Source: Gemmatimonadaceae bacterium
Lineage (GTDB): Bacteria > Gemmatimonadota > Gemmatimonadetes > Gemmatimonadales > Gemmatimonadaceae
Direction: 5' to 3'
Assembly: GCA_019637355.1 (NCBI GenBank)
Contig: JAHBVT010000001.1
Location: 2,077,192 to 2,141,191, forward strand
DNA length: 64,000 bases
A program made the translations under genes and the position numbers. The notes under the pieces were generated by a model. It saw only the letters and a list, made by a program, of their open reading frames with translations. It had not been told where the DNA came from and did no database searches. Position 1 is the first letter of the stretch. Every line of letters begins with the position of its first letter. Below, in pieces: positions 1 through 64,000 of this stretch.

Positions 1-123
1 TGCGTTGACAATTTCGCTCACAGTCAGCCGCGACACACCCATGGCTGCTGCAAGAGACGCCTGGCTAATCCCTCGCTCAGCAAGCACCTCGCGCAGGTGC
101 GTCGACGCCGAGAACTGTTCCAA
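1..123 (-). CDS. higA: HigA-type antitoxin, N-terminal part, cut by the window edge
   Basis: The minus strand encodes 41 residues of a helix-turn-helix protein before the window ends. The segment with residues ERGISQASLAAAMGVS is the XRE/HigA DNA-binding helix pair, and HigA proteins normally continue about 50-60 residues further. I chose a TTG start at 123 because GGAGG lies five bases upstream and the HigA fold begins right after it; no ATG is available in frame. The gene follows higB after 22 bases, the usual toxin-first order of higBA loci. HigA neutralises HigB and represses the shared promoter (family knowledge). The C-terminus cannot be judged. Confidence 0.7.
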   Translation of the reverse strand, partial: MEQFSASTHLREVLAERGISQASLAAAMGVSRLTVSEIVNA

Positions 124-145
124 CCCTTCCTCCCATGCTAGCTGT

Positions 146-415
146 TCACATTCGGCACAAGCGAATCTCGCTTGCGCCGAGCTCCTCGATCCACGAGAAA
201 GTAATCCACCACTTCCCTTCGACAGACAACCTGTAGCGCCCAGCATCCATCCCTTCGACGTACAAGCTCCGAAGTGATGTCAAGTCGCGTAGTCGATATG
301 CTGCCGCCACAAGCCTGAGCTTGCGATGAGCTGGTGCCGCAACAGACCGCGGGACCGCCCTATGTGAATTCCCGGATGCTACTGTGCGCGAAATTGCGTC
401 TGCAAATCGTCCCAT
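146..415 (-). CDS. higB: HigB-type (RelE superfamily) toxin
   Basis: An 89-residue protein, the usual HigB length of about 90. The middle has the HigB pattern of a basic HRKLRLVAAA helix, then DLTSLRSL, then the strand pair GRYRLSVEGKWWITFSW. RelE-fold toxins of this kind cut mRNA on the ribosome. The ATG at 415 is preferred over the ATG at 472 because GAGGG precedes it and the family begins there. The usual PPG and LKGDR motifs are altered to SLY and MDA, so activity is uncertain. Pairing with the helix-turn-helix gene at 1-123 supports the call. The 5' end overlaps the unknown gene 360-1214. Confidence 0.72.
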   Translation of the reverse strand: MGRFADAISRTVASGNSHRAVPRSVAAPAHRKLRLVAAAYRLRDLTSLRSLYVEGMDAGRYRLSVEGKWWITFSWIEELGASEIRLCRM

Positions 416-1214
416 TGTAGGAGAACCCTCTTCGGTTGGTAGTTGAACTGTCGACCCTAGACTCGGGCACAAACTGTCCCACTACCTCTGGTGGAGGATT
501 CCCAGTCAAAAGTGAGTGCACACGCCATAGCGACTGAGCGGTCACGTGACTGACCACCCGCTGGCGGGACGAACCGCGACCGGCGAACACACGTGTGAGT
601 TGCCTTGCAATCGCGCTAGCAACCCTCGATGCGAAGCGAATCGCGACACGCTCGGTGTAGCCACCTGATTCACGCGACTCTTCGTGCGAGCGTCGCAGCT
701 CGTTCAAGACCCTTACCCACAACCGCCGAAGCTGCGCAGAGGAGAGCCTTCGACCAGCGTCCGCGAAAGCCTGCTGAGCCCACGCAGACCGTGCCTTCCG
801 GACGTCTGTGGACGCCGGCGGAATGTAGCGGCTCTCCGCCTGCCACTGAGGAACGACGCGCGTCTTCGTCGAGAACGACCAAATACTGTCGACAAACCTG
901 CTGAAATTGCTCGACTGATCCAGTTGGCGGTCGACGACTGTAGCAATCGCCTCGTCGGGCGCCAGACTAGACACCGAGGCGTAGAGGCTGCGCAGTGTCG
1001 TCGCGTACCAGCCGAAGTCAGCCAGTGCTGTTACCGGCACGCTATGAACCAACGCCGCCGCGCATGGACGTGACACATCACGGACTCCTTGCTGGGCAAC
1101 TCCTCCCCGGTAGAAGAGCTCTGCGGAGGCGAGGCCACCCCACGAGCGCCGCGAAGCGTCATCTGGGACGGTCGTGAGTCGAATCAGATTTCGTTTCTGT
1201 CGAAGTGCGCGCAT
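360..1214 (-). CDS. hypothetical protein upstream of higBA
   Basis: An open frame of 284 codons on the same strand as higBA, overlapping the start of higB by 56 bases. I recognise no domain. The product is rich in Arg, Ser and Ala, has no signal peptide or membrane segment, and contains mid-protein stretches that look protein-like (for example DRQLDQSSNFSRFVDSIWSF around residues 94-113). It lies in a segment that contains CATG, unlike the chromosomal backbone, so it is probably imported with higBA. It could be a real third gene of the locus or a chance frame; I cannot decide from sequence alone. Confidence 0.4.
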   Translation of the reverse strand: MRALRQKRNLIRLTTVPDDASRRSWGGLASAELFYRGGVAQQGVRDVSRPCAAALVHSVPVTALADFGWYATTLRSLYASVSSLAPDEAIATVVDRQLDQSSNFSRFVDSIWSFSTKTRVVPQWQAESRYIPPASTDVRKARSAWAQQAFADAGRRLSSAQLRRLWVRVLNELRRSHEESRESGGYTERVAIRFASRVASAIARQLTRVFAGRGSSRQRVVSHVTAQSLWRVHSLLTGNPPPEVVGQFVPESRVDSSTTNRRGFSYNGTICRRNFAHSSIREFT

Positions 1215-1324
1215 CGGGAAGAATCGGCGAAAGTCAGTGCAACGAGGGAAGTGTAATCCTCAGCATTACAACTGTCAACCAGTTTAACCCGGGCGACATC
1301 GAAGACGGCGGGAGGTACTCTTGA

Positions 1325-1390
1325 GAACGGCTTTCACGAGCAGGGCCCAGAGCGATCTCGCGCCCTGGGCCCTCGTAGATACAGCCGTTC
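1325..1390. other. two-tier stem-loop between nrdJ and the accessory block
   Basis: GAACGGCT (1325-1332) pairs with AGCCGTTC (1383-1390), and inside it AGGGCCCAG (1342-1350) pairs with CTGGGCCCT (1365-1373). The element starts 25 bases after the nrdJ stop. It has no T-run on either side, so it is not a standard intrinsic terminator. It may act in 3' end protection or mark the junction of the imported left block. The rest of 1215-1414 shows nothing recognisable. Confidence 0.5.
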
Positions 1391-1414
1391 AGGGTCACTC
1401 CCCTATTGCCTACC

Positions 1415-3925
1415 TCACCCGCACTCACTAAACCCGCACACGTGGCACTTCACGCAGCCCTCCGCAAACTCCAGCTGCGAGCCACAATCCGGGCAGGTCC
1501 CGATGAACGCGTCCCCGGTGTTCACGGCCTCGAACTGCATCTGCAGTCCGCCCGCCGCCGTCACCGGCTGGGCCTGCACCACCGGCGCGCCAGGCGCGCC
1601 CGGCGCCGCCAGCGTCTCGGCGGTCGTCAGGAGCTCCTGTTGCACGCCCTGCTTGGTACGCATCCAGTCCTCGAGCGCCAGGCCGATGGCGTCCGGCACG
1701 GACAGCACCTTGTTGGGGCCGAGGCCTACGGCGCGGTCGGAGGAGATGCCGCGCAACTGGCGGTGCACCTGCTGGATCGGGATGCCCGAGCGCAGGGCCA
1801 GCGAGATCATCCGGCCCATCGCCTCGGCGTCGGCCATCGCGCTGCCGCCGGCCTTGCCGAGATTGATGAACACCTCGAAGGGCTGGCCCTTGTCGTCCTC
1901 GGTGATGTGCACGAACATCGTGCCAAGCGGCGTCTCCTTGCGGATGGCCGTGGACTTGAGGACGTCGGGGCGCGAGCGCTTCTGCCGGCGCTGCAGGTTC
2001 TCGGCCTCGGCGTCGAAGAGCAGCTTCTGCAGGCGGTCGTTGGCGGACTGCAGGTCGGCGAGGCGCTCGTTGAGGTCCGCGAGTTCCTGGCGCGTGGCCT
2101 CGTCGGCCTTGGCCGATCCGTCACGCTTGGCGGCCGCGTCGGCGGTGGCGCCGGTGGAGAGCACCTGGCCGTCGCGCGAGCCGTCGCGGTACACCGTGAC
2201 GCCCTTGCACCGCATCTCGTAGGCGAGCTCGTAGATCTTGCGCACGTCCTCGCGGGTGGCGGCGTGCGAGAAGTTGGTCGTCTTGGAGATGGCCGAGTCG
2301 CAGTGCAGCTGGAAGGCCGCCTGCATCTTGATGTGCCACTCGGGCGCGATGTTGTTGGCGGTGGCGAAGACCTGCTGCCACTTCACCGGCACCTCGCCGT
2401 GGATCACCGAGCCGGTCTTGGCGATGCGCTCCATCAGCGCGTCGGAGTACCAGCCTTCCTTCTTGGCGATGGCGACGAAGTCCTCGTTCACGTCGGGCAT
2501 CATCACGCCGGCCTGGTTGCGCATAAAGGCGACGGCGAACAGCGGCTCGAGACCCGACGAGCAGCCGGCGATGATGGAGATCGTGCCGGTGGGCGCGACC
2601 GTGGTGACGTTGCAGTTGCGGAGCTTCTGCTCGGGACGGATGCGGTTGCCCTGCTCGTCGCGCGCGCAGGTGGCGTCGGGGCCCCAGATGGACTGCGCCC
2701 ATTCCGGGAATGCGCCGCGCTCCTCGGCCAGCTGCTGCGAGGCCTTCTTGGACTCGACGTCCACGAACTCCATCACCTTGCGGCCGAACTCCACGCCCTC
2801 GGGCGAGTCATAGACGATGCCGAGGCGGATGAGCGCGTCGGCGAAGCCCATCACGCCCAGACCGATACGGCGGATGCGCTTGGAGAGCGCGTCGATCTCC
2901 GGCAGCGGGTACTTGTTGGCGTCGATGACGTTGTCGAGGAAGCGCGTGGAGAGGTGGATGTCCTTGGCGAAGGACTTCCAGTCCATCTTCCCGTTCTCGA
3001 CGTAGTAGCCGACGTTGATCGATCCGAGGTTGCAGACGTCGTAGGCCAGCAGCGGCTGCTCGCCGCAGGGGTTCGTGGCCTCGTAGGCGCCGAGGTGCGG
3101 CACCGGGTTGTAGCGGTTGGCCTCGTCGATGAAGAACACGCCGGGTTCGCCGGTGCGCCAGGCGCCCTCGATCATCTTGTCCCACACTTCGCGGGCGTCG
3201 AGCTGGCCGACGACCTTCTTGGAGGACGGCTCGACGAGGTCGTAGCTCGTGCCGGCCTTCAGCGCCTCCATAAACTTCGTCGTGACGGCGACGGAGATGT
3301 TGAAGTTCGTGATCTTGGTCAGGTCTTCCTTGGCCGTGATGAACTCCATCACGTCCGGGTGGTCCACGCGCAGGATGCCCATATTGGCGCCGCGGCGCGT
3401 GCCACCCTGCTTGACGGCGTCCGTGGACGCGTCATAGAGCTGCATAAAGGAGATCGGACCGCTGGCCACGCCGGTGGTCGAGCGGACCATCGAGCCCTTG
3501 CCGCGCAGGCGCGAGAACGAGAAGCCCGTGCCGCCACCCGACTGATGGATGAGCGCCATCGAGCGCAGCGTGTCGTAGATGCCGCTCGACCCGTTGGAGA
3601 GCGCGTCGTCCACCGGCAGCACGAAGCAGGCCGAGAGCTGGCCCAGCGGCCGGCCGGCGTTCATCAGGGTCGGCGAGTTCGGCTCGAAGCGGCGCTGCGT
3701 CATCAGTTCATAGAACTGGTTCGCCACCTTCTCCACCTGCTTGTCCGTCGCCCCGTACTTGCGATCCGCCTCGGCGATCGTCGTCGCGACGCGCCAGAAC
3801 ATATCCTCAGGCGTCTCGACCGGCTTGCCGGACTTGTCCTTGACCAAGTAGCGCTTCTCGAGGACGGTGCGCGCGTTCTGCGAGAGGGTCGCCGGCGTGG
3901 CGGGCGGGTTGACGGGCAGCGGCAT
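1415..3925 (-). CDS. nrdJ: adenosylcobalamin-dependent (class II) ribonucleotide reductase
   Basis: Makes deoxyribonucleotides from ribonucleotides with coenzyme B12 as the radical source, in the cytoplasm, with or without oxygen. The 836-residue protein has the redox cysteines near residues 100 and 298 and the NPCGE motif at 285-289 whose Cys carries the thiyl radical. The C-terminus (811-836) has six cysteines in CPDC, CVKC and CGFSEC arrangements, the zinc-ribbon and shuttle tail of bacterial NrdJ. An ATG with GGAGAAG 7 bases upstream sets the start. Residues about 620-665 form a leucine-heptad segment that looks like a coiled coil, an unusual insert. A 430-base leader with a foldable element lies upstream. 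No other reductase class is visible in the window. Confidence 0.96.
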   Translation of the reverse strand: MPLPVNPPATPATLSQNARTVLEKRYLVKDKSGKPVETPEDMFWRVATTIAEADRKYGATDKQVEKVANQFYELMTQRRFEPNSPTLMNAGRPLGQLSACFVLPVDDALSNGSSGIYDTLRSMALIHQSGGGTGFSFSRLRGKGSMVRSTTGVASGPISFMQLYDASTDAVKQGGTRRGANMGILRVDHPDVMEFITAKEDLTKITNFNISVAVTTKFMEALKAGTSYDLVEPSSKKVVGQLDAREVWDKMIEGAWRTGEPGVFFIDEANRYNPVPHLGAYEATNPCGEQPLLAYDVCNLGSINVGYYVENGKMDWKSFAKDIHLSTRFLDNVIDANKYPLPEIDALSKRIRRIGLGVMGFADALIRLGIVYDSPEGVEFGRKVMEFVDVESKKASQQLAEERGAFPEWAQSIWGPDATCARDEQGNRIRPEQKLRNCNVTTVAPTGTISIIAGCSSGLEPLFAVAFMRNQAGVMMPDVNEDFVAIAKKEGWYSDALMERIAKTGSVIHGEVPVKWQQVFATANNIAPEWHIKMQAAFQLHCDSAISKTTNFSHAATREDVRKIYELAYEMRCKGVTVYRDGSRDGQVLSTGATADAAAKRDGSAKADEATRQELADLNERLADLQSANDRLQKLLFDAEAENLQRRQKRSRPDVLKSTAIRKETPLGTMFVHITEDDKGQPFEVFINLGKAGGSAMADAEAMGRMISLALRSGIPIQQVHRQLRGISSDRAVGLGPNKVLSVPDAIGLALEDWMRTKQGVQQELLTTAETLAAPGAPGAPVVQAQPVTAAGGLQMQFEAVNTGDAFIGTCPDCGSQLEFAEGCVKCHVCGFSECG

Positions 3926-3950
3926 TGCAACTTCTCCAACGAAAGGTATT

Positions 3951-4006
3951 GGGCCAAACCTGGGGCGATTCCGGCAGTGTCCCGTTCAGGGACTGTCCGG
4001 CCCAGG
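3951..4006 (-). promoter_or_regulatory. foldable nrdJ leader element with two competing pairings
   Basis: Within the 432 bases (3926-4357) between nrdJ and the carbonic anhydrase gene, the segment just before nrdJ can fold in two ways. GGGCC (3951-3955) can pair with GGCCC (3999-4003), or CCTGGG (3959-3964) with CCCAGG (4001-4006). The two right arms overlap, so only one can form. A small GTCCC/GGGAC hairpin sits inside. I could not find the B12 box of a cobalamin riboswitch or an NrdR box pair. The rest of the gap is AT-richer around 4195-4230, where a promoter could lie. Confidence 0.35.
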
Positions 4007-4357
4007 GGTCGAGGGCGTCCAAGCTACCCCGCACGAGAAACCGCGCAAGAACTTGGTAAGCCGCTCAGGAACAAGCACTTATACAGACGCCATCACGAAA
4101 TCGTCACGAGCCTCAGCTTTTCCACGCGCGTTCACTGGCGCTAATAAGACCCACTCAAGCGACAGCGACCCGACACTGATTCCCGTATCCAGACAATTCC
4201 TTAAAGCTTTATCAATCAATCACTTACGAACAAGAAGAGTTCCCGTCACTTCGGGGCCCGTTCGCGAAGGGAGCGGAACGTACCCCCGCCCTCCCCTGCG
4301 CGCTAGTCCCTTGATTTTGCTCGCTCCCACTAATCGACGGAACGAGTGCGCGGAGCG

Positions 4358-4888
4358 TCACACGCGCCCTCGATGCAGCTCCTTGAGTCCCACGTACGTC
4401 ACATAGCCTTTGGCCACGCGCGCACGCTGCGCCTCACTCAGCGGGCGGAGCACCTTGGCCGGCACGCCGACCACCAACGAGTCCGGCGGGATCTCCATTC
4501 CCTCGCTGACCACGGCGCCCGCCGCCACCAGCGAGCCCGCGCCGACGACGGCGCCGTTCAGCACGATGGCGCCAATGCCGATGAGCGCGCCGTCCTCCAC
4601 GGTGCAGCCGTGCAGCACCGCGCGATGCCCCACCGTCACGCGCGCACCGATCCGCAGCGGCAACCCGGGATCGCAGTGCAGTACGGCGCCGTCCTGCACG
4701 TTGGTCTCCGCCCCGACCACAATCGCATCGCGGTCACCGCGGAGCACGGCGCCCGGCCATACGCTCGCGTCCTCGCCCAAGGTGACGTCGCCGATGAGCG
4801 TTGCGCTGCCGTGCACCCACGCGGACGCCGGCACCAGCGGATGCTTCTCCAAGCTCGGGGCGTGGACGATCGGTCGTTCCGTCATCAA
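4358..4888 (-). CDS. gamma-carbonic anhydrase family protein (hexapeptide repeat)
   Basis: A 176-residue left-handed beta-helix protein of the YrdA/PaaY/CaiE group. Imperfect hexapeptide repeats run from about residue 20 to 150. The three zinc histidines of the family are in place at 71 (VLHCD), 88 (VGHRA) and 93 (VLHGC). Members hydrate CO2 or serve as metal-binding acyl-transferase-like proteins; the exact substrate cannot be read from sequence. The start ATG overlaps the stop of the large surface protein upstream by four bases, so the two are translationally coupled. Cytoplasmic, no signal peptide. Confidence 0.9.
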   Translation of the reverse strand: MMTERPIVHAPSLEKHPLVPASAWVHGSATLIGDVTLGEDASVWPGAVLRGDRDAIVVGAETNVQDGAVLHCDPGLPLRIGARVTVGHRAVLHGCTVEDGALIGIGAIVLNGAVVGAGSLVAAGAVVSEGMEIPPDSLVVGVPAKVLRPLSEAQRARVAKGYVTYVGLKELHRGRV

Positions 4889-7866
4889 AAGGTGTTCCCC
4901 AGCGTCAGGTAGAGCGTGGCCCCGCGGTCGACTGCCGCGATGCCCTGCAGCGCGCGCGCGAAGCCCAGGCGCACTCTATATAGAATGTCGTAACTGAGCG
5001 CCGCGTCCAGCACGAGTTCGGCACCACCGCTCGCCATCCACGCTCTCGGCGGCGCCCCAGGCCCGCACACCGGCGACCCCGCAACTTCGCCAGCGCACCA
5101 CGCGGCACCGGCATCGGCAAAGGCCAGCAGCGAGAGTTTCTGCAGGAACAGCGGCGCGAGCCCGACCCCGCGACCCACGCGCGTCAGTGGCGCACGATAC
5201 TCCCCGCTGAACGCGGCCGCGCGATTGCCGCGCTGCGTCGCCGGCACCGCGCCCCGCACGAAGAACGTGCGCGTGGGGTCGCCCACGGCGAGCCCCGGCA
5301 ACACCTCCAGCGATCCACCGCTCACGCCGCCCACGTCAAACGGCCGCCGCGTGTAGGAATCCGCCACGCCGTAGGCACCGCGCAGCGCCACGACGTGGCG
5401 CGCGAAGCCCGGCAACGGGAGCGACTTCGCCACGCTGCCCTGCACGATGCCCTCGCGCACGTCGCGCTTGCCGATGCCATCGTCGGCGCGGTAGCGCGCC
5501 GTGGCCTGCACGGCGATGCCATCCTCGACACTCACGCTCAGGCCGGGCCGCTGCATCGTGCTCACCCCGACGCTGAGCACGCCGGCCACCCGCGCCTGCG
5601 TATCGAGGAACGAGGGGTCGGCGAGCATTGATGCCAATGAGTCCGGATACGCCCGCCCGTCGCGCACGACTAGCTCGGGCCCCGCGATCACGAAGCTGCT
5701 GACCCGCGCGCGCGGCCGCATCGCGAGCATCGTGGCGCTGAGGCTGCGCTCGCGCAGGCTGATGCGACCCACCTCCGTGTCCGGGTCACCGGAGGCGGTC
5801 ACGCGCAGGTGCGAGAACTCCTGCAGTCCCGCGAACGTCAGCACAGGATTCCCCAGCCCCGCCCAAGCATACGCGAGGCTCCCCGTGCGCTCGGCGCGCG
5901 TCACGTCCTGCAGCAGCGAGGCCTGCCAGGTGTGGCGCCCGACCACATCCTGCCCGCCCGTCATCACGCCGACCAGCGAGGCGTCCTCGTCGGAACTCGC
6001 GACGCTCGGCAGCCACCACATCGGGCGCGCCGTGGGCCAGGCGCGATAGCGCGACTTGGCGGCAGCTGACGCCGCCGCCTCCGGAAGCGGCGGCAACGGC
6101 CGCGCATCCGCTGCCGGCGGCGCGTCAGGCATCGGCGGCACATCGTCCAACGGACGCGTCACCACGACCCAGCCTCGCGCACGCAGCTCAGTCGCCACGA
6201 CGCGCGTGCCATTCGCCGAGACATCGGGCGAGCGCAGCGAGGTGCCAGTGGCCCAGAGCCGCTGATAGGCGCCGCTGCGCACGTCACCGCGGTAGACCAT
6301 CGGGCGCCCTTCGTGATCGCTGGTGAACAGCAGCAGCGAGTCGCCCGGCATCCAGGCTGGTCCGGCCACGAGCACAAGGCGCTCGGAGCCGTCGCTGGCT
6401 CTCGGCGCGAAACGCATTCGCTCGCGGCCAAGGCTGTCCATCACGACGATGGCCGTGCGGCCGCCGCGTCGCCACTCGGCGGCAGCGACGAGGGAGCCGC
6501 TGCGCGAGAGCCGTGGCTCGCTCCAGGCTCGGTCGAGCGTACCGGCGGCGAGCGTCCGCAGCGCGACCGCGCCGGGCCGGGCGCCAGCCAGCGTGAACCA
6601 GACAAGCTCAGTCGACCCAGGCAGCGTGCGCACCGCGACGGCCGCGCCTGATTCCGGATGCGCGTCCACGTGTGCGAGGCGAGCATCGACAGTGAGTCGT
6701 TGCCTCCATCGGCCCGCGTCCGCGTAGAGATCGCCGCGGACGGTGTACGGATCGATGCGATCGAGCTCGGTGTGCAGACCCCTCCTGCCACGCAGGGGCA
6801 CGTGCGGGTCCACCGAATTGCGTCGGGAGAACCGGGATCGCTGCGCCTGCGGACCTGACGTCCACACGCGGTACACCCCCGGCATCTGGCGCGCATCGTT
6901 TGCGACGTAGCTGATGAGGTCGTCACGGTCGTGCACGAAGCGCGGATACGCGGCCGTGAACTCGTGGCGCGTGATCGTACGGCTGCGCGCGTCGCTGCCG
7001 TACCCGACCTCACGCACGCTGCGCCGCAGCGATTCGCGCCAGGTGCCGTACACGTCGCTGAATGACGCGCCGACGGCTTCGCGCGCGGAGGCATCCAGCC
7101 GCCAGGGATTGATCCGTCGGCTCATTCGGTCGAACAGCCGCGCCATCGCGACGTCCTCGCCGAGCGTCGGGTCGTGGCGCAGCACACCGCGCACCGTCTC
7201 GGCGCCCAGGAGGTACGCGACGTTACCGCCAGGATAGAACGGCCACGGGAGCGTCAGGGCATCGAGCGCCGGTACGATGGCGCCATCAGCGAGGGCGCGC
7301 AGCTGCGCCTCGCGCTCGGTGTTCGCGAGGCGTCCGCCGCGCGTGAAGCGCGTCTCGTAATGGATGGCGACGCCTTCGAGCAGCCAGCGCGGCGCGTAGG
7401 TGTGCGGAAAGAACGGCGCGGCGCGTCCGAACACTCGCTGGGCCAACCCCCACCAGCCGTCCGCGCGGTCGAGCTGGAAGATGTGCGCCAGCTCGTGCGT
7501 GACGAGCAGGAGGTTCCAGTCCTCGTGATTTCGCAGCAGCGGTTCGTCCACCGGCGGGCGGGCGAACACGACGATGCGGTTGCTGGGATACGGCGTCGCG
7601 AGGCCATTGGCGGCATCGATGTTGTCGGCGACGACGATGTCGATGATTCCGCGCGGCACCGGGAGTTCGGCGGCGAGCTTGGCGTACGCGGCCTCGGCGT
7701 TGGCGAGGGTGCGGCGCGCCAGCGGCTCGAGCTCCGCGGTGAAGTGCACGCGGAAGGGCGAGGACGCGATGGTCTCCCAGCGCAGGTCCGGACGGACCTG
7801 CGCCGCCACGCTGGGCGCCGAGAGCACCACGGCGAGTCCGGTGAGCCAAAGAGTGCGCAGCCGCAT
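4885..7866 (-). CDS. exported HExxH metallopeptidase-like / beta-propeller / outer-membrane barrel protein
   Basis: A 993-residue surface protein. Residues 1-22 are a signal peptide ending SVAA. Residues about 30-270 hold a peptidase-MA-like domain with HELAH at 124-128 and a third ligand candidate Glu in WLLEG near 164. Residues about 290-620 contain WD/TolB-type propeller repeats (blades with DG and SPDV-like turns). The last 350 residues look like a D15/Omp85-type barrel and end in aromatic Phe, as outer-membrane barrels do. The arrangement suggests a barrel-anchored periplasmic or surface enzyme. It heads a pair with the carbonic anhydrase gene and is divergent from the signalling cluster. 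Substrate unknown. Confidence 0.75.
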   Translation of the reverse strand: MRLRTLWLTGLAVVLSAPSVAAQVRPDLRWETIASSPFRVHFTAELEPLARRTLANAEAAYAKLAAELPVPRGIIDIVVADNIDAANGLATPYPSNRIVVFARPPVDEPLLRNHEDWNLLLVTHELAHIFQLDRADGWWGLAQRVFGRAAPFFPHTYAPRWLLEGVAIHYETRFTRGGRLANTEREAQLRALADGAIVPALDALTLPWPFYPGGNVAYLLGAETVRGVLRHDPTLGEDVAMARLFDRMSRRINPWRLDASAREAVGASFSDVYGTWRESLRRSVREVGYGSDARSRTITRHEFTAAYPRFVHDRDDLISYVANDARQMPGVYRVWTSGPQAQRSRFSRRNSVDPHVPLRGRRGLHTELDRIDPYTVRGDLYADAGRWRQRLTVDARLAHVDAHPESGAAVAVRTLPGSTELVWFTLAGARPGAVALRTLAAGTLDRAWSEPRLSRSGSLVAAAEWRRGGRTAIVVMDSLGRERMRFAPRASDGSERLVLVAGPAWMPGDSLLLFTSDHEGRPMVYRGDVRSGAYQRLWATGTSLRSPDVSANGTRVVATELRARGWVVVTRPLDDVPPMPDAPPAADARPLPPLPEAAASAAAKSRYRAWPTARPMWWLPSVASSDEDASLVGVMTGGQDVVGRHTWQASLLQDVTRAERTGSLAYAWAGLGNPVLTFAGLQEFSHLRVTASGDPDTEVGRISLRERSLSATMLAMRPRARVSSFVIAGPELVVRDGRAYPDSLASMLADPSFLDTQARVAGVLSVGVSTMQRPGLSVSVEDGIAVQATARYRADDGIGKRDVREGIVQGSVAKSLPLPGFARHVVALRGAYGVADSYTRRPFDVGGVSGGSLEVLPGLAVGDPTRTFFVRGAVPATQRGNRAAAFSGEYRAPLTRVGRGVGLAPLFLQKLSLLAFADAGAAWCAGEVAGSPVCGPGAPPRAWMASGGAELVLDAALSYDILYRVRLGFARALQGIAAVDRGATLYLTLGNTF

Positions 7867-7980
7867 CAGCAGGAGTCTACAGCGGGGGCCGTGTCCCGCG
7901 AACTGGCCCCGTCCGACCCTCGCCTCCCCCCTCCCGAGCGCCTATATTCGCCCGAACCTCGCTTCCTCTGCCCCACGCCC

Positions 7981-9063
7981 GTGATCCGTTGCACGTTCTG
8001 TGGCCGTGACAATGACCCTGCCTCGAAGTTCTGCCTCGACTGCGGCAAGCCCGTCGTCGCGAGCGGGGCACGCATCATCCCCGTGCCGGATGCGGCGCAG
8101 GCCTCCGGCGGCGGCTTCGCCGTGCCCAGCACGCGCGTGTCGGCCAAGATACCCGGAGGCGCAGCCGTGAAGGCCCCGTGCCGCTACTGCCAGACGCCGG
8201 TGGATCCGGCCCTGCCCTTCTGCCCCAAGTGCGGCGGTCGTGTGGCAGCAGAGCCACCGGCGCTCAAGAGTTCCGCCGTCTGCGCCTCCTGCACGGCGCC
8301 GGTGACTCCCGGCGTGGACGTGTTCTGCGCCCGCTGCGGCACGCGAGTCGCCTCGGCCATCGAGCCGCCGGCCACGCCGCCGATGGGCACCGCCGTGTTC
8401 TCCGCGCGGAACACGGTGAGCGGCCCGAAGATCGCCGTGCTCGACAGCGCCGGCCAGGTGCTCAAGACCGTCACGATGGACAGCGTCGAAGCGACCATCG
8501 GCCGCGCGGACGGCGAACTGCGCTTCGGTGACGACGTCTATATGAGCCCGGTGCACGCCCAACTCTCGTTCCGCGAGGGGCAACTGTTCCTGCGCGACCT
8601 CGGCTCGCGCAACGGCACCTGGCTGTATGCCACCGAGCCGTACAAGCTGCAGGACGGCGACACCATCCTCGTGGGTTCGCAGATCATCCGTTTCCGCCGC
8701 CTCGGCTACCCGGGCCCCAACCCGCCCGAGGCCGACGCCACTCGCCGCCTGGGCTCGGCCGTCCCCAGCGCCGACGTCGCCGTGCTCCAACAGCTGCGTG
8801 CCGACGGCTCGGCGCGCGACAGCTGCCACCTCTCGCCCGCGCGCTCGGTGGTGATCGGGCGTTCGGATGGCGACTGGCTGTTCCCCTACGACCAGACGAT
8901 GAGCGGCCGCCACGCCGAGATCCGCAGCGAAGACCTCGAGTTCATCGTGCTCGACCTCGGCAGCCGCAACGGCATCGCCGTCGGCGTGCGCGGCGAGCGT
9001 CCGGTGAAGGCCGGCCAGCGCATCCTGCTCGGCGACCAGACCCTGCGTGTGGAGAGCTTGTGA
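7981..9063 (+). CDS. zinc-ribbon protein with two FHA domains
   Basis: The first 120 residues hold three zinc-ribbon units (CTFC..CLDC, CRYC..CPKC, CASC..CARC). Two FHA domains follow, at about 150-235 and 270-355, each with the GR..S..HA..LGSRNG phosphothreonine-binding signature. FHA domains read phosphorylated Thr, so this is likely an adaptor for the kinase encoded next. I set the GTG start at 7981 because the zinc ribbon begins at once; the frame stays open upstream but overlaps the divergent gene. The stop overlaps the kinase start by four bases (GTGA), which implies coupled translation. Cytoplasmic. Confidence 0.88.
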   Translation: MIRCTFCGRDNDPASKFCLDCGKPVVASGARIIPVPDAAQASGGGFAVPSTRVSAKIPGGAAVKAPCRYCQTPVDPALPFCPKCGGRVAAEPPALKSSAVCASCTAPVTPGVDVFCARCGTRVASAIEPPATPPMGTAVFSARNTVSGPKIAVLDSAGQVLKTVTMDSVEATIGRADGELRFGDDVYMSPVHAQLSFREGQLFLRDLGSRNGTWLYATEPYKLQDGDTILVGSQIIRFRRLGYPGPNPPEADATRRLGSAVPSADVAVLQQLRADGSARDSCHLSPARSVVIGRSDGDWLFPYDQTMSGRHAEIRSEDLEFIVLDLGSRNGIAVGVRGERPVKAGQRILLGDQTLRVESL

Positions 9064-10745
9064 GCGAACAGAAAGTCTGCCCCACCTGCGGCACTGAGTA
9101 TCCGCTCAGCGAGCGCTTCTGCCCGCGCGACGGCACGGCGCTGCGTTCGGCAAACGCCCAGGCTGATCTGCTCGGCTCCGTCATTGCGGACCGCTACCAC
9201 ATCCTCAAGAAGCTCGGCGAAGGCGGGATGGGCACGGTGTACCTGGCCGAGCACGTGAAGATGGGCCGCAAGAGCGCGCTCAAGGTGATGAACCCGGGGA
9301 TGAACACCGACCCCGACGCCATCGCGCGCTTCAATCGCGAGGCGTCGAACGCTTCGCGGCTCTCGCATCCGAACATCTGCGGCATCTATGACTTCGGCGA
9401 GACGCCCGACGGCCTGATCTACCTCGCAATGGAGTTCATCGAGGGCAAGGCGCTCACCGACCTGATCGAGGCCGACGGCGCGCTGCAACCAGCACGCGCA
9501 GCGAGCATCGTGCACCAGACGGCCGATGCGCTGCAGGTGGCGCACGACGCGGGCATCGTGCATCGCGACCTCAAGCCCGACAACATTATGGTCACCAAGA
9601 ACCGGGATGGCTCCGACTTGGTGAAGGTCGTGGACTTCGGCATCGCCAAGGCCAGCTCCAGCGACGCGCAGAAGGTGACCAAGACCGGGCTCGTGGTCGG
9701 CACGCCCGAGTATATGAGCCCCGAGCAGCTCGCCGGTGATAAGCTCGATGGCCGCAGCGACACCTACTCGCTCGGACTCGTCGCATTCAATTGCCTCACC
9801 GGCAAGCTGCCCTTCCCGAGCGAGTCAGCGCAGGAGGCGATGATTATGCGCCTCACCGACCGGCCACGCACGCTGGCGGAGATTCGTCCAGACATCGCGT
9901 GGCCGGATGAACTGCAGGCGGTGCTGGACAAGGCCTTGGCGCGCGACGCCGCCGAGCGCTACCAGAGTGCGGCGCAGTTCGGACGCGACTTCGCGGCGGT
10001 GGTGGCGGAGATGCCGTCGGTGCAGGCCACCGAGGGCGCGACGCAGGTGATTGGCGCGATGAGCGCGCCGGCGGCGAAGACCGCGCCGATGGCGGCCACG
10101 CCGATGCCGAAGACGCGTGTGGCCGGCCCGGGCGACCGGCAGTCACCAGCCAAGGGCTCGGCGCCGGCACCGGTCGCGAAGAAGACGCCGCTGGTGCCGA
10201 TTCTCGGTGGTGTTGCGGCGGTCGCGGTGATCGGGTTTCTGGGGATCAAGCAGCTAGGTGGAAAGGCCGACCCGGCGCCCGTCACGCCGCCCCAGGTTGC
10301 GCAGGACACGGGGACGCAGACGAGGCCGCCGGCTGATCCGACGCCTGCGGGACCGACGGGGGCGAACACGCAGCAGATGAGCAATCCGGTGAACCCGGGG
10401 ACGAGCGGGCCGCGTACGGAGCCGAGGCCGCAAACGCCCAATACGACACCTGTGCCTGCGCCCACCAACGTGAACTCGCTGCTCGCCACGTGGCTTACGG
10501 AAGTGCAGGACAATATGGAGAATCGGACGATCGCGCAGCGCGTTCTGCTCGACCTTGAGTCCGTGCGGACCGGCCTCTCGGGCCGACAGCTCGCCGAGTG
10601 GCATTTCGTCGAGATGCACGCCTTTATGGTGCGCGAGGACCCGCAGGCGTGTCGGGCCGCGCGCGACGTCAAGCGCCTCACCACGGACCCCTTGCGCGTC
10701 TCGGTGGCGGATGGCGTGCTTCGCGAACCGAGTTGCGACCCGTGA
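9060..10745 (+). CDS. Ser/Thr protein kinase with N-terminal zinc ribbon and one membrane segment
   Basis: A 561-residue Hanks-type kinase. Residues 1-25 carry a CPTC..CPRD zinc-ribbon-like knot. The kinase domain spans about 45-310, with glycine loop GEGGMG, Lys75, catalytic HRDLKPDN (Asp170), DFG (192-194) and APE-equivalent SPE. A proline/alanine linker leads to one hydrophobic segment (around 380-400, VPILGGVAAVAVIGFLGI), then a periplasmic tail of about 150 residues. It probably senses an external or envelope state and phosphorylates cytoplasmic partners, with the FHA protein before it and the PP2C phosphatase after it as likely partners. A 100-base gap separates it from the phosphatase gene. 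Confidence 0.95.
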   Translation: MSEQKVCPTCGTEYPLSERFCPRDGTALRSANAQADLLGSVIADRYHILKKLGEGGMGTVYLAEHVKMGRKSALKVMNPGMNTDPDAIARFNREASNASRLSHPNICGIYDFGETPDGLIYLAMEFIEGKALTDLIEADGALQPARAASIVHQTADALQVAHDAGIVHRDLKPDNIMVTKNRDGSDLVKVVDFGIAKASSSDAQKVTKTGLVVGTPEYMSPEQLAGDKLDGRSDTYSLGLVAFNCLTGKLPFPSESAQEAMIMRLTDRPRTLAEIRPDIAWPDELQAVLDKALARDAAERYQSAAQFGRDFAAVVAEMPSVQATEGATQVIGAMSAPAAKTAPMAATPMPKTRVAGPGDRQSPAKGSAPAPVAKKTPLVPILGGVAAVAVIGFLGIKQLGGKADPAPVTPPQVAQDTGTQTRPPADPTPAGPTGANTQQMSNPVNPGTSGPRTEPRPQTPNTTPVPAPTNVNSLLATWLTEVQDNMENRTIAQRVLLDLESVRTGLSGRQLAEWHFVEMHAFMVREDPQACRAARDVKRLTTDPLRVSVADGVLREPSCDP

Positions 10746-10845
10746 CGCACATCACCACCCGCGCGGCTCAACCATCCTCGCGCCCGTCCGTAGTGACTTG
10801 TAACTTCCCCCTGTCGCGTCCCTTTCCACCTCGCACCCCGCTCTC

Positions 10846-12042
10846 GTGACGGGCTCACCCTCCCCCAGCGACGACGTCGTCGTCCACGTCCACGTCTTCG
10901 GACGCACGGACGTCGGCCGCACACGTGAGCACAACGAGGACACGTTCGCCGTCGCGGACCTGACGACGTTCAATGCGTCGCTGCAGCCCGAGGTGCGGCA
11001 GCACGTCTGCGGCCCGCGCGGCTCGTTCTTTATGGTCGCCGACGGGATGGGCGGCGCCGCGGCCGGCGAGGTCGCCAGCCAGATGGCGGTGGACACGATC
11101 CTGGCCGAACTCGACGCGCGCTGGCGGGCCGCGCAGTCGGCCGACGCCGAGACCTTCGCGCACGCGCTGAAGGCAGCCACCGAGACGGCCAACGCGAAGA
11201 TCCACCAATATGCCGCCACGCATCCCGAGAACCGCGGGATGGGCACCACGGCGACGATTGCCGGCCTGCTCGGCGATACGCTGTTCCTCTGCCAGGTCGG
11301 CGACTCGCGCGGGTACATCGTGCGCGCCGGCGAGGCCATCCAGATCACGAAGGACCAGTCGCTGATGCAGAAGCTGATCGAGGCCGGGGAGATGACGCCC
11401 GAGGAAGCCGAGGTCAGCGAGCGCCGCAACATCATCCTGCAGGCGCTGGGTCCCGAGCCGAAGATCAAGGTGGACCTCACCTCGCAGCAGGTGATGCGCG
11501 GCGACACGCTGATCCTCTGCTCCGACGGCCTCTCGGGTCAGGTGCGTGCCAACGAAATCGCTGAAGTCGTGCGCACCTCGCCTGATCTCGTTGAGGTCTG
11601 CAAGCGCCTGATCGACCTCGCCAACGAGGCCGGCGGCCCGGACAACATCACCGTGGTGGCGGCGCGCTTCGAGGGCAACGGCCTGAAGGACTCGGGCGCC
11701 GAGACGCTCGCGCATCGTGTGTACCGCGGTTCGTCCGAGCGCCCGACGATCCCGATGGACCGCAGCTCGATCCCGCAGCTGAGCGCGGTTGACGACGACG
11801 AGATCGACGATCAGTCGGAGATCCCGACGCTCGAGACCGACGCCTACAAGCCCGAGAAGGTAGTGGTCGGCAACGCGGGGAGCGGCCCGACGGTGGAGAT
11901 CGCCCCGAGCGTGCGAGCCAAGCTCCCCGAGCCTCCACCGCCGGGCGGCCGCATCCCCGCGTGGACGCTGCGGATGTACTTCGGTGCGCTCGCCGCCCTC
12001 GTCGCCTTCGTCGCCCTCTTCATCTACCTGCGCCGCGACTGA
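10846..12042 (+). CDS. PP2C-type Ser/Thr protein phosphatase, membrane-anchored
   Basis: A 398-residue metal-dependent phosphatase that would reverse kinase signalling. The PP2C metal motifs are present: NED in TREHNEDTF near residue 30, DGMGG near 67, GDSRGY and the C-terminal GGPDNITVV. An acidic linker of about 110 residues is followed by a C-terminal hydrophobic segment (about 372-394) and a short basic tail, so the catalytic part faces the cytoplasm. The GTG start is at 10846. The stop shares bases with the ATG of the FHA-protease gene (ATGA-type overlap), tying the two products together. Confidence 0.94.
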   Translation: MTGSPSPSDDVVVHVHVFGRTDVGRTREHNEDTFAVADLTTFNASLQPEVRQHVCGPRGSFFMVADGMGGAAAGEVASQMAVDTILAELDARWRAAQSADAETFAHALKAATETANAKIHQYAATHPENRGMGTTATIAGLLGDTLFLCQVGDSRGYIVRAGEAIQITKDQSLMQKLIEAGEMTPEEAEVSERRNIILQALGPEPKIKVDLTSQQVMRGDTLILCSDGLSGQVRANEIAEVVRTSPDLVEVCKRLIDLANEAGGPDNITVVAARFEGNGLKDSGAETLAHRVYRGSSERPTIPMDRSSIPQLSAVDDDEIDDQSEIPTLETDAYKPEKVVVGNAGSGPTVEIAPSVRAKLPEPPPPGGRIPAWTLRMYFGALAALVAFVALFIYLRRD

Positions 12043-13433
12043 TGTCTGTCGAGTTCCGCATCACCAAGGGCGCCCGCGCGGGTGCCCGCGAGCGGTTCGA
12101 CAAGTCCATCGTCGCCATCGGGCGGCACCCAATCAACGACCTGCGCTTCGACGTCGAACGTGATCTCGACGTCTCCTCGCGCCACGCCGAGCTCCGCGTG
12201 GTCGGCGACCGCTGCGTACTGGTGGATCTCGGCTCGACCAACGGCACCTTCGTGAACGGCCAGCGCGTGGAGGGCGAGCGCGCACTCTTCGACGGCGACG
12301 TGGTGACGTTCGGCGCCAATGGTCCGCAGGCGGAGTTCCGCGTGGTCGGCGAGGCGGCCTCGGCGGCACCGGGAACGCGTGCCTCGGCGGCGGCACCGGC
12401 CGCGGCGCAGGCACAGTCGAGCAACCGCCCGAACACCGAAGTGCGCATTGCGATGGCGGTCGAGAAGCAGACCGGCACGCTGAAGCGGATGGTGCTGGGC
12501 CTGGCCGCCGTGGTGATCGTCGGTGCGCTCGCCGCGGTGTGGATGACGCGCAAGAGCGCCGCCGAGACCCGGGCGCAGTTGGCGTCGCTGATCGCGGCCA
12601 ACGACTCGCTGGCCCGTGCGCTCGAGGCTCGCCTCGCGCAGACCGGCATCGCCGAGGCCTCCTTGGAGGCAGCGCGCGAAGAGACGCAGCGCTTGGCGCG
12701 GGAACTCCAGGCGCAGCAGGCGCGCGGCGGCGACGTCTCAGCGGCGGCAGCGCGCGTGCGCGAGTCGCAGCAGCGGACGGCATCGATGGCCGCGATGGAC
12801 TACGCCGCCATCACCGAGTCCAACCAACAGGCGATCGCGCTCCTGGTCGTCGAGTTCCCGGACTCCGCCCGCTCCACCGGCACGGGCTTCAACATCCTGC
12901 CGAGTGGCCTGATCGTGACCAACCGGCACGTGATCCAGCAGCCGGATGGCACGCGAGCCCAACGCATCGCCGTGGCCTTTGACGGCACCAGCGGCCAGTG
13001 GAAGCGCGCCGTCGTCGAGCTCGTGAGCGAGACCGACGAGCTGGCCTTCCTGCGCATCACGACCGCGGGCACGTATCCCGTGGTGGCGGGGATCGCGCGC
13101 AACCCGGACGCGGTACGGGTCGGTGCGCCGGTGGCGATCCTCGGGTACCCGCTGGGCACCGCGACCGCGGGAATGCAGGGCAGCATCAACACCGTGCGGC
13201 CGGCCGCCACGCTGTCGGTGGGCACCGTGAGCAAGCGCGTGGACGAGACGTTGCAGTTGGACGCCTTTGCGGCGCAGGGCTCCAGTGGGTCCCCGGTGTT
13301 CAACGCCCGCGGACAGGTCGTCGGGGTGGTGTACGGCGGCGCGACGGAGAGTGCGGGCCGCATCGTGTACGCGGTGCCGGTGGCGCGCCTCGGGGCCCAA
13401 CTGCCCGCCGACGCGCGCGGGATCCTGCGCTAA
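12042..13433 (+). CDS. FHA domain / membrane / trypsin-like serine protease fusion
   Basis: A 463-residue protein. Residues 1-105 form an FHA domain (GRHP..SSRHAEL..LGSTNGTFVNG). A hydrophobic segment follows at about 150-170 (VLGLAAVVIVGALAAVWM), then an alanine-rich coiled coil to about 255, then a DegP/trypsin-like domain with His in VTNRHVI, Asp in TDELAFL and Ser in GSSGSPVF. The layout puts the phosphopeptide reader in the cytoplasm and the protease in the periplasm, so kinase output could steer proteolysis in the envelope (inference). No PDZ domain is seen. Last gene of the four-gene plus-strand set. Confidence 0.92.
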   Translation: MSVEFRITKGARAGARERFDKSIVAIGRHPINDLRFDVERDLDVSSRHAELRVVGDRCVLVDLGSTNGTFVNGQRVEGERALFDGDVVTFGANGPQAEFRVVGEAASAAPGTRASAAAPAAAQAQSSNRPNTEVRIAMAVEKQTGTLKRMVLGLAAVVIVGALAAVWMTRKSAAETRAQLASLIAANDSLARALEARLAQTGIAEASLEAAREETQRLARELQAQQARGGDVSAAAARVRESQQRTASMAAMDYAAITESNQQAIALLVVEFPDSARSTGTGFNILPSGLIVTNRHVIQQPDGTRAQRIAVAFDGTSGQWKRAVVELVSETDELAFLRITTAGTYPVVAGIARNPDAVRVGAPVAILGYPLGTATAGMQGSINTVRPAATLSVGTVSKRVDETLQLDAFAAQGSSGSPVFNARGQVVGVVYGGATESAGRIVYAVPVARLGAQLPADARGILR

Positions 13434-13434
13434 C

Positions 13435-15237
13435 TCAGGGCAGCGGCGGGCGCGGGGCCTGCGGGGGCGTGCCCGTCCCTGACGTCGGCGTGGCGATGCG
13501 GAACGTGCGGGCGTCACGCGCCGCACGCTCCATATCGAACAACTGACGGATCGCGTCGCGACTCAGGGCCTCGATATCCTGTGCCGGCGACGCCTGAGGC
13601 AACACGCGGGTGAGCATCCGCACGCTGCTGCCGCCGCCGGGCAGGTTCACGTCGCGGAGTTGCACGAGGCGGGTCAGGGAATCGTTCGGCAGGGGCACCA
13701 TCGAGATGGAGACAATCACGTCGGCGTCGAGCTGCTCGCGCACGGCGTCCACCGTGCGCGAACGGGCGAGGACGCCGAGCACCGAGTCGCGCGGGACGGT
13801 GGTGTAGCGCGGGTGTGCCTCGAAGGCCCGCTGCAGCGAGTCGGCGATGAACAGCGCGGCGGTGTTGAGGTCCGGGCGCGAGGCGGACGGCCGCGGCGGC
13901 ACGACCACCACGCGGCGTGGGCCTCGGGCCGGAGGCGGCGCGCTGCGCGACGCCAGCTCGGCGCGGCGCAGTTCCTCGACGGACTGTGCCATCGCCTGGG
14001 CGGATACCGCTGCCGTGACGACGGGCCGCATCAGCGAGTCGAGCACCGTGCGTTGGATCTCGCGGCGGATACTGTCGGCCATCGCGAGCAGGGCCGCGGT
14101 GTCGCTGCGCGCACTCGTGGGACGGACACTCGGGCGGCTCTCGGCGATGCGCTGCGAGACCGCCCGCGCGATGGCGATGCTGTCGTCGCGCGTGAGCAGC
14201 GCCGCCGCCGGGGCCATCGCCTGCAGCGATTCGGCCACCGCGAGGGAATCGCGCAGCTGCGCCGTGACCGCGACCTCACCCTGCCGCTGCCCGACCAGCC
14301 AGGCGGCCACGACCATCAACAGACCTGCCGTGGCGAAGGCCAACACGCGGCCTCGCGAGGGCGCCGCCATAGCCATCGCCGGCGTCTCGCCCGAACCGCT
14401 GGGAATGGCGTCCAGCGCCGCCACCACCTCGGCCGCGCTGGCTGGGCGGTCGGCGGGAATCTTCTGCAGCAAGTGCGACACCAGCGTCCGCAGCGCCATC
14501 GGGATGTCCGCACGCGACTGCTCGAGCGGCGCCGGTTCGCGCGTCAGCTGCGCCGCCATCGTCTGCTGCGGCGACGCCTCCTTGAACGGCACCTCACCCG
14601 TCAGCAACTCGTAGGCGAGCAGGCCCAGCGCGTACAGGTCCATCCGGTGATCGGCCGCGGGGTCGGCGGCGATCTGCTCCGGCGCCATATAGGCCGGCGT
14701 GCCGATGGCCATCCCGGCGCTGGTGTAGCCGCTGGTCGGCATCGCCGCGGAGATGGCCTTGCTGACGCCGAAGTCCGTGACGAGGGCGTGCGAGCCCTGC
14801 ATCAGGACGTTGCCCGGCTTGATGTCGCGGTGGATGACGCCGAGCCCGTGCGCGTACTCGAGCGCCTCGGCCACCTCGTGCAGGATGCGCAGGACGTCGC
14901 GCACGGGCAGGCGCCCACCCGTGGCAAGGCGCTCACGCAGCGACTGGCCGTCGATGAACGGCATCGTGTACCAGATCAGCGACCCCTGCTCGCCGGCGCT
15001 GAGCAGCGGCACGATGTGCGGATGCTGCAGTTGCGCCGCGACTTGGATCTCACGGCGGAAGCGCTCGTGGTTCACGCCGGCCGCCAGTTCCGGCGGTAGC
15101 ACCTTCACCACGACCTTGCGGCCCAGCGCGTTGTCGGTGGCGACGAATACGCGGCTCATCCCACCGCCCGTCAGCTCCCGCTCGAGCGTGTAGCTCGGGG
15201 CGAGGGCGGACTGCAGATGGTCGGTGAACTCTGACAC
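13435..15237 (-). CDS. Ser/Thr protein kinase with periplasmic TolB/FlgO-like tail
   Basis: A 600-residue kinase facing the signalling cluster tail to tail, with one base between stops. The kinase domain (about 15-275) has TGGGMSRV loop, VVVKVLPP Lys, HRDIKPGN, DFGVSK and APE. One hydrophobic segment near 297-315 (VLAFATAGLLMVVAAWLVG) is followed by a long helical stretch and a C-terminal domain (about 455-580) with the pattern ALFIADSLQRAF..DADVIVSISM, which resembles the nucleotide-free TolB-N/FlgO fold often fused to such kinases. That tail would sit in the periplasm. Likely a second sensor kinase for the same locus. Confidence 0.93.
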   Translation of the reverse strand: MSEFTDHLQSALAPSYTLERELTGGGMSRVFVATDNALGRKVVVKVLPPELAAGVNHERFRREIQVAAQLQHPHIVPLLSAGEQGSLIWYTMPFIDGQSLRERLATGGRLPVRDVLRILHEVAEALEYAHGLGVIHRDIKPGNVLMQGSHALVTDFGVSKAISAAMPTSGYTSAGMAIGTPAYMAPEQIAADPAADHRMDLYALGLLAYELLTGEVPFKEASPQQTMAAQLTREPAPLEQSRADIPMALRTLVSHLLQKIPADRPASAAEVVAALDAIPSGSGETPAMAMAAPSRGRVLAFATAGLLMVVAAWLVGQRQGEVAVTAQLRDSLAVAESLQAMAPAAALLTRDDSIAIARAVSQRIAESRPSVRPTSARSDTAALLAMADSIRREIQRTVLDSLMRPVVTAAVSAQAMAQSVEELRRAELASRSAPPPARGPRRVVVVPPRPSASRPDLNTAALFIADSLQRAFEAHPRYTTVPRDSVLGVLARSRTVDAVREQLDADVIVSISMVPLPNDSLTRLVQLRDVNLPGGGSSVRMLTRVLPQASPAQDIEALSRDAIRQLFDMERAARDARTFRIATPTSGTGTPPQAPRPPLP

Positions 15238-15303
15238 GGCGATTCGGTGGGTTGAGATAGTCTACTGTACGAGGCTACGGTCTGGCGAGGTTCGGCGTTG
15301 GTC

Positions 15304-16758
15304 CTACGCCAGCCGCCGGGCGGCGGCTTCCTGCATTGCGCGGTCAGCGCTCCACGCACAGATCACGTTCGGCACCTCGGGAAGCGCCTCGGCCAGTGCC
15401 GGCGGTCCGAGCAGCACCGCCACGATCGAGCGCCGTGCGGCACGCGCTGCGGTGACCGCCGCGACGACACGCGCGCGCGTTGCTTCGGTATACCCCGCTC
15501 GCCCGCGTCCGGACGACGGCTCACCGGCAACCACGAGGCACACGGCCCCGCGTCCCTCGTCCGTAGGCCCGTCCACCACCCGCGGCAGGAGCCCGACCGC
15601 GCGCAACGTGCCCAGGAATGGCGCCACGCGCTGTGCCGCACCCGCCGGCCACACATCGTCATCCACAGGTATGACGTCCACCACCGGCCCGATGTTCGTG
15701 AACACGCCGCGTACGGCGTGCACGACCGTGTCGGCGACCTGACGCGCCCAGAGGAGGTCGTCCAGCGTGGGCTCGCGCGGCTCATCGCTGCGGGCCCAGT
15801 CGGCCCAGAACGCCCGCCGCGCCGCGCTGGCCTCAACCTCGTCAAGCAGCACCGCACCCGTATCGATGGCGCGCTCGACCGCGTCGTGCACGCCAGCGAG
15901 ATCTGCCGGTGCGAGGATCAGATCGCAGCCCCCGGCCAGCATCGCCACTGCCGCGTCGCCTTCGGCCCCCAACGCGCGCGCCGCGCCGCCGGACGGCGGC
16001 GGGCTCACCAGCAGCCCCTCGAATTGCAGTTCATCACGCATCAGCTCCCGCAGGATCACGCGGGACCACGCTGCGCCCGCCCCGCTCGTGTCGAGTTGTG
16101 GATATGACACCGGCGAGACGAGCACCGTTGCCACGCCGGCGTCCACCGCCGCGCGAAACGGGACGAGGTCCGTGCCCCAGAGCCCGGCACCGGGCGCGTC
16201 GACCGTCGCCGCGCCGAGCGCAGGGTCCCGCAATGCGCGCCCCTCTCCAGGCAGCGACATCGCCGACGCGAGCACACCCTCAGCTTGGCAGGCGTCGATC
16301 CACGCCACCGCCCACTCCGCCACCCGCTGCGGATCGTGATGCAACGCGCGCGCGCCGAGAAACGGGTTTGCGCGCTCGACGGCGAGGTCGGCGCAGGGGG
16401 CCAGCGCCCAATTCACACCGGCCGTGCGCAGGTCGCGCGCCGTCAGCCGCGCCGCGCGGCGAATCACGTCCTCGTCGCGCAACGCCCCGAGCGCCCCGAA
16501 CGGAGGCAGGCCCGTTGCACCGGTGATGGCGGCACCCGCGCCGCGTTCCGCCGGCGCCGCGATCAACAGGCGGCGGCCGGCGGCCTTCTGCAACGTTGCC
16601 GCCAAGGTTGCGACGGCCTCGCACGGACCGTTGGAAATCACGAAGCCGCCGACGCCGAACTCGAGCGCGTCGTCCACCAGCCCCTGCATATGCGAGAAGC
16701 CGTGGTCCGGATCCCAGCGCAGCTCAGGAATGAGCAGCGCCGCCAGCGGGTGCCTCAC
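15304..16758 (-). CDS. GH3-fold (NagZ-like) protein lacking catalytic residues
   Basis: A 484-residue protein with the N-terminal barrel of family 3 beta-N-acetylglucosaminidases and a second alpha/beta domain. The frame order GATGLPPFGALGA, ..NPFLGARAL.. and the spacing are typical. However, the loop KHFPGHG is replaced by MSLPGEG, the catalytic loop SDDL is SPPP, and the early substrate Asp of the IAxD motif is missing (IAAPAERG). It is therefore probably a non-hydrolysing sugar-binding or regulatory homologue. GTG at 16758 overlaps the anmK stop by four bases, and the upstream open frame is only the shadow of anmK. It belongs to the murQ-anmK recycling operon. Confidence 0.85.
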   Translation of the reverse strand: MRHPLAALLIPELRWDPDHGFSHMQGLVDDALEFGVGGFVISNGPCEAVATLAATLQKAAGRRLLIAAPAERGAGAAITGATGLPPFGALGALRDEDVIRRAARLTARDLRTAGVNWALAPCADLAVERANPFLGARALHHDPQRVAEWAVAWIDACQAEGVLASAMSLPGEGRALRDPALGAATVDAPGAGLWGTDLVPFRAAVDAGVATVLVSPVSYPQLDTSGAGAAWSRVILRELMRDELQFEGLLVSPPPSGGAARALGAEGDAAVAMLAGGCDLILAPADLAGVHDAVERAIDTGAVLLDEVEASAARRAFWADWARSDEPREPTLDDLLWARQVADTVVHAVRGVFTNIGPVVDVIPVDDDVWPAGAAQRVAPFLGTLRAVGLLPRVVDGPTDEGRGAVCLVVAGEPSSGRGRAGYTEATRARVVAAVTAARAARRSIVAVLLGPPALAEALPEVPNVICAWSADRAMQEAAARRLA

Positions 16759-17912
16759 GCGGGGTACAGCGCGCCGAGCACGCGCGGGCCGCGCGCGCCG
16801 GTAGCGCCGACGACGTTGCCGTGGCGGCGGCGCTGATGCAGCCAGCCGAGGAAGGCGAAGGCCACTGCCTCCTTGGCCTCGCCGTCGAAGTACAACTCCT
16901 CGAAGCGCCGAACGTGCCGCGGCGCGAGTGCCATCGCGATGGCCTCGCGCAGGGCCGGATTCTTCGCACCACCGCCGGACAGCAGCACGTCGCCCAGCTC
17001 CTGCGGCACGAAGCGATGCACGGCGTGCGCGATGCTGCGCGCGGTGAACCACACGGCCGTGGCGAGGACGTCCTCGTCGCTGCAGCCGGCGTGCGCCGTG
17101 CGACAGTCGGCCACGAAGCCCGCGATGTATGCACTGGTGAACCGTTCACGACCGGTGCTCTTGGGCGGAGGTGCGTCAAACCACGGCTCGCGCAGGCGCG
17201 CTTCGATCACCGACTCGATCGCGCGGCCCTTGAGCGCCAGCGTGCCGTCTCGGTCGAAGGTCAGCCCTGGGCGCAGGAGGCGCACCGCGCCGTCCACGAT
17301 GCACACGCCCGGGCCGGTGTCGAACGCGCGCACAGCGGTATGGTCGCTGGCGCCGGCCACCAGCGGCGGCAGCACGGTCAGGTTGCCGATGCCGCCGAGG
17401 TTCTGCAGCACACGCCAGGCGTCCGGGCGCGCGAAGAGCATCGCGTCGGCGATCGGCACCAGCGGGGCGCCCTGCCCCCCCGCCGCGACGTCGCGCGTCC
17501 GGAAGTCGGCGATGACGTCGATGCCACAGCGCTCGGCGATCACCGCCGGCTGCCCGAACTGCCAAGTGCCCTGCGGCGGGGCGTGCCACACCGTGTGCCC
17601 GTGCGAGGCGATGGCACGGATGTCCTCGCGCGCGACGCCGGCCTCGGCGATGGCGGCGTTGGCCGCGTCGGCGAGCCAGCCGCCGAGCGCGAAGTCCAGG
17701 CGCGTGTATTCTGCCGGTGACGCGCCCTGCAGCGCGGCCGCGAGGCGCGCGCGCTGGCCCGGCGCATACGGCCGACTGACCTGCGCGAGCAGTTCCGGCA
17801 CGATGCGACCGTCGTCGTGCTCGTGGAAGCGCACGACCACCGCCGTGATGCCGTCGAGCGATGTGCCAGACATCAGGCCCACGTACACATCCGAGCGGAG
17901 CACGGAACTCAC
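16755..17912 (-). CDS. anmK: anhydro-N-acetylmuramic acid kinase
   Basis: Phosphorylates and opens 1,6-anhydroMurNAc released from peptidoglycan, giving MurNAc-6-phosphate for MurQ. The 385-residue protein has the family signature GLMSGTSLDG near residue 11, the central NLGGIGNLT, DTGPG and the C-terminal GGGAKNP. GTG at 17912 overlaps the murQ stop and gives the usual family length (about 370-390). Middle gene of murQ-anmK-GH3, all coupled by 4-base overlaps. Cytoplasmic. Confidence 0.96.
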   Translation of the reverse strand: MSSVLRSDVYVGLMSGTSLDGITAVVVRFHEHDDGRIVPELLAQVSRPYAPGQRARLAAALQGASPAEYTRLDFALGGWLADAANAAIAEAGVAREDIRAIASHGHTVWHAPPQGTWQFGQPAVIAERCGIDVIADFRTRDVAAGGQGAPLVPIADAMLFARPDAWRVLQNLGGIGNLTVLPPLVAGASDHTAVRAFDTGPGVCIVDGAVRLLRPGLTFDRDGTLALKGRAIESVIEARLREPWFDAPPPKSTGRERFTSAYIAGFVADCRTAHAGCSDEDVLATAVWFTARSIAHAVHRFVPQELGDVLLSGGGAKNPALREAIAMALAPRHVRRFEELYFDGEAKEAVAFAFLGWLHQRRRHGNVVGATGARGPRVLGALYPA

Positions 17913-18826
17913 GGGCGCTCCACCAGCGGCGGGGCTTCGGCGAGCACGTGCCGGATGACGCCGCCCGCGGCATCCAGCCGCGCACGCGCCGCGGCCGCGT
18001 CGAGCCCGAGCTTGTGCATCACGATGGCGAGCTTCACGTGCCCATCCGCCTGCTTGAGCAACGCGCGGGCGGCGTCGCGCGGCACGCCGCAGGTCGTGAT
18101 CACGAGCCGCTCGGCGCGGTCGCGCAGCTTGTCGTTGCTCGCGCGCAGGTCCACCATCAGGTTGCCGTAGGTCTTGCCGATGCGCACCATCGCGGCCGTC
18201 GTGATGGTGTTGAGGACGAGCTTGGTGGCCGTTCCCGCCTTGAGGCGCGTCGAGCCGGTGACCACCTCGGGCCCGGTGATCGGCAGGATGGCCACATCCA
18301 CGGCCGCCGTGACCTCGGCCGGCGGCGGCGAGCACGCGACAATCACGGTGCGGGCCCCAAGCGATGCCGCGTGCGCAAGCGCGGCACGCACATACGGCGT
18401 GGTACCGCTGGCCGCGATGCCGACGACGACGTCGCCGGCGGCGACGCCAGCAGCCGTGAGGTCCTCGCGCGCGCCGTCGGGCCGATCTTCCGCGTCTTCC
18501 TGCGAGCGCGTGAGCGCGGCAGGGCCGCCGGCGATGATGCCTTGCACCATCGTCGGATCGCTGCCGAAAGTCGGCGGGCACTCCGAGGCGTCGAGCACGC
18601 CGAGCCGGCCCGAGGTGCCGGCCCCCACGTAGAACAGGCGGTACCCGGCGCGGAAGGCCTGCTCCACCAGCGCGACGGCGCGGGCGATGGGCTCGCGCTG
18701 CGTCGCCACCGCATCGGCGACGCTGCGGTCCTCGGCGTTCATCAGGTCGACGATCTCGAGCGCCGAGGCGAGGTCGATGTCGGCGCTGCGGGGATTGCGG
18801 CGCTCCGTGACGCGAGGATCAAGCAC
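17909..18826 (-). CDS. murQ: N-acetylmuramic acid 6-phosphate etherase
   Basis: Removes the lactyl ether from MurNAc-6-phosphate to give GlcNAc-6-phosphate, the second step after AnmK. It has the SIS-fold signature VGAGTSGRLGVLDASECPPT with the catalytic Glu, GIAASGTTPYV, and NLMVDLRASNDKLRDRA. The GTG start at 18826 gives 305 residues against about 300 for the family, and the next residues TERRNP match the usual MurQ N-terminus. No clear ribosome site precedes it. First gene of the recycling operon and divergent from the barrel gene at 18909 with an 82-base shared control region. Confidence 0.96.
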   Translation of the reverse strand: MLDPRVTERRNPRSADIDLASALEIVDLMNAEDRSVADAVATQREPIARAVALVEQAFRAGYRLFYVGAGTSGRLGVLDASECPPTFGSDPTMVQGIIAGGPAALTRSQEDAEDRPDGAREDLTAAGVAAGDVVVGIAASGTTPYVRAALAHAASLGARTVIVACSPPPAEVTAAVDVAILPITGPEVVTGSTRLKAGTATKLVLNTITTAAMVRIGKTYGNLMVDLRASNDKLRDRAERLVITTCGVPRDAARALLKQADGHVKLAIVMHKLGLDAAAARARLDAAGGVIRHVLAEAPPLVERP

Positions 18827-18908
18827 GCGAGGTGGCGGGCGGAGGAGGACGGCGCGGCGCGACTGGCCTCGGTGCCGGGGGCGCGGCGACGGAGGTAAGT
18901 TATCTCCC

Positions 18909-19580
18909 GTGACCACTACACGCACTGGACGGCGTGGCCTCGCCGCCGCCCTGGCCCTCGTGGCCTCGCTCTCCCTGTGGCCTGTGCAGGCACTGGACGC
19001 CCAGATCATCCGTGTCCCCGACTCCGACGACCGGCAGATGCCGGTCACCGTGCACGGATCGTTCGGCTACTTCGTGGCCCAGAACCGCTTCGACGGCCGC
19101 GACCAGCTCACCTGGTTCCTCGGCGATGCATACCAGATCCGGCTCGGCGCGGATGCCGCACTCGGCATCGGGTCGGTGGGGCTGTCCGGCACGCTCGCCA
19201 CCGTCCCGATCCAGCGCGGGAACAGCACGGCCTCGCGCGGCGACATCCAACTGCGCCAGGTGTTCGCGATGTTCCGCTCGCCCGAACCGCAAGGCTTCGG
19301 CCAGGTGGTGCAGTTCGGCATCGGCATCTCCCAGTGGGCGAACTACTCCGGCACCGACGTGCTCACCGAGAGCGAAGCCGCCGCGCGCAACGCGCTGGCC
19401 ATCGGCCTGAGCTATGGGTTTGCGCTGCCGCTGGGCAAGCGCTTCAGCCTCACCCTCGTGCAGGACTACGTGACGGCGGTCGGGTCGCGCGAGGGCCTGC
19501 CTGCCAGCGCGCGCCGTTCGCAGGAGCAGTACACCACCCGACTTGGCCTGCGGTACAAGGTCCTGGGAGTTCGTGAATGA
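18909..19580 (+). CDS. small outer-membrane barrel protein, unknown function
   Basis: A 223-residue exported protein. A twin-basic N-terminus and hydrophobic core (ALALVASLSLWPVQALDA) form a signal peptide of about 35 residues. The rest alternates hydrophobic and polar residues in strands of 8-12 with many aromatic residues and GLSYGF/LGLRYK-type endings, as in small barrels. GTG at 18909 has GGAGG about 12 bases upstream. The stop overlaps the ggt start by four bases, so it is made together with gamma-glutamyltranspeptidase. No known domain recognised. Confidence 0.75.
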   Translation: MTTTRTGRRGLAAALALVASLSLWPVQALDAQIIRVPDSDDRQMPVTVHGSFGYFVAQNRFDGRDQLTWFLGDAYQIRLGADAALGIGSVGLSGTLATVPIQRGNSTASRGDIQLRQVFAMFRSPEPQGFGQVVQFGIGISQWANYSGTDVLTESEAAARNALAIGLSYGFALPLGKRFSLTLVQDYVTAVGSREGLPASARRSQEQYTTRLGLRYKVLGVRE

Positions 19581-21304
19581 TGCGGCGTGCCTTGTGGCTC
19601 CTGACGGTCGCGGCGCTCACGCTGTCGGCCTGCCGTCCCGCCGGGACGGCGACGGATGCGCGACTCAGCGGCACCTACGCCGGCGGTTGGCGCTTCCCCG
19701 AGCTACGCGAGCCCGTCACGGGCGCGGCGGCGATGGTCTCGAGCAACAGCGACCTGGCCAGCGCGGCGGGCGTGGAGATCCTGCGCGCTGGCGGCAACGC
19801 GGTGGACGCGGCGGTGGCGGTAGGCTTCGCGCTGGCGGTGACGTATCCGTTCGCCGGCAACATCGGCGGCGGCGGCTTTATGACGATTCGGATGGCCGAC
19901 GGCCGCACGGCAGCGCTCGACTATCGCGAGGTCGCGCCGCTGGCGTCGACGCGCGATATGTACGTGGACTCCACCGGCAAGCTCAGCGGCAAGCAACTCA
20001 CCGGACACCTCGCCTCGGGCGTGCCGGGTGCCGTGGCCGGGATGGCGGCCGCGCTCGAGCGTTACGGCAGCAAGTCGCTGGCCGAGGTGATGGCACCCGC
20101 CATCCGAATGGCGCGCGACGGCTTCGTGGTGGACAGCGCCCTGTTCCGTTCGCTGCGCGGGGCACAAGAGCGCCTCTGCGAGTTTGCCGGCTGCAGCACG
20201 TTCTATCCGGGCGGGGCGCCCCCGGCGCCGGGCAGCACGCTGCGCCAGCCGGAGCTCGCGCGCTCGCTGCAGTTGATTGCCGCTGAGGGCACCAAGGCCT
20301 TCTACGACGGGCCGGTGGGCGAGGCGCTGGTGCGCGAGATGGAAGCGGGCGGCGGCATCATCACGCGTGAGGACTTGCGGCGCTACGAGCCCAAATGGCG
20401 CGAGCCAGTCGTGACTGACTACCGCGGCTACACGCTGATCACGATGCCGCCGGCGAGCTCGGGCGGCATCACGATGAGCCAGACCTTCAACATCCTGGAG
20501 CGCTTCGCGCCGCTGCCGCCCTTCGGCAGCCCGGAGTATGTGCACTTGCTGTCGGAGGCGTTCCGGCGCGCGTTCATCGACCGCAACTCCAAGCTGGCGG
20601 ACGCCGACTTCGTGCCGGTGCCGCGCGACCAGCTGGTCTCCAAGGCCTACGCGGCTGAGCTCGCCTCGCAGATTAGCCGTCGGCGGGCCTCGCGCACGCC
20701 ACAGTTCGACGCCGGGCGCGAGCCGGAGCACACGACGCATTACTCCGTGGTGGATAGCGCCGGCAATGCGGTCGCCACCACGACGACGATCAACGGCGGC
20801 TACGGATCGGCGGTGTGGGTGCGCGAGGGCGGCTTCTTCCTGAACAACGAGATGGATGATTTCGCGACGCAGCCCGGCACGCCGAATATGTTCGGGCTCG
20901 TGCAGGGCGAGGCGAATGCCATCCAGCCCGGCAAGCGGATGCTCAGCGCGATGTCACCGACGATCGTGCTGGACCGCCAGGGCGAGGTGCTGCTCGTGGT
21001 GGGCGCGGCCGGCGGCCCGACCATCATCACGGCCACCACGCAGGTGATCCTGAACGTGATCGAGTTCGGGATGCCGCTGACCGAGGCGATGCGCGCGCCG
21101 CGCGTGCACCATCAGGCGCTGCCGGACGCGATCCGGCACGAGTCGATGGGCTTCTCGCCGCGCACGCTCCGGCGCCTGAAGCGGATGGGCCACGAGCTCA
21201 CGCCGCAGGGCGGCATCGCCAACGTAAACGCCGTGATGCGCACCAATGGTGTGCTTCACGGCGTTCACGAGCCCCGCGGGTCAGGCGGGGCGGTCGGCTA
21301 CTGA
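19577..21304 (+). CDS. ggt: gamma-glutamyltranspeptidase, lipoprotein form
   Basis: Cleaves gamma-glutamyl bonds of glutathione and related peptides in the periplasm. The 575-residue precursor has a lipobox LSAC (Cys19), so it is probably tethered by lipid, which is less common for this family. The self-cleavage site and nucleophile Thr lie in HTTHYSVVD near residue 390, and the glycine motif GGGGFM near 95 and the PPASSGGIT motif of the large subunit are present. The length is normal. Coupled to the upstream barrel gene by an ATGA overlap. Confidence 0.96.
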   Translation: MMRRALWLLTVAALTLSACRPAGTATDARLSGTYAGGWRFPELREPVTGAAAMVSSNSDLASAAGVEILRAGGNAVDAAVAVGFALAVTYPFAGNIGGGGFMTIRMADGRTAALDYREVAPLASTRDMYVDSTGKLSGKQLTGHLASGVPGAVAGMAAALERYGSKSLAEVMAPAIRMARDGFVVDSALFRSLRGAQERLCEFAGCSTFYPGGAPPAPGSTLRQPELARSLQLIAAEGTKAFYDGPVGEALVREMEAGGGIITREDLRRYEPKWREPVVTDYRGYTLITMPPASSGGITMSQTFNILERFAPLPPFGSPEYVHLLSEAFRRAFIDRNSKLADADFVPVPRDQLVSKAYAAELASQISRRRASRTPQFDAGREPEHTTHYSVVDSAGNAVATTTTINGGYGSAVWVREGGFFLNNEMDDFATQPGTPNMFGLVQGEANAIQPGKRMLSAMSPTIVLDRQGEVLLVVGAAGGPTIITATTQVILNVIEFGMPLTEAMRAPRVHHQALPDAIRHESMGFSPRTLRRLKRMGHELTPQGGIANVNAVMRTNGVLHGVHEPRGSGGAVGY

Positions 21305-21308
21305 GCGT

Positions 21309-22097
21309 TCAGTTCCCGCGTACGGTCAACTGCTCGGTGAGGGTGACCGTCAGCGGGGCGTTCGCGGCGAGGCAGCCGTTGTAGTCGGTGGTCGCGGCGG
21401 CCACGGCACCGCCCGCGGCAGCACCGATGGCCGCACCGGCGACCGTGCTCTTGGTGTCGCGGCCGAGGACCTGCCCGGCGACGGCGCCGATGGCGGCGCC
21501 GGTGGCCACCTTGCCGGCCTGCGTGCCCGTGCTCTGCACGCGGGCGTATTCGAGCCGCGCCACCTGCGTGACGTCCGCCGCGAGCTCCGTGGTCGTGCCG
21601 CGCACGGTGATCGACACCGGCTTGAACGCCAGCTTCACGCGCTCCTGCGAGTTCTCGCCGCGGGCGGACTCCACCACCTCGAGCGTGACTTCAGAGCCCG
21701 TGGGAATGGTGACGCCGTTGGTGGCCTCGACATCCGCCGTGGTCAGCGCGGTGAAGCGATCGCCGACCTTGTGCGTGTTGGTGCAGATGCGCGAGCCCGA
21801 AGCCAAGGCGATCGTCGCGCCAGCGGACAGCGCGCCACTGCGCGCAGCGCTGGTGGACGCCGCAGTGGACGGGCGCGTGGTGGCCGCCGGCGTGCTGCGC
21901 GGGGTCGGCGTACGCGGCGCCGCAGCGGCCGGGGCCGGCGCGGCATCGGCCGCTGGGGCGTCGTTCATCGCCGCGCCGGTGTCAGCAGGTGCCAGTTCGA
22001 TCTCGCGAGACGCGTCTGACGCATCGCCACCGCCGCAGGCCACGATGGCCAGCGCGGCCAGCAACAGAGCGGAACGTCCGATAATATTCGCTTGCAT
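21309..22097 (-). CDS. lipoprotein with Ala/Pro/Thr linker and glycine-zipper segment
   Basis: A 262-residue exported protein. The lipobox IVAC ends at Cys21. Residues about 40-90 are a low-complexity Ala/Pro/Thr linker. Residues about 95-185 form a strand-rich domain, and residues about 195-235 hold a glycine zipper with repeats of AGAAIGAAAGG type, like the membrane-inserting part of Rickettsia 17-kDa and SlyB-like proteins. The C-terminal strand ends LTVTLTEQLTVRGN. Probably envelope-associated. It ends four bases from the convergent ggt stop. Function unknown. Confidence 0.82.
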   Translation of the reverse strand: MQANIIGRSALLLAALAIVACGGGDASDASREIELAPADTGAAMNDAPAADAAPAPAAAAPRTPTPRSTPAATTRPSTAASTSAARSGALSAGATIALASGSRICTNTHKVGDRFTALTTADVEATNGVTIPTGSEVTLEVVESARGENSQERVKLAFKPVSITVRGTTTELAADVTQVARLEYARVQSTGTQAGKVATGAAIGAVAGQVLGRDTKSTVAGAAIGAAAGGAVAAATTDYNGCLAANAPLTVTLTEQLTVRGN

Positions 22098-22177
22098 ATG
22101 CCACTCCTCGTGATGGGGGTACTTCCGACCTCCGCAAATTCTCGCCGGGACCAGGCATCTTCAACCTGCGGCGCAAC

Positions 22178-23962
22178 GTGACCTCGCTCACACGCGTGCT
22201 GCCTTGGGTCCGGCCCTACCGTGGGCGCATCGCCTACGGCCTGTTCTGCGTCGTGCTGTCGACGGCCCTCTACAGCTGGCTGCCCACGTTGATCCGCCAC
22301 GCCCTCGACGCGATGGCCCAGGGCGCAGCACTCCGTGACATCCTGAAGACCGCGGCGACGATGCTCGCCGTCACGCTCACGATGGCCGTGTTCCGCTTCC
22401 AGATGCGCGACATCCTCAACGGCGTCTCGCGCGTCATCGAACACGACCTGCGCGAGGCGCTCTTCGAGCGCCTCACGTATCAGGATGCCGCCTGGTACGG
22501 CCGCACGCGCACCGGCGAGCTGATGGCCAAGCTGACCAACGACCTCGGCGCCGTCCGGATGGCCGTGGGGCCGGCCATTATGTACCTCACCAACACCGTG
22601 TTCGGCGGGGTGTTCGCGCTGTCCTTTATGATTGCGATCTCCCCGCGCCTGACGCTCATCGCCGTCGCACCGATGATCGTCCTGCCGATTATTACCCTCC
22701 GGCTGGGCAAAGCGATCCACGACCGCTTCGAGCGGGTGCAGGAGCGCTTCGGGGCGCTGACGACGCTGGTGCAGGAGCACCTCTCGGGCCTGCGGATTAT
22801 CCGCGCCTACCGGCAGGAACCGGCCGAGCGCGAGCGATTTGACGCCCTCAGCGAGGAGTATCTCACGCGCAACCTGGCCTTGGTCCGCCTGCAGGGCCTG
22901 ATGGGGCCGAGCTTCGCGCTGTTCGCCGGGCTCGGTGCGGCCGCGGTGCTGGGCTTCGGCGGCGCCCAGGTGGTCGCGGGGACCATCACCGTGGGGGCCT
23001 TCGTGGCCTTCGGGCTGTACCTCGCAAATCTGACGTGGCCGCTGATCGCCCTCGGCTGGGTGACGAGCCTCTTCCAGCGCGGGGCGGCGTCGATGACGCG
23101 CCTCTTGGTCATCCTCGATGCCGAGCCGGGCGTGACCGATCCGCTCCCACCAGGCGCCGCGGCCAGCTTGCCGCCGACGGCCGGGGGGCGCAGCCTGACC
23201 CTCGAGCACGTGAGCTTCGCGTATCAGACCGCTGACGGGAAGCCCGGGCGCCAAGTCCTGTCGGACGTGTCGGTCAGCATCCCCGCCGGGGCCACCCTAG
23301 GCATCGTGGGCGCCACCGGCAGCGGCAAGAGCACCCTGCTGGAGCTCATCCCGCGCCTGGCTGACCCCAGCGGCGGAACCATCCGCCTGGACGGGGTAGA
23401 TATCCGCGAATTACCCCTGGCCCTGTTACGCCGAGAGATCGGATTCGTCCCTCAGGAAAGCCTGTTGTTTAGCGAAACCCTGCGTCTGAACCTGACGTAT
23501 GGGGCCGCTGATGCCCCGGCCGCCGAGTGGGCCGCGGGGGTGGCACAGTTGAAGGAAACGATTGACGGCTTTCCGGGCGGCTGGGAGACGATGCTCGGGG
23601 AGCGCGGAATCAACCTCTCGGGGGGACAGAAGCAGCGAGCCGCCTTGGCGCGGGCGCTGGCTCGGCGTCCCAGCGTGGTCATCCTCGACGATGCCCTGTC
23701 GGCGGTGGATACGCAGACCGAGGCGGCGATTCTCCGCGGGTTGCGCGAGGCCTTGGCCGGACGCACCGCGATCATCGCCTCGCACCGCATCTCGGCGATC
23801 CGGGATGCAAACTGGATCCTGGTGTTGGACGATGGACGGGTGGTTGAGCAGGGCCGGCACGAAGACTTGCTCGCATTGAAGGGCCGATATTACTCGTTGC
23901 TGCGTCGGCAGCAACTTGAAGCCGAGTTGGAGCAGGACCCCGTGGTCGTCCGGGACGCTTGA
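22178..23962 (+). CDS. ABC transporter, fused permease and ATPase (MsbA/MdlB-like)
   Basis: A 594-residue half-exporter. Six hydrophobic helices lie in residues 15-300, with the cytoplasmic coupling region between. The ATPase has Walker A GATGSGKST near 377, Q-loop GFVPQES, signature LSGGQ, Walker B VVILDDALSAVD and the switch His in IASHRISAI. It would act as a homodimer that flips or exports a hydrophobic substrate; the substrate cannot be named. GTG at 22178 is the first in-frame start before the first helix. Single gene, with divergent control region shared with the lipoprotein at 21309-22097. Confidence 0.93.
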   Translation: MTSLTRVLPWVRPYRGRIAYGLFCVVLSTALYSWLPTLIRHALDAMAQGAALRDILKTAATMLAVTLTMAVFRFQMRDILNGVSRVIEHDLREALFERLTYQDAAWYGRTRTGELMAKLTNDLGAVRMAVGPAIMYLTNTVFGGVFALSFMIAISPRLTLIAVAPMIVLPIITLRLGKAIHDRFERVQERFGALTTLVQEHLSGLRIIRAYRQEPAERERFDALSEEYLTRNLALVRLQGLMGPSFALFAGLGAAAVLGFGGAQVVAGTITVGAFVAFGLYLANLTWPLIALGWVTSLFQRGAASMTRLLVILDAEPGVTDPLPPGAAASLPPTAGGRSLTLEHVSFAYQTADGKPGRQVLSDVSVSIPAGATLGIVGATGSGKSTLLELIPRLADPSGGTIRLDGVDIRELPLALLRREIGFVPQESLLFSETLRLNLTYGAADAPAAEWAAGVAQLKETIDGFPGGWETMLGERGINLSGGQKQRAALARALARRPSVVILDDALSAVDTQTEAAILRGLREALAGRTAIIASHRISAIRDANWILVLDDGRVVEQGRHEDLLALKGRYYSLLRRQQLEAELEQDPVVVRDA

Positions 23963-23995
23963 CGGCCAACCATCAAATCCTTCCTAGGAGGATAA

Positions 23996-24511
23996 ATGCT
24001 GTCAGTTCTTCGTCGTGCAGTTGCTGTTGCCTCGTTGGTTGCGGTGTCGGCCGGTGCCGCTCAGGCGCAGCTGAAGGTGGAGGAGCTCCGTGTGGACGTC
24101 GCTGGCCTGCAGGCGATGGGTGGCAGCACGATGTTCGCCGGCGGCATCCCGGGTGGCCTGGCCCTCGGCATCTACCTGAACGACAAGATCGCGCTCGAGC
24201 CGACCCTCGGCGTGATGCACTTCAGCCCGGATGGCGGCGACGCCAGCACCCTGATCCAGGTCGGCGTGTTTGCGCCGTACTACCTGGCTGGTGATCGCGG
24301 CCGCAACGGCCTGTTCGTTGCACCTGGCGTGATGATCACGAAGGTCACGGACGTGGATGCCGCGATCGACTTCGGCGCCGATATCGGCTACAAGAAGGCG
24401 ATGAACGACAAGGTGTCCTGGTCGGTGGCCGGCACGTTCCGCGGCGGCGACTCGTACGATCCGGACTCGGAGATCGGCGCGCGCTTCGGCTTCAGCGTCT
24501 TCTGGCGCTAA
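23996..24511 (+). CDS. small exported beta-barrel-like protein
   Basis: A 171-residue protein with a 22-residue signal peptide ending AQA. The mature part has alternating strands (GLALGIYLNDKIALEPTLG, ARFGFSVFWR) ending in an aromatic-rich strand, which suits an eight-strand outer-membrane barrel. The ribosome site is excellent: AGGAGG ends seven bases before ATG 23996. Strong start and the terminator at 24531 suggest high expression as a single gene or with the ABC gene 33 bases upstream. No known family recognised. Confidence 0.75.
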   Translation: MLSVLRRAVAVASLVAVSAGAAQAQLKVEELRVDVAGLQAMGGSTMFAGGIPGGLALGIYLNDKIALEPTLGVMHFSPDGGDASTLIQVGVFAPYYLAGDRGRNGLFVAPGVMITKVTDVDAAIDFGADIGYKKAMNDKVSWSVAGTFRGGDSYDPDSEIGARFGFSVFWR

Positions 24512-24530
24512 GCAGCATCACTGATGGTCC

Positions 24531-24567
24531 GAAGCCCCGCGGCGCACAGCGCCGCGGGGCTTCATCT
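24531..24567 (+). terminator. intrinsic terminator after the small barrel gene
   Basis: GAAGCCCCGCGGCG and CGCCGCGGGGCTTC form a 14-base-pair stem around a five-base loop, followed by a T-rich ATCTTT. It lies 20 bases after the stop at 24511 and may also serve the convergent gene ending at 24583. Confidence 0.9.
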
Positions 24568-24582
24568 TTGCCGCCACTGGGA

Positions 24583-25047
24583 TCAGCGGCGCGCGACGTT
24601 GTATCCGACCACTGCGCCGACTGGCATCGTCACGAGCACCGCTCCGCCGCCAACGAGGCCGATCGCACCCACCGCCGCACCCGCGAGACTGGCGAAGAAC
24701 GGAGACTGCTGTCCGCGCCGGTCGCTGTACCAGTGGACGCCGAACGCAGAGCCAAGCACGGCACCAGCCAAGATGGTGATGGCGGCCGGCCCGATGTCCT
24801 CGAGCCCGGCATCCGAACCTGCCGCGCCGGCGCTGAGCAACGCCCCCGCAGCACTGAAGAGCATCATTCCTCCCGCCGCCGATGCGAGTTGCTTCGCGAC
24901 AAACGCCGATCCCAGCGGCGCGCGTTCATCGTTCTGCAGGGGCGCGGCGCCGGACACTCCCCAGCGCAGGGCCTCTCGGGTGGGCTGCGCCTCGAGCGCG
25001 TCGGCAGCGACCGCAGTTGCGACGACCAGTACGAGTACGCGAAGCAT
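24583..25047 (-). CDS. small exported or membrane protein, unknown
   Basis: A 154-residue protein with a signal peptide (MLRVLVLVVATAVAADA) and three or four glycine/alanine-rich hydrophobic stretches at about 55-75, 85-100, 112-130 and 132-150. ATG 25047 has GAGGGG six bases upstream. It follows ccdA by eight bases, so it is probably co-transcribed with fur and ccdA. No conserved domain recognised. Confidence 0.7.
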   Translation of the reverse strand: MLRVLVLVVATAVAADALEAQPTREALRWGVSGAAPLQNDERAPLGSAFVAKQLASAAGGMMLFSAAGALLSAGAAGSDAGLEDIGPAAITILAGAVLGSAFGVHWYSDRRGQQSPFFASLAGAAVGAIGLVGGGAVLVTMPVGAVVGYNVARR

Positions 25048-25055
25048 TGGTCCCC

Positions 25056-25784
25056 TCAGATCCGGTTGAGGATGAACTCCGGCGTGAACGCCTGCAGCCA
25101 GTTGGCGAGGATCGTGAAGCGGTTGGTGACCATCAAGACGCCCACGAGGATCAGTAGCGCACCGGATACGCGATTCACCCAGACGATGTGCCGGCGCAGC
25201 TTGGCGAAGACCTCAAGGAAGCGCTCCACCATCACCGCAGCGGCCAGGAACGGGACGGCCAATCCTAGCGAGTACGCCGCCAGGAGCGTTAGCCCACGCC
25301 CTAGGTCAGCCTCGTTGGCGGCCATCGTGAGGATCGCGCCGAGGATGGGGCCGATGCACGGCGACCAGCCGGCGCCGAACGCGATGCCCACGACCACCGT
25401 GCCGAGGTAGCCGAGCGGCTTGTTGGCCAGATGCAGGCGCGTATCGCGGTTGAGGAACGCGAGGTTGAAGGCGCCCAGCAGGTACAGGCCAAACAGGATG
25501 ATCAGCACGCCACCCACGCGGCTGATGACGTCCCGGTAGCGCAGCATCAGCTGCCCGAAGACGGTCGCGCCGGCGCCGAGCGCGAGGAAGATCAACGAGA
25601 ACCCCGCGATGAACAACAGCGCGTGCACGATGTTGTCGCGCCGCGAGCCCTGCATATCCTCGAGGTTCATCCCCGTGATGAACGTGATGTAGCTCGGCAC
25701 CAACGGCAGGACGCAGGGGCTCAGGAAGCTCAGGATGCCCGCGCCGAAGGCGATGAACAGGCCCAGTTGGGCGGCGCTTTCCAT
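25056..25784 (-). CDS. ccdA: CcdA-type thiol-electron transporter
   Basis: Carries reducing power across the inner membrane to periplasmic thioredoxins, for cytochrome c maturation or disulfide repair. The 242-residue protein has six membrane helices and the two active cysteines in FLSPCVLPLVP (near residue 24) and WSPCIGPILG (near 142). The length and motif spacing match CcdA rather than full DsbD. It follows fur with no gap, which suggests control by metal or oxidative state. Confidence 0.94.
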   Translation of the reverse strand: MESAAQLGLFIAFGAGILSFLSPCVLPLVPSYITFITGMNLEDMQGSRRDNIVHALLFIAGFSLIFLALGAGATVFGQLMLRYRDVISRVGGVLIILFGLYLLGAFNLAFLNRDTRLHLANKPLGYLGTVVVGIAFGAGWSPCIGPILGAILTMAANEADLGRGLTLLAAYSLGLAVPFLAAAVMVERFLEVFAKLRRHIVWVNRVSGALLILVGVLMVTNRFTILANWLQAFTPEFILNRI

Positions 25785-26228
25785 CTAGGCCTTCCCCCGC
25801 TGGCAGTCGCGGCACACCCCGTGGATGACGAGGCGGTGGCTCTGGCGCGCGAAACCGCGGGACTCTGCGACGATGGTGGTCATTCGCTCCAGTCGTTCAT
25901 CTCGGAACTCCTCGACCCGTCCGCACTGCGTGCAGACGAGGTGCTCGTGATGGGGGATGTCGCGGGCCGCTTCGAAGCGCCGGAAGCCCTCGCCGAAGTC
26001 GCGCTCGACCACGAGACCGCTGGCGATCAGCGTGTCGATGGTGCGGTACACGGTCGCGGTGCCGACGGAGCGTCCGCGGCGGGCGACTTCCTCAGCCACT
26101 TCCTCAGCCGAGAGGTGACGGTCCGCGCCGAGCAGCACCTCTGCGATCGCGAGCCGCTGCGCCGTGATGGGCAGGTTGTGCTCGCGGAGGTACCGCTCGA
26201 AGCCCGCCGTTACGCCGTCGCCGGCCAC
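25785..26228 (-). CDS. Fur-family metal-dependent transcriptional regulator
   Basis: A 147-residue Fur/Zur/PerR regulator. Residues 10-80 form the winged helix with the TATVYRTID recognition segment. The metal region has HHEHLVCTQCG near 92-102 and a second CRDC pair at 138-141 for the structural zinc. Which metal it senses cannot be told. It overlaps the upstream hypothetical gene by 19 bases and abuts ccdA, so it may control a thiol or metal homeostasis operon. Confidence 0.94.
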   Translation of the reverse strand: MAGDGVTAGFERYLREHNLPITAQRLAIAEVLLGADRHLSAEEVAEEVARRGRSVGTATVYRTIDTLIASGLVVERDFGEGFRRFEAARDIPHHEHLVCTQCGRVEEFRDERLERMTTIVAESRGFARQSHRLVIHGVCRDCQRGKA

Positions 26229-26713
26229 CGCTGCTGCGCCTCGGCAATCATTGCGCGCACGGCGTCACCTTCGACCCGCTCAACCTCGAGGGGCTCGTTC
26301 GCACGCTGGCGCACGCCCTGCACGACCATCTCCACGGTCAGCAGCGGCGCGTCGGCCTCGGCCACGACCTCGCAGTCCCACTTGCCGCGCTCGGGGCCCT
26401 TTCGGGTCCAGCGGTACCGTGCGGAGTAGACCACGTGGCGCGACGAGATGCTGGCGCCCTCGGGGAACGGCGGGTCGGACTCCGCCGCCGGTGCGGACTC
26501 GGATGCGTCGCCATCGACCGGCTCGGGTTCAGCGCCCAGCGGTTGGGCGCCCTCGGGCAGCGCCGCAATCACGCAGACACCGGTCTCGATCTGCCCTTGG
26601 CGAATGGGGGCGAAGAAGTGCGCCTCGGCGACGCGCGCGGGCGGCACGACGGCCGCGATCTCGAGCAGGAAGCGCTCGCGGGCGTCGGCGCCGAGGGGAA
26701 TCGTCTGGGACAT
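26210..26713 (-). CDS. conserved-looking hypothetical cytoplasmic protein
   Basis: A 167-residue protein without signal or membrane segment. An N-terminal alpha/beta part (to about residue 60) and a C-terminal part (about 90-165, with SSRHVVYSARYRWTRKGPER) flank a Glu/Pro/Ala acidic linker. It starts 37 bases downstream of priA and overlaps fur, so the set priA-26713-fur-ccdA-24583 reads as one transcription unit. No domain recognised. Confidence 0.75.
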   Translation of the reverse strand: MSQTIPLGADARERFLLEIAAVVPPARVAEAHFFAPIRQGQIETGVCVIAALPEGAQPLGAEPEPVDGDASESAPAAESDPPFPEGASISSRHVVYSARYRWTRKGPERGKWDCEVVAEADAPLLTVEMVVQGVRQRANEPLEVERVEGDAVRAMIAEAQQRWPATA

Positions 26714-26750
26714 ACCGAAATCTCGCCTGCCCAGGGGCGGGAAGCTACCG

Positions 26751-29027
26751 TCAGAGCAGGGAGACGGGGTCGCGGTCGGCCACGAGCCGCAGGTCGTGCT
26801 GGGCGGGGACGTCCAGGCCGGTCATCAGGCCGCGGAGCAGCCGCGTGAGGGCCGCCGGCTGCGCACTCTTGAGCACCGCGTGCCAGCGCCAGCGGTTCTT
26901 GATGCGCTCGAGCGGGCAGGGCGCGGGGCCCAGCACCGTGATGCCGAGCTTGAACTTGAGGTCGGCCTTGATGAGCCAGTCGGTCACATCGGCGGCGAAC
27001 TGGGCCACGGCCGATTCGTCGAGGCCGCTAACGACGATGTTGGCGAGGCGTAGCGTGGGCGGGTACGGTGGCGACTCGCGTGCCGGCAACTCCTCGGCCA
27101 CGAAGGCGTGGTAGTCGTGGGTGATGGCACAGCGCACGGCGTGGTGCGATGGCATCCGCGTCTGGATGACGACTTCCCCGCCCTTCGGCCCGCGGCCGGC
27201 GCGCCCGGCCACCTGGCTTAGCAGTTGGAAGCTGCGCTCGCTGCTCCGGAAGTCCGGCAGGTTGATGCCGATGTCGGCGTCGATCACGCCCACCAGCGTG
27301 ACGTTCGGGAAGTCGAGTCCCTTGGCGATCATCTGCGTGCCGAGGAGGATGTCCACTTCACCGCGCGCCACGCGGTCGAGAATGGCGGTGTGCGCCCACT
27401 TGCCGCTGGTGGTGTCCACATCCATCCGCGCGATACGTGCCGTGGGCAGGCGCTCGAGTAGCAGACGCTCCACCTGTTGCGTGCCCAAGCCGCGCTGGCG
27501 CTTGAGCGGCTTGCGGCAGTCTGGGCAGGGGGCGTCGGCCGGGGCCTCGTGCAGGCAGTAGTGGCAGACGAGCCGCTCGGGCGTGCGGTGGTACGTGAGC
27601 GAGATCGAACAGTTGGGGCAGACGGCCACGTGGCCTTCGTCGCACTGGACGAAGCTGGCGTAGCCGCGCCGGTTGAGCAGCAGGATGCTTTGTTCGCCGC
27701 GCGCCAGGCGCTCGTGCAGGCCGCGCTCGAGGTCGGCGCTGAGGACGAGTCGACGGGCGCGGTCTTCCGGCGTGGCAGCGCGCTGTTCCACCCTGAGATC
27801 CACGACGCGCACGGCCGGCAGGGCGCCACCGCCGACGCGCTCCGGCAAGCTGCAGAGCGCGTATCGTCCGTCGCGCGCGTTCACCCAACTCTCGAGCGAG
27901 GGCGTGGCGCTGCCGAGGACGCAGTGCGCGCCGGTCTCGCGGGCGCGCACGATGGCCACTTCGCGCGCGTGGTAGCGCGGCGTGTCGGCCTGCTTGTAGC
28001 TGGCCTCGTGCTCTTCGTCCACGATGATGGCGCCAAGGTTGGCCAGCGGGGCGAAAACGGCCGAGCGCGCGCCGACGGCGATGCGGCGTTCGCCACGCTG
28101 GAGCGCGCGCCAGGCGTCGAGCCGTTCGCCATCGCTGAGGCCCGAGTGCAACACCGCCACTTGCTCGCCGAAGACAGCGCGGAATCGGTCCACCGCCTGC
28201 GGCGTGAGCGCGATCTCCGGCACGAGCACGATGGCCGAGCGGCCCTGCTCCAGCACCACGCGGCGCAGCACTTCGAGATAGACGAGCGTCTTTCCGCTGC
28301 CGGTGATGCCGTGCAGCAACGTGACGCCACCCGGCGCGCCACCGACGATGCTCGCGACGGCCGCTTGCTGCGCAGCCGTCGGCGTGACGCGAGGCACCGG
28401 GCCGGGATCACGCTCGGCGAAGGGATCGCGGAGGCGCGTCGCCCGCTCGATGCGGGCGAGCCCGCGCTTGACCAAGCCGCTGACGACGGCGGGTGAGCTC
28501 CCGAGCCGCTCCACCAAGTGCGCGACCGGCGCGCGCCCACCAAGTTGCTCCAAGAGCTCGTAGAGTTGCCGCTGCTTTGGCGCGCGCGCGAAGGCGGCGT
28601 CGCGCGCGAGCAGCGTGGGCAGTTGCTCAGCGAGCACGAGGAGCCGCTCCTGCGAGCCGGGGGCGTCGGGCTTCGACGCGTGGCCGAGCGCGGCGGGCAA
28701 CACCGCGCGGCACACGAGGCCGAGCGGCGCGACGTAGTACTCACTCATCCAGCGGCAGACGGCGAGCAGGTCGGCGGGCAGCGCAGGCTCGGCGTCGGGG
28801 ACGTCGAGCAGATCACGCGCCGGCTTGTCACCGAGTGCGCGGCCGTCGCTCTCCCCGACGCTGATCCCGATGACGCGCTTGCCGCGCACCGGCGCGACGA
28901 CGCGCGAGCCGGCCACGACGGGATGGCGCGTGCGTTCGGGGACGGCGTAGGTGAAGGTCTGCAGCAGCGGCAGCGGGAGGGCGACCTCGACGAGCCGCCG
29001 CGGGGCCGCGGGCGCGGCGGCGCTCAC
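26751..29027 (-). CDS. priA: primosomal helicase PriA
   Basis: Restarts stalled replication forks. The 758-residue protein has the N-terminal DNA-binding domain, Walker A GITGSGKT near 240, DEEH box, the helicase motifs up to QMIAKGLDFPNVTLVG, and the zinc region near 470-520 with CPNC, CHYC and CPDC pairs. The first zinc pair, usually CxxCG, reads CDEGH, so one cysteine appears to be missing. GTG at 29027 overlaps the upstream kinase stop by four bases, an unusual coupling of a housekeeping gene to a signalling gene. Confidence 0.96.
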   Translation of the reverse strand: MSAAAPAAPRRLVEVALPLPLLQTFTYAVPERTRHPVVAGSRVVAPVRGKRVIGISVGESDGRALGDKPARDLLDVPDAEPALPADLLAVCRWMSEYYVAPLGLVCRAVLPAALGHASKPDAPGSQERLLVLAEQLPTLLARDAAFARAPKQRQLYELLEQLGGRAPVAHLVERLGSSPAVVSGLVKRGLARIERATRLRDPFAERDPGPVPRVTPTAAQQAAVASIVGGAPGGVTLLHGITGSGKTLVYLEVLRRVVLEQGRSAIVLVPEIALTPQAVDRFRAVFGEQVAVLHSGLSDGERLDAWRALQRGERRIAVGARSAVFAPLANLGAIIVDEEHEASYKQADTPRYHAREVAIVRARETGAHCVLGSATPSLESWVNARDGRYALCSLPERVGGGALPAVRVVDLRVEQRAATPEDRARRLVLSADLERGLHERLARGEQSILLLNRRGYASFVQCDEGHVAVCPNCSISLTYHRTPERLVCHYCLHEAPADAPCPDCRKPLKRQRGLGTQQVERLLLERLPTARIARMDVDTTSGKWAHTAILDRVARGEVDILLGTQMIAKGLDFPNVTLVGVIDADIGINLPDFRSSERSFQLLSQVAGRAGRGPKGGEVVIQTRMPSHHAVRCAITHDYHAFVAEELPARESPPYPPTLRLANIVVSGLDESAVAQFAADVTDWLIKADLKFKLGITVLGPAPCPLERIKNRWRWHAVLKSAQPAALTRLLRGLMTGLDVPAQHDLRLVADRDPVSLL

Positions 29028-30004
29028 GTGGGGCGCGAGGCGCGGACCGGCGGCTCCTCACGGACGCCGTCGCGATGCATCCAGCCGTAGATCGCGTCAG
29101 CGACGTCGTGGCCGCGCTGGAAGCGCGCGTTGGGATCCTTCTCCAGCAGGTTCATCACGATATCGGCCAAGCCCTGCGGCGTTTCCGGCGCGGCCTCAAG
29201 GATGGGCTTGGGCGCCTCGTGCACGTGCTTGTAGCCGATGGCGTAGCCGTCCGGTCCGTCGAAGGGCGTCGTGCCGCAGAGGCACTCGTAGAGCATCACG
29301 CCGACGGCGTAGAGGTCGGCGCGACCGTCAACGAAGCGGCCCATCGCCTGCTCCGGCGCCATATAGTGCGGCGTGCCCATCGCGCGCCCGCCGGCCGTCA
29401 TCCGCCCGTGGAAGTACGCCGTGGCAATGCCGTAGTCCGTGAGGATGCCGTTGCCGTCGGTGTCGAAGAGGACGTTGTCGGGCTTGACGTCGCGGTGGAT
29501 GACGCCCTGCCGCGCCGAGTAGTCGAGAGCCGTGCAGACCTGCGCGGCGATGCGGGCGGAGCGCGCGGCGGGGACGGTGCGCGTGCGCATCAGGTCGTCG
29601 GCGAGGCAGCCGCCGCCAAGGTACGGGAGGATCAAGAAGACCGCGTCGTCTGTCTCACCATAGTCCAGGGGCGCACAGATGAACGGATGCAGCAGGCGGC
29701 TCGCCGCCTCGGCCTCGCGTTTAAAGCGCACGCGCATCTCTTGGTCGCGGGCCAGGTGGGCGTGCATCACCTTCACCGCCAGCGGGCGCTCGAGCAGGTG
29801 GTGCCGCGCCTCGTACACGTCGGCCATTCCGCCGGCGCCGATGCGGCGCACGATGCGGTAGCGGTGCCCCGTGGCGTGCCGCAGCGAGGTGATGAGATGA
29901 TCGGGCGCCTCCACCGCCGAGGGGAGCTCGGGGAGGTTGCGGGCGCACTGTGCGCACTGGCGCAGGGCGCTTCGGTTCCAGGTACCGCAGTCGGGGCAGA
30001 ACAC
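29024..30004 (-). CDS. soluble Ser/Thr protein kinase with N-terminal zinc ribbon
   Basis: About 326 residues. The N-terminus is a zinc ribbon (CPDC..CAQC), then a kinase domain with GAGGMADV loop, AVKVMHAH Lys, HRDVKPDN, DYGIAT in place of DFG, and APE. No membrane segment or extra domain follows, so it should be cytoplasmic. I prefer GTG 30004, directly before the ribbon; an ATG at 30055 would add 17 unremarkable residues. The DFG to DYG change is tolerated in some kinases. Coupled to priA by a GTGA overlap. Confidence 0.9.
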   Translation of the reverse strand: MFCPDCGTWNRSALRQCAQCARNLPELPSAVEAPDHLITSLRHATGHRYRIVRRIGAGGMADVYEARHHLLERPLAVKVMHAHLARDQEMRVRFKREAEAASRLLHPFICAPLDYGETDDAVFLILPYLGGGCLADDLMRTRTVPAARSARIAAQVCTALDYSARQGVIHRDVKPDNVLFDTDGNGILTDYGIATAYFHGRMTAGGRAMGTPHYMAPEQAMGRFVDGRADLYAVGVMLYECLCGTTPFDGPDGYAIGYKHVHEAPKPILEAAPETPQGLADIVMNLLEKDPNARFQRGHDVADAIYGWMHRDGVREEPPVRASRPT

Positions 30005-30297
30005 GTCAGTGAATCTAGACGTTCTCGCTAAGGCTTGCGAGCGACCGGAGATCACCAGCGGATTCGAGGCGACTCAGGTTCTTCGTGGGCTCATTCAGAC
30101 GCCACGCCAGGGACCTTGGACGCAGATCCTGTGCACGCCAGACACGGTACCTCTCACCGGTAGCTCGCGTGGAGCGAGCAGCGCACCTCGACGCATCGAG
30201 TAGACGCGCAACCGACTGTCCGACGCAGCGTTGACCGCGTCTCCAGCCACGATCGGCGCAGCTTCACATCAGACTCGAGGGTAGCCGCAAAGCCTAC
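30005..30297. other. gap without a recognisable gene
   Basis: This stretch between the kinase start and the foreign exported-protein gene has only short shadow frames. It contains no hairpin followed by T-run and no clear repeat. The sequence TCTAGATT just before the kinase start could be part of a minus-strand promoter, but I found no matching -35. Confidence 0.4.
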
Positions 30298-30957
30298 CTA
30301 GGGCGACCCGACCCGACACCTTCCTTCATTGAGCTGCTGCCCACGGGCGGTGCGGCGAAGACTGGACTCGGCTTGTGGAACCGGAAGGCGCGGACCGCCA
30401 CAGAGGTCCTGCAACTTCCGACGGACAAGAGGGTGTCTTGAATCCGAGATAAGGCGAACAGCCATCGGAGCAATCGCCAACTCGGACCGTGCGATAGCTT
30501 CAAGGGTGTCTGCAACCGCAACCTCGTCTCCTACCTGAACGAAGCCAGCCAACGCATGGACATTGTATCCGTAGCCTGCCAACCGAGCGAGCTTGGCGAG
30601 AGCAGCCGTCGCGCCGGCATAGGGCACTCCGGGAGCCTCAGCTACGGCAGACGCAACGAGGACATTGATGACACTTGTGACGGCGTCAAAGCGACTCTTG
30701 TCGTCCCCCTGTGAGACGACGAAGTCCACCAATGCCGCCGCCACAGCATCACGTTCTGTCACGCTCGCGCGTATCTCCTGCTGCCTCAGGATGAGGAGCG
30801 CTAGCCCGGGAGATCCCTGACTTTCCAAGGAGTTCACAACGTCCTCCACGACCCTCGGTCGTGAGACTTGCCCGGATTGCCCGTCCGCACGCGCGGGAAT
30901 AATGGCCGCAAGGAGCGAAACGATGGCCCACAGGAGGATGCGATATCGAGTTCTCAT
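30298..30957 (-). CDS. exported protein with helical repeats, unknown, probably acquired
   Basis: A 219-residue protein. Residues 1-26 are a signal peptide (LLWAIVSLLAAIIPARADG). The mature part is rich in Ala/Val helices of about 30 residues in repeat-like order (SPGLALLILRQQEIRA, ..ATAALAKLARLAGYG.., ..RLISDSRHPLVRRKLQDL), similar to HEAT-type folds. The gene has lower G+C than its neighbours and two CATG sites (30555, 30955), both rare in the backbone, which suggests a recent arrival. It sits 18 bases downstream of corA on the same strand. Function unknown. Confidence 0.65.
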   Translation of the reverse strand: MRTRYRILLWAIVSLLAAIIPARADGQSGQVSRPRVVEDVVNSLESQGSPGLALLILRQQEIRASVTERDAVAAALVDFVVSQGDDKSRFDAVTSVINVLVASAVAEAPGVPYAGATAALAKLARLAGYGYNVHALAGFVQVGDEVAVADTLEAIARSELAIAPMAVRLISDSRHPLVRRKLQDLCGGPRLPVPQAESSLRRTARGQQLNEGRCRVGSP

Positions 30958-30975
30958 GACAATACGCTGCCCCCG

Positions 30976-32019
30976 CTAGAGCCAACCGTTGCGGCGGAGC
31001 ATCCAGAGCAGGCCGCCACCCAGCCCCAGTTGCAGGGCGAGCATCACCCAGAAGCCGTGCGGCCAGTCGGACAGGGGGATCTGGGCGAAGTTCATCCCCC
31101 ACATCCCGCTGACCACGACGAAGGGCACGCTCAGCGTCGCGACCACCGTCAGGCCCTTCGTCACCAGCCCCATTCGGTTGGAGATCTGCGTGAGGTAGGA
31201 GTCGAGCGTGCTGGTGAGCAAGTCGCGATACGTGTCGAGCGTCTCGTTCAGGCGGATGACGTGGTCGTAGACGTCACGGAAGTACACCTGTGCCTCGGGC
31301 GAGATGTGCGCCGAGGGGCGGCTCTGCAGGGTGTTGAAGACCTCGCGCATCGGCGCCACGTGGCGGCGCAGCGTGAGGACGAGGCGCTTGACCGAGAAGA
31401 TGTCGCGCAGGGCCGCCTGGTCGAAGTGCACGAAGACCCGTTCCTCGAGGCCGTCCACGAACTCATCGAGCTGGTCGATGATCGGGAAGTAGGCGTCCAC
31501 GGTGGCATCGAGAATGTGATGCATCAGGCGACCGGCGCCGCGCTCGAGCAACGCCGAATCGCGCCCGACGCGCTCGACGGTGGCGTCCACGCCCGGCGCG
31601 TGCGTCCCGTGCACCGTCACGACGTAACTGCGGCCGACGAAGGTCCAGAGGTTGAAGGTCTCGATGTCGTACTGGTCTTCGGTCTCGAGCAGGAAGCGCA
31701 CGCCGCGGACGACCACCAGCGTGTAGGCGGGAAACTCCTCCACCTTGACGCGGCCTTCGGTGGAGGTGGTATCCTCGATGCTGAGCGGGTGGAACTTGAA
31801 GACGCTGCCCAACAGGGCGCGATGTTCGACGCTGTCGGCGTGGAGGTCGACCCACATCAGGCCCTCGCCGCTGGCGACGGCGTGGGTGAGGGCCGCGGCG
31901 TCGAGGTCGCGGCGGACGGCGCCGTGGGCGTCGCGGTACCAGCTGCGCGGGGTGCCCGTGGGGGACGGGGCCTGCTCGTGCTTGTGGAGCCGGAAGGAGG
32001 CACGACGCTTGCGGGGCAT
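30976..32019 (-). CDS. corA: CorA-family magnesium/cobalt channel
   Basis: A 347-residue inner-membrane channel for Mg2+ as a pentamer. A long cytoplasmic funnel (1-280) with the stalk helix is followed by two C-terminal helices. The signature GMN lies in SGMWGMNFAQIP near residue 309, and the tail after helix 2 is basic. Length is typical. No riboswitch-like leader is seen in the 40 bases upstream of the gene. Confidence 0.96.
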   Translation of the reverse strand: MPRKRRASFRLHKHEQAPSPTGTPRSWYRDAHGAVRRDLDAAALTHAVASGEGLMWVDLHADSVEHRALLGSVFKFHPLSIEDTTSTEGRVKVEEFPAYTLVVVRGVRFLLETEDQYDIETFNLWTFVGRSYVVTVHGTHAPGVDATVERVGRDSALLERGAGRLMHHILDATVDAYFPIIDQLDEFVDGLEERVFVHFDQAALRDIFSVKRLVLTLRRHVAPMREVFNTLQSRPSAHISPEAQVYFRDVYDHVIRLNETLDTYRDLLTSTLDSYLTQISNRMGLVTKGLTVVATLSVPFVVVSGMWGMNFAQIPLSDWPHGFWVMLALQLGLGGGLLWMLRRNGWL

Positions 32020-32059
32020 AGCTCTAAGCTACCGGTCAAGCGTCACGGTGCCAGCACGC

Positions 32060-32983
32060 TCAGCGTAACGCCCCCAACTGCGCCACCACCCCCTCCGCCA
32101 CCCGCGCCGGCTCGTACCCGCCCTCCAGCACGCTCACCACCCGCCCGCCGCACCAGCGCCCCGCGCGCTCCACCATCCCCCGCGTCAGCGCCGCCACGTC
32201 CGCGGGCTCCAGCGTAAACCCGCCCAGCGGGTCTCGCGCCATCGAATCGAATCCGCTCGACAGCAGCACAAGATCCGGCGTCCACCCCGCCGTCGCCGCG
32301 TCCACCGCGCCGAAGAGCGCATCGAGGTACGCCTGCACTGGCAGCCCCGCCGGCATCGGCACGTTCCACACGGTTTCCAGCGGCCCGCGGTCCTCGGCCG
32401 CGCCGGAGCCAGGATACCACGGCCACTGGTGCATCGACACGAAGTGGATGCGCGCGTCATCCTCGACCAAGGCCTGCGTGCCGTTGCCGTGATGTACGTC
32501 CCAGTCCACGATCAGCACACGCTCGGCGCCGCGCGCCAACGCGTGCTTCGCACCGATGGCGACGTTTCCGAAGAGGCAAAAGCCCATCCCCTGCGCGCGG
32601 AGCGCGTGGTGGCCAGGCGGGCGCACGGCGACGAAGCTGCGCGGATTCCGCGCGTCGAGCGACCGTTCGACAGCCTCAAGCACGGAGCCCGCGCCGGCGC
32701 GCGCGGCGTCCCAGCTGCCCTCGCTGACGACGGTGTCGGCGTCGAAGCGGCCGCCGCCGCGCTCACTCATCTCGCGCACGGCGCTGATGTAGCCGCGGTC
32801 GTGACACAGCGCGAGCTCGTCTTCGGTGGCGTGGCGCCCCTCAAGCAGCTCCATCGCCATAAAGAGCTCGGGATGGTACTTGAGCGCGCTGGTGATGGCG
32901 CGGATGCGGCCCACGTGCTCGGGGTGATTCCACCCGTTGTCGTGCCGACCGCAGTCAGCGTGGGAGATGAACGCAAGCGTCAC
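32060..32983 (-). CDS. histone deacetylase / acetoin-utilisation family hydrolase
   Basis: A 307-residue zinc amidohydrolase. RPPGHHA near 122, the ligands in DWDVHHGNGTQ near 152-162 and SSGFDSMARDP near 238 supply the His-His-Asp charge relay and the zinc site. Bacterial relatives deacetylate polyamines, small acids or proteins; the substrate here is unknown. GTG 32983 overlaps the upstream stop by four bases, so it is the last gene of the moxR-type operon, an unexpected place for this enzyme. Cytoplasmic. Confidence 0.92.
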   Translation of the reverse strand: MTLAFISHADCGRHDNGWNHPEHVGRIRAITSALKYHPELFMAMELLEGRHATEDELALCHDRGYISAVREMSERGGGRFDADTVVSEGSWDAARAGAGSVLEAVERSLDARNPRSFVAVRPPGHHALRAQGMGFCLFGNVAIGAKHALARGAERVLIVDWDVHHGNGTQALVEDDARIHFVSMHQWPWYPGSGAAEDRGPLETVWNVPMPAGLPVQAYLDALFGAVDAATAGWTPDLVLLSSGFDSMARDPLGGFTLEPADVAALTRGMVERAGRWCGGRVVSVLEGGYEPARVAEGVVAQLGALR

Positions 32984-34266
32984 GGCAAGCCTCGGGTACG
33001 GCGAGAGCCCCACTCGGCGAGCAGGGCGAGCAAGATGATGGGTCCGAGCCACACGGGGAACGGCGGCGTGCTGCGGCTGGCGCGCGGCGCCTCGCCCACG
33101 GCGGCGCCGAGTGCCTGCGTGAGCGCGGCGCGGGGTTGGGCGTCGCCGGCGTCTGGTGCGGCGACTGCGGCGGCGGCGCGGCCGGGCTCCGACTGGCTCC
33201 CATCCGGCTGATCGCGCAGGACCGCGCCAGTCGCCACGAGCCCGACGAGGCGCGACCAGTACGCACGATGCTCCTCGACGCTGCGCCCCTCACCCTCCAT
33301 CCGCCAGCGCCAGGTGTCGGCGTAGCCGAGTTGGATGAGGCGCCCGCGTCCGACACGACGGGCGACGACTGCAGGCGTGCCCTCGCGGTCCTCGAGCAGC
33401 ACGGCATCCGCGCGCAACGCCGTGAGTGCGAACAGCGGCAGCGCGTGAGTGGGCTCGTGGCCCTCGAAGCTGCGCGTCTCGGGCGGTTCGACTCCCGCCA
33501 CGCGTGCGGGGGCGATGCTCCGTAGCGCGGCCGGCTCGGCGCGCGCGGTTTCGCCCGCGAGGATGACGCCGCCGCCGGCGTCGGCAAAGCGCGCCAGCGC
33601 CGCAGCGTCACGGCGCGCTGCTGCAGAGTCCAGCACGATCACGACGTCGTGCCGCGCGAGCGAAAGGGTCGCAGTGCCCTGCCGCACCTCACGGTCGCGA
33701 CCGAGCGCGAGCCGTGCGTCCACGCGCCAACCGGCTTCTTCAAGCGCCGTCATCACGAAGCGCGACTCCCAGCCGACGCGTCCGAGCATGAGGACGCCGC
33801 GCAACTGAATGCGCTCGCTTGGAGCGACTGCGGCGGTAGTGCCGCGTTCGACCGCGAGCGCGGGGCCGAGCGTGGGCTCGGTGGTGACGACGCCAGCGGT
33901 GAGCGAATCGATTGGCCCCAGGGAATCGCGCAGCAGGATCGGCCCATCGCCGACCACGGCGACACGCCAACGGGGGAGCGGCTCGCGCACGACCTCCGCC
34001 ATCGCGGCCACAGCAGCGACGTCACCGGTCCAGGTCACGCGACGGCCGGCGCGGGCGAGTGCCGCGAGTGAATCTCGGGCGACGGCGCTCGGCGCAACGG
34101 TGAACCGCATCGCGAGCGTCTCGCCATCCCCTGACGCGCCTGCGCCCAACCACAGGGCCACGAGCAGCGCGCCGAGCAGGGCCGCGATCGCAGCGCCGCG
34201 CAGCAGGCCCTCGCGGCGCAGTGGCGCCTGCGCCCCTGCGCGCGTGGACTCAGCGGCTGAGGGCAT
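32980..34266 (-). CDS. membrane protein with glutamine-amidotransferase-like fold, Bat-type operon
   Basis: A 428-residue protein with an N-terminal helix (AAIAALLGALLVALWLGAG near 25-45), a large periplasmic alpha/beta region and a C-terminal helix (WLGPIILLALLAEWGSRR). The middle has the flow VVIVLDSAA..LARFADAGGGVILAG, like class-I amidotransferase-like domains of membrane-stress operons, but no catalytic Cys triad. Members occur next to BatA and DUF4159 genes. It overlaps the DUF4159 gene by 17 bases and is coupled to the deacetylase homologue after it. Contains the only CATG I found in the backbone (33787). Confidence 0.75.
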   Translation of the reverse strand: MPSAAESTRAGAQAPLRREGLLRGAAIAALLGALLVALWLGAGASGDGETLAMRFTVAPSAVARDSLAALARAGRRVTWTGDVAAVAAMAEVVREPLPRWRVAVVGDGPILLRDSLGPIDSLTAGVVTTEPTLGPALAVERGTTAAVAPSERIQLRGVLMLGRVGWESRFVMTALEEAGWRVDARLALGRDREVRQGTATLSLARHDVVIVLDSAAARRDAAALARFADAGGGVILAGETARAEPAALRSIAPARVAGVEPPETRSFEGHEPTHALPLFALTALRADAVLLEDREGTPAVVARRVGRGRLIQLGYADTWRWRMEGEGRSVEEHRAYWSRLVGLVATGAVLRDQPDGSQSEPGRAAAAVAAPDAGDAQPRAALTQALGAAVGEAPRASRSTPPFPVWLGPIILLALLAEWGSRRTRGLP

Positions 34267-34861
34267 ACACCACCACGTTCACGCCGAAGCGTGTGTTGTC
34301 CACGGAGATGAAGCGCTTGTTGTCCGGATGGTAGTTCCACTCGGACGAGTAGTCCTTGCTGCTGTAGAGGACGGCGATGCGCCCCTCGTGCACCACGGCC
34401 TGCAGGTGCTTGTGCACGAGGTTGTCGCCCCAGCCGTTGAGCTCGTGGCTGGTGGTCGGCGGGCCGTCGGGGAACACGAAGAAGCTGCGGTACAGCTCGT
34501 GGTCGTTGGGCAGGTCGCGCAGCGGGCCGACGGCGCGCGCGATTTCCTCCCAGGCCGTGCGATGGAACTCGCCGTCGACGTCGTGGTTGTGGTCGTCCAC
34601 GAAGAGCATCCCGCCGCGGCGGCAGAACTCGCGCAGGGTATCACGCTCGACGTCCGAGAAGCGCACCGGCAGGTGGCCGGTGAGGAACGCCAGCGGATAG
34701 CGGAACAGGTCGCGCGAGCCCAGCGGCACGATGACGCCCGTAGGCGCGACGTCGATGCTCGTGTACCGCGCGATGGAGTCGATGAGGTTCGGCGCGACCA
34801 TCGGCGCGCTGTCCCAGTCGCCGGAGTCATACTGCGCGGTGGCCCAGGTGAACTCGGCCAT
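34250..34861 (-). CDS. DUF4159 domain protein
   Basis: A 203-residue protein without signal peptide. It matches the DUF4159 pattern: a WATAQYDSGDWDS start, PLAFLTGH, FVDDHNHDVDGEF near 100, and the amidotransferase-like core with LPNDHELYRSFF. Such proteins are found at the ends of MoxR/BatA operons and their role is unknown. ATG 34861 shares one base with the upstream stop (TGATG). The longer open frame upstream is a shadow of the DUF4175 gene. Confidence 0.88.
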   Translation of the reverse strand: MAEFTWATAQYDSGDWDSAPMVAPNLIDSIARYTSIDVAPTGVIVPLGSRDLFRYPLAFLTGHLPVRFSDVERDTLREFCRRGGMLFVDDHNHDVDGEFHRTAWEEIARAVGPLRDLPNDHELYRSFFVFPDGPPTTSHELNGWGDNLVHKHLQAVVHEGRIAVLYSSKDYSSEWNYHPDNKRFISVDNTRFGVNVVVYALSR

Positions 34862-36945
34862 CAGCGCCCCCAGGCCGCGAGCGGCGCGCGCTGCGGCGGC
34901 TCGGCGAGCAGGGCACGGCGCGCGGCGGTGAGTGCGGCGGTCACGTCCCCGCCCCGGCGCAGCGCGGTGGCAGCGGCGTCGAGGGCGAGCATCGCGGGGC
35001 GCTCCGCCTCCGGCAGGCCCACGCGCAGCAACAAGAGCGAGTCGGCCGCAGCGGCCGGGTCTCGCGCCACCAGCGACAGCGTGGCGTCGAAGCGCGCGAG
35101 TCGTGCCGCGCGCGCGGGGTCGGCCGCCGGGCGCGCACTGCGCGTGGTGGGGTTGCCTTCGTCCTTTCCGGCCAAGCGCACACGCGCCAGGTCCACGACC
35201 ACCGCCGGCGGGCGACCGCGCAGGTAGATGCGCTCGGCGGCGCGGGCGCGCTGCAGCGCGGCGATGGCGCGCTCCATCCACGGAATCGCGGCGGCGGGCC
35301 GGCCGGTCTCCAGCTCCGAGCCAGCGCGCCACATATAGTTGTACGCCTCGAGCAGCGGACGGTTGATCGCCACCACCGGCGACTCATCACCGTGATTGTC
35401 GAGGTTGCGCGTGGGGTCGGCGTTGGCGGCGCGCTCGGCGGCGGCGAGGATGTCGTCGGGATTGATCACCCCTTCCTCGCCGTGCGCGTGCCCGTCACCC
35501 GGGAAGTGCGCGTGCTCGCCTTCGTCCTCGCCGAGCCGTTCGAACACGGCGCGGCCCACGCGCTGGCGCAGCTTGGTCTGGTCGACGCCGATGCGACGCG
35601 ACTCGCGGGTGACGGCGTCTACGCCGAGGCGCGGTGCGCTGCGCACAAGCTCGCGCGTGCGCTCGAGCAACATCCGCTGCGAAAGCGCATCCTTCTCGGG
35701 CTCGCTGGGCGGCAGGGGATCTACGGCGACGGAGTCGTACTCGTCGGCGCGCGCGATGCGCAGGCTGCGCGTTTCGGAGGCGCCGCGGCCGGGGCCGGTC
35801 ACATCGTTACGGTCGGCGGCGATGGCGCGCAGGTGGACGAGGTCGCCGGGTCGCAGGCGCAGCGAGTCCAGGTTCAGCACGCCGCGCAGTTCGGCGCGCC
35901 GCACGCCGGCGTCGAAGCGGCGTTCTCCGACTCGCAGGGTACGGAACTCGTACAGCTCACCCTCTCCCGTACTGACGATGAGCTCGAAGGCGGCGCTGCC
36001 GAGCCCGTAGTCGTCGCTGGCCTCGGCCTCGAGCCGGAGCGTGCCGGTTGCGACGCGCATCACCGTGTCGCGTGCGGGTTGGTTGAGGCGGAGCGCCGGC
36101 GCTGAGTCGGCGAGCGGCTCGATGACCAGCACACGCTCGCGCGCACCGGCAACGAGACGAACTGCCTCTGCGGCTGCGGGGACGGGCAACACGATGCGCC
36201 AGCGGTCGCCGCCTGATGCCACGGCCGTGTACTCGCGACCCGCGGCCTGTGCGCGCACGTCGCGGCCGCGCCCTTCGACCGTGACGCGGCTGCCCGGGAG
36301 CGCTGCGACTGTGGCGGGGTCGTCGAGCGCGACTGTGGTGCCGCCGATGTACGCCGGCGGCTGGATGCGCACGACGATCGTTGCCAATGCATCGGCCCCG
36401 GCCCGCGCCGCGGCACCGGCGCGCTCAAGAGCATCACCGGGCGCCGGAGCCAGAACGCGGCCCACGGCGCCCGACGGCAGCAGTAGCAGGACGACCAGCG
36501 CGACCAGCAACGCCGCCGACGGACGCAGCAGCGCCGCGCGCAGGGCGCCCGTCACCTCGGACTCGAGCGGGGCGGCGGCGATCGCCGCGTCGAGGGCGGC
36601 TGCGTCAGTAGGAACAGCGTCAGTCGCGGTCACGCGCGTCACGAGCGCATAGCGCAGCGCGGGGATGCGTCGCTCGAACCACAGCGCGATGCCCTCGTCG
36701 CCGGCTGCGGCGATGAGACTCGCGCCACGACGCAGTTGCCAGGCCATCGCGAGCGCGCCGGCCAGCCAGGCCGCGGGCACGAACCGCGCGCGCCAAGCCA
36801 ACGGCAGGCCAACGAGCACATCCACCGCAAGCGCAAACAGCATCGCCGCGAGCGCCACGAGGATGCCTACGAGCACCGCCCTGGTGGCGATGCCGAGCAG
36901 CAGCACACGGCGCGCACGGCGCAGGCGTCGCACGACGGGACTCAC
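34861..36945 (-). CDS. DUF4175-like membrane protein of the MoxR operon
   Basis: About 694 residues. Two or three hydrophobic helices near 20-45, 55-75 and 150-170 come first, then a large periplasmic part with Ig-like strand repeats (TVEGRGRDVRA..., LRLEAEASDDYGLGSAAFE) and a helical C-terminal section (about 440-690) with repeated RA/LA heptads. The DDYGLGSA motif is typical of DUF4175. GTG 36945 overlaps the BatA-like stop by four bases. Likely a structural or sensing part of an envelope complex assembled with MoxR help. Confidence 0.82.
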   Translation of the reverse strand: MSPVVRRLRRARRVLLLGIATRAVLVGILVALAAMLFALAVDVLVGLPLAWRARFVPAAWLAGALAMAWQLRRGASLIAAAGDEGIALWFERRIPALRYALVTRVTATDAVPTDAAALDAAIAAAPLESEVTGALRAALLRPSAALLVALVVLLLLPSGAVGRVLAPAPGDALERAGAAARAGADALATIVVRIQPPAYIGGTTVALDDPATVAALPGSRVTVEGRGRDVRAQAAGREYTAVASGGDRWRIVLPVPAAAEAVRLVAGARERVLVIEPLADSAPALRLNQPARDTVMRVATGTLRLEAEASDDYGLGSAAFELIVSTGEGELYEFRTLRVGERRFDAGVRRAELRGVLNLDSLRLRPGDLVHLRAIAADRNDVTGPGRGASETRSLRIARADEYDSVAVDPLPPSEPEKDALSQRMLLERTRELVRSAPRLGVDAVTRESRRIGVDQTKLRQRVGRAVFERLGEDEGEHAHFPGDGHAHGEEGVINPDDILAAAERAANADPTRNLDNHGDESPVVAINRPLLEAYNYMWRAGSELETGRPAAAIPWMERAIAALQRARAAERIYLRGRPPAVVVDLARVRLAGKDEGNPTTRSARPAADPARAARLARFDATLSLVARDPAAAADSLLLLRVGLPEAERPAMLALDAAATALRRGGDVTAALTAARRALLAEPPQRAPLAAWGR

Positions 36946-38201
36946 GCGGCCTCCGAGGGCCGACGGCGCAGCCACTGCTCGGCGAGCAGGAGCAACAACG
37001 CAGCCGCGAGAAGCCACGGTGCCAGCTCCGAGTGCGCCTGCGCCTTGGCAATCGCGTCAGCGCTGGCCAGCGGCCCGCTGCCCGCGAATGACTCCAGTGC
37101 TGCGCTGTCGAGGGGCGGCTCGCGCCGTCCTCCGCAGCGTGTGACCAGCGCCTCCAGCACGCGGACGAACGGCGCACGCAGCGTAAGATCACCCGCTTCC
37201 GGCAACGCGACGCCCACCTCACGCACGCAACCGCCGCCCGCTGCGCGCTCCACCGCCGCCGGCGCTCCATCCCGCCAACGCGCGATGACGCGCCCTACCC
37301 CGACCGGCAAACGGCCGAGCGGCGCGACCAACGACGGCCCATCGCCCTCGAAGAACAAGACCCCGTCGGCAACGAGCGCAGAATCCGGCAGCGCCGCACG
37401 GGGCCACAGCAGCAGCACGCGGTCAGCACTCGCGGCCAGCCACGCCGAGTCCGCGGCAAGCGCAGCGCCACGCCGGATTCGCACTGCGTGCCCGCCTCTG
37501 GCCTGCAGCAGTGAGGGCAAGGTCGCGAGCAGTGGATCGCTGGCGTCTCTTGGCAGCACTTCGGGCGGCGACGCGCTCGCAGTGTCAACGGCGCCGGCGA
37601 CAGCCACGACATTCGCGCGGCCCGGCCACGCGGCGCGCAGCGCAGGCGTGGCCGCATCGTGCATCTCGCCGGAGAACAGACTCAGCACGCGCAGCGCGAC
37701 CGAGTCTGCACCGCGTGCGATGGCCGGCGCCACGTCAGTCGCCACCACGAGCATCGGTGAGAGCCGCGCGCCGCGCACGCCGGGCGCCTCGAGTGCCGCA
37801 AACTCCTCGCGAGACATCGCGCGAGCCGCAGTATCGAAGACTACCAGCGTGTCGTGCGAGCCGAGGCCGGCCAAGACGTCGGCGCGCAGTTGCTCCGCGT
37901 CCGCAAGCGCCGACGTCCACTCCACCGCCCACACCGTGCGCAACGCCGGCCCCTGGCCATCCCACACCGGCCGCGCGAAGCCAGCGCCGATGCACAGCAG
38001 CGCCGCCACGCGCAGCGCGAGCAGCAACAAGTCGGTCGGCCGCGACGTGCGCGCCACGGCCCGCGCCTCGCTCTCGGGCACGAAGCGCGCGGTCGGCAGC
38101 GGCCGCGCCGGAGGCCGACGCGTGCTCAGCAGGTGCAGCGCCACCGCGCCCACCGCCGCCAGCGCGCCAAGTGCTAGCATCCACGGCGCGAGGAAGCTCA
38201 T
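36942..38201 (-). CDS. BatA N-terminal domain membrane protein
   Basis: A 419-residue protein. The N-terminal helix pair (FLAPWMLALGALAAVGAVALHLL, then LLLLALRVAALLCIGAGFA) is the BatA domain. The middle is a von-Willebrand-A-like region without a clear MIDAS DxSxS. The C-terminal helix (WLLAAALLLLLAEQWL) anchors it again. ATGA overlap with the DUF58 gene. Known as aerotolerance-type genes in other phyla; the actual role is not established. Confidence 0.85.
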   Translation of the reverse strand: MSFLAPWMLALGALAAVGAVALHLLSTRRPPARPLPTARFVPESEARAVARTSRPTDLLLLALRVAALLCIGAGFARPVWDGQGPALRTVWAVEWTSALADAEQLRADVLAGLGSHDTLVVFDTAARAMSREEFAALEAPGVRGARLSPMLVVATDVAPAIARGADSVALRVLSLFSGEMHDAATPALRAAWPGRANVVAVAGAVDTASASPPEVLPRDASDPLLATLPSLLQARGGHAVRIRRGAALAADSAWLAASADRVLLLWPRAALPDSALVADGVLFFEGDGPSLVAPLGRLPVGVGRVIARWRDGAPAAVERAAGGGCVREVGVALPEAGDLTLRAPFVRVLEALVTRCGGRREPPLDSAALESFAGSGPLASADAIAKAQAHSELAPWLLAAALLLLLAEQWLRRRPSEAA

Positions 38202-39061
38202 CGCCGCGCCTCCGGTGGCCGCGCGATGCGGCGGATGGCCGTCTCGCTGGGTTCGTCGTCGCGCACCTCAAGGACTTGCACGCCGTCGGCGCGCATCGCG
38301 TGTGCCACCTGCGCGCGGAAGGCATCGAACTGCGCGCGGTACGCCGCGCGCGTGGCCGCCACCAGCGGGCGCTTGAGTTCGGGGTGCTCCGGATCGGTCG
38401 CCAGCATCGCGGCCTCGCCCGGCTCGAGCTCCGCGGCGGCCACCACGTGCACGAGGTAGGCCTCACCGCCGCGCACGACGTGCCGCGCCAGCGCGGCACG
38501 CAGCTCGTCGACGTCGCCAAGGCAGTCGGTGATCACCACGCAACGCCCCGTCGCCACCGCGACGTGCTCGGCCAGCGTCGGCGCGCCAGCCGGGCGGATC
38601 GCACCGAGCAGGCGCGCGACGTCACCAACGACACCGGCGCGCGTGCGCGGTTCAAGGCGTCGCACTCCCTCGCCCGCCACGACTGTGAGTCCCAGTGGAT
38701 CACCGCCCGCGTGCGTGACGGCGGCGAGCCCCACGGCGAGCCGCCGCGCCTGCGGCCATTTCCCCGCATCGCCCGTCGGGAAGTCCATCGACGCGCTGGC
38801 ATCCACGAGTAGCGTGGTTCCGAGCACCGCGTGGTCCGGCGCGAGGCGCACGAACGCGCGGTCGGAGCGTGCAAGCAACTTCCAATCGAGTCGGCGCGGG
38901 TCGTCGCCTTGGCGGTACGGCCGGTACTCGGCGAACTCCGGCGCCACACCGCGCGAGCGGGCTTGGTGCATTCCCGGGGCACCGTGCGGGACCGCACGAC
39001 GGGCGGGCCAGCGCACACCGCGCACGGCGTCGAGCAACGCGCCGTACGGGCCGACCGGCAT
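38198..39061 (-). CDS. DUF58 domain protein
   Basis: A 287-residue soluble protein with the DUF58 signature YRPYRQGDDPRRLDWKLLAR near 46-65 and a following vWA-like domain with DASASMDF near 87, the metal-ion site. Always encoded next to MoxR ATPases, which are thought to act on vWA partners. It starts two bases from the moxR stop and overlaps the BatA gene. Confidence 0.93.
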   Translation of the reverse strand: MPVGPYGALLDAVRGVRWPARRAVPHGAPGMHQARSRGVAPEFAEYRPYRQGDDPRRLDWKLLARSDRAFVRLAPDHAVLGTTLLVDASASMDFPTGDAGKWPQARRLAVGLAAVTHAGGDPLGLTVVAGEGVRRLEPRTRAGVVGDVARLLGAIRPAGAPTLAEHVAVATGRCVVITDCLGDVDELRAALARHVVRGGEAYLVHVVAAAELEPGEAAMLATDPEHPELKRPLVAATRAAYRAQFDAFRAQVAHAMRADGVQVLEVRDDEPSETAIRRIARPPEARR

Positions 39062-39063
39062 CG

Positions 39064-40059
39064 TCAGATTCCGGTGAGGCCGCGCGGCTCGGGGACGCGC
39101 TCGAGGAGGTCGTCCACGATCCGCTCGGCCGTGACCCCTTCCGCCTCGGCGGCGAAGTTCGGCAGCACGCGATGCCGCAGCACCGGGCGCGCCACGCGGC
39201 GGATGTCGTCCGGCGCGACGTTGTGGCGGCCTGCCAGCAGCGCCGCGGCCTTGGCGCCGAGGATCAGCGCTTGGCCGGCGCGCGGACCGGCGCCCCAGCG
39301 CACGTACTGTTCCACCAGCGGCGTCGCTTCCCCGCCCTGCGGGCGCGTGGCACGCGCGAGAGCGGCGGCGTAGCGCAGGGCCGCATCGGCGGCGGGCACC
39401 TCGCGCGTCATCCGCTGCAACTCACGCACCTGATGCGCGTCGAGAATCGGCTGCAGCGTCTCGCCACCCACGCCGGTGGTGGCGCGCAGGATGGCGACTT
39501 CTTCGTCCGCGCCCGGGTAGCCGATGCGGATGTCGAAGAGGAAGCGATCGAGCTGGGCCTCGGGCAACGGATACGTGCCTTCTTGTTCGATCGGGTTCTG
39601 CGTGGCGAGCACGAAGAACGGCTCCGGCAGGTCCATCGTCGCACCGGCGGCGGTGACGCGGTGCTCCTGCATCGCCTCCAGCAGCGCGGCCTGTGTGCGC
39701 GGCGGCGCGCGGTTGATCTCGTCCGCGAGCACGATGTTCGCGAAGACCGGCCCGCGCACGAAGCGGAAGGCGCGATGGCCGGTCTGCGTGTCTTCTTCCA
39801 TCACCTCGGTGCCGGTAATGTCGCTGGGCACAAGATCCGGCGTGAACTGGATGCGACGGAAGTCGAGCGACATCGCCTCGGCCACCGAGCGGATCATCAG
39901 CGTCTTGGCGAGGCCCGGTACGCCGACGAGCAGCGCGTGGCCGCCGGCCACCAAGGCCATCAGGATCTCGTCCAGCACCTCCTGCTGCCCGACGATGCGC
40001 CGCGCCACCTCGGCGCGGAGGCGCTGCGCGGCCGCCAGCAGCGCGTCGCGATCGGACAC
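39064..40059 (-). CDS. moxR: MoxR-family AAA+ ATPase
   Basis: A 331-residue chaperone-like ATPase. Walker A GVPGLAKT near 44, Walker B ADEINRAPPRTQ near 112, sensor 1 TQNP and the C-terminal lid are in place. MoxR proteins remodel vWA-domain partners such as the DUF58 and BatA products encoded next. The GTG at 40059 is the first start after the ubiquitin-like gene, 14 bases away. Cytoplasmic. Confidence 0.96.
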   Translation of the reverse strand: MSDRDALLAAAQRLRAEVARRIVGQQEVLDEILMALVAGGHALLVGVPGLAKTLMIRSVAEAMSLDFRRIQFTPDLVPSDITGTEVMEEDTQTGHRAFRFVRGPVFANIVLADEINRAPPRTQAALLEAMQEHRVTAAGATMDLPEPFFVLATQNPIEQEGTYPLPEAQLDRFLFDIRIGYPGADEEVAILRATTGVGGETLQPILDAHQVRELQRMTREVPAADAALRYAAALARATRPQGGEATPLVEQYVRWGAGPRAGQALILGAKAAALLAGRHNVAPDDIRRVARPVLRHRVLPNFAAEAEGVTAERIVDDLLERVPEPRGLTGI

Positions 40060-40073
40060 CGCCGGCGCCGCGC

Positions 40074-40397
40074 TCAGCGGACGGGCCGCCGGCGGCGGTA
40101 CGTCAGCAGGAAGGTCGAGCCGTCGCGCGCGCCCGCCACGGTGAGCGGCGCGGATTCATCGAGCACTTCAAACCCACGCAGCTTGATCACGAAGTCTTCC
40201 ACCGGATGATGCACCGGCAGGAAGGCATCGAGCGCCGCCTGCTTGAGTGCCCGCACCGAGGCGTCCGGCGCGCAGCGCACGGCGATGGTGTCCCAGAGCT
40301 CGGGCATCTGCACGCGCACGGTGATCGCCTCGGCCGAGTCGGCGCCCAGCGCCAGCGTGCCGGGGCGCGCGCGCAGGCGGTTGAGGACGGCGTTCAC
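40074..40397 (-). CDS. small beta-grasp, ubiquitin-like protein
   Basis: A 107-residue protein. Residues about 28-100 follow the ubiquitin order strand, strand (DTIAVRCAPDASV), helix (RALKQAALDAF), strand (EDFVIKLRGFEVLDE), loop, strand (GSTFLLTYRRRR). The resemblance is to EsaB/YukD and ThiS-like folds; this is a fold guess from pattern. The C-terminus is RRRRPVR, without a terminal GlyGly, so conjugation is unlikely. GTG 40397 overlaps the upstream stop by four bases and moxR follows after 14 bases, so it is tied to the MoxR complex. No E1, E2 or JAB gene is in the window. Confidence 0.7.
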   Translation of the reverse strand: MNAVLNRLRARPGTLALGADSAEAITVRVQMPELWDTIAVRCAPDASVRALKQAALDAFLPVHHPVEDFVIKLRGFEVLDESAPLTVAGARDGSTFLLTYRRRRPVR

Positions 40398-40702
40398 GCC
40401 ACCGCTCCCGCCGACTCACCAGCCGGCGGCAAAGTGGCCAGGAACTGCGCGACCTGCGCGTCGAACATATAGCTCGAGGCGCTCACGGACGTGCCGCCGG
40501 CTTCCTCGGTGGCGGCAATAACGATCTCCTCGCCACCCTGCCCACGCAGGCTCATCCAGTTGGGGCCCTGCTTCTCGAGGAAGGCGGCGTAGATGCCGCT
40601 GCGCAGGGCAAAGAACTCGCGGGCCTCGTGGAGGACCTCGGCGGCGGGCATTGCGGTGCGCTGCTGCTGCAGCGTACGACCGGACTGCTGATGGCGCGTC
40701 AC
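40394..40702 (-). CDS. small conserved-looking protein at the head of the MoxR operon
   Basis: A 102-residue cytoplasmic protein without known domain. Residues about 18-80 alternate helices and strands (EVLHEAREFFALRSGIYAAF, ..MSLRGQGGEEIVIAA.., ..SASSYMFDAQVAQFLATL). I prefer GTG 40702, which has GGAG 11 bases upstream; an ATG at 40654 would remove 16 residues. It is the first gene of the set and coupled to the ubiquitin-like gene by GTGA. Confidence 0.7.
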   Translation of the reverse strand: MTRHQQSGRTLQQQRTAMPAAEVLHEAREFFALRSGIYAAFLEKQGPNWMSLRGQGGEEIVIAATEEAGGTSVSASSYMFDAQVAQFLATLPPAGESAGAVA

Positions 40703-40746
40703 TTGGGGGAACTCTCCGTTATCGGGTGCCTGTACGACACCGAAAT

Positions 40747-41391
40747 CTATCCGTCGGTTGCGGCGCTGTCCTCTCTACGCGGCGTGGCGGCCGAGCGTTC
40801 GTCCTCAAGCGCCGCCTCAGCGAGGCGCAGGGAGCGGCGCAGGACGTCCAGTTCGTGCACCGCCGCCACGAGGTCCGCCACGGCCCGCAGGAGGGCCTTG
40901 GAGGGGCCTGGCTGCGTGCCGGGGGTGTCAAAGTAGAAGCTGGCCGCCCCCACCACGCCGTCGCGCCCCAGCACCGGCACGGCGACAATGGCGTGGAAGC
41001 CCAGCTCCCGCGCCACCTCCTGCCAGTCCTCGAGGGCAGGGTCTGCGAACACATCCGGCACCTCAATCAATCGGCGCTCGGCGGCAGCCTCGCCGGCCGG
41101 GCCAAAGCCCAGCCGCACCCGCATCTCCCCCAGCCAGGGCCGCCAGCGCTCCGGCCAGGCGTGCGCCGCCACGGCGCGCATCACCTCGGCAGCCCCATCC
41201 AGCAGGAAGAGCGCCCCCAGCGAGGCCCCCACGGCCGGGCAGGCCCGGTCCAGCGCGAACTGGTAGGCCTCGGCGGGGTCCTCGGCCTGCACCACCGCGT
41301 GGGCCAACTCGGCGACCACGCGCAGGGCCGGGTCGGCCGGTAGCGATGCGGCCGGCGGATCGGGCAACTGCCAGCGGCGGCGGCGGGACAT
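40747..41391 (-). CDS. GAF-domain protein
   Basis: A 214-residue cytoplasmic protein with one GAF domain over about 30-175 (LIEVPDVFADPALEDWQ.., ..GFHAIVAVPVLGRDGVVGAASFY). A leucine-rich helix with heptads follows at 180-205, so it may dimerise. GAF domains bind small ligands or sense redox; the ligand is unknown. I take ATG 41391 because the ORF before it runs into the IS30 end. The IS30 lies 33 bases upstream of the start and probably cut its original promoter. Confidence 0.85.
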   Translation of the reverse strand: MSRRRRWQLPDPPAASLPADPALRVVAELAHAVVQAEDPAEAYQFALDRACPAVGASLGALFLLDGAAEVMRAVAAHAWPERWRPWLGEMRVRLGFGPAGEAAAERRLIEVPDVFADPALEDWQEVARELGFHAIVAVPVLGRDGVVGAASFYFDTPGTQPGPSKALLRAVADLVAAVHELDVLRRSLRLAEAALEDERSAATPRREDSAATDG

Positions 41392-41424
41392 CACGGTCGA
41401 TGGTGGGACACAGGCGATCCCTGA

Positions 41425-41450
41425 TGAATTCAATCAATCAATGCAACAGC
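41425..41450 (+). repeat. IS30 left terminal inverted repeat
   Basis: Begins TGAATTCA and ends ATGCAACAGC. It matches the complement of 42622-42647 at 18 of 26 bases and overlaps the transposase stop. Confidence 0.75.
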
Positions 41451-42590
41451 GGCCTCGAAGACGGCCGCGGGGGTTCGGAACTGGAGCGTCTTGCGCGGGC
41501 GCCCGTTGAGCTGGTCGGCGACGCGATTCAGGTCGCGCTGCGTAACGTTGGCGAGGCTCACACCCGTGCGGAAGTACTGGCGGAGCAGTCCGTTCGTGTT
41601 CTCGTTGCTGCCGCGCTGCCACGGACTGGACGGATCGCAGAAGTAGACCTGCACGCCGGTGGCGATGGTGAAGCGCTTGTGGTGGGCGAGCTCGGTGCCG
41701 CGGTCCCACGTGAGCGAGCGCGTCACGTGCGCCGGGAGTCGGCGAATCTGGCGGATGAGGGCGGGCACGACGCTCGCCGGTTCCTTGCTCGCCACCTTGA
41801 TGAGGATGGTGAAGCGCGACGTGCGCTCGACGAGCGTCGCGATATGCGTGTTGCCGCCGCCCGCGAGCAAGTCGCCTTCCCAGTGGCCTGGCACGGCCCG
41901 GTCCTCCACCCCGGCGGGGCGCGCGCTGATGGGAATCGCGTCGGCGATGCGGCCGCGCCCCTGGCCTTTGCGTGTGGACGCGCGGGCGCGCCGGGTCCCG
42001 CGCCGCGTGCGCAGGTGCTTCATCAGTTCCTTCTTCAGGACCCCGCGCGCTTGGACGTACAGCGAGCGATAGATCGTCTCGTGTGACACGTGGAGCTCCG
42101 GCTCATCGGGGTACGTCGTGCGCAACCACCCGCTGCTCTGCTCGGGGGACCAGTTGAGCTTCAGCTTCGTGGCAATGAGATACCGGAGGCGCGGGCGTGA
42201 CGCCAGTCGGCAGGGTTTCGGCCGACGCGCCGATCTCCAGGCAACGTCATCGGCGCGCACGGCCCGATACTTCGTGCGGCCGCCGTGTCGCTTCACTTCA
42301 CGACTGATGGTCGAGGCCGCGCGGCCGAGCGTGCGCCCGATGGCGCGATACGAGTGCCCTGCGGCCAGTGCGCGGGAGATGGGTTCACGCTCCTCGAGCG
42401 AGATGGCCAACGCGGATCGCGCGCGCAGGCGCGGCGAGATGCCCCCCTGCAAGCGAATCACGCCGTGGAGCGCGCCGGGGGCCTTCGCGAGGGCACGGGC
42501 AATCTCGCGGACCGAGTCGCCGGCCCGGTAGCGCGCCCACAACTCTGCGCGCTGCTGCCACGTGTAGCCGTGCGGGCTTGGGATAAACAT
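41430..42590 (-). CDS. IS30-family DDE transposase
   Basis: A 386-residue transposase. The N-terminal helix-turn-helix (SYRAIGRTLGRAASTISREV) is typical for IS30. The catalytic Asp, Asp and Glu lie in GHWEGDLLAG, LTWDRGTELA and GSNENTNGLLRQYF. ATG 42590 fits the family; the frame extends upstream without motifs. The stop lies in the left terminal repeat. The gene appears intact and could be active. Confidence 0.95.
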   Translation of the reverse strand: MFIPSPHGYTWQQRAELWARYRAGDSVREIARALAKAPGALHGVIRLQGGISPRLRARSALAISLEEREPISRALAAGHSYRAIGRTLGRAASTISREVKRHGGRTKYRAVRADDVAWRSARRPKPCRLASRPRLRYLIATKLKLNWSPEQSSGWLRTTYPDEPELHVSHETIYRSLYVQARGVLKKELMKHLRTRRGTRRARASTRKGQGRGRIADAIPISARPAGVEDRAVPGHWEGDLLAGGGNTHIATLVERTSRFTILIKVASKEPASVVPALIRQIRRLPAHVTRSLTWDRGTELAHHKRFTIATGVQVYFCDPSSPWQRGSNENTNGLLRQYFRTGVSLANVTQRDLNRVADQLNGRPRKTLQFRTPAAVFEAAVALID

Positions 42591-42621
42591 CGCAACTACC
42601 TCCAAGGAGTGTACTACTGAA

Positions 42622-42647
42622 GGTGTTGCATCGACCAGCTGAATCCA
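42622..42647 (-). repeat. IS30 right terminal inverted repeat
   Basis: Read inward it begins TGGATTCA and ends ATGCAACACC. The in-frame GTG at 42623 for the neighbouring IS110 frame lies inside it, so the IS30 probably landed in the IS110 leader. Confidence 0.75.
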
Positions 42648-43911
42648 GTCCGCATAGAAGTTATGACTGGGCTGGCCCCCCGACCTCTCGTGGGTTAGCT
42701 CCTCGAGTGCGTCGAAGGTGCCAGAGCCACTGGCGACAGTACGTCGCCCTTCCTGCAACGGAGAACCAGCCCATATCATCGATACCTGCAGCAGCTGCCT
42801 CAACTATCTGGCTTGGATGGGATGTGCACAAGGCCTCGGTCACGTCGGCGGTGCTCCGCGACGGCGCGGCCCAGGCCGAGTGCGTGGACCGGCTCCCGAA
42901 CGCGCTGCCGAAGCTCGAGCGCTACGTCCGGCGCTGGCAACGCGAGGGGACGGTGCGCGTGGTCTACGAGGCGTCGTGCGCGGGCTTCGTGCTGCAGCGC
43001 GCGTGCGCCGCGTGGGGCGTCGCCTGCGACGTGATCGCGCCGTCGCTCATCCCGACGCGGCCGGGCGTGCAGCGGAAGCACGACCGGTATGACGCGGTGC
43101 AACTCGCGCGGCTGCATCGCGCGGGGGAGCTCACGCCGGTGCGCGTGCCGGCGGCCGCGGAGGAGCGCATCCGCGATGTGGTGCGCCTGCGGACGACGCT
43201 GCAGCGCGAGGTGATGCGGTCGCGGCACTACGTGCTGAAGTTCCTCACGCGGCGCGGCTGCGGGTACGGCGCGAAGCCGTGGACGCCGGCGCACCACGCG
43301 TGGCTGGCGACGCTGCTGCGGGAGACCGCGTCGCCGTTGGCGGCGGAGGATCGCGAGATCCTGCAGGAGCACCTCGCGCTGTTGTCATACAAGGAGGGGC
43401 GGCGCACCTCGCTGATCAGCGCGTGGCCGAGCTGGCGGCGACGCCGGCCTATGCGCCGCTCGTTGGCCGCCTCGGCTGCTTCCGGGGGATCGACACCTTG
43501 GCGGCGATGGTGCTCGCCACGGAACTCGGCGACTGGCGGCGCTTCGCGTCGCCGCGCGCGCTGATGAGCTACGTGGGGCTCGTGCCGCGCGAGCACTCGA
43601 GCGGGGAGCGCGAGCGCCGCGGCGCGCTGACCAAGGCGGGGAACGCGCACGTGCGGCACGTGCTGGTGCAGGCGGCGTGGAGCTATCGGCACCTGCCGCG
43701 CGTGGGCAAGCGGCACCAGCAGCGGCAGGCGGGCCAGCCGGCGGCGGTGATCGCGCACGCGTGGAAGGCGCAGCATCGCCTGTACAAGCGCTACCACCGG
43801 TTGCAGGACGGCCACGCGCGCCAGGTCGCGGCGGTGGCGGTGGCGCGGGAGTTGATCGGGTTCCTGTGGGCGGTGATGCGCGAGGAGGCGCCGCCGCACG
43901 CACAGGCGTAG
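42623..43911 (+). pseudogene. IS110-family recombinase, one frameshift
   Basis: The conserved protein starts near 42803 (WLGWDVHKAS, first Asp) and continues through VYEASCAGF and DRYDAVQLAR, the DEDD (RuvC-like) domain. Near 43405-43415 the frame moves by one base: upstream reads YKEGRRTSL, downstream continues ADQRVAELAATP and then the C-terminal domain with GIDTLAAMVLATELGDW, GLVPREHSSGERERRG (catalytic Ser) and AHVRHVLVQAAW. A single base is missing, so no full protein is made unless the shift is a sequence error. IS110 enzymes use a guide RNA to choose targets. No start codon except the GTG in the IS30 repeat is in frame. No CATG in the element. Confidence 0.9.
42648..42802 (+). other. 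IS110 5' non-coding region, possible bridge RNA site
   Basis: About 155 bases between the IS30 end and the conserved IS110 coding part. It can form hairpins, for example GCCAG (42720-42724) with CTGGC (42730-42734). In the IS110 group the bridge RNA is encoded upstream of the recombinase. Its 5' part may be lost to the IS30 insertion. This is a location argument only. Confidence 0.3.
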
Positions 43912-44411
43912 GAGACAGCTCGGCTCGGGTTCCAGCGGCACGATAGGGAGGACGCGCGGCACACGTTATCGGGTAGCGCTCGCGAGAGCGTGGATCCCCG
44001 CGCATAGAACGCGCCTGCTCCGGACGAATCCACTTCGTGCCGCTCCGGTCTCCTGGAGACTGACCGGCGTATAGCAGCAGGATTCATCGTCGAAGCCGCC
44101 GCTGGCATCCGAGCCCGTTGCTTCACCACCCTCGACGCGGGAGCGCCGATGTAGATCGTGCCCTTGACGGATGCCCAGTCATAGCAACGTGTGCTTCTGC
44201 TGCGAGCACTCCGATAACCGCGACCAGCCAAGCGCTTGTCGACAGCAAATCGAGTCATGCTGCTCGCGCCATCATCATTGCGGATCTTGGTGCACGCATT
44301 GCAAACAGGCACAACGCTCGAGCTGCATTTTTTCGCTTCGCGAGAACCGAGCCTGCTGGTCGTGGTCATTTTCAACGATCAGGTCTGGTTCAAGTTACAC
44401 GCAAATGCACC
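43912..44411. other. non-coding stretch after IS110 with paired elements
   Basis: No convincing gene. The first 150 bases have several complementary segments: GTGGAT (43990-43995) with ATCCAC (44028-44033), CCGGTC (44045-44050) with GACCGG (44062-44067), and GTCTCC (44048-44053) with GGAGAC (44055-44060). If the element is of the IS1111 subgroup its guide RNA would lie here. From about 44170 on the base composition is AT-richer and CATG appears (44256), so the imported block starts around there. Confidence 0.4.
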
Positions 44412-45410
44412 TCACCGTTGTCGCACGGTCCACCGGAGGCGTACAATGCCAGGAAGCGGATCTTGGACGAGTGCGAAGAAATGACCCGACGATACAGCAA
44501 TGGATGGGGTGGCAAAACTCAGCCGCCGAGATTCGAGGTAGCGCTTGCCGCTTATTGAGTACAGGTCGACGATCGCTCTCTCCTGATCACGACCGTCGGG
44601 GGCGACTACGAAAAGAGTGTCAGCGCGCACTGCAATTGTGCGAACTGCCTCAACGGCGTCGGGATTAATACGGAGCATCGTTTCGTTGCGTTGCCCTGTG
44701 GGATACGCTTTGTACTCGGCGAACGCAATTCTTGTCACGCCCGGGTGCAACACGCTTGCAGAACCCTCAGGAGAGATGCTGAGCAAGAGACTTGACCACC
44801 TGAACGCGACAATTGCACCTCCGTCATGAGTGGTGGCAATGAATGCTTCGCGCTGTGCCTGGTTCAGCGGAGCCAGTTCGGGTACCTCCGACACCAGACG
44901 GAGCACGTTTCCCGCGGAATCGAACACGGTGGCGAGCTCGCCCTTACCCTGTTGCGTGAGTCCGATCCATTGTCCGCCGCGCGCCTGCGCGTCGCCACGG
45001 CGGGTTCCGACGCTCAACCTCGACTCCACGTACGTACGCCCGTCCGAGCGAAGTCGGAGTAGCTTTGAGTTTCCGCGATCTAGTACCCACAACTGGCCGC
45101 TGGCGTCGCACGACACGCCGCCAAGCTGCTGAAACTCGCCCGGACCACTGCCGCGTCGTCCAAAACGCCAAAGCGATTTCAGAGTCGTATCAACGGCTAC
45201 GAGATGTTGATCGTCATAGTCCATCACGACCACTCCCCAGCCGCAGTGTGCGAGTCTTTGCGGATTCACCAGCAAGTCACCGGTAGCGTCCTGCAATCGC
45301 GATACAATCTCCCATTGCCCCCCAGGAAAGCGCCTTCCTTCCTGCGCGAAAAGGGAGCCGATTGCGGGAAGCAGCGCGAAGAAGGCGCGAGCTACGGCAG
45401 AGGCATTCAT
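44412..45410 (-). CDS. secreted six-bladed beta-propeller protein
   Basis: A 332-residue exported protein with a signal peptide (AFFALLPAIGSLFA). The blade pattern is of NHL/6-bladed type, with FGRRGSGPGEFQQLGG near 84-99 and WVLDRGNSKLLRLRSDG after it. No enzyme residues are seen. Propellers of this type often bind partners. Last gene of the four-gene Cys-peptide operon; ATG 45410 overlaps the thioredoxin-like stop by four bases. Lower G+C than the backbone and one CATG (44825). Confidence 0.85.
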   Translation of the reverse strand: MNASAVARAFFALLPAIGSLFAQEGRRFPGGQWEIVSRLQDATGDLLVNPQRLAHCGWGVVVMDYDDQHLVAVDTTLKSLWRFGRRGSGPGEFQQLGGVSCDASGQLWVLDRGNSKLLRLRSDGRTYVESRLSVGTRRGDAQARGGQWIGLTQQGKGELATVFDSAGNVLRLVSEVPELAPLNQAQREAFIATTHDGGAIVAFRWSSLLLSISPEGSASVLHPGVTRIAFAEYKAYPTGQRNETMLRINPDAVEAVRTIAVRADTLFVVAPDGRDQERAIVDLYSISGKRYLESRRLSFATPSIAVSSGHFFALVQDPLPGIVRLRWTVRQR

Positions 45411-45925
45411 CGTCTCACCTCGTTGGAGTCAAGAAGCAACCCGAACCTTCCGTTGAGGAACGCGCGCTCTGAAATCGCGGCATCTCCGTAAAGCGCAGCC
45501 TCCAGCTCGCCGCGGCGTAACGAGTAGAGCGTTGGAATGCCGCCTTCCGGAAGGGCAAGTCTTCTGGCCAACTCAGACTGATCCACGACTTCAGAAGTAA
45601 TTGATCCATCTAAGGCGAGGTCGGCACGAACACGCGCGTGGATTGAGTCTTCCATAGAGACCCCAAAGAACAGGATGCGTACCGGAACACCATGGTGACT
45701 TGAGAGACGCTCCAGAGCGGCGACGAAGTCGCTCTTCAGTGCGCAAGTTGCGGGGTTAACCATCAACACAATGCCAGTCGGGGCTTCGAGAGCAGAGCGA
45801 ACTTCATCAACTACTTCCCGCGCTCGGGACACTGACCCCACGGATTGACGAGAGCAGCCTGCGAGCGCCGCGACGAAGAGCGGTGTGAAGGATGCCAGAA
45901 GTCGCATCCGGACCCGTCTGTTCAT
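45407..45925 (-). CDS. lipoprotein with thioredoxin-like fold and one active-site cysteine
   Basis: A 172-residue lipoprotein. Lipobox LAGC gives Cys24. The rest follows a thioredoxin fold: strand GIVLMVNPATCALK with a single Cys where TlpA has CxxC, and a cis-Pro loop GGIPTLYSL. One cysteine argues for an isomerase, mixed-disulfide partner or binding role rather than a full oxidoreductase (inference). ATG 45925 overlaps the DsbA-like stop, and its own stop overlaps the propeller start, so the three are strictly coupled. Confidence 0.82.
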   Translation of the reverse strand: MNRRVRMRLLASFTPLFVAALAGCSRQSVGSVSRAREVVDEVRSALEAPTGIVLMVNPATCALKSDFVAALERLSSHHGVPVRILFFGVSMEDSIHARVRADLALDGSITSEVVDQSELARRLALPEGGIPTLYSLRRGELEAALYGDAAISERAFLNGRFGLLLDSNEVRR

Positions 45926-46584
45926 GGCTTGCCCTCGGGTGCGAGGAGGAGTGATTCAAGCGAATCGGTCGACAGTGCGCCATAGTAGAGTCTGCCCCGA
46001 ACGACCAGAGCTGGGGTGCCAAGCAACCCAAGCTCGCGCGCCCGACGGGAATCCGATTCAACCCGATCTTTTGGGGCGCGAGTGTCGAAACAGGAGGCGA
46101 CTTCGGCTTGCTCCGACGTGGGCGTTGAACCTACGAGTAGTTCGCGGACTATGGAATCGGTCAAGGGCCCCCTGTCAACAGCGGAGTACAGCCTTAGGTC
46201 TACGCTCGAGCTTACGCCGACGCGTGCCGCGCACTCGACGGCTACTGCCGCAGTGACTGACATCGAATCACCCGAGACGATGAAGTGGTGTACACTCACG
46301 CTCAACCGTCCCGGATGCTTTGCATCCAAGCTCCTAAGATTGCGCGCCAGCACGCTGCAGCTCGGACAGAGGTAGTCCGAGATCACTACGACCGCAGTGC
46401 CCGACTCGCTCAGATGTATCGATGTCGCCTCGAGGGAATCCGTGAACGCGCCCTCACGGAGGCCACTAACTTGCAGCGGCTCGCGGTGACCGAATTGGAC
46501 TGCTGCAATTGCAGTGAGGACAAGTGAGCCCGCAATCAAGGCGTAGCCTACGAGGTACTCACGCATGTGCTCAATGAGCTTCAT
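45922..46584 (-). CDS. membrane-anchored DsbA/thioredoxin-4-like protein with CPSC motif
   Basis: A 220-residue protein. A membrane helix near 8-26 (LVGYALIAGSLVLTAIAAV) anchors a periplasmic thioredoxin-fold domain. The active site is CPSC in SDYLCPSCSVL near 70, and the cis-Pro loop is GTPALVV near 190. This fits BdbD/DsbG-like thiol oxidoreductases. I choose ATG 46584; a GTG at 46668 with GAGAGG upstream would add 28 residues and leave only 20 bases after the peptide gene. Probably forms or shuffles disulfides in the six-cysteine peptide encoded first in the operon. Confidence 0.85.
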   Translation of the reverse strand: MKLIEHMREYLVGYALIAGSLVLTAIAAVQFGHREPLQVSGLREGAFTDSLEATSIHLSESGTAVVVISDYLCPSCSVLARNLRSLDAKHPGRLSVSVHHFIVSGDSMSVTAAVAVECAARVGVSSSVDLRLYSAVDRGPLTDSIVRELLVGSTPTSEQAEVASCFDTRAPKDRVESDSRRARELGLLGTPALVVRGRLYYGALSTDSLESLLLAPEGKP

Positions 46585-46688
46585 CGGCGACTGGATGGCG
46601 GGAGCGGGTGAGCGTGATCGGCAAATGCGGGGCAACCGAGAGGCAATGCCGTCGAATTTCAGCGACACTGCCTCTCAGCGGGCGTCCG

Positions 46689-46910
46689 TTACGTCTGGTT
46701 GTAGCGCCCGTCGCAGATCTTGCTAGTGCCGTCGCTACAACTCAGCATGTAGCAGTCCTGATCGGCATCGGAGCACTTGCTCGGTTTACAGCGACACCCC
46801 TCCTCGTCCGCCTTTGCCGTCGAAGCACTCACGGCGAGTGCTCCGAATGTCAGCATCGGGATTGCAACTGCTACCCACACGAACTTGCGGAGCTTTGACT
46901 GGTGCATCAT
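46689..46910 (-). CDS. exported six-cysteine peptide precursor
   Basis: A 73-residue precursor. Residues 6-34 are a signal peptide (KLRKFVWV.., STAKA before the cut). The mature part of about 39 residues has cysteines at 39, 41, 46, 53, 58 and 66, charged and polar residues between, and no repeats. Three disulfides are possible. ATG 46910 has GGAGG eight bases upstream. It heads the operon with two thioredoxin-fold proteins and the propeller. It recalls the exported Cys-rich peptides of Bacteroidota that sit beside six-bladed propellers and TlpA-like proteins (NVEALA type, from memory); sequence identity is not claimed. Role unknown: signal, toxin, metal binder or surface peptide. Confidence 0.8.
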   Translation of the reverse strand: MMHQSKLRKFVWVAVAIPMLTFGALAVSASTAKADEEGCRCKPSKCSDADQDCYMLSCSDGTSKICDGRYNQT

Positions 46911-47330
46911 CGGTCGTGCCTCCAAACGTTGTGGTGTGGAACAACGAGATGCGTTCCGTAGGCAACTCGGAAGACGCGCGGAAATTGTTGCGATGGGTGC
47001 ACGCAGGCGCAAGATGTGTCAAACCGCCGCAGTCTTGGCTTTCGAGGTAGAAAAATGGATATATTACGACTTGCTCGGTCGATTGAGGCAAGTAGAATGT
47101 GTTGTACCGATGTGGCGCAAGGCTCGATAGGGGCGACAAGATTCCAGCCCAGCGCCTCGCGCTGTACGGTCGATCTGGGGCGTGGCGAGCGAGCCAGTGA
47201 CAGGCATCGAGTCCGAGTTCGTGACCACCAACCGGCGCTTCAGAATGCGCTGCCGATTTCTCATGACCGCTGTCTCATCCGAGTCGAGCGATTGCGCGGG
47301 ATGCCAAGAGGAGTAGTGATTGATTCGCCG
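46911..47330. other. control region of the Cys-peptide operon
   Basis: No gene recognised. On the minus strand TAATAT (47061-47066) could be a -10 and TTGCCT (47086-47091) a -35, with a 19-base spacer that is longer than ideal, about 150 bases ahead of the peptide start. Base composition is AT-richer than the backbone, and CATG occurs at 47262. The far end meets the IS30 relic. Confidence 0.35.
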
Positions 47331-47433
47331 CGCGCATTCACATAGTAAGTGCAACAAAGTCCCCACGCCCGAATGCGGGTGAGGTGACCTGGGGCAGGCT
47401 AGGCTTCAGTTCTCCTCCAAGAGAAAGGACGCC

Positions 47434-48361
47434 ATGACCTACACCCAGATCACCCTTGAAGAAAGGTACGACATTCACGCGCTCCGCAAGCTGGGCTGGA
47501 CGCCGGCGGCCATCGCCCGGCGTCTCGGGCGGCACCGCAGCACCATCACGCGCGAGATCCGCCGCAACGCTTGGCGCCGGAACCAGGTGGGCTACTACCC
47601 GCTGGTCGCGCAGAGCTACACGAACGAGCGGCGGCGGGTGGCGCGGCGCGGGACGCAGTTCTCGGCTGCGGAGTGGGCCTTCTCGAGTACTGGCCTCGCG
47701 AGGACTGGAGTCCGGAGCAGATTGTCGGCTTTCACGCCCGCTTCGGGATCCACACGCCGAGCCACGAGACGAACTATCGACGCATCTGGCAGGACAAGCA
47801 GGCCGGCGGCACGCTGTGGACGCACCTGCGCATCGTGACGAAGAACCTGCGGAAGCGCTATGGCACCTGCGACAGTCGCGGGCGCCTCGCGGGCAAGCGC
47901 CATATCTCGACGCGGCGCCGCTCGTGCCGCTCGTCATACGCGACGAGCACCTCATGGGCGTCCTTCGCGACGTCGATTGCGACCCAAGTGCCCGGGGCGG
48001 TATCGTGGGGAATCGGATGCCAGTCGTCATCGGTGCTCCTGGTGGTCGGGATACCATCCAGGATGCCGCCGCTCTGCACGGCTGGCCATCCTCCTTCCGT
48101 ATGTACTACGGGACGGAGTTCCACTCGTACGCGAAGCTCGAGGCACTGGTCGATGCCAAGTGCTACTTCGCGACGCCGCATCACTCGTGGGAGCGCGGCA
48201 GCAACGAGAACGCGAACGGCCTGATCCGGCAGTACCTGCCGAAGCGCCGCTCGATGAAGCAGCTCACACAGCGCGACTGCCAGCGCATCGCGGACAAACT
48301 CAACCGCCGCCCGCGCAAGCGGCTCGGCTTCAGAACTCCGGAGGAGGTCTATGCGGCCTGA
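47434..48361 (+). pseudogene. IS30-family transposase remnant
   Basis: The N-terminus (ATG 47434, TLEERYDIHALRKLGWTPAAIARRLGRHRS helix-turn-helix) is intact to about 47670. The frame then shifts to LEYWPREDWSPEQIVGFHARF and up to RGRLAGKRHISTR near 47912. The catalytic middle with the first Asp is missing and replaced by unrelated DNA. A third frame from about 48100 supplies YYGTEFHSYAKLE (second Asp changed), GSNENANGLIRQYLPKR with the Glu, and the C-terminus. At least two frameshifts and one substitution make it non-functional. Confidence 0.9.
47915..48095 (-). pseudogene. N-terminal fragment of a different IS110 recombinase inside the IS30 relic
   Basis: On the minus strand this segment reads ..GIPTTRSTDDDWHPI.. 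then TWVAIDVAKDAHEVLVAYDE, the start of an IS110-family DEDD domain with its first Asp. It replaces roughly the same length of IS30 coding sequence. It is not a copy of the IS110 at 42623-43911, whose equivalent reads WLGWDVHKASVTSAVL. Ends are approximate. Confidence 0.75.
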
Positions 48362-48419
48362 CGCTCAGTGTTGCACTTCGCGGTTGACTTCACAAATCCA
48401 GTCTCCCTAGTGAACGCCG

Positions 48420-49265
48420 TCAGCCGTTGTACAGGCGCGACGCCAGCGCGTCTCGCAGGCGCGCCGTGATCGGCCCCACCCTCCCCTTCCCCACCGGACG
48501 CCCGTCCAGCGTGACGATGGCCTGCACGTCGGTGGTCGTTCCGCAGACGAAGACTTCCTCGGCACGCGCGAGATCCACCAGCGCGACGGGACGATCCTCG
48601 AAGGCGATGCCCTGCTCGCGGATGATCTCCAGCAACACCGCGCGCGTGATGCCCGGCAGGATGTAGTTGCTCAGCGGTGCCGTGCGAAGCACGCCGTCGA
48701 GGACGACGAAGCAGTTGGTGGCCGCACCTTCGGTGACCATTCCGTCGCGATGCAGGATCGCCTCGTAGGCACCGGCCTCGCTTGCCGCCTGCCGCGCCAT
48801 CACGGGGCCGAGCAGGTTCACCGTCTTGAGATCGCAACGCGCCCAGCGCTGGTCAGGATACGTGATGCCTTTGGCGCCGTTGGCGCGCATCTCGAGATTC
48901 GGGACGAAGCGCGAGGCCGAGCCGTAGATCGTCGTCGCCGTGCCGGCCGGCGGGAAGTGATGTGTGCGGGCCGTCGCGCCGCGCGTCACCTGCAGGTACA
49001 CGGTGGCTTCGCCGTCCGTGAGCGCGTTGTCCTTGAGCAGGCGCAGGCACACGTCGCGCAGGCCCTCGGTGCCCGTCGGGTCGATGCGTAGTCCGCTGAG
49101 GCCCTGCGCCATCCGCGACGCGTGCGCGTCCCACGCGAAGAGCTTCCCGTTGATGGCGCGCACCACTTCATAGATGCCGTCGCCGAAGATGAACCCGCGG
49201 TCCTCCACCGGGATCAGCGCCTCGGCCTTCGGGACGAAGCGGCCGTTCAGGTACACCGTGCTCAT
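48420..49265 (-). CDS. D-amino acid transaminase / class IV aminotransferase
   Basis: A 281-residue fold-type IV PLP enzyme. The PLP lysine is in CDLKTVNLLGPVMA near 143, and EGAATNCFVV near 178 and the GTTTDVQAI phosphate loop near 240 fit. The N-terminal DRGFIFGDGIYEVVR is typical. D-alanine aminotransferases supply D-Glu or D-Ala for peptidoglycan; branched-chain enzymes are close relatives and cannot be excluded. It ends 58 bases from the IS30 relic and follows the metallopeptidase gene by three bases. Confidence 0.9.
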   Translation of the reverse strand: MSTVYLNGRFVPKAEALIPVEDRGFIFGDGIYEVVRAINGKLFAWDAHASRMAQGLSGLRIDPTGTEGLRDVCLRLLKDNALTDGEATVYLQVTRGATARTHHFPPAGTATTIYGSASRFVPNLEMRANGAKGITYPDQRWARCDLKTVNLLGPVMARQAASEAGAYEAILHRDGMVTEGAATNCFVVLDGVLRTAPLSNYILPGITRAVLLEIIREQGIAFEDRPVALVDLARAEEVFVCGTTTDVQAIVTLDGRPVGKGRVGPITARLRDALASRLYNG

Positions 49266-49268
49266 CGC

Positions 49269-50852
49269 TTACCCCACCATCCGTTCGATGCCGGCGATGA
49301 CGGGGCGGAAGGAGAGGCCCTTCCCGGCCACGCGCGCCGCCTGTTCGTGCGCCAACTCCGTCTGCCCGTGCGCAAAGAGCTCCTCGACGATCCACGGACC
49401 GGCTTTGGGATTCCGATACCAGTCCTCGTCGAAACGCTCACGCAGCGACTCGTCGAGCACGGCTTGCAGCTGCCAGGCCCGCAGGTAGCGCGCGGCGTAG
49501 TAGCGCGGATCTACGTCCACGAAGGCGTCGCTGCGCTGGTACCGGAAGCCCGTGGCCTTGCTGAGGATGTCCACGTAGAGGTCGGGCAGTGCCGCCCAAC
49601 TCACCTTGCCACCGTGCAGCTCGATCTCATAGATGAGCTTGGCGCAGTAGCGCCGCACGAAGTGCAGCTCCTCGAAGCCCATATAGCGCAGGAAGGCCGG
49701 CATCGCCTTGGCGTCCAGCGTGGCGTAGCGCGAGAGCCAGCCTCGGTCCTTCAGGCGGTGATCGAAGAGCATCGCGTAGCCTTCGGTCACCGAGTTGTCG
49801 CCGAGCCAACGGAACTCGAATGGCAGCGTGCGCCGCATATTCGCGAAGTGCAGCGCGTGCCCCAACTCGTGCAGCAGGGTCATCCAGTCGTTCTGGCCGC
49901 CGTGCGGACGCAGCACCAGGTGCACGACGTCAGGGATGCGCACGGGCGCGCAAAACGCGCGCGGGCGCTTGCCGGTGCGCTCGCCGGTGTCGTAGCGCAC
50001 GCGGCCCTCGGCGTCAGGCGAGATGCCCATCTCGCTGACCTGGCGGCGCACCGCCGCTTCCATTGCGTCGGCCGGGAAGTGCGCGTCGAACTGCGGCGCG
50101 CGCATCAGCGCGGCCACGTCCGCGCGCGTGGCCTCGGCGGGCGTCAGACCCAGCCCCCGCTTCAGGAACTCCGGCAGCAACTCGTCGAAAATATCCTGCG
50201 TGTCGCGCAGGAAGGCCTCACACTCGGCGCGCAGGGCGTGCAGCTCGATGCCGCTCAGCGCTTCCCAGGTCGCGTTGTAGTCGGGCGCGATCCCAAGCGC
50301 CGTGATGATCTCGTGTTCGCGCGCGAACTTCTCCTGGCGCATCGGCGCGAGCTCGGCTTGGACGAGCGTTGACCGCGCGTCGTCGAGCACACGGCGGGCC
50401 TTGGCGTCGCGCGTGTTGCCGAGCGTGATCGGCACGCGCTGGTACGGCTCGGCGCTGCCGTCGGGCAGCCGGACGACGGCGGCGTTCTCCCAGGCGATCT
50501 CGCGTTCGTCGAGTGCGGCGAGTTCACGGCCGACGCGCGACTCCAGCAGCCAGTCCACGATCAGTCTGGCCGAGCGCAGGGCGGCGGCATCACCGCCTTC
50601 GGTGAACGCGCGCGCCGGTTCGTCGGGCGAAGCAGTGACGGCCGCGCGGGCCGCGGTGAAGTACTCCAGCGCCTGCGCGAAGGCTTCGTCGCCGTAGGCC
50701 GCCTCGTGTGCCGCGTACACCGGCTGCAGCGCCGGCGATGATTTCAGTCCTGCATAGGCTGCGTGGTACTCGGCCGAGATCGCTTCGAGAAATGCTTCGC
50801 CGCGGGCGCGCAGCCCGTCCAGCGACCCGTCGATCGGAGGCGAGATCGGCAT
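49269..50852 (-). CDS. M3/M2-like zinc metallopeptidase
   Basis: A 527-residue cytoplasmic protein without signal peptide. HELGH in TLLHELGHALHF near 338-342 and a Glu in NSVTEGYAMLF about 25 residues later make a gluzincin site, as in oligoendopeptidase F and M2/M32-type enzymes. The helical N-terminal half forms the channel. Likely degrades short peptides. It lies three bases upstream of the aminotransferase gene and ten bases after glyQS, so it may be in the same unit. Confidence 0.85.
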   Translation of the reverse strand: MPISPPIDGSLDGLRARGEAFLEAISAEYHAAYAGLKSSPALQPVYAAHEAAYGDEAFAQALEYFTAARAAVTASPDEPARAFTEGGDAAALRSARLIVDWLLESRVGRELAALDEREIAWENAAVVRLPDGSAEPYQRVPITLGNTRDAKARRVLDDARSTLVQAELAPMRQEKFAREHEIITALGIAPDYNATWEALSGIELHALRAECEAFLRDTQDIFDELLPEFLKRGLGLTPAEATRADVAALMRAPQFDAHFPADAMEAAVRRQVSEMGISPDAEGRVRYDTGERTGKRPRAFCAPVRIPDVVHLVLRPHGGQNDWMTLLHELGHALHFANMRRTLPFEFRWLGDNSVTEGYAMLFDHRLKDRGWLSRYATLDAKAMPAFLRYMGFEELHFVRRYCAKLIYEIELHGGKVSWAALPDLYVDILSKATGFRYQRSDAFVDVDPRYYAARYLRAWQLQAVLDESLRERFDEDWYRNPKAGPWIVEELFAHGQTELAHEQAARVAGKGLSFRPVIAGIERMVG

Positions 50853-50861
50853 ACGCCTGCG

Positions 50862-52235
50862 TCAGCCCACCAGCGTCGAGTCGGCCGTCACGTGATCGGC
50901 CTCGAGGTAGCGCGTGAGCACGTCGATCACCTGACCGGTGGACACGCGAATCTGCCCCATATTGTCGCGGAAGCGAATCGTCACGTCATTATTGGCCGTG
51001 GAATCGCTGTCGATCGTGATCCCGAACGGCGTGCCGGCTTCGTCCTGACGGCGGTAGCGGCGGCCGATGGCGCCAGCCTCGTCGTAGAACACGTTGAACT
51101 TCTTGCGCAGCGCCGCGGCGAGCTTCTCCGCCATCTCCGGCTGGCCGTCCTTCTTGGTGAGCGGGAATACGCCCGCCTTGATCGGCGCCAGCACCGGGTG
51201 GAAGCCCATCACCGTGCGCCCTTCCTGCTCGCCCGGGACGGCTTCCTCACGCAGCGCGTTGACCATCACCGCCAGCGTCACGCGATCCGCGCCCACGGAC
51301 GTCTCGATCACGTAGGGCACGTAGCGCTTGTTGTTGGCTTGGTCCACGTACTCGAGCTTCTTGGACGAGAACTGCTGGTGCTGCGTGAGGTCGAAATCGC
51401 TGCGGTTGTGGACGCCCTCGATCTCCTGGAAGCCCAGCGAGCCGCCGAAGTCGAAGTTGATGTCGAAGGCCGCGCGGGCGTAGTGCGCGAGCTCCTTGTC
51501 CGAGTGCTGATGGAACTCGAGGCGGTTGCGGTCGAGGCCGAGGCCCAGGTGCCAGTCGAGGCGGGCCTGCTTCCAGCGCTCGAAGTGCTCCATATCCGTG
51601 CCCGGCTCGACGAAGAACTGCATCTCCATCTGCTCGAACTCGCGCGTGCGGAACGTGAAGTTCCCCGGCGTGATCTCGTTGCGGAAGGCCTTGCCGATCT
51701 GCGCGATGCCGAAGGGCACCTTCTGGCGCGTCGCCTGCTGGACGTTCAGGAAGTTCACGAAGATGCCCTGCGCCGTCTCGGGGCGCAGGTACACGACCGC
51801 CGCCGAGTCCTCGACGGGGCCCATAAACGTCTTGAACATCAAGTTGAACTGCCGCGGCTCGGTGAGCTGGCAGTCCGTGTGCTCGCCCGGCTTCTTGCTC
51901 GGCTTCCGCGGGCACTGGGCGTCAGCGAGCTTGTCGGCGCGGAAGCGCGCCTTGCAGGCCTTGCAGTCCACCAGCGGGTCGGAGAAGCCGCTGACGTGGC
52001 CAGACGCCTCCCAGACCTTCGGGTGCATCAGGATGGCCGCGTCGAGGCCTTCGACGTCGTCGCGCTCGCGGACCATCGTATTCCACCAGCGCGTCTTGAC
52101 GTTGTTCTTGAGCTCGACGCCCAGCGGGCCGTAGTCCCAGACGGATCCGGTGCCGCCGTAGATCTCGGAGGACTGGAAGATGAAGCCGCGGCGCTTGGCG
52201 AGGCTGACCAGGGTTTCGAGGACGTCGGGACGCAT
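50862..52235 (-). CDS. glyQS: glycyl-tRNA synthetase, dimeric type
   Basis: A 457-residue class II synthetase. Motif 1 to 3 regions are visible, with [11 protein letters not shown] at the start, [10 protein letters not shown] (motif 2, near 185), and [10 protein letters not shown] (motif 3). The zinc pair CKACKARF and a second Cys pair in the insertion are present. C-terminal anticodon domain begins near 350 with [10 protein letters not shown]. Length fits bacterial and archaeal-type dimers rather than the alpha2beta2 form. Confidence 0.96.
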
Positions 52236-52246
52236 TTGGGACTGAT

Positions 52247-52381
52247 GACGGAGGACGGAAGCGGCGTGCAGAGCGGAAATCTACACCGTGGCGCGATTTC
52301 TGGCTCTCACAGGAGTCCCTCGGAGAAGGTCTGTGCGGTACCGCTGCTGCCTTCCGTCCTCCGTCCTCCGTCCTCCGTCTT
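52247..52381. repeat. inverted repeat with a (CCTCCGT)n tract upstream of glyQS
   Basis: GACGGAGGACGGAAG (52247-52261) and CTTCCGTCCTCCGTC (52351-52365) are perfect 15-base complements 89 bases apart. The right arm runs on as a short tandem repeat of CCTCCGT to about 52381. It lies between purA and glyQS, both on the minus strand. Probably an interspersed genomic repeat; as RNA it could form a long stem before glyQS. Confidence 0.65.
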
Positions 52382-52385
52382 CAGC

Positions 52386-53666
52386 CTACAGCCCGATGAT
52401 CTGGTCCCGACGCGTGCCGACGCTCACGTACTGGGCCGGGCATTCCACGAGTTCGACGAGGCGATCGAGGTACTTCCGCGCGTTGGCCGGCAGGTCGGCC
52501 AGCGTGCGCGCACCCTGCGTCGAGCGCATCCAGCCGTCAAACCACTCGTACACCGGCTCGATACCGTCGAGGTCGGCCAGGTCGCCGGGGAACTCCGTCA
52601 GCACCTCGCCACCCACGCGGTAGCCGGTGCACAGCGCGATCTTCTCGAAGCCGTCGAGCACATCGAGCTTCGTGACGGCGAGCCCCGTGAGCCCGTTCAC
52701 GCGCACGGCGTAGCGCACGACGACGGCGTCGAACCAGCCGCAGCGCCGCGGACGACCGGTGGTCGCACCAAACTCGTTGCCGACCTTCTGGAGTTCCTGC
52801 CCGGTGGCGTCGGTCAGCTCTGTGGGCATCGGGCCGCCGCCCACGCGCGTGGTGTAGGCCTTCACCACGCCGATGGCGGCATCGATCGTGCGAGGGCCGA
52901 TGCCCACGCCGATCGCCGCACCGCCGGCCGTGGTGCTCGACGAGGTCACGAAGGGATAGGTCCCGTGGTCCACGTCCAGCAGCGACCCTTGGGCGCCTTC
53001 GAGCAAGACGGCCGCGCCCTGCTTCTGCGCGCGGTGCACGGCCAGGCCGACGTCTTCGGCGATGGCTAGCAGGCGCGGCGCGATGCGCTCCAGCTCGGAA
53101 AGCGTGAACGCGGCATCGGCGCGCTTGGTGGAACCGAAGCCCGCGAGAATATGGTTGGCGTGGTCCGTGCCCTTCTCCACCAATGCCTTCAGGCGCGCCG
53201 GGTGGCGCAGGTCCAGCACGCGGATGCCGCGGCGCGCGACCTTGTCCTCGTAGGCCGGCCCGATGCCGCGGCCGGTGGTACCGATCGCCTTGCTCGCCGC
53301 GCTCTCCTTGTCCACCAGCTTGTGGTAGGGCAGCACGAGGTGCGCGCGGTCGCTGAGGTAGAGGCGCCCCGCCACGTCCACGCCGTTGGCCACGAGCGCG
53401 TCAACTTCCTCGAACATCCCTTCGGGGTCGAGCACCACGCCGTTGCCGATCGCGCAGCGGACCCCGGGGTGCAGGATGCCGCTCGGCACCTGATGCAGCA
53501 CCGTGGACTCGTCGCCCACGTGTACCGTATGGCCGGCGTTGGCGCCGCCCTGGTAGCGCACCACCCAGTCCGCACGCTCGGCGAGCACATCCACCAGCTT
53601 ACCCTTGCCCTCGTCACCCCACTGGGCGCCGACGATGACGATGGTGCGGGTCTTGGAGTCGAACAT
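52386..53666 (-). CDS. purA: adenylosuccinate synthetase
   Basis: First committed step from IMP to AMP, using GTP and aspartate. The 426-residue protein has GAQWGDEGKGK near 13-23, GGANAGHT, TTGRGIGPAYEDK near 138, GAQGSLLDVDHGTYPFVTSS and the TGRPRRCGW loop. ATG 53666 gives the usual start FDSKTRTIVIVG; the upstream frame is antisense to the divergent gene. A promoter and a terminator-like hairpin lie directly ahead. Confidence 0.98.
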   Translation of the reverse strand: MFDSKTRTIVIVGAQWGDEGKGKLVDVLAERADWVVRYQGGANAGHTVHVGDESTVLHQVPSGILHPGVRCAIGNGVVLDPEGMFEEVDALVANGVDVAGRLYLSDRAHLVLPYHKLVDKESAASKAIGTTGRGIGPAYEDKVARRGIRVLDLRHPARLKALVEKGTDHANHILAGFGSTKRADAAFTLSELERIAPRLLAIAEDVGLAVHRAQKQGAAVLLEGAQGSLLDVDHGTYPFVTSSSTTAGGAAIGVGIGPRTIDAAIGVVKAYTTRVGGGPMPTELTDATGQELQKVGNEFGATTGRPRRCGWFDAVVVRYAVRVNGLTGLAVTKLDVLDGFEKIALCTGYRVGGEVLTEFPGDLADLDGIEPVYEWFDGWMRSTQGARTLADLPANARKYLDRLVELVECPAQYVSVGTRRDQIIGL

Positions 53667-53710
53667 TTCACGCTCTGGCGAGGGAGGCAGCCGACGGCCC
53701 GGGCGGGCAC

Positions 53711-53737
53711 AAAAAAACGCCCCGGCTGTCGGGGCGT
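53711..53737 (-). terminator. intrinsic terminator in the purA leader
   Basis: On the minus strand ACGCCCCG, a five-base loop, CGGGGCGT and a run of T's to 53711 form an eight-base-pair terminator. It starts at the predicted first transcribed base of purA and ends 44 bases before the purA ATG. No minus-strand gene lies upstream for it to end, so it is either an attenuator or the 3' end of a very short RNA. Confidence 0.75.
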
Positions 53738-53743
53738 TGGAAG

Positions 53744-53772
53744 AATCTACGTATTCGAGGGTGTGCGGGCAA
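53744..53772 (-). promoter_or_regulatory. predicted sigma-70-like promoter for purA
   Basis: TTGCCC (53767-53772) and TAGATT (53744-53749) lie on the minus strand with a 17-base spacer. Transcription would start near 53737, at the hairpin. It overlaps the 5' region of the divergent gene that starts at 53803. Confidence 0.6.
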
Positions 53773-53802
53773 CGCCAGAACCCGGATTGGAGACCAAGAA
53801 GT

Positions 53803-55131
53803 ATGACCGTCAACGCCACCTCCGCGCTGCGCCGCCTGCTCCTCCTGCTGGCTGCTCCGATTGCCCTCACCGCGCAGGACGCGCCCGCCCCGGAGCCCGA
53901 TATCGAAGGGCTCACCCAGGCCATCGCTCGCGCCCGAGTGGCACTGCGAGACCTGCCGACCCTCTGGGGCATCGACGGCGGCGGCGTGGATTGGATCCTC
54001 ACCGACGGCCGCCGGCACCTCGCCACCGCGCGCGTCGACGGACGCGACACCCTCCGGTGGAAGGCGCTGCCCGTTGGCACCACGATCGCCAACACGGCCG
54101 TCACTGTTGACGGACGCCGCTGGGCGATGGTCGTGCTCGATCTCTCGCGACCCGAGCGGGCCTCCACGAGCCTCCTCGTGCACGAGGCGATGCACACCTT
54201 CCAGCCCGAGCAGCTGCCGGCGCCCGGCGGCACCGAAGCAGCCGTCGGCGGCGACTTCCTCGATGGCCCCGACGGACGCGCGTGGCTCTTCCTGGAACTT
54301 CGTGCGCTCGCCGAGGCGCTGCGCTCTACCGGCGAGGTGCAGCGGCAAGCCGCCCGCGACGCCCTCGCCTTCCGCGCGCGGCGTGACGCCTTGGCGCAGC
54401 CGCAGGAGCGCACGCGACTCGACGCGCTGGATCTCCAAGAGGGCATCCCAGAGTACACTGGCTGGCGGCTCGCCGGCTTCTCCGACTCGGCGCTGGCCGA
54501 CCGTCTGGCTGGTGCCGCGACTGCGCGAGTGAGCTGGGTTCGGGCCGTCGCCTACTGGACCGGCCCTGGCTATGGATACCTGCTCGACCAACTCGGCGCG
54601 CGCGGATGGCGCGACGCGCAGCGCGGCGGGGCGAGGCTCCCGGAGCTCTTGGCGCAGGCCGTGGGCGCAGCCGCTGCGTCGGAGGTCGCTCTCGACGCGC
54701 GCGCGGTGCGCTATGACGGCCCGCAGATCTTCGCCGCCGAGGAGCGCCGCGCGCGTGCCAATGCCGCGCGGCTCGACTCCCTGCGTCAGCGCTTCGTGCA
54801 AGGGCCAGCGATTCGCCTCTACCCGCGTGCGCTGCAGATCTCCTTCGACCCCAATGGCCAGACCCCGCTCGGCAACGACGGTACCGTAATGCTCAACTTC
54901 CGCTGGGCTGGAAGCGACGGGGCCGAACTCGTCGCGGCTGGCGGCGCGATCGTCTCACCGAACTGGGACTGGATTCAGGTGCCGGTCGACGCGGCGCAGC
55001 TCACTGAGGGAACGCTGAGCGACGGGCTGTCCGTCGAGGGCAGCGGTTGGCGTGTCACCGTGCCCGCCGGCTGGAGCGTGACGCGCGTCGGCACTCGCTA
55101 CGAATTGCGCCCGCCTGCGGCGGAGCGCTAG
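53803..55131 (+). CDS. exported HExxH protein, putative metallopeptidase
   Basis: A 442-residue protein with a signal peptide (LRRLLLLLAAPIALTAQ). HEAMHTFQ near 127-134 is an HExxH zinc motif followed by helices; a later Glu (EGIPEYTGW near 210) may be the third ligand. The C-terminal 100 residues look strand-rich (GWRVTVPAGWSVTRVGTRYEL). It has no barrel, so it is probably periplasmic. ATG 53803 has an AGACCAAGAAG stretch ahead. Divergent from purA and ends overlapping the convergent aldolase gene by four bases. Substrate unknown; it may be a relative of the peptidase domain at 4885-7866. Confidence 0.75.
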   Translation: MTVNATSALRRLLLLLAAPIALTAQDAPAPEPDIEGLTQAIARARVALRDLPTLWGIDGGGVDWILTDGRRHLATARVDGRDTLRWKALPVGTTIANTAVTVDGRRWAMVVLDLSRPERASTSLLVHEAMHTFQPEQLPAPGGTEAAVGGDFLDGPDGRAWLFLELRALAEALRSTGEVQRQAARDALAFRARRDALAQPQERTRLDALDLQEGIPEYTGWRLAGFSDSALADRLAGAATARVSWVRAVAYWTGPGYGYLLDQLGARGWRDAQRGGARLPELLAQAVGAAAASEVALDARAVRYDGPQIFAAEERRARANAARLDSLRQRFVQGPAIRLYPRALQISFDPNGQTPLGNDGTVMLNFRWAGSDGAELVAAGGAIVSPNWDWIQVPVDAAQLTEGTLSDGLSVEGSGWRVTVPAGWSVTRVGTRYELRPPAAER

Positions 55132-56000
55132 CCGAGCGCGGCGACGACTTCGGACTTGGCCGCGGGATCCAAGGGCAGCAGCGGCATCCGCGGCACGCCA
55201 CCGACCTTCCCCACCGCATCCATCGCCGCCTTCACGCCCGGCACGCCCAGCTTCGCCACGATGACGTCGGCCATCGGCTTGAGCCGCGCCTGCGCCTTGG
55301 CTGCGGCCTCGGCGTTGCCGTCAGCAAGTTCGCGCTGCACCTCGAGCGCGAAGCCCGCCGCGAAGAGCGAGACCGCGAGGATCCCGCCACGTGCCCCGGC
55401 CTCGAGCCCGGCCAGCAAGCCACTGCCGCTCCCAGTGAGGACGCTGAAGCTCGGCGACTGCGCACGCAGGAAGCCCTTCAGCATCTCGAGCTGGCCAGAG
55501 CTGTCCTTGATCCCCACGATGTTCGGGTGCCGTGCGAGTTCCGCCACCAGCTCGGCCGGCAGCGCGAAGTGCATATACTTGGGAATGTTGTAGAGGATCA
55601 CCGGCAGCGGCGACTCCTCAGCCACGCGCAGGTAGTGCGCGCGCAGCACCTCTTCCGTCATCGCGCTCGCGTAGTAGTGCGGCGCAACGACCAGCACCGC
55701 GTCCGCTCCGGCCGCCTGCGCCGCCTTCGTGCGCGCGACGGTCTGCCGCGTGCTCTCGCCGCCACAGCCGGCAATGACTAGCCCCGGCGCGGGCACGTGT
55801 TCGCGCGCCGTCTCCACCAAGGCGCGGCGTTCGTCCTCGCTGAGCAGCGCCGCCTCGCCGGTGGAGCCGGCCACCACCACGCCGGACAGTCCCTCGGCGA
55901 TGTGGCTGCGGACGTTTGCGGCAAAGCCATCGAGGTCGAGGTCCTCGCTGCCGGCGTGGAAGGTCGAGATGACCGGCGCGAAGATGCCGTCGAGCTGCAC
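55128..56000 (-). CDS. dihydrodipicolinate synthase family aldolase, not clearly DapA
   Basis: A 290-residue class I aldolase barrel. GSTGEAALLSEDER near 47, the Schiff-base Lys in VGIKDSSG near 161 and a Tyr in LYNIPKYM near 137 are present. The motif is YNIPKYM where true DapA has YNVPxRT, so the substrate-binding Arg is not in its usual place. It could act on 2-keto-3-deoxy acids or 4-hydroxy-oxo-glutarate. GTG 56000 starts three bases after the pilT stop; last gene of the trpS-mgtC-dehydrogenase-pilT set. Confidence 0.88.
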   Translation of the reverse strand: MQLDGIFAPVISTFHAGSEDLDLDGFAANVRSHIAEGLSGVVVAGSTGEAALLSEDERRALVETAREHVPAPGLVIAGCGGESTRQTVARTKAAQAAGADAVLVVAPHYYASAMTEEVLRAHYLRVAEESPLPVILYNIPKYMHFALPAELVAELARHPNIVGIKDSSGQLEMLKGFLRAQSPSFSVLTGSGSGLLAGLEAGARGGILAVSLFAAGFALEVQRELADGNAEAAAKAQARLKPMADVIVAKLGVPGVKAAMDAVGKVGGVPRMPLLPLDPAAKSEVVAALG

Positions 56001-56001
56001 G

Positions 56002-57066
56002 TCAGGATCCCATATTGAACTTGAGCGCCAGGTCCGATGGGCGCGACGAGGCGGCCAGCGCGACCTTGAGGTCGATCGCGCCTTCATTGACCAGCTGCTC
56101 GAGGTGCTGGTCGAAGGTCTGCATTCCGTACTGTTCGCGGCCGGCGGCGATGTAGTCGCGGATCTCGTTGACCTTGTCGCGGTCGAGCATCAGGTCGCGG
56201 ATGGTGGGCGTGACGACCATAATCTCCAGCGCCGCGACGCGGCCGTTGCCGTCCTTGCGCGGCAGCAGGCGCTGCGAGATCACCGCGTGCAACGACTCCG
56301 CGAGACGGACGCGGACCACGTCCTGCTCCTCGGGCGGGAACATCGCCATAATGCGCAGCACGGTGCTCTGCGCGTCCGGCGTGTGCACCGTCGAGATGAG
56401 CAGGTGGCCCGTCTCGGCGGCCTTCATCGCCGTGTCGATCGTCTCGGCGTCGCGCATCTCGCCGATGAGCACCACGTCGGGGTCCTGGCGCAGGGCGGCG
56501 CGCAGACCCATCCGGAAGCTCTCGGTGTCCACGCCGATCTCGCGCTGCGTCACCGAGCTCTGGAGGTCGCGATGCAGGAACTCGATCGGGTTCTCCAGCG
56601 TCACGATGTGCTTGTTGTGATGCTGGTTGATGTGGTTGATCATCGCCGCCATCGTCGTGCTCTTGCCCGAGCCGGTGACGCCGGTGACGAGGATCATCCC
56701 GCGCTCGGCCTCGGCGACTTCCTTGAGCACCGGCGGCACCGCGAGGCGCTCGAAGCTCGGCACCTCGAAGGGGATCACGCGCATCACGATCATAAAGCTC
56801 GAGCGCTGGCGCAGGATGTTCACGCGGAAGCGGCCGATGCCGGGCGCGCCCCAGGAGCAGTCGTAATCGTTGATCTTGTCGATGCGCGCGCGGTCGTCCT
56901 CGTTGGCGATGAGCCGCAGCGCGATGCTCTTGGTCTGGTCCGGCGTCAGCGCCTGCTTGGTCAGCGGCACCAGCTTGCCGTCAATACGCGCACGGAACAC
57001 GTCGCCGGCCTTGATGTGCAGGTCGCTCGCGCCGCGCTCCACCGCCGCCTTGATGATCTTTTCCAT
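56002..57066 (-). CDS. pilT: PilT twitching-motility ATPase
   Basis: Retracts type IV pili by disassembling pilin. The 354-residue protein has Walker A GVTGSGKST near 131, the Asp box, Walker B LIGEMRDAETI near 200 and the His box HLLISTVHT near 225. The C-terminal AIRQ-like PilT tail is present in altered form. ATG 57066 is the family start; upstream frame is a shadow. No other pilus genes are in the window. Cytoplasmic hexamer. Confidence 0.96.
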   Translation of the reverse strand: MEKIIKAAVERGASDLHIKAGDVFRARIDGKLVPLTKQALTPDQTKSIALRLIANEDDRARIDKINDYDCSWGAPGIGRFRVNILRQRSSFMIVMRVIPFEVPSFERLAVPPVLKEVAEAERGMILVTGVTGSGKSTTMAAMINHINQHHNKHIVTLENPIEFLHRDLQSSVTQREIGVDTESFRMGLRAALRQDPDVVLIGEMRDAETIDTAMKAAETGHLLISTVHTPDAQSTVLRIMAMFPPEEQDVVRVRLAESLHAVISQRLLPRKDGNGRVAALEIMVVTPTIRDLMLDRDKVNEIRDYIAAGREQYGMQTFDQHLEQLVNEGAIDLKVALAASSRPSDLALKFNMGS

Positions 57067-57074
57067 CGGGCCCG

Positions 57075-58112
57075 TTAGTAGCCGGCGCGCTTGTCCACCA
57101 GGTTGCGGAGGGACTCCCCCGCCCGGTAGCGCGCCCAATTGTCGAGGATGAGGTCCTGCAGGCGGTCCCAGAACCGCCGTGGTGAGACGCCGCTGACGTG
57201 CGGCGTCCACACCACCCGTGGAAGGTGCCACAGCGGGCTATCCCCCGCCAGCGGCTCCTTGGCGAACACATCCAGAACCGCACCGCGAATGCGGCCAGCC
57301 GTGAGCCCGGTCACCAAGGCCTCCTCGTCCAGCAGGGCGCCGCGGGCCACGTTGGCCACGATCACGCCCGGCTTGAGACCCTTCATCCGCTGCGCGTCGA
57401 GGATGGCTCGGGTCTCCTCCGTCAGCGGGGTGGCCAGCACCACAACGTCCGCCAGCGGCAGAAGCCCGTCGAGCTCGCTGGGCCCGTGGATCTCGTGGAA
57501 GCCCGGCGGCACGCCAAGCCCGGGCCGGCGCCGCACGCCGCTGACCCGCGCGCCCAACGCCGAGAAGCGCCTGGCGATCTCGCTGCCCAACCCGCCCGCG
57601 CCCACGACCAGCACGTGCAACTCGTCCACCTCGCGCACCAGCGCGCGCGGCGTCGCGAAAGCGCTCTGGTCCCACACGTGCTCGCGTCGCATCTCGTCGG
57701 CGAGGTCGAAGGCGCGCAGGAAGTGCAGCGTCCCCGCGAGCACGTGCTCGGCGATCGTCGGGCCATAAATGCCCGCCGCGTTCGTCAGCAGGCAGTCGCC
57801 GCGGCGCATCTCGTCGAAGAGCAGCGTCGCCACGCCGGCCGTCCCCGTCTGGACCCACTTGAGCTTCGGCCCCGCGAGAAACAACGCGCGCGGCATCCCG
57901 AAGCCCACATAGACCTCGGCATCGGGAATCACGGCGAGTGACTCCTCGCTCGGCGCCTGCGCGCCGTCGCCGAAGGAATCCGTCACCGACTCGACGATCT
58001 GAAGGTGCCAGTCGCTCGGCACGGCGTCGGTCAGGGCCTGCGCCACTCGCTCCGGGAGGCAGAAGGCCTGCGCGGTCGAGCGCAGGTCCACGACCATCAG
58101 GCGCGTGCTCAC
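57075..58112 (-). CDS. D-2-hydroxyacid dehydrogenase (NAD-binding)
   Basis: A 345-residue enzyme. The NAD site is VGAGGLGSEIARRF near 155, and the catalytic Arg (NVARGALLD near 245), Glu (DVFAKEPL near 270) and His (WTPHVSG near 292) are all present. Family members reduce hydroxypyruvate, phosphoglycerate-like or branched 2-oxo acids; the substrate is not evident, and the N-terminal part is diverged. GTG 58112 overlaps the mgtC stop by four bases and the stop lies eight bases before pilT. Confidence 0.92.
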   Translation of the reverse strand: MSTRLMVVDLRSTAQAFCLPERVAQALTDAVPSDWHLQIVESVTDSFGDGAQAPSEESLAVIPDAEVYVGFGMPRALFLAGPKLKWVQTGTAGVATLLFDEMRRGDCLLTNAAGIYGPTIAEHVLAGTLHFLRAFDLADEMRREHVWDQSAFATPRALVREVDELHVLVVGAGGLGSEIARRFSALGARVSGVRRRPGLGVPPGFHEIHGPSELDGLLPLADVVVLATPLTEETRAILDAQRMKGLKPGVIVANVARGALLDEEALVTGLTAGRIRGAVLDVFAKEPLAGDSPLWHLPRVVWTPHVSGVSPRRFWDRLQDLILDNWARYRAGESLRNLVDKRAGY

Positions 58113-58663
58113 GTGTCGTCGCGCTGGGCGTCCGTGGACCGCCGGCCCTCCCCCGCGCGGCGGCCGCCGCCGCGGGCATCCCACTCCGAGGGCGGCACGC
58201 CGTCGGAGTGGTCGACGGAGCGCTGCTCGAGGTACCGCTTCTCGATGTAGCCGAGCCCTTCGAGCACGATCATCACCGTGATCGTCGCCGCCAGTGCCTC
58301 GAAGAGATGCCCCGCGCCGGCCGTCAGGCCGATCGCCGCGACCACCCAGATCGTCGCGGCACTCGTCAGGCCGGTAATCGTGCCGCGCGCGTGGAGGATG
58401 GTGCCGGCGCCAAGGAATCCGATGCCCGTCACCACCTGCGCCGCGATGCGCCCCGGATCGCCGCCGTAGGGCCCGGCCATCGCCATCGAAAGGTCCATCA
58501 GCAACGCCGAGCCCAGGCAGATGAGGATGTTGGTGCGCAGGCCGGCCGGCTTACGCCGCAGTTCCCGCTCCAGCCCGATCGCGCCGCCCGCCAGTACGGC
58601 GATGAGCAACTTCGCCCCAAGATCGAGTCGAAAAACCTCCACCCACTCGCGGAAGTCAGCCAC
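58109..58663 (-). CDS. MgtC/SapB family membrane protein
   Basis: A 184-residue protein with five hydrophobic helices between 15 and 150, the MgtC signatures GAIGLERELRRKPAGLRTN near 27-45 and GIGFLGAGTI near 81, and a short charged tail. MgtC-type proteins affect growth in low magnesium or low pH. Its start overlaps the trpS stop by eight bases. The tail beyond 150 is rich in Arg/Gly and may be unstructured. Confidence 0.93.
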   Translation of the reverse strand: MADFREWVEVFRLDLGAKLLIAVLAGGAIGLERELRRKPAGLRTNILICLGSALLMDLSMAMAGPYGGDPGRIAAQVVTGIGFLGAGTILHARGTITGLTSAATIWVVAAIGLTAGAGHLFEALAATITVMIVLEGLGYIEKRYLEQRSVDHSDGVPPSEWDARGGGRRAGEGRRSTDAQRDDT

Positions 58664-59648
58664 GGGCGTCGAGCCCCATCTTGTCCTTCACCGTGCGGAT
58701 CGTCTCCTGCGCCACCGCGCGGGCCCGCTTGCCGCCCTCGGCGAGCAGCGCGTCCACCTGCGCCGGATTCGCCTGCAGCGCCTCGGCTCGCCTGCGGATC
58801 GGCGTCAGCTCGGTGACCATATTCGCGTGCAGTACCTTCTTGCAGTCGATGCAGCCCCACTTGGCGCCGCGGCAGTTCGCGTCCACTTCCGCAACCGTCT
58901 CCGCGGGCGAGAAGGCCTTGTGCAGCTCGAAGATCGTCTTGCACTGCTCGGGCGTGCCGGGGTCGGTCTTCCGCTGCCGCGCCGGGTCCGTGATCGCGGG
59001 CCGCAGCTTGTTCCACATCTCGTCCGGCGTCTCCAGCAGGCCGATCGTGTTCCCCAGCGACTTGCTCATCTTCGCCTGCCCGTCGAGCCCGACGATGCGG
59101 CGCGTGGGCGTGAGCTTGGGCTGCGGCTCGGGGAAGTACGGCGCGTCAGGCGAGAAGCGCGCGTTCCAGTTGCGCGCCACCACCCGCGAGAGCTCGAGGT
59201 GCTGGACCTGGTCCTCGCCCACCGGCACGGTGTCGGCGAGATATAGCAGGATGTCCGCCGCCTGCAGCACCGGGTAGTTGAGCAGCCCGGCCATCACCTG
59301 CTCCTGCTTGCTCGACTTGTCCTTGAACTGCACCTGCCGCTCGAGCTCGCCCAGCGGCGTCACCGTGTTGAAGATCCACTGCAGCTCGGTGTGCTCGGGG
59401 ACGTCGCTCTGCACGAACATCGTGCAGTGTGCGGGATCGAGGCCGCAGGCCAGCAGCGAGATCGCCATATCGCGCGTGCGGCGCCGCAGGTCGTCCGGCT
59501 GATACGCGATGGTGATGGCGTGGTAGTTTACGATGCAGAAGAACGACTCGTGCTCGGCCTGCAGCGCGACCCAGTTCTTGACGGCTCCGAGGTAGTTGCC
59601 GATGTGCAGCTCGCCCGAGGGCTGGATCCCGCTGAAGACACGCGTCAT
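58656..59648 (-). CDS. trpS: tryptophanyl-tRNA synthetase
   Basis: A 330-residue class I synthetase. The HIGH-type motif is SGELHIGNYLGA near 10-21 and KMSKS is in GQAKMSKSLGN near 196. The GEDQVQHLEL segment and C-terminal anticodon helix are typical. ATG 59648 lies 23 bases from the divergent inositol phosphatase start. First gene of the five-gene set ending with the aldolase. Confidence 0.97.
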   Translation of the reverse strand: MTRVFSGIQPSGELHIGNYLGAVKNWVALQAEHESFFCIVNYHAITIAYQPDDLRRRTRDMAISLLACGLDPAHCTMFVQSDVPEHTELQWIFNTVTPLGELERQVQFKDKSSKQEQVMAGLLNYPVLQAADILLYLADTVPVGEDQVQHLELSRVVARNWNARFSPDAPYFPEPQPKLTPTRRIVGLDGQAKMSKSLGNTIGLLETPDEMWNKLRPAITDPARQRKTDPGTPEQCKTIFELHKAFSPAETVAEVDANCRGAKWGCIDCKKVLHANMVTELTPIRRRAEALQANPAQVDALLAEGGKRARAVAQETIRTVKDKMGLDARG

Positions 59649-59671
59649 CCCCCGAAGTTACGGAGCGTCGG

Positions 59672-60484
59672 ATGGGTCATCAACAGGAGCGTGCCGCGTG
59701 GCTGGCCAGCGCCGTCCGGGCGGCCGAGGCTGGCGCGGCCGTCATCCGCGCCGCCGCGCCGGACATCCGGCAGCTCGATTGGCAGTCCAAGGGGCCCACG
59801 GACTTCGTATCCGAGGTGGATCTGGCGGCCGAGGCGGCCATCCTGCAGGCGATGGCGGCCGACCTCCCCGGGGCCACGGTCCTCGCCGAGGAGAGCGCGG
59901 CGGCGGTGTCCCCGGAGCGGGTCGCGAAGGGCCTGGCCATCGTCGTGGACCCGCTCGACGGCACGACGAACTTCCTCCACGGCTTTCCGGCCTACGCGGT
60001 CTCCATCGCCGTGCTGCTCGATGGCGAGCCCGTGGCCGGCGTGGTGCACGACGTGCCGCGCGGCGAGGTCTTCACCGCCACGGTCGGCGGCGGCTGCTTC
60101 CGCGACGGCGAGCCGGTGCGCGTCTCGGAGATCACCGACCCCTCGCGCGCCCTCATCGGCACGGGCTTCCCGTTCAAGGACGCCAGCGACATCCAGCCCT
60201 ACCATCGCCAGATGGCGGCGGTGATGGCCCACGTCAGCGGCGTGCGGCGGCCCGGCGCGGCCAGCCTCGACCTCGCCAGCGTGGCCTGCGGGCGCTTCGA
60301 TGGGTTCTGGGAGATGATGCTCTCGCCCTGGGACTTCGCGGCCGGGATGCTGCTGGTGCGCGAGGCAGGGGGCGTGGCGACGGACCTCGGTGGGGAGCAT
60401 CTGCGGGCACTGGGGGCGAGTTCCGTGCTCGTGGGGAATCCCGGGATGCATCGCTGGCTCCTGGGTACGCTCCGGGGCCCGTGA
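59672..60484 (+). CDS. inositol monophosphatase family protein
   Basis: A 270-residue lithium-sensitive-type phosphatase. The metal motifs are TDFVSEVDLAAE near 43, VVDPLDGTTNFLHGFP near 91 and SPWDFAAGMLLVREAGG near 218. Substrates may be inositol phosphate, histidinol phosphate or nucleotides. The length is typical and no signal peptide is present. It is followed by a repeat-rich 331-base gap. Confidence 0.94.
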   Translation: MGHQQERAAWLASAVRAAEAGAAVIRAAAPDIRQLDWQSKGPTDFVSEVDLAAEAAILQAMAADLPGATVLAEESAAAVSPERVAKGLAIVVDPLDGTTNFLHGFPAYAVSIAVLLDGEPVAGVVHDVPRGEVFTATVGGGCFRDGEPVRVSEITDPSRALIGTGFPFKDASDIQPYHRQMAAVMAHVSGVRRPGAASLDLASVACGRFDGFWEMMLSPWDFAAGMLLVREAGGVATDLGGEHLRALGASSVLVGNPGMHRWLLGTLRGP

Positions 60485-60493
60485 ACGGCGGGT

Positions 60494-60753
60494 CACCACA
60501 GAGGGCACAGAGAACACAGAGAACTGCAACTGCTGTTTCAACGCAGAGACGCAGAGGGCGCAGAGCACGGCAACGGCAACCGCCTTTTTTTGGGGGTCTC
60601 GAACCGATGCGTCGGCGCGGACCCCCAAAGCACTTGTAGTTGCTCTTGATGTTGTAGTTCTCTGCGTACTCTGCGCCTCTGCGTTGAACGTAGTTCGTAG
60701 CTCGCAGTTCTCGGTTTGCCGTTCTCTGTGTCCTCTGTGTCCTCTGTGGTGAA
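60494..60753. repeat. nested palindromic repeat with CACAGAG and CGCAGAG tracts
   Basis: This fills most of the 60485-60815 gap. The outer left arm (60494-60525) has CACAGAGGGCACAGAGAACACAGAG; the outer right arm (60720-60753) is its imperfect complement with CTCTGTGTCCTCTGTG. A second pair lies inside: CGCAGAGACGCAGAGGGCGCAGAG (60542-60565) against CTCTGCGTACTCTGCGCCTCTGCG (60660-60683). The centre has TTTGGGGGTC (60589-60598) against GACCCCCAAA (60620-60629). Similar tracts occur as dispersed repeats in several environmental phyla (from memory). Both flanking genes are on the plus strand. Confidence 0.8.
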
Positions 60754-60815
60754 TAGCAGTCTCTCACCGGATAAGACTAGATTACGGCCTCCCCCACGAT
60801 CCAAACCCGAGCGAT

Positions 60816-62333
60816 ATGTCCCTCGTCGAGTGCGTCCCGAATTTCTCCGAAGGCCGTGACCAACCCACGATCGACGCCATCCGTGACGCCATCGCGTCGG
60901 TGGACGGCGTGGTCGTGCTGGACGTCAGCTCCGATGCGAGCCACAACCGCAGTGTCGTCACCTTCGTCGCGCCGGTCGAGAAGGCCGCCGAGGCCGCCTT
61001 TCGGGGCATCAAGGTCGCCAGCGAGCGGATCGACCTCACCAAGCACAGCGGCGAACACCCGCGTATCGGTGCCACCGACGTCTGCCCGTTCATCCCGCTC
61101 GAAGGCGCCTCGATGCAGGACTGCATCGTCCTCGCGCGCACGCTCGGCGAGCGCGTCGGCAGCGAGTTGAGCATCCCGGTGTTCCTCTACGAACGTGCCG
61201 CGACGCGGCCCGACCGCACGAACCTCGCGGACATCCGTCGCGGCGAGTTCGAACAGGCCCGTGAAGAGCTCGGCACGAATCCCAATCGCGTGCCGGACTT
61301 CGGACCCAACAAGATCCACCCCACCGCCGGCGCCACTGTCATCGGTGCGCGGCCGTTTCTCGTCGCCTACAACGTGTACCTCGGCGGCAAGGAGCACGTC
61401 GGCATCGCCAAGTCCGTGGCCAAGGCCGTGCGCGGCTCCAGTGGAGGCCTCAAGGGCGTGAAGGGCCTCGGACTCGAGGTGGATGGGCAGGCGCAGGTGT
61501 CGATGAACCTCGTGGACCTCGACGCCACTCCCCTGCACCGTGCCTACGAGATGGTGAAGATGGAAGCCGAGGCGCTGGGCGTGACGCCGACCTGGAGCGA
61601 GGTCGTCGGGTTGGTGCCGGAGCGGGCGCTGTTCGAGACCGCCGCGCGACACCTGCGCTGGAAGGACTACACGCCGAACGCGGTGCTCGAACGCAAGGTG
61701 CGCGCGGCAGTCCAAGGCGGCGAATCGCTCGCCGGCTTCGTCGGCGATGTTGCGAGCTCGGCACCCGTTCCGGGCGGCGGATCCGTCGTGGCGCTGGTGG
61801 GCTCGCTCGCCGCCGCGCTCGCGCAGATGGTCTCGGGCCTCACGGTGGGCCGCAAGAAGTACGCGGCCGTCGAAGACGAGATGAAGGAGCTGGGCCTGCG
61901 CGCCAACGCCCTCGTGCGTCGGCTCAAGGCGCTCAAGGACGAGGACGCCGCCGCGTACACGCTGGTCAGCAACGCCTACAAGCTGCCCAAGGACACACCC
62001 GAGCAGGAGACCGCGCGCACCGCGGCGATCCAAGCCGGCCTGATGAAGGCCGCCGAGGTGCCGTTGGAGACGGCGCGCTGGTGCGCCGAGGTGGCGGAGT
62101 TGGCGGCGATCTGCGCAGTGAAGGGCAACACCAACGCGGCGTCGGATGCGGGCGTCGGTGCGCTGCTCGCTGAAGCTGCGGCGAAGGGCGCGGCCTACAA
62201 CGTGCGGATCAACGTGGTGGCGATGCCGGACAAGGCGGCGGGGGCGGCGCTGGCTGAGGAGGCGCAGCGGCTGGTTGCGGCGGCGTCCGATGCCGCCAAG
62301 CGCGCGACTTCGGCGGTCGAGGCGCAGCTCTAG
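60816..62333 (+). CDS. ftcD: glutamate formimidoyltransferase / formimidoyl-THF cyclodeaminase fusion
   Basis: Two activities of the histidine-degradation route that move the formimidoyl group to tetrahydrofolate and release ammonia. Residues 1-300 are the transferase (VECVPNFSEGRD, FGPNKIHPTAGATVIGAR), and residues about 315-505 the cyclodeaminase (PVPGGGSVVALVGSLAAALAQMV). Fused forms are usual in animals and found in some bacteria. ATG 60816 is the family start MSLVECVPNFSEG. No other hut gene is in view. The stop overlaps the convergent map stop. Confidence 0.96.
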   Translation: MSLVECVPNFSEGRDQPTIDAIRDAIASVDGVVVLDVSSDASHNRSVVTFVAPVEKAAEAAFRGIKVASERIDLTKHSGEHPRIGATDVCPFIPLEGASMQDCIVLARTLGERVGSELSIPVFLYERAATRPDRTNLADIRRGEFEQAREELGTNPNRVPDFGPNKIHPTAGATVIGARPFLVAYNVYLGGKEHVGIAKSVAKAVRGSSGGLKGVKGLGLEVDGQAQVSMNLVDLDATPLHRAYEMVKMEAEALGVTPTWSEVVGLVPERALFETAARHLRWKDYTPNAVLERKVRAAVQGGESLAGFVGDVASSAPVPGGGSVVALVGSLAAALAQMVSGLTVGRKKYAAVEDEMKELGLRANALVRRLKALKDEDAAAYTLVSNAYKLPKDTPEQETARTAAIQAGLMKAAEVPLETARWCAEVAELAAICAVKGNTNAASDAGVGALLAEAAAKGAAYNVRINVVAMPDKAAGAALAEEAQRLVAAASDAAKRATSAVEAQL

Positions 62334-63082
62334 AGCGTCGTCAGCACCCGCGGCCCTTCGGCCGTGATCGCCACCGTATGCTCGAAGTGCGCGCTCAGCG
62401 ACCCGTCCAGCGTCACGATCGTCCACTTGTCGCTCAGCGTCTTGGTCGCCGGCCCGCCCGCGTTCACCATCGGCTCGATCGCCAACGTCATCCCCGTCTG
62501 GAGCCGCGGGCCACGCTTGGGCTTGCCGTAGTTGGGCACCTGCGGCTCCTCGTGCATCGACGCGCCGACGCCGTGGCCCACGAGGTCCTTCACCACGCTG
62601 AAGCCGGCCTTCTCCACCACCGCCGAACAGGCAGCGCCGAGGTCGCCGATGTGGTTGCCGAGCGTGCAGGCGTTGATGGCCGCGTAGAGCGACTGCTCGG
62701 TGACGTCCATCAGGCGCCGCGCTGCGGGGCTGATCTCGCCCACGGCGTAGGTCCAGGCGCTATCGGTGTGGAAGCCGCCGTAGTAGACGCCGATGTCCAC
62801 CGTGATGAGGTCGCCGGCCTTGAGGATCCGCTTGGCGCTGGGGATCCCGTGCACGATCTCCTCGTTCAGCGAGATGCAGGCGGAGCCGGGGAAGCCGTAC
62901 AGGCCCTTGAACGACGGCGTGGCGCCGGCGTGGGAGCGGATGAAGGTCTCCACCATCCGGTCGACCTCCAGCGTGGAGATCCCGGGCTGCAGCGCCGGCT
63001 TGATGTGCTGGTGCGTGGCGGCGAGGATGCGGCCGCTGGCCGCCATCGTCTCGAGCTCGCGGGGGCTCTTGAGCTGGATCAC
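62330..63082 (-). CDS. map: methionine aminopeptidase, type I
   Basis: Removes the initiator Met from new proteins. The 250-residue enzyme has the five metal ligands in DIGVYYGGFHTDSAWTY near 96-112, GHGVGASMHEEP near 165, AIEPMV near 204 and the Glu of the C-terminal FEHTVAI. GTG 63082 is the first start after adk, 16 bases away. Part of the secY-adk-map order common in bacteria. Confidence 0.97.
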   Translation of the reverse strand: MIQLKSPRELETMAASGRILAATHQHIKPALQPGISTLEVDRMVETFIRSHAGATPSFKGLYGFPGSACISLNEEIVHGIPSAKRILKAGDLITVDIGVYYGGFHTDSAWTYAVGEISPAARRLMDVTEQSLYAAINACTLGNHIGDLGAACSAVVEKAGFSVVKDLVGHGVGASMHEEPQVPNYGKPKRGPRLQTGMTLAIEPMVNAGGPATKTLSDKWTIVTLDGSLSAHFEHTVAITAEGPRVLTTL

Positions 63083-63098
63083 GGGCGTCCCGGGCCGC

Positions 63099-63737
63099 TC
63101 AGCGGCCGACCGCCCTCAGCGCGCGCGCGAAGACGTCGTCGAACGACCCGACGGCATCGATATGCTGCACGTTGGCGCCCTCGCCCACATACCAGTCGAG
63201 CACGGGCTTGGTCTGCGCGTGGTAGACCTTGAGCCGGTTGCGGATGGCCTCGGGCTCGTCGTCCTTGCGGCGCACCAGGGTGCCGCCGCAGCCGTCCGGG
63301 CAGGGCGCCCCCGGCTGCTGGCCGGTGAACGGCTTCTGGTTCTTGTCGCAGGTGGTACGGCCGGAGAGGCGCTGCACCAGCAGTTCGTCGTCGATCTGGA
63401 AGTCGAGCACGACGTCCACGCCCGTGCCGATCTCGGCGGTCATCCGCTTGAGGCCCTCGGCCTGCGGCACGGTGCGGACCACGCCATCGAGGATGGCACC
63501 CTTGGCGTAGGTCGGCGACAGCAGTGCTTCCTTGATGATGCCGAGGATGACGGCGTCGGGCACGAGGTCGCCGCGGTCCATATAGGCCTTGGCCTCGAGG
63601 CCCAGCGGCGTCCCGTCCTTCACTGCGGCCCGGAGCACGTCGCCGGTGGCCAGCTTGGAAACGCCAAGGGAAGCGGCAATGCGCTCCCCTTGTGTGCCCT
63701 TGCCAGCGCCCGGCGGACCGAGCAGGACGACGATCAC
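63099..63737 (-). CDS. adk: adenylate kinase
   Basis: Balances AMP, ADP and ATP. The 212-residue enzyme has GPPGAGKGTQ at 7-16, the AMP site and a long LID (about 120-160). The LID has CDKN..PCPDGCGG, so three Cys where zinc types have four, and zinc binding is doubtful. GTG 63737 follows secY after one base. Confidence 0.97.
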   Translation of the reverse strand: MIVVLLGPPGAGKGTQGERIAASLGVSKLATGDVLRAAVKDGTPLGLEAKAYMDRGDLVPDAVILGIIKEALLSPTYAKGAILDGVVRTVPQAEGLKRMTAEIGTGVDVVLDFQIDDELLVQRLSGRTTCDKNQKPFTGQQPGAPCPDGCGGTLVRRKDDEPEAIRNRLKVYHAQTKPVLDWYVGEGANVQHIDAVGSFDDVFARALRAVGR

Positions 63738-63738
63738 C

Positions 63739-64000
63739 TCAGAAGCCCTGCTGGACGTTGCGTCCGCGGAAGCGGACCTTGCCGCCCTTCTTCATAAAGC
63801 CGTCGTACTTGCGCAGCAGCAGGTGCTGCTGCATCTGGGCCATCGTGTCCAGCGCCACGCCGACCACGATCAGCAGCGAGGTGCCGCCGAACTGGAAGGG
63901 GACGGAGAACAGGTCGGCCAGGAAGATCGGCATCAGGGCGATCGTCGTCAGGAACGCGGCACCCGGCAGGGTGATGCGCGTGACCACGTGGTCGATATGC
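63739..64000 (-). CDS. secY: SecY protein-translocation channel, C-terminal part only
   Basis: The frame runs off the window end, so only about 86 C-terminal residues are seen. [20 protein letters not shown] begins the last membrane helices, and the tail [18 protein letters not shown] is the typical basic SecY end. The beginning of the gene lies beyond 64000. Cotranscribed with adk and map. Confidence 0.95.

Follow-up and report, generated by a model that had tools for sequence, protein, structure and literature searches.

The 64,000-nucleotide stretch of Gemmatimonadaceae DNA analysed here (the window) carries an operon for the recycling of N-acetylmuramic acid (MurNAc) that contains a glycoside hydrolase family 3 (GH3) gene at the position where the first-pass annotation expected an active NagZ. 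That annotation described the protein as catalytically dead and proposed for it a new role, such as that of a sugar sensor or a partner of AnmK/MurQ. The locus therefore raises two questions: whether the enzyme has truly lost its catalytic apparatus and, if so, why the gene is still present.

The GH3 gene and its operon

The genes concerned lie on one strand of the window:

17909..18829, minus strand: murQ, MurNAc-6-phosphate etherase (SIS-domain matches PF22645/PF13580); its start is approximate and placed by homology, orthologous matches beginning at about residue 74 of a long ORF
16755..17912, minus strand: anmK, anhydro-MurNAc kinase (PF03702, 305 bits); its start is placed by the GTGA overlap with murQ
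15304..16758, minus strand: very probable GH3 pseudoenzyme (pseudo-NagZ) of 484 residues (PF00933, AF2 model and structural matches)
13435..15237, minus strand: gene for a Ser/Thr protein kinase, separated from the GH3 gene by 66 bp on its downstream side (PF00069, 157.5 bits; synteny)

The GH3 frame fills exactly the interval given above, from a GTG start to the stop codon, which is included. GTGA overlaps, read from the sequence, link murQ to anmK and the stop codon of anmK to the GH3 start, and the GH3 gene is translationally coupled behind both. The order murQ-anmK-GH3 on one strand recurs in 109 of 117 orthologous loci, with tight spacing in nearly all of them, and the operon assumed by the first-pass annotation is accordingly a real one; the other eight loci lack a complete murQ-anmK pair, mostly at contig ends. 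The active-site residues of the window's AnmK are intact, and the catalytic columns of AnmK and MurQ are invariant or nearly so across the same genomes, which implies that the pathway itself is not decaying.

The GH3 protein consists of a TIM barrel (approximately residues 1-318) followed by a GH3-type C-terminal alpha/beta domain (approximately residues 319-484). Its match to PF00933 (146.6 bits, E 1.5e-42, against a curated cut-off of 27) places it within the GH3 fold family, and its score with the NagZ model PRK05337, which has 340 positions and hence describes the single-domain type of NagZ, is 100.9 bits, below the equivalog cut-off of 207. The AF2 model (pLDDT 96.2) predicts an intact fold. 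Its best structural match is 3sql, a GH3 hexosaminidase from Synechococcus (Z 47.1 over 466 aligned residues); a full-length match is also obtained with 4gyj, the NagZ of B. subtilis (Z 45.8, 465 residues). The Synechococcus structures 3sql/3sqm have the same domain layout, but 3sql, at 22% identity, keeps every catalytic residue and the window protein does not. With NagZ in general, both the cytosolic form of E. coli and Caulobacter and the two-domain NagZ/YbbD of B. subtilis (PDB 3bmx, 4gyj), the protein shares its descent, the fold of both domains and the company of murQ and anmK in an operon; unlike the B. subtilis enzyme, it has no export signal. A Pfam domain search found no DNA-binding or signalling domain attached to it. 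A sequencing or frame error was rejected as the origin of the altered motifs, given that the gene occurs in 17 species of the genus and its frame is open in all of them.

Loss of the catalytic and substrate-binding residues

The active site was read from an alignment to 3sql and to the 117 orthologues, in which nine residues of NagZ were checked. Three of the altered sites are the following:

16000..16002, minus strand: codon of Pro253, which replaces the nucleophile Asp (orthologue alignment)
16219..16260, minus strand: degenerate acid/base loop, residues 167-180, MSLPGEGRALRDPA in place of KHFPGHG....DSH of intact orthologues (117-orthologue alignment)
16552..16554, minus strand: codon of Pro69, which replaces the substrate-binding Asp (orthologue alignment)

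The acid/base dyad of NagZ is the D(S/T)H that lies downstream of KHFPGHG (PMC5615308). The corresponding signature, KH(F/I)PG(H/L)GXXXXD(S/T)H, is absent from the window loop MSLPGEGRALRDPA, in which the dyad reads D178-P-A180, with Ala180 in the place of the acid/base His, and KHFPGHG reads MSLPGEG, with M and S in the place of the substrate residues K167 and H168 and E172 in the place of the PGHG His. The nucleophile Asp that is expected of a NagZ is likewise missing: (S/T)DA(L/M) has become SPPP, and no neighbouring Asp or Glu stands in the aligned columns that could correspond to it. H216, the His after strand 7, has become P, and among the pocket residues D124 and R137 are kept. In comparison with NagZ, then, the protein is without the acid/base His, the nucleophile Asp and three substrate residues. 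The three changes listed by the first-pass annotation (KHFPGHG to MSLPGEG, the nucleophile motif to SPPP, and the substrate Asp to Pro) are borne out by both alignments, but that list overlooked the true dyad, the His of which is lost at position 180, and the nucleophile motif that it took as reference, SDDL, is in this family mostly S/T-D-A. Catalytic residues that are shifted but present, which would have contradicted the earlier reading, were not seen, and shifted or replaced residues were rejected on the basis of the alignment and the superposable predicted fold.

In Caulobacter, a single Asp-to-Ala change at a catalytic position abolishes NagZ activity, and the dead enzyme behaves like a deletion (PMC13046382), so that no non-catalytic function is known that could have been inherited. 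Judged by its residues, the window protein is very probably catalytically dead, and the replacement of D69, K167, H168 and H216 by P, M, S and P implies that the canonical GlcNAc subsite is gone as well.

Recurrent loss of NagZ residues within the family

At the thresholds used, a GH3 match was found in each of the 17 species covered for the window's genus and in 119 of the family's 179 genomes; the 117 loci extracted include relatives from the wider order. All nine NagZ residues are kept in 65 of these orthologues, spread over 24 genera and including each of the ten orthologues from other families of the order that were placed on the tree. This indicates that an ordinary NagZ, located in the cytosol, was ancestral, and a GH3 subfamily that had never been NagZ was rejected, since 24 genera are intact. 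The loss of catalysis is thus recent and recurrent, and not a property of the family. The check on related genomes proposed earlier has in this way given a divided answer: the losses are shared by many orthologues, and fully intact motifs are common in other genera.

The acid/base dyad is lost in 32 of the 117 orthologues, 14 of which have lost the nucleophile too; there is no case in which the nucleophile was lost alone. On a tree built from anmK and murQ, and not from the GH3 gene itself, the acid/base His requires a minimum of 11 changes and the nucleophile a minimum of six. The losses of the dyad comprise 14 of the 17 species of the window's genus, a five-member clade of group g25, ten members of g27, and single members of g9, g28 and g38. 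In the remaining three species of the window's genus the dyad and the nucleophile are kept and the loops are altered; shortened GH3 proteins of 449-453 residues occur in three species. In two dead orthologues of g25 (L095 and L094) the acid/base loop is wholly deleted, and the independently dead L095, without its catalytic loop, is still predicted to be well folded as GH3 (pLDDT 93.5). Most orthologues of g27 (L070-L072, L107-L147) show an Asp-to-Glu change at the substrate site, a changed PGHG loop or both, many of them with dyad and nucleophile in place, and an altered specificity is possible for this group.

Within the family there have also been at least six clean deletions of the gene from the operon with murQ-anmK kept (L157-L169, L172, L174, L175); murQ adjoins anmK in the 16 genomes without the GH3 gene that were examined. 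No absence of the gene was found inside any dead clade of the anmK and murQ tree. The idea that gene loss is the usual step after inactivation was not supported, given that the absences adjoin intact clades, in events too few for a formal test.

A possible background for these losses is found elsewhere in the genome, where, as the first-pass annotation suggested looking, an active-looking NagZ exists:

L054:1850-4801 (G000:C1:1049349-1052300), minus strand: exported NagZ-beta-lactamase-like fusion, adjoining NamZ on the opposite strand

This second GH3 protein, of 984 residues, has an N-terminal lipoprotein-like signal, a C-terminal beta-lactamase-like domain (PF00144) and all the NagZ motifs in intact form (KHFPGHGDTDTDSH and TDAMDM). 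The fused form is found throughout the window's genus and in several other genera. In the family, exported NagZ-like proteins are present in 177 of 179 genomes and NamZ in 168 of 179, with every one of the 17 species in the window's genus among them. In profile searches, on which these genome-wide negatives rest, an AmpD-type Amidase_2 was detected in none of the 17 species and AmpG had no match in the window's own genome. Taken together, these observations imply that the cytosolic NagZ was probably redundant. Cleavage outside the cytoplasm also fits the six clean losses of the GH3 gene with murQ and anmK adjacent. However, exported NagZ and NamZ are also present where the cytosolic NagZ is intact, and redundancy alone does not answer why these particular lineages lost catalysis, nor does cleavage outside account for the genera in which the cytosolic enzyme has stayed intact.

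Selection on the probably inactive gene and its possible role

Between pairs that diverged after a shared loss, dN/dS is 0.069 (L048/L049), 0.050 (L038/L039) and 0.082 (L052/L053), values that are rough because dS is near or above 1 in dead pairs; a further pair with the same loss gives 0.064 at saturated dS. Intact pairs range from 0.03 to 0.18, and the dead pairs fall within or near that range, in a comparison in which many YN00 pair estimates failed through saturation and the all-pair pN/pS within the genus, being saturated, was left unused. The frame is intact in 17 of 17 species of the genus and, wherever no contig end truncates the gene, in every other dead orthologue examined; in simulations, fewer than 2% of the copies of a neutral frame stay open (without a stop) at 0.3 substitutions per site. 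The window protein retains 57 of the 76 sites that are conserved in intact orthologues. The low dN/dS after the loss argues against simple decay, in agreement with what the first-pass annotation had proposed from the intact frame of a single gene. With essential catalytic residues lost, active-looking orthologues at hand and a sequence maintained by selection, even if at a faster rate, the window GH3 protein is very likely a selected pseudoenzyme.

The main rival is a decay held back by coupling, in which a functionless gene is carried because its deletion would disturb the coupled anmK or the downstream kinase gene, and low dN/dS reflects only the need for a stable, soluble and non-toxic fold. 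The protein distance of GH3 relative to that of anmK and murQ, about 2.2 for the window's genus and 2.1 for the dead clade of g25, exceeds the 0.5-1.6 of most intact groups (g7 reaches 2.07), and this raised ratio also fits a relaxed constraint. The staggering of parallel losses within one genus, the clean losses elsewhere in the family and the three shortened proteins agree with such an erosion as well. The strength of the constraint since the loss, as measured between pairs that share it, does not, nor do the frames that remain open, the deeply conserved sites that are retained, or the failure to find an absence of the gene inside any dead clade, and we consider this explanation unlikely, although it carries more weight than any other rival. 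No claim is made that relaxed sites cluster near the pocket, the p value being 6e-4 with the nine key residues and 0.28 without them.

A sensor role, with the dead barrel binding GlcNAc-anhMurNAc or anhMurNAc and signalling to MurQ/AnmK or to a regulator, is suggested by the position of the gene in the pathway operon, by the retention of D124 and R137 and by some dead g27 orthologues in which the -1 subsite still has its D, K and H. In the window protein, though, D69, K167 and H168 of that subsite were lost along with the catalytic residues, H216 is gone too, and no domain for DNA binding or signalling is attached; the sensor proposed earlier is thereby weakened and now appears improbable. It is more improbable still that E172, new at the PGHG position, and D178 support a different chemistry, such as inversion or a lyase-like reaction: D178 is kept and E172 is common to the two closest orthologues (L038 and L039), but other dead members of the genus have T, V, L, Q, A or F at that position, no replacement nucleophile is conserved and the substrate residues are lost. 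As for the Ser/Thr kinase, it has been considered that the dead NagZ serves as its adaptor or substrate. In the window the two genes share a strand and no promoter- or terminator-like site was found between them, and at least nine species of the genus have this kinase gene directly after GH3. The kinase gene is absent from that place in the outgroups, in the dead species L048, L049, L052 and L053 of the genus and in the dead g25 clade. Since some species of the genus, though a minority, lack the kinase next to GH3, it is not clearly a member of the unit, and its recruitment of the dead NagZ is the least credible of these proposals.

For the selected pseudoenzyme, the following course of events may be envisaged. 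At the outset, a cytosolic NagZ of the ordinary kind would have been translated together with MurQ and AnmK. Exported NagZ and NamZ would split muropeptide disaccharides outside the cytoplasm, monosaccharides would enter, and the cytosolic glucosaminidase would thereby lose its substrate and the constraint on its catalysis. Erosion would then proceed stepwise, the PGHG His and the DSH loop being affected first, then the acid/base His and finally the nucleophile, while the two-domain scaffold stays, as the calculations above show, under purifying selection. The surviving protein may act by binding a pathway or regulatory protein, for instance by scaffolding or modulating AnmK/MurQ or the kinase encoded downstream. 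A retained scaffold with a freed active site is the pattern displayed by the selection and fold data. The deletion of the gene elsewhere, with murQ-anmK kept, implies that the pair can do without it; an obligatory subunit of AnmK/MurQ is therefore unlikely, and of the partnership put forward in the first-pass annotation only a non-obligate form stands. A facultative protein-binding role is the most likely function, but protein binding as such is advanced tentatively, its partner being a conjecture. The odds are about even that the whole statement holds, namely that a pseudoenzyme evolved recurrently, is selected and is kept for a non-catalytic role in protein binding. The more specific proposal, a repeated conversion of cytosolic NagZ within one family into a non-catalytic regulator or scaffold of MurQ/AnmK, is possible but doubtful.

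A pseudoenzyme is usually seen as one ancient event. Across approximately 180 related genomes, one and the same operon gene is found here at every stage: intact, with the substrate loop altered, with the acid/base residue lost, with the nucleophile lost, with the catalytic loop deleted, and absent. With all the stages side by side, the reason for keeping a dead enzyme becomes testable by comparison and gene swaps. A practical consequence is that a GH3 annotation alone overstates NagZ activity, in view of the 14 and 32 orthologues in 117 that lack the nucleophile and the dyad, respectively. If the interpretation is correct, a bacterial pseudo-glycosidase has evolved in parallel in one operon, and intact, half-dead and fully dead orthologues coexist.

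Among the papers searched, none describing a NagZ pseudoenzyme was found, nor any relevant one on peptidoglycan recycling in Gemmatimonadetes. Other pseudo-glycosidases, such as Klotho (GH1 fold) and the chitinase-like lectins (GH18 fold), have kept their fold for binding after catalysis was lost; these are eukaryotic and extracellular, whereas the window protein is bacterial and cytosolic, belongs to GH3 and has several independent origins in the same operon. The glucokinase regulatory protein (GKRP), a homologue of MurQ, provides a precedent for the change of a MurNAc-recycling enzyme fold into a regulator, as an analogy only; its fold and gene differ from those of the window GH3. The MurQ encoded in the window itself matches the domain models of GKRP.
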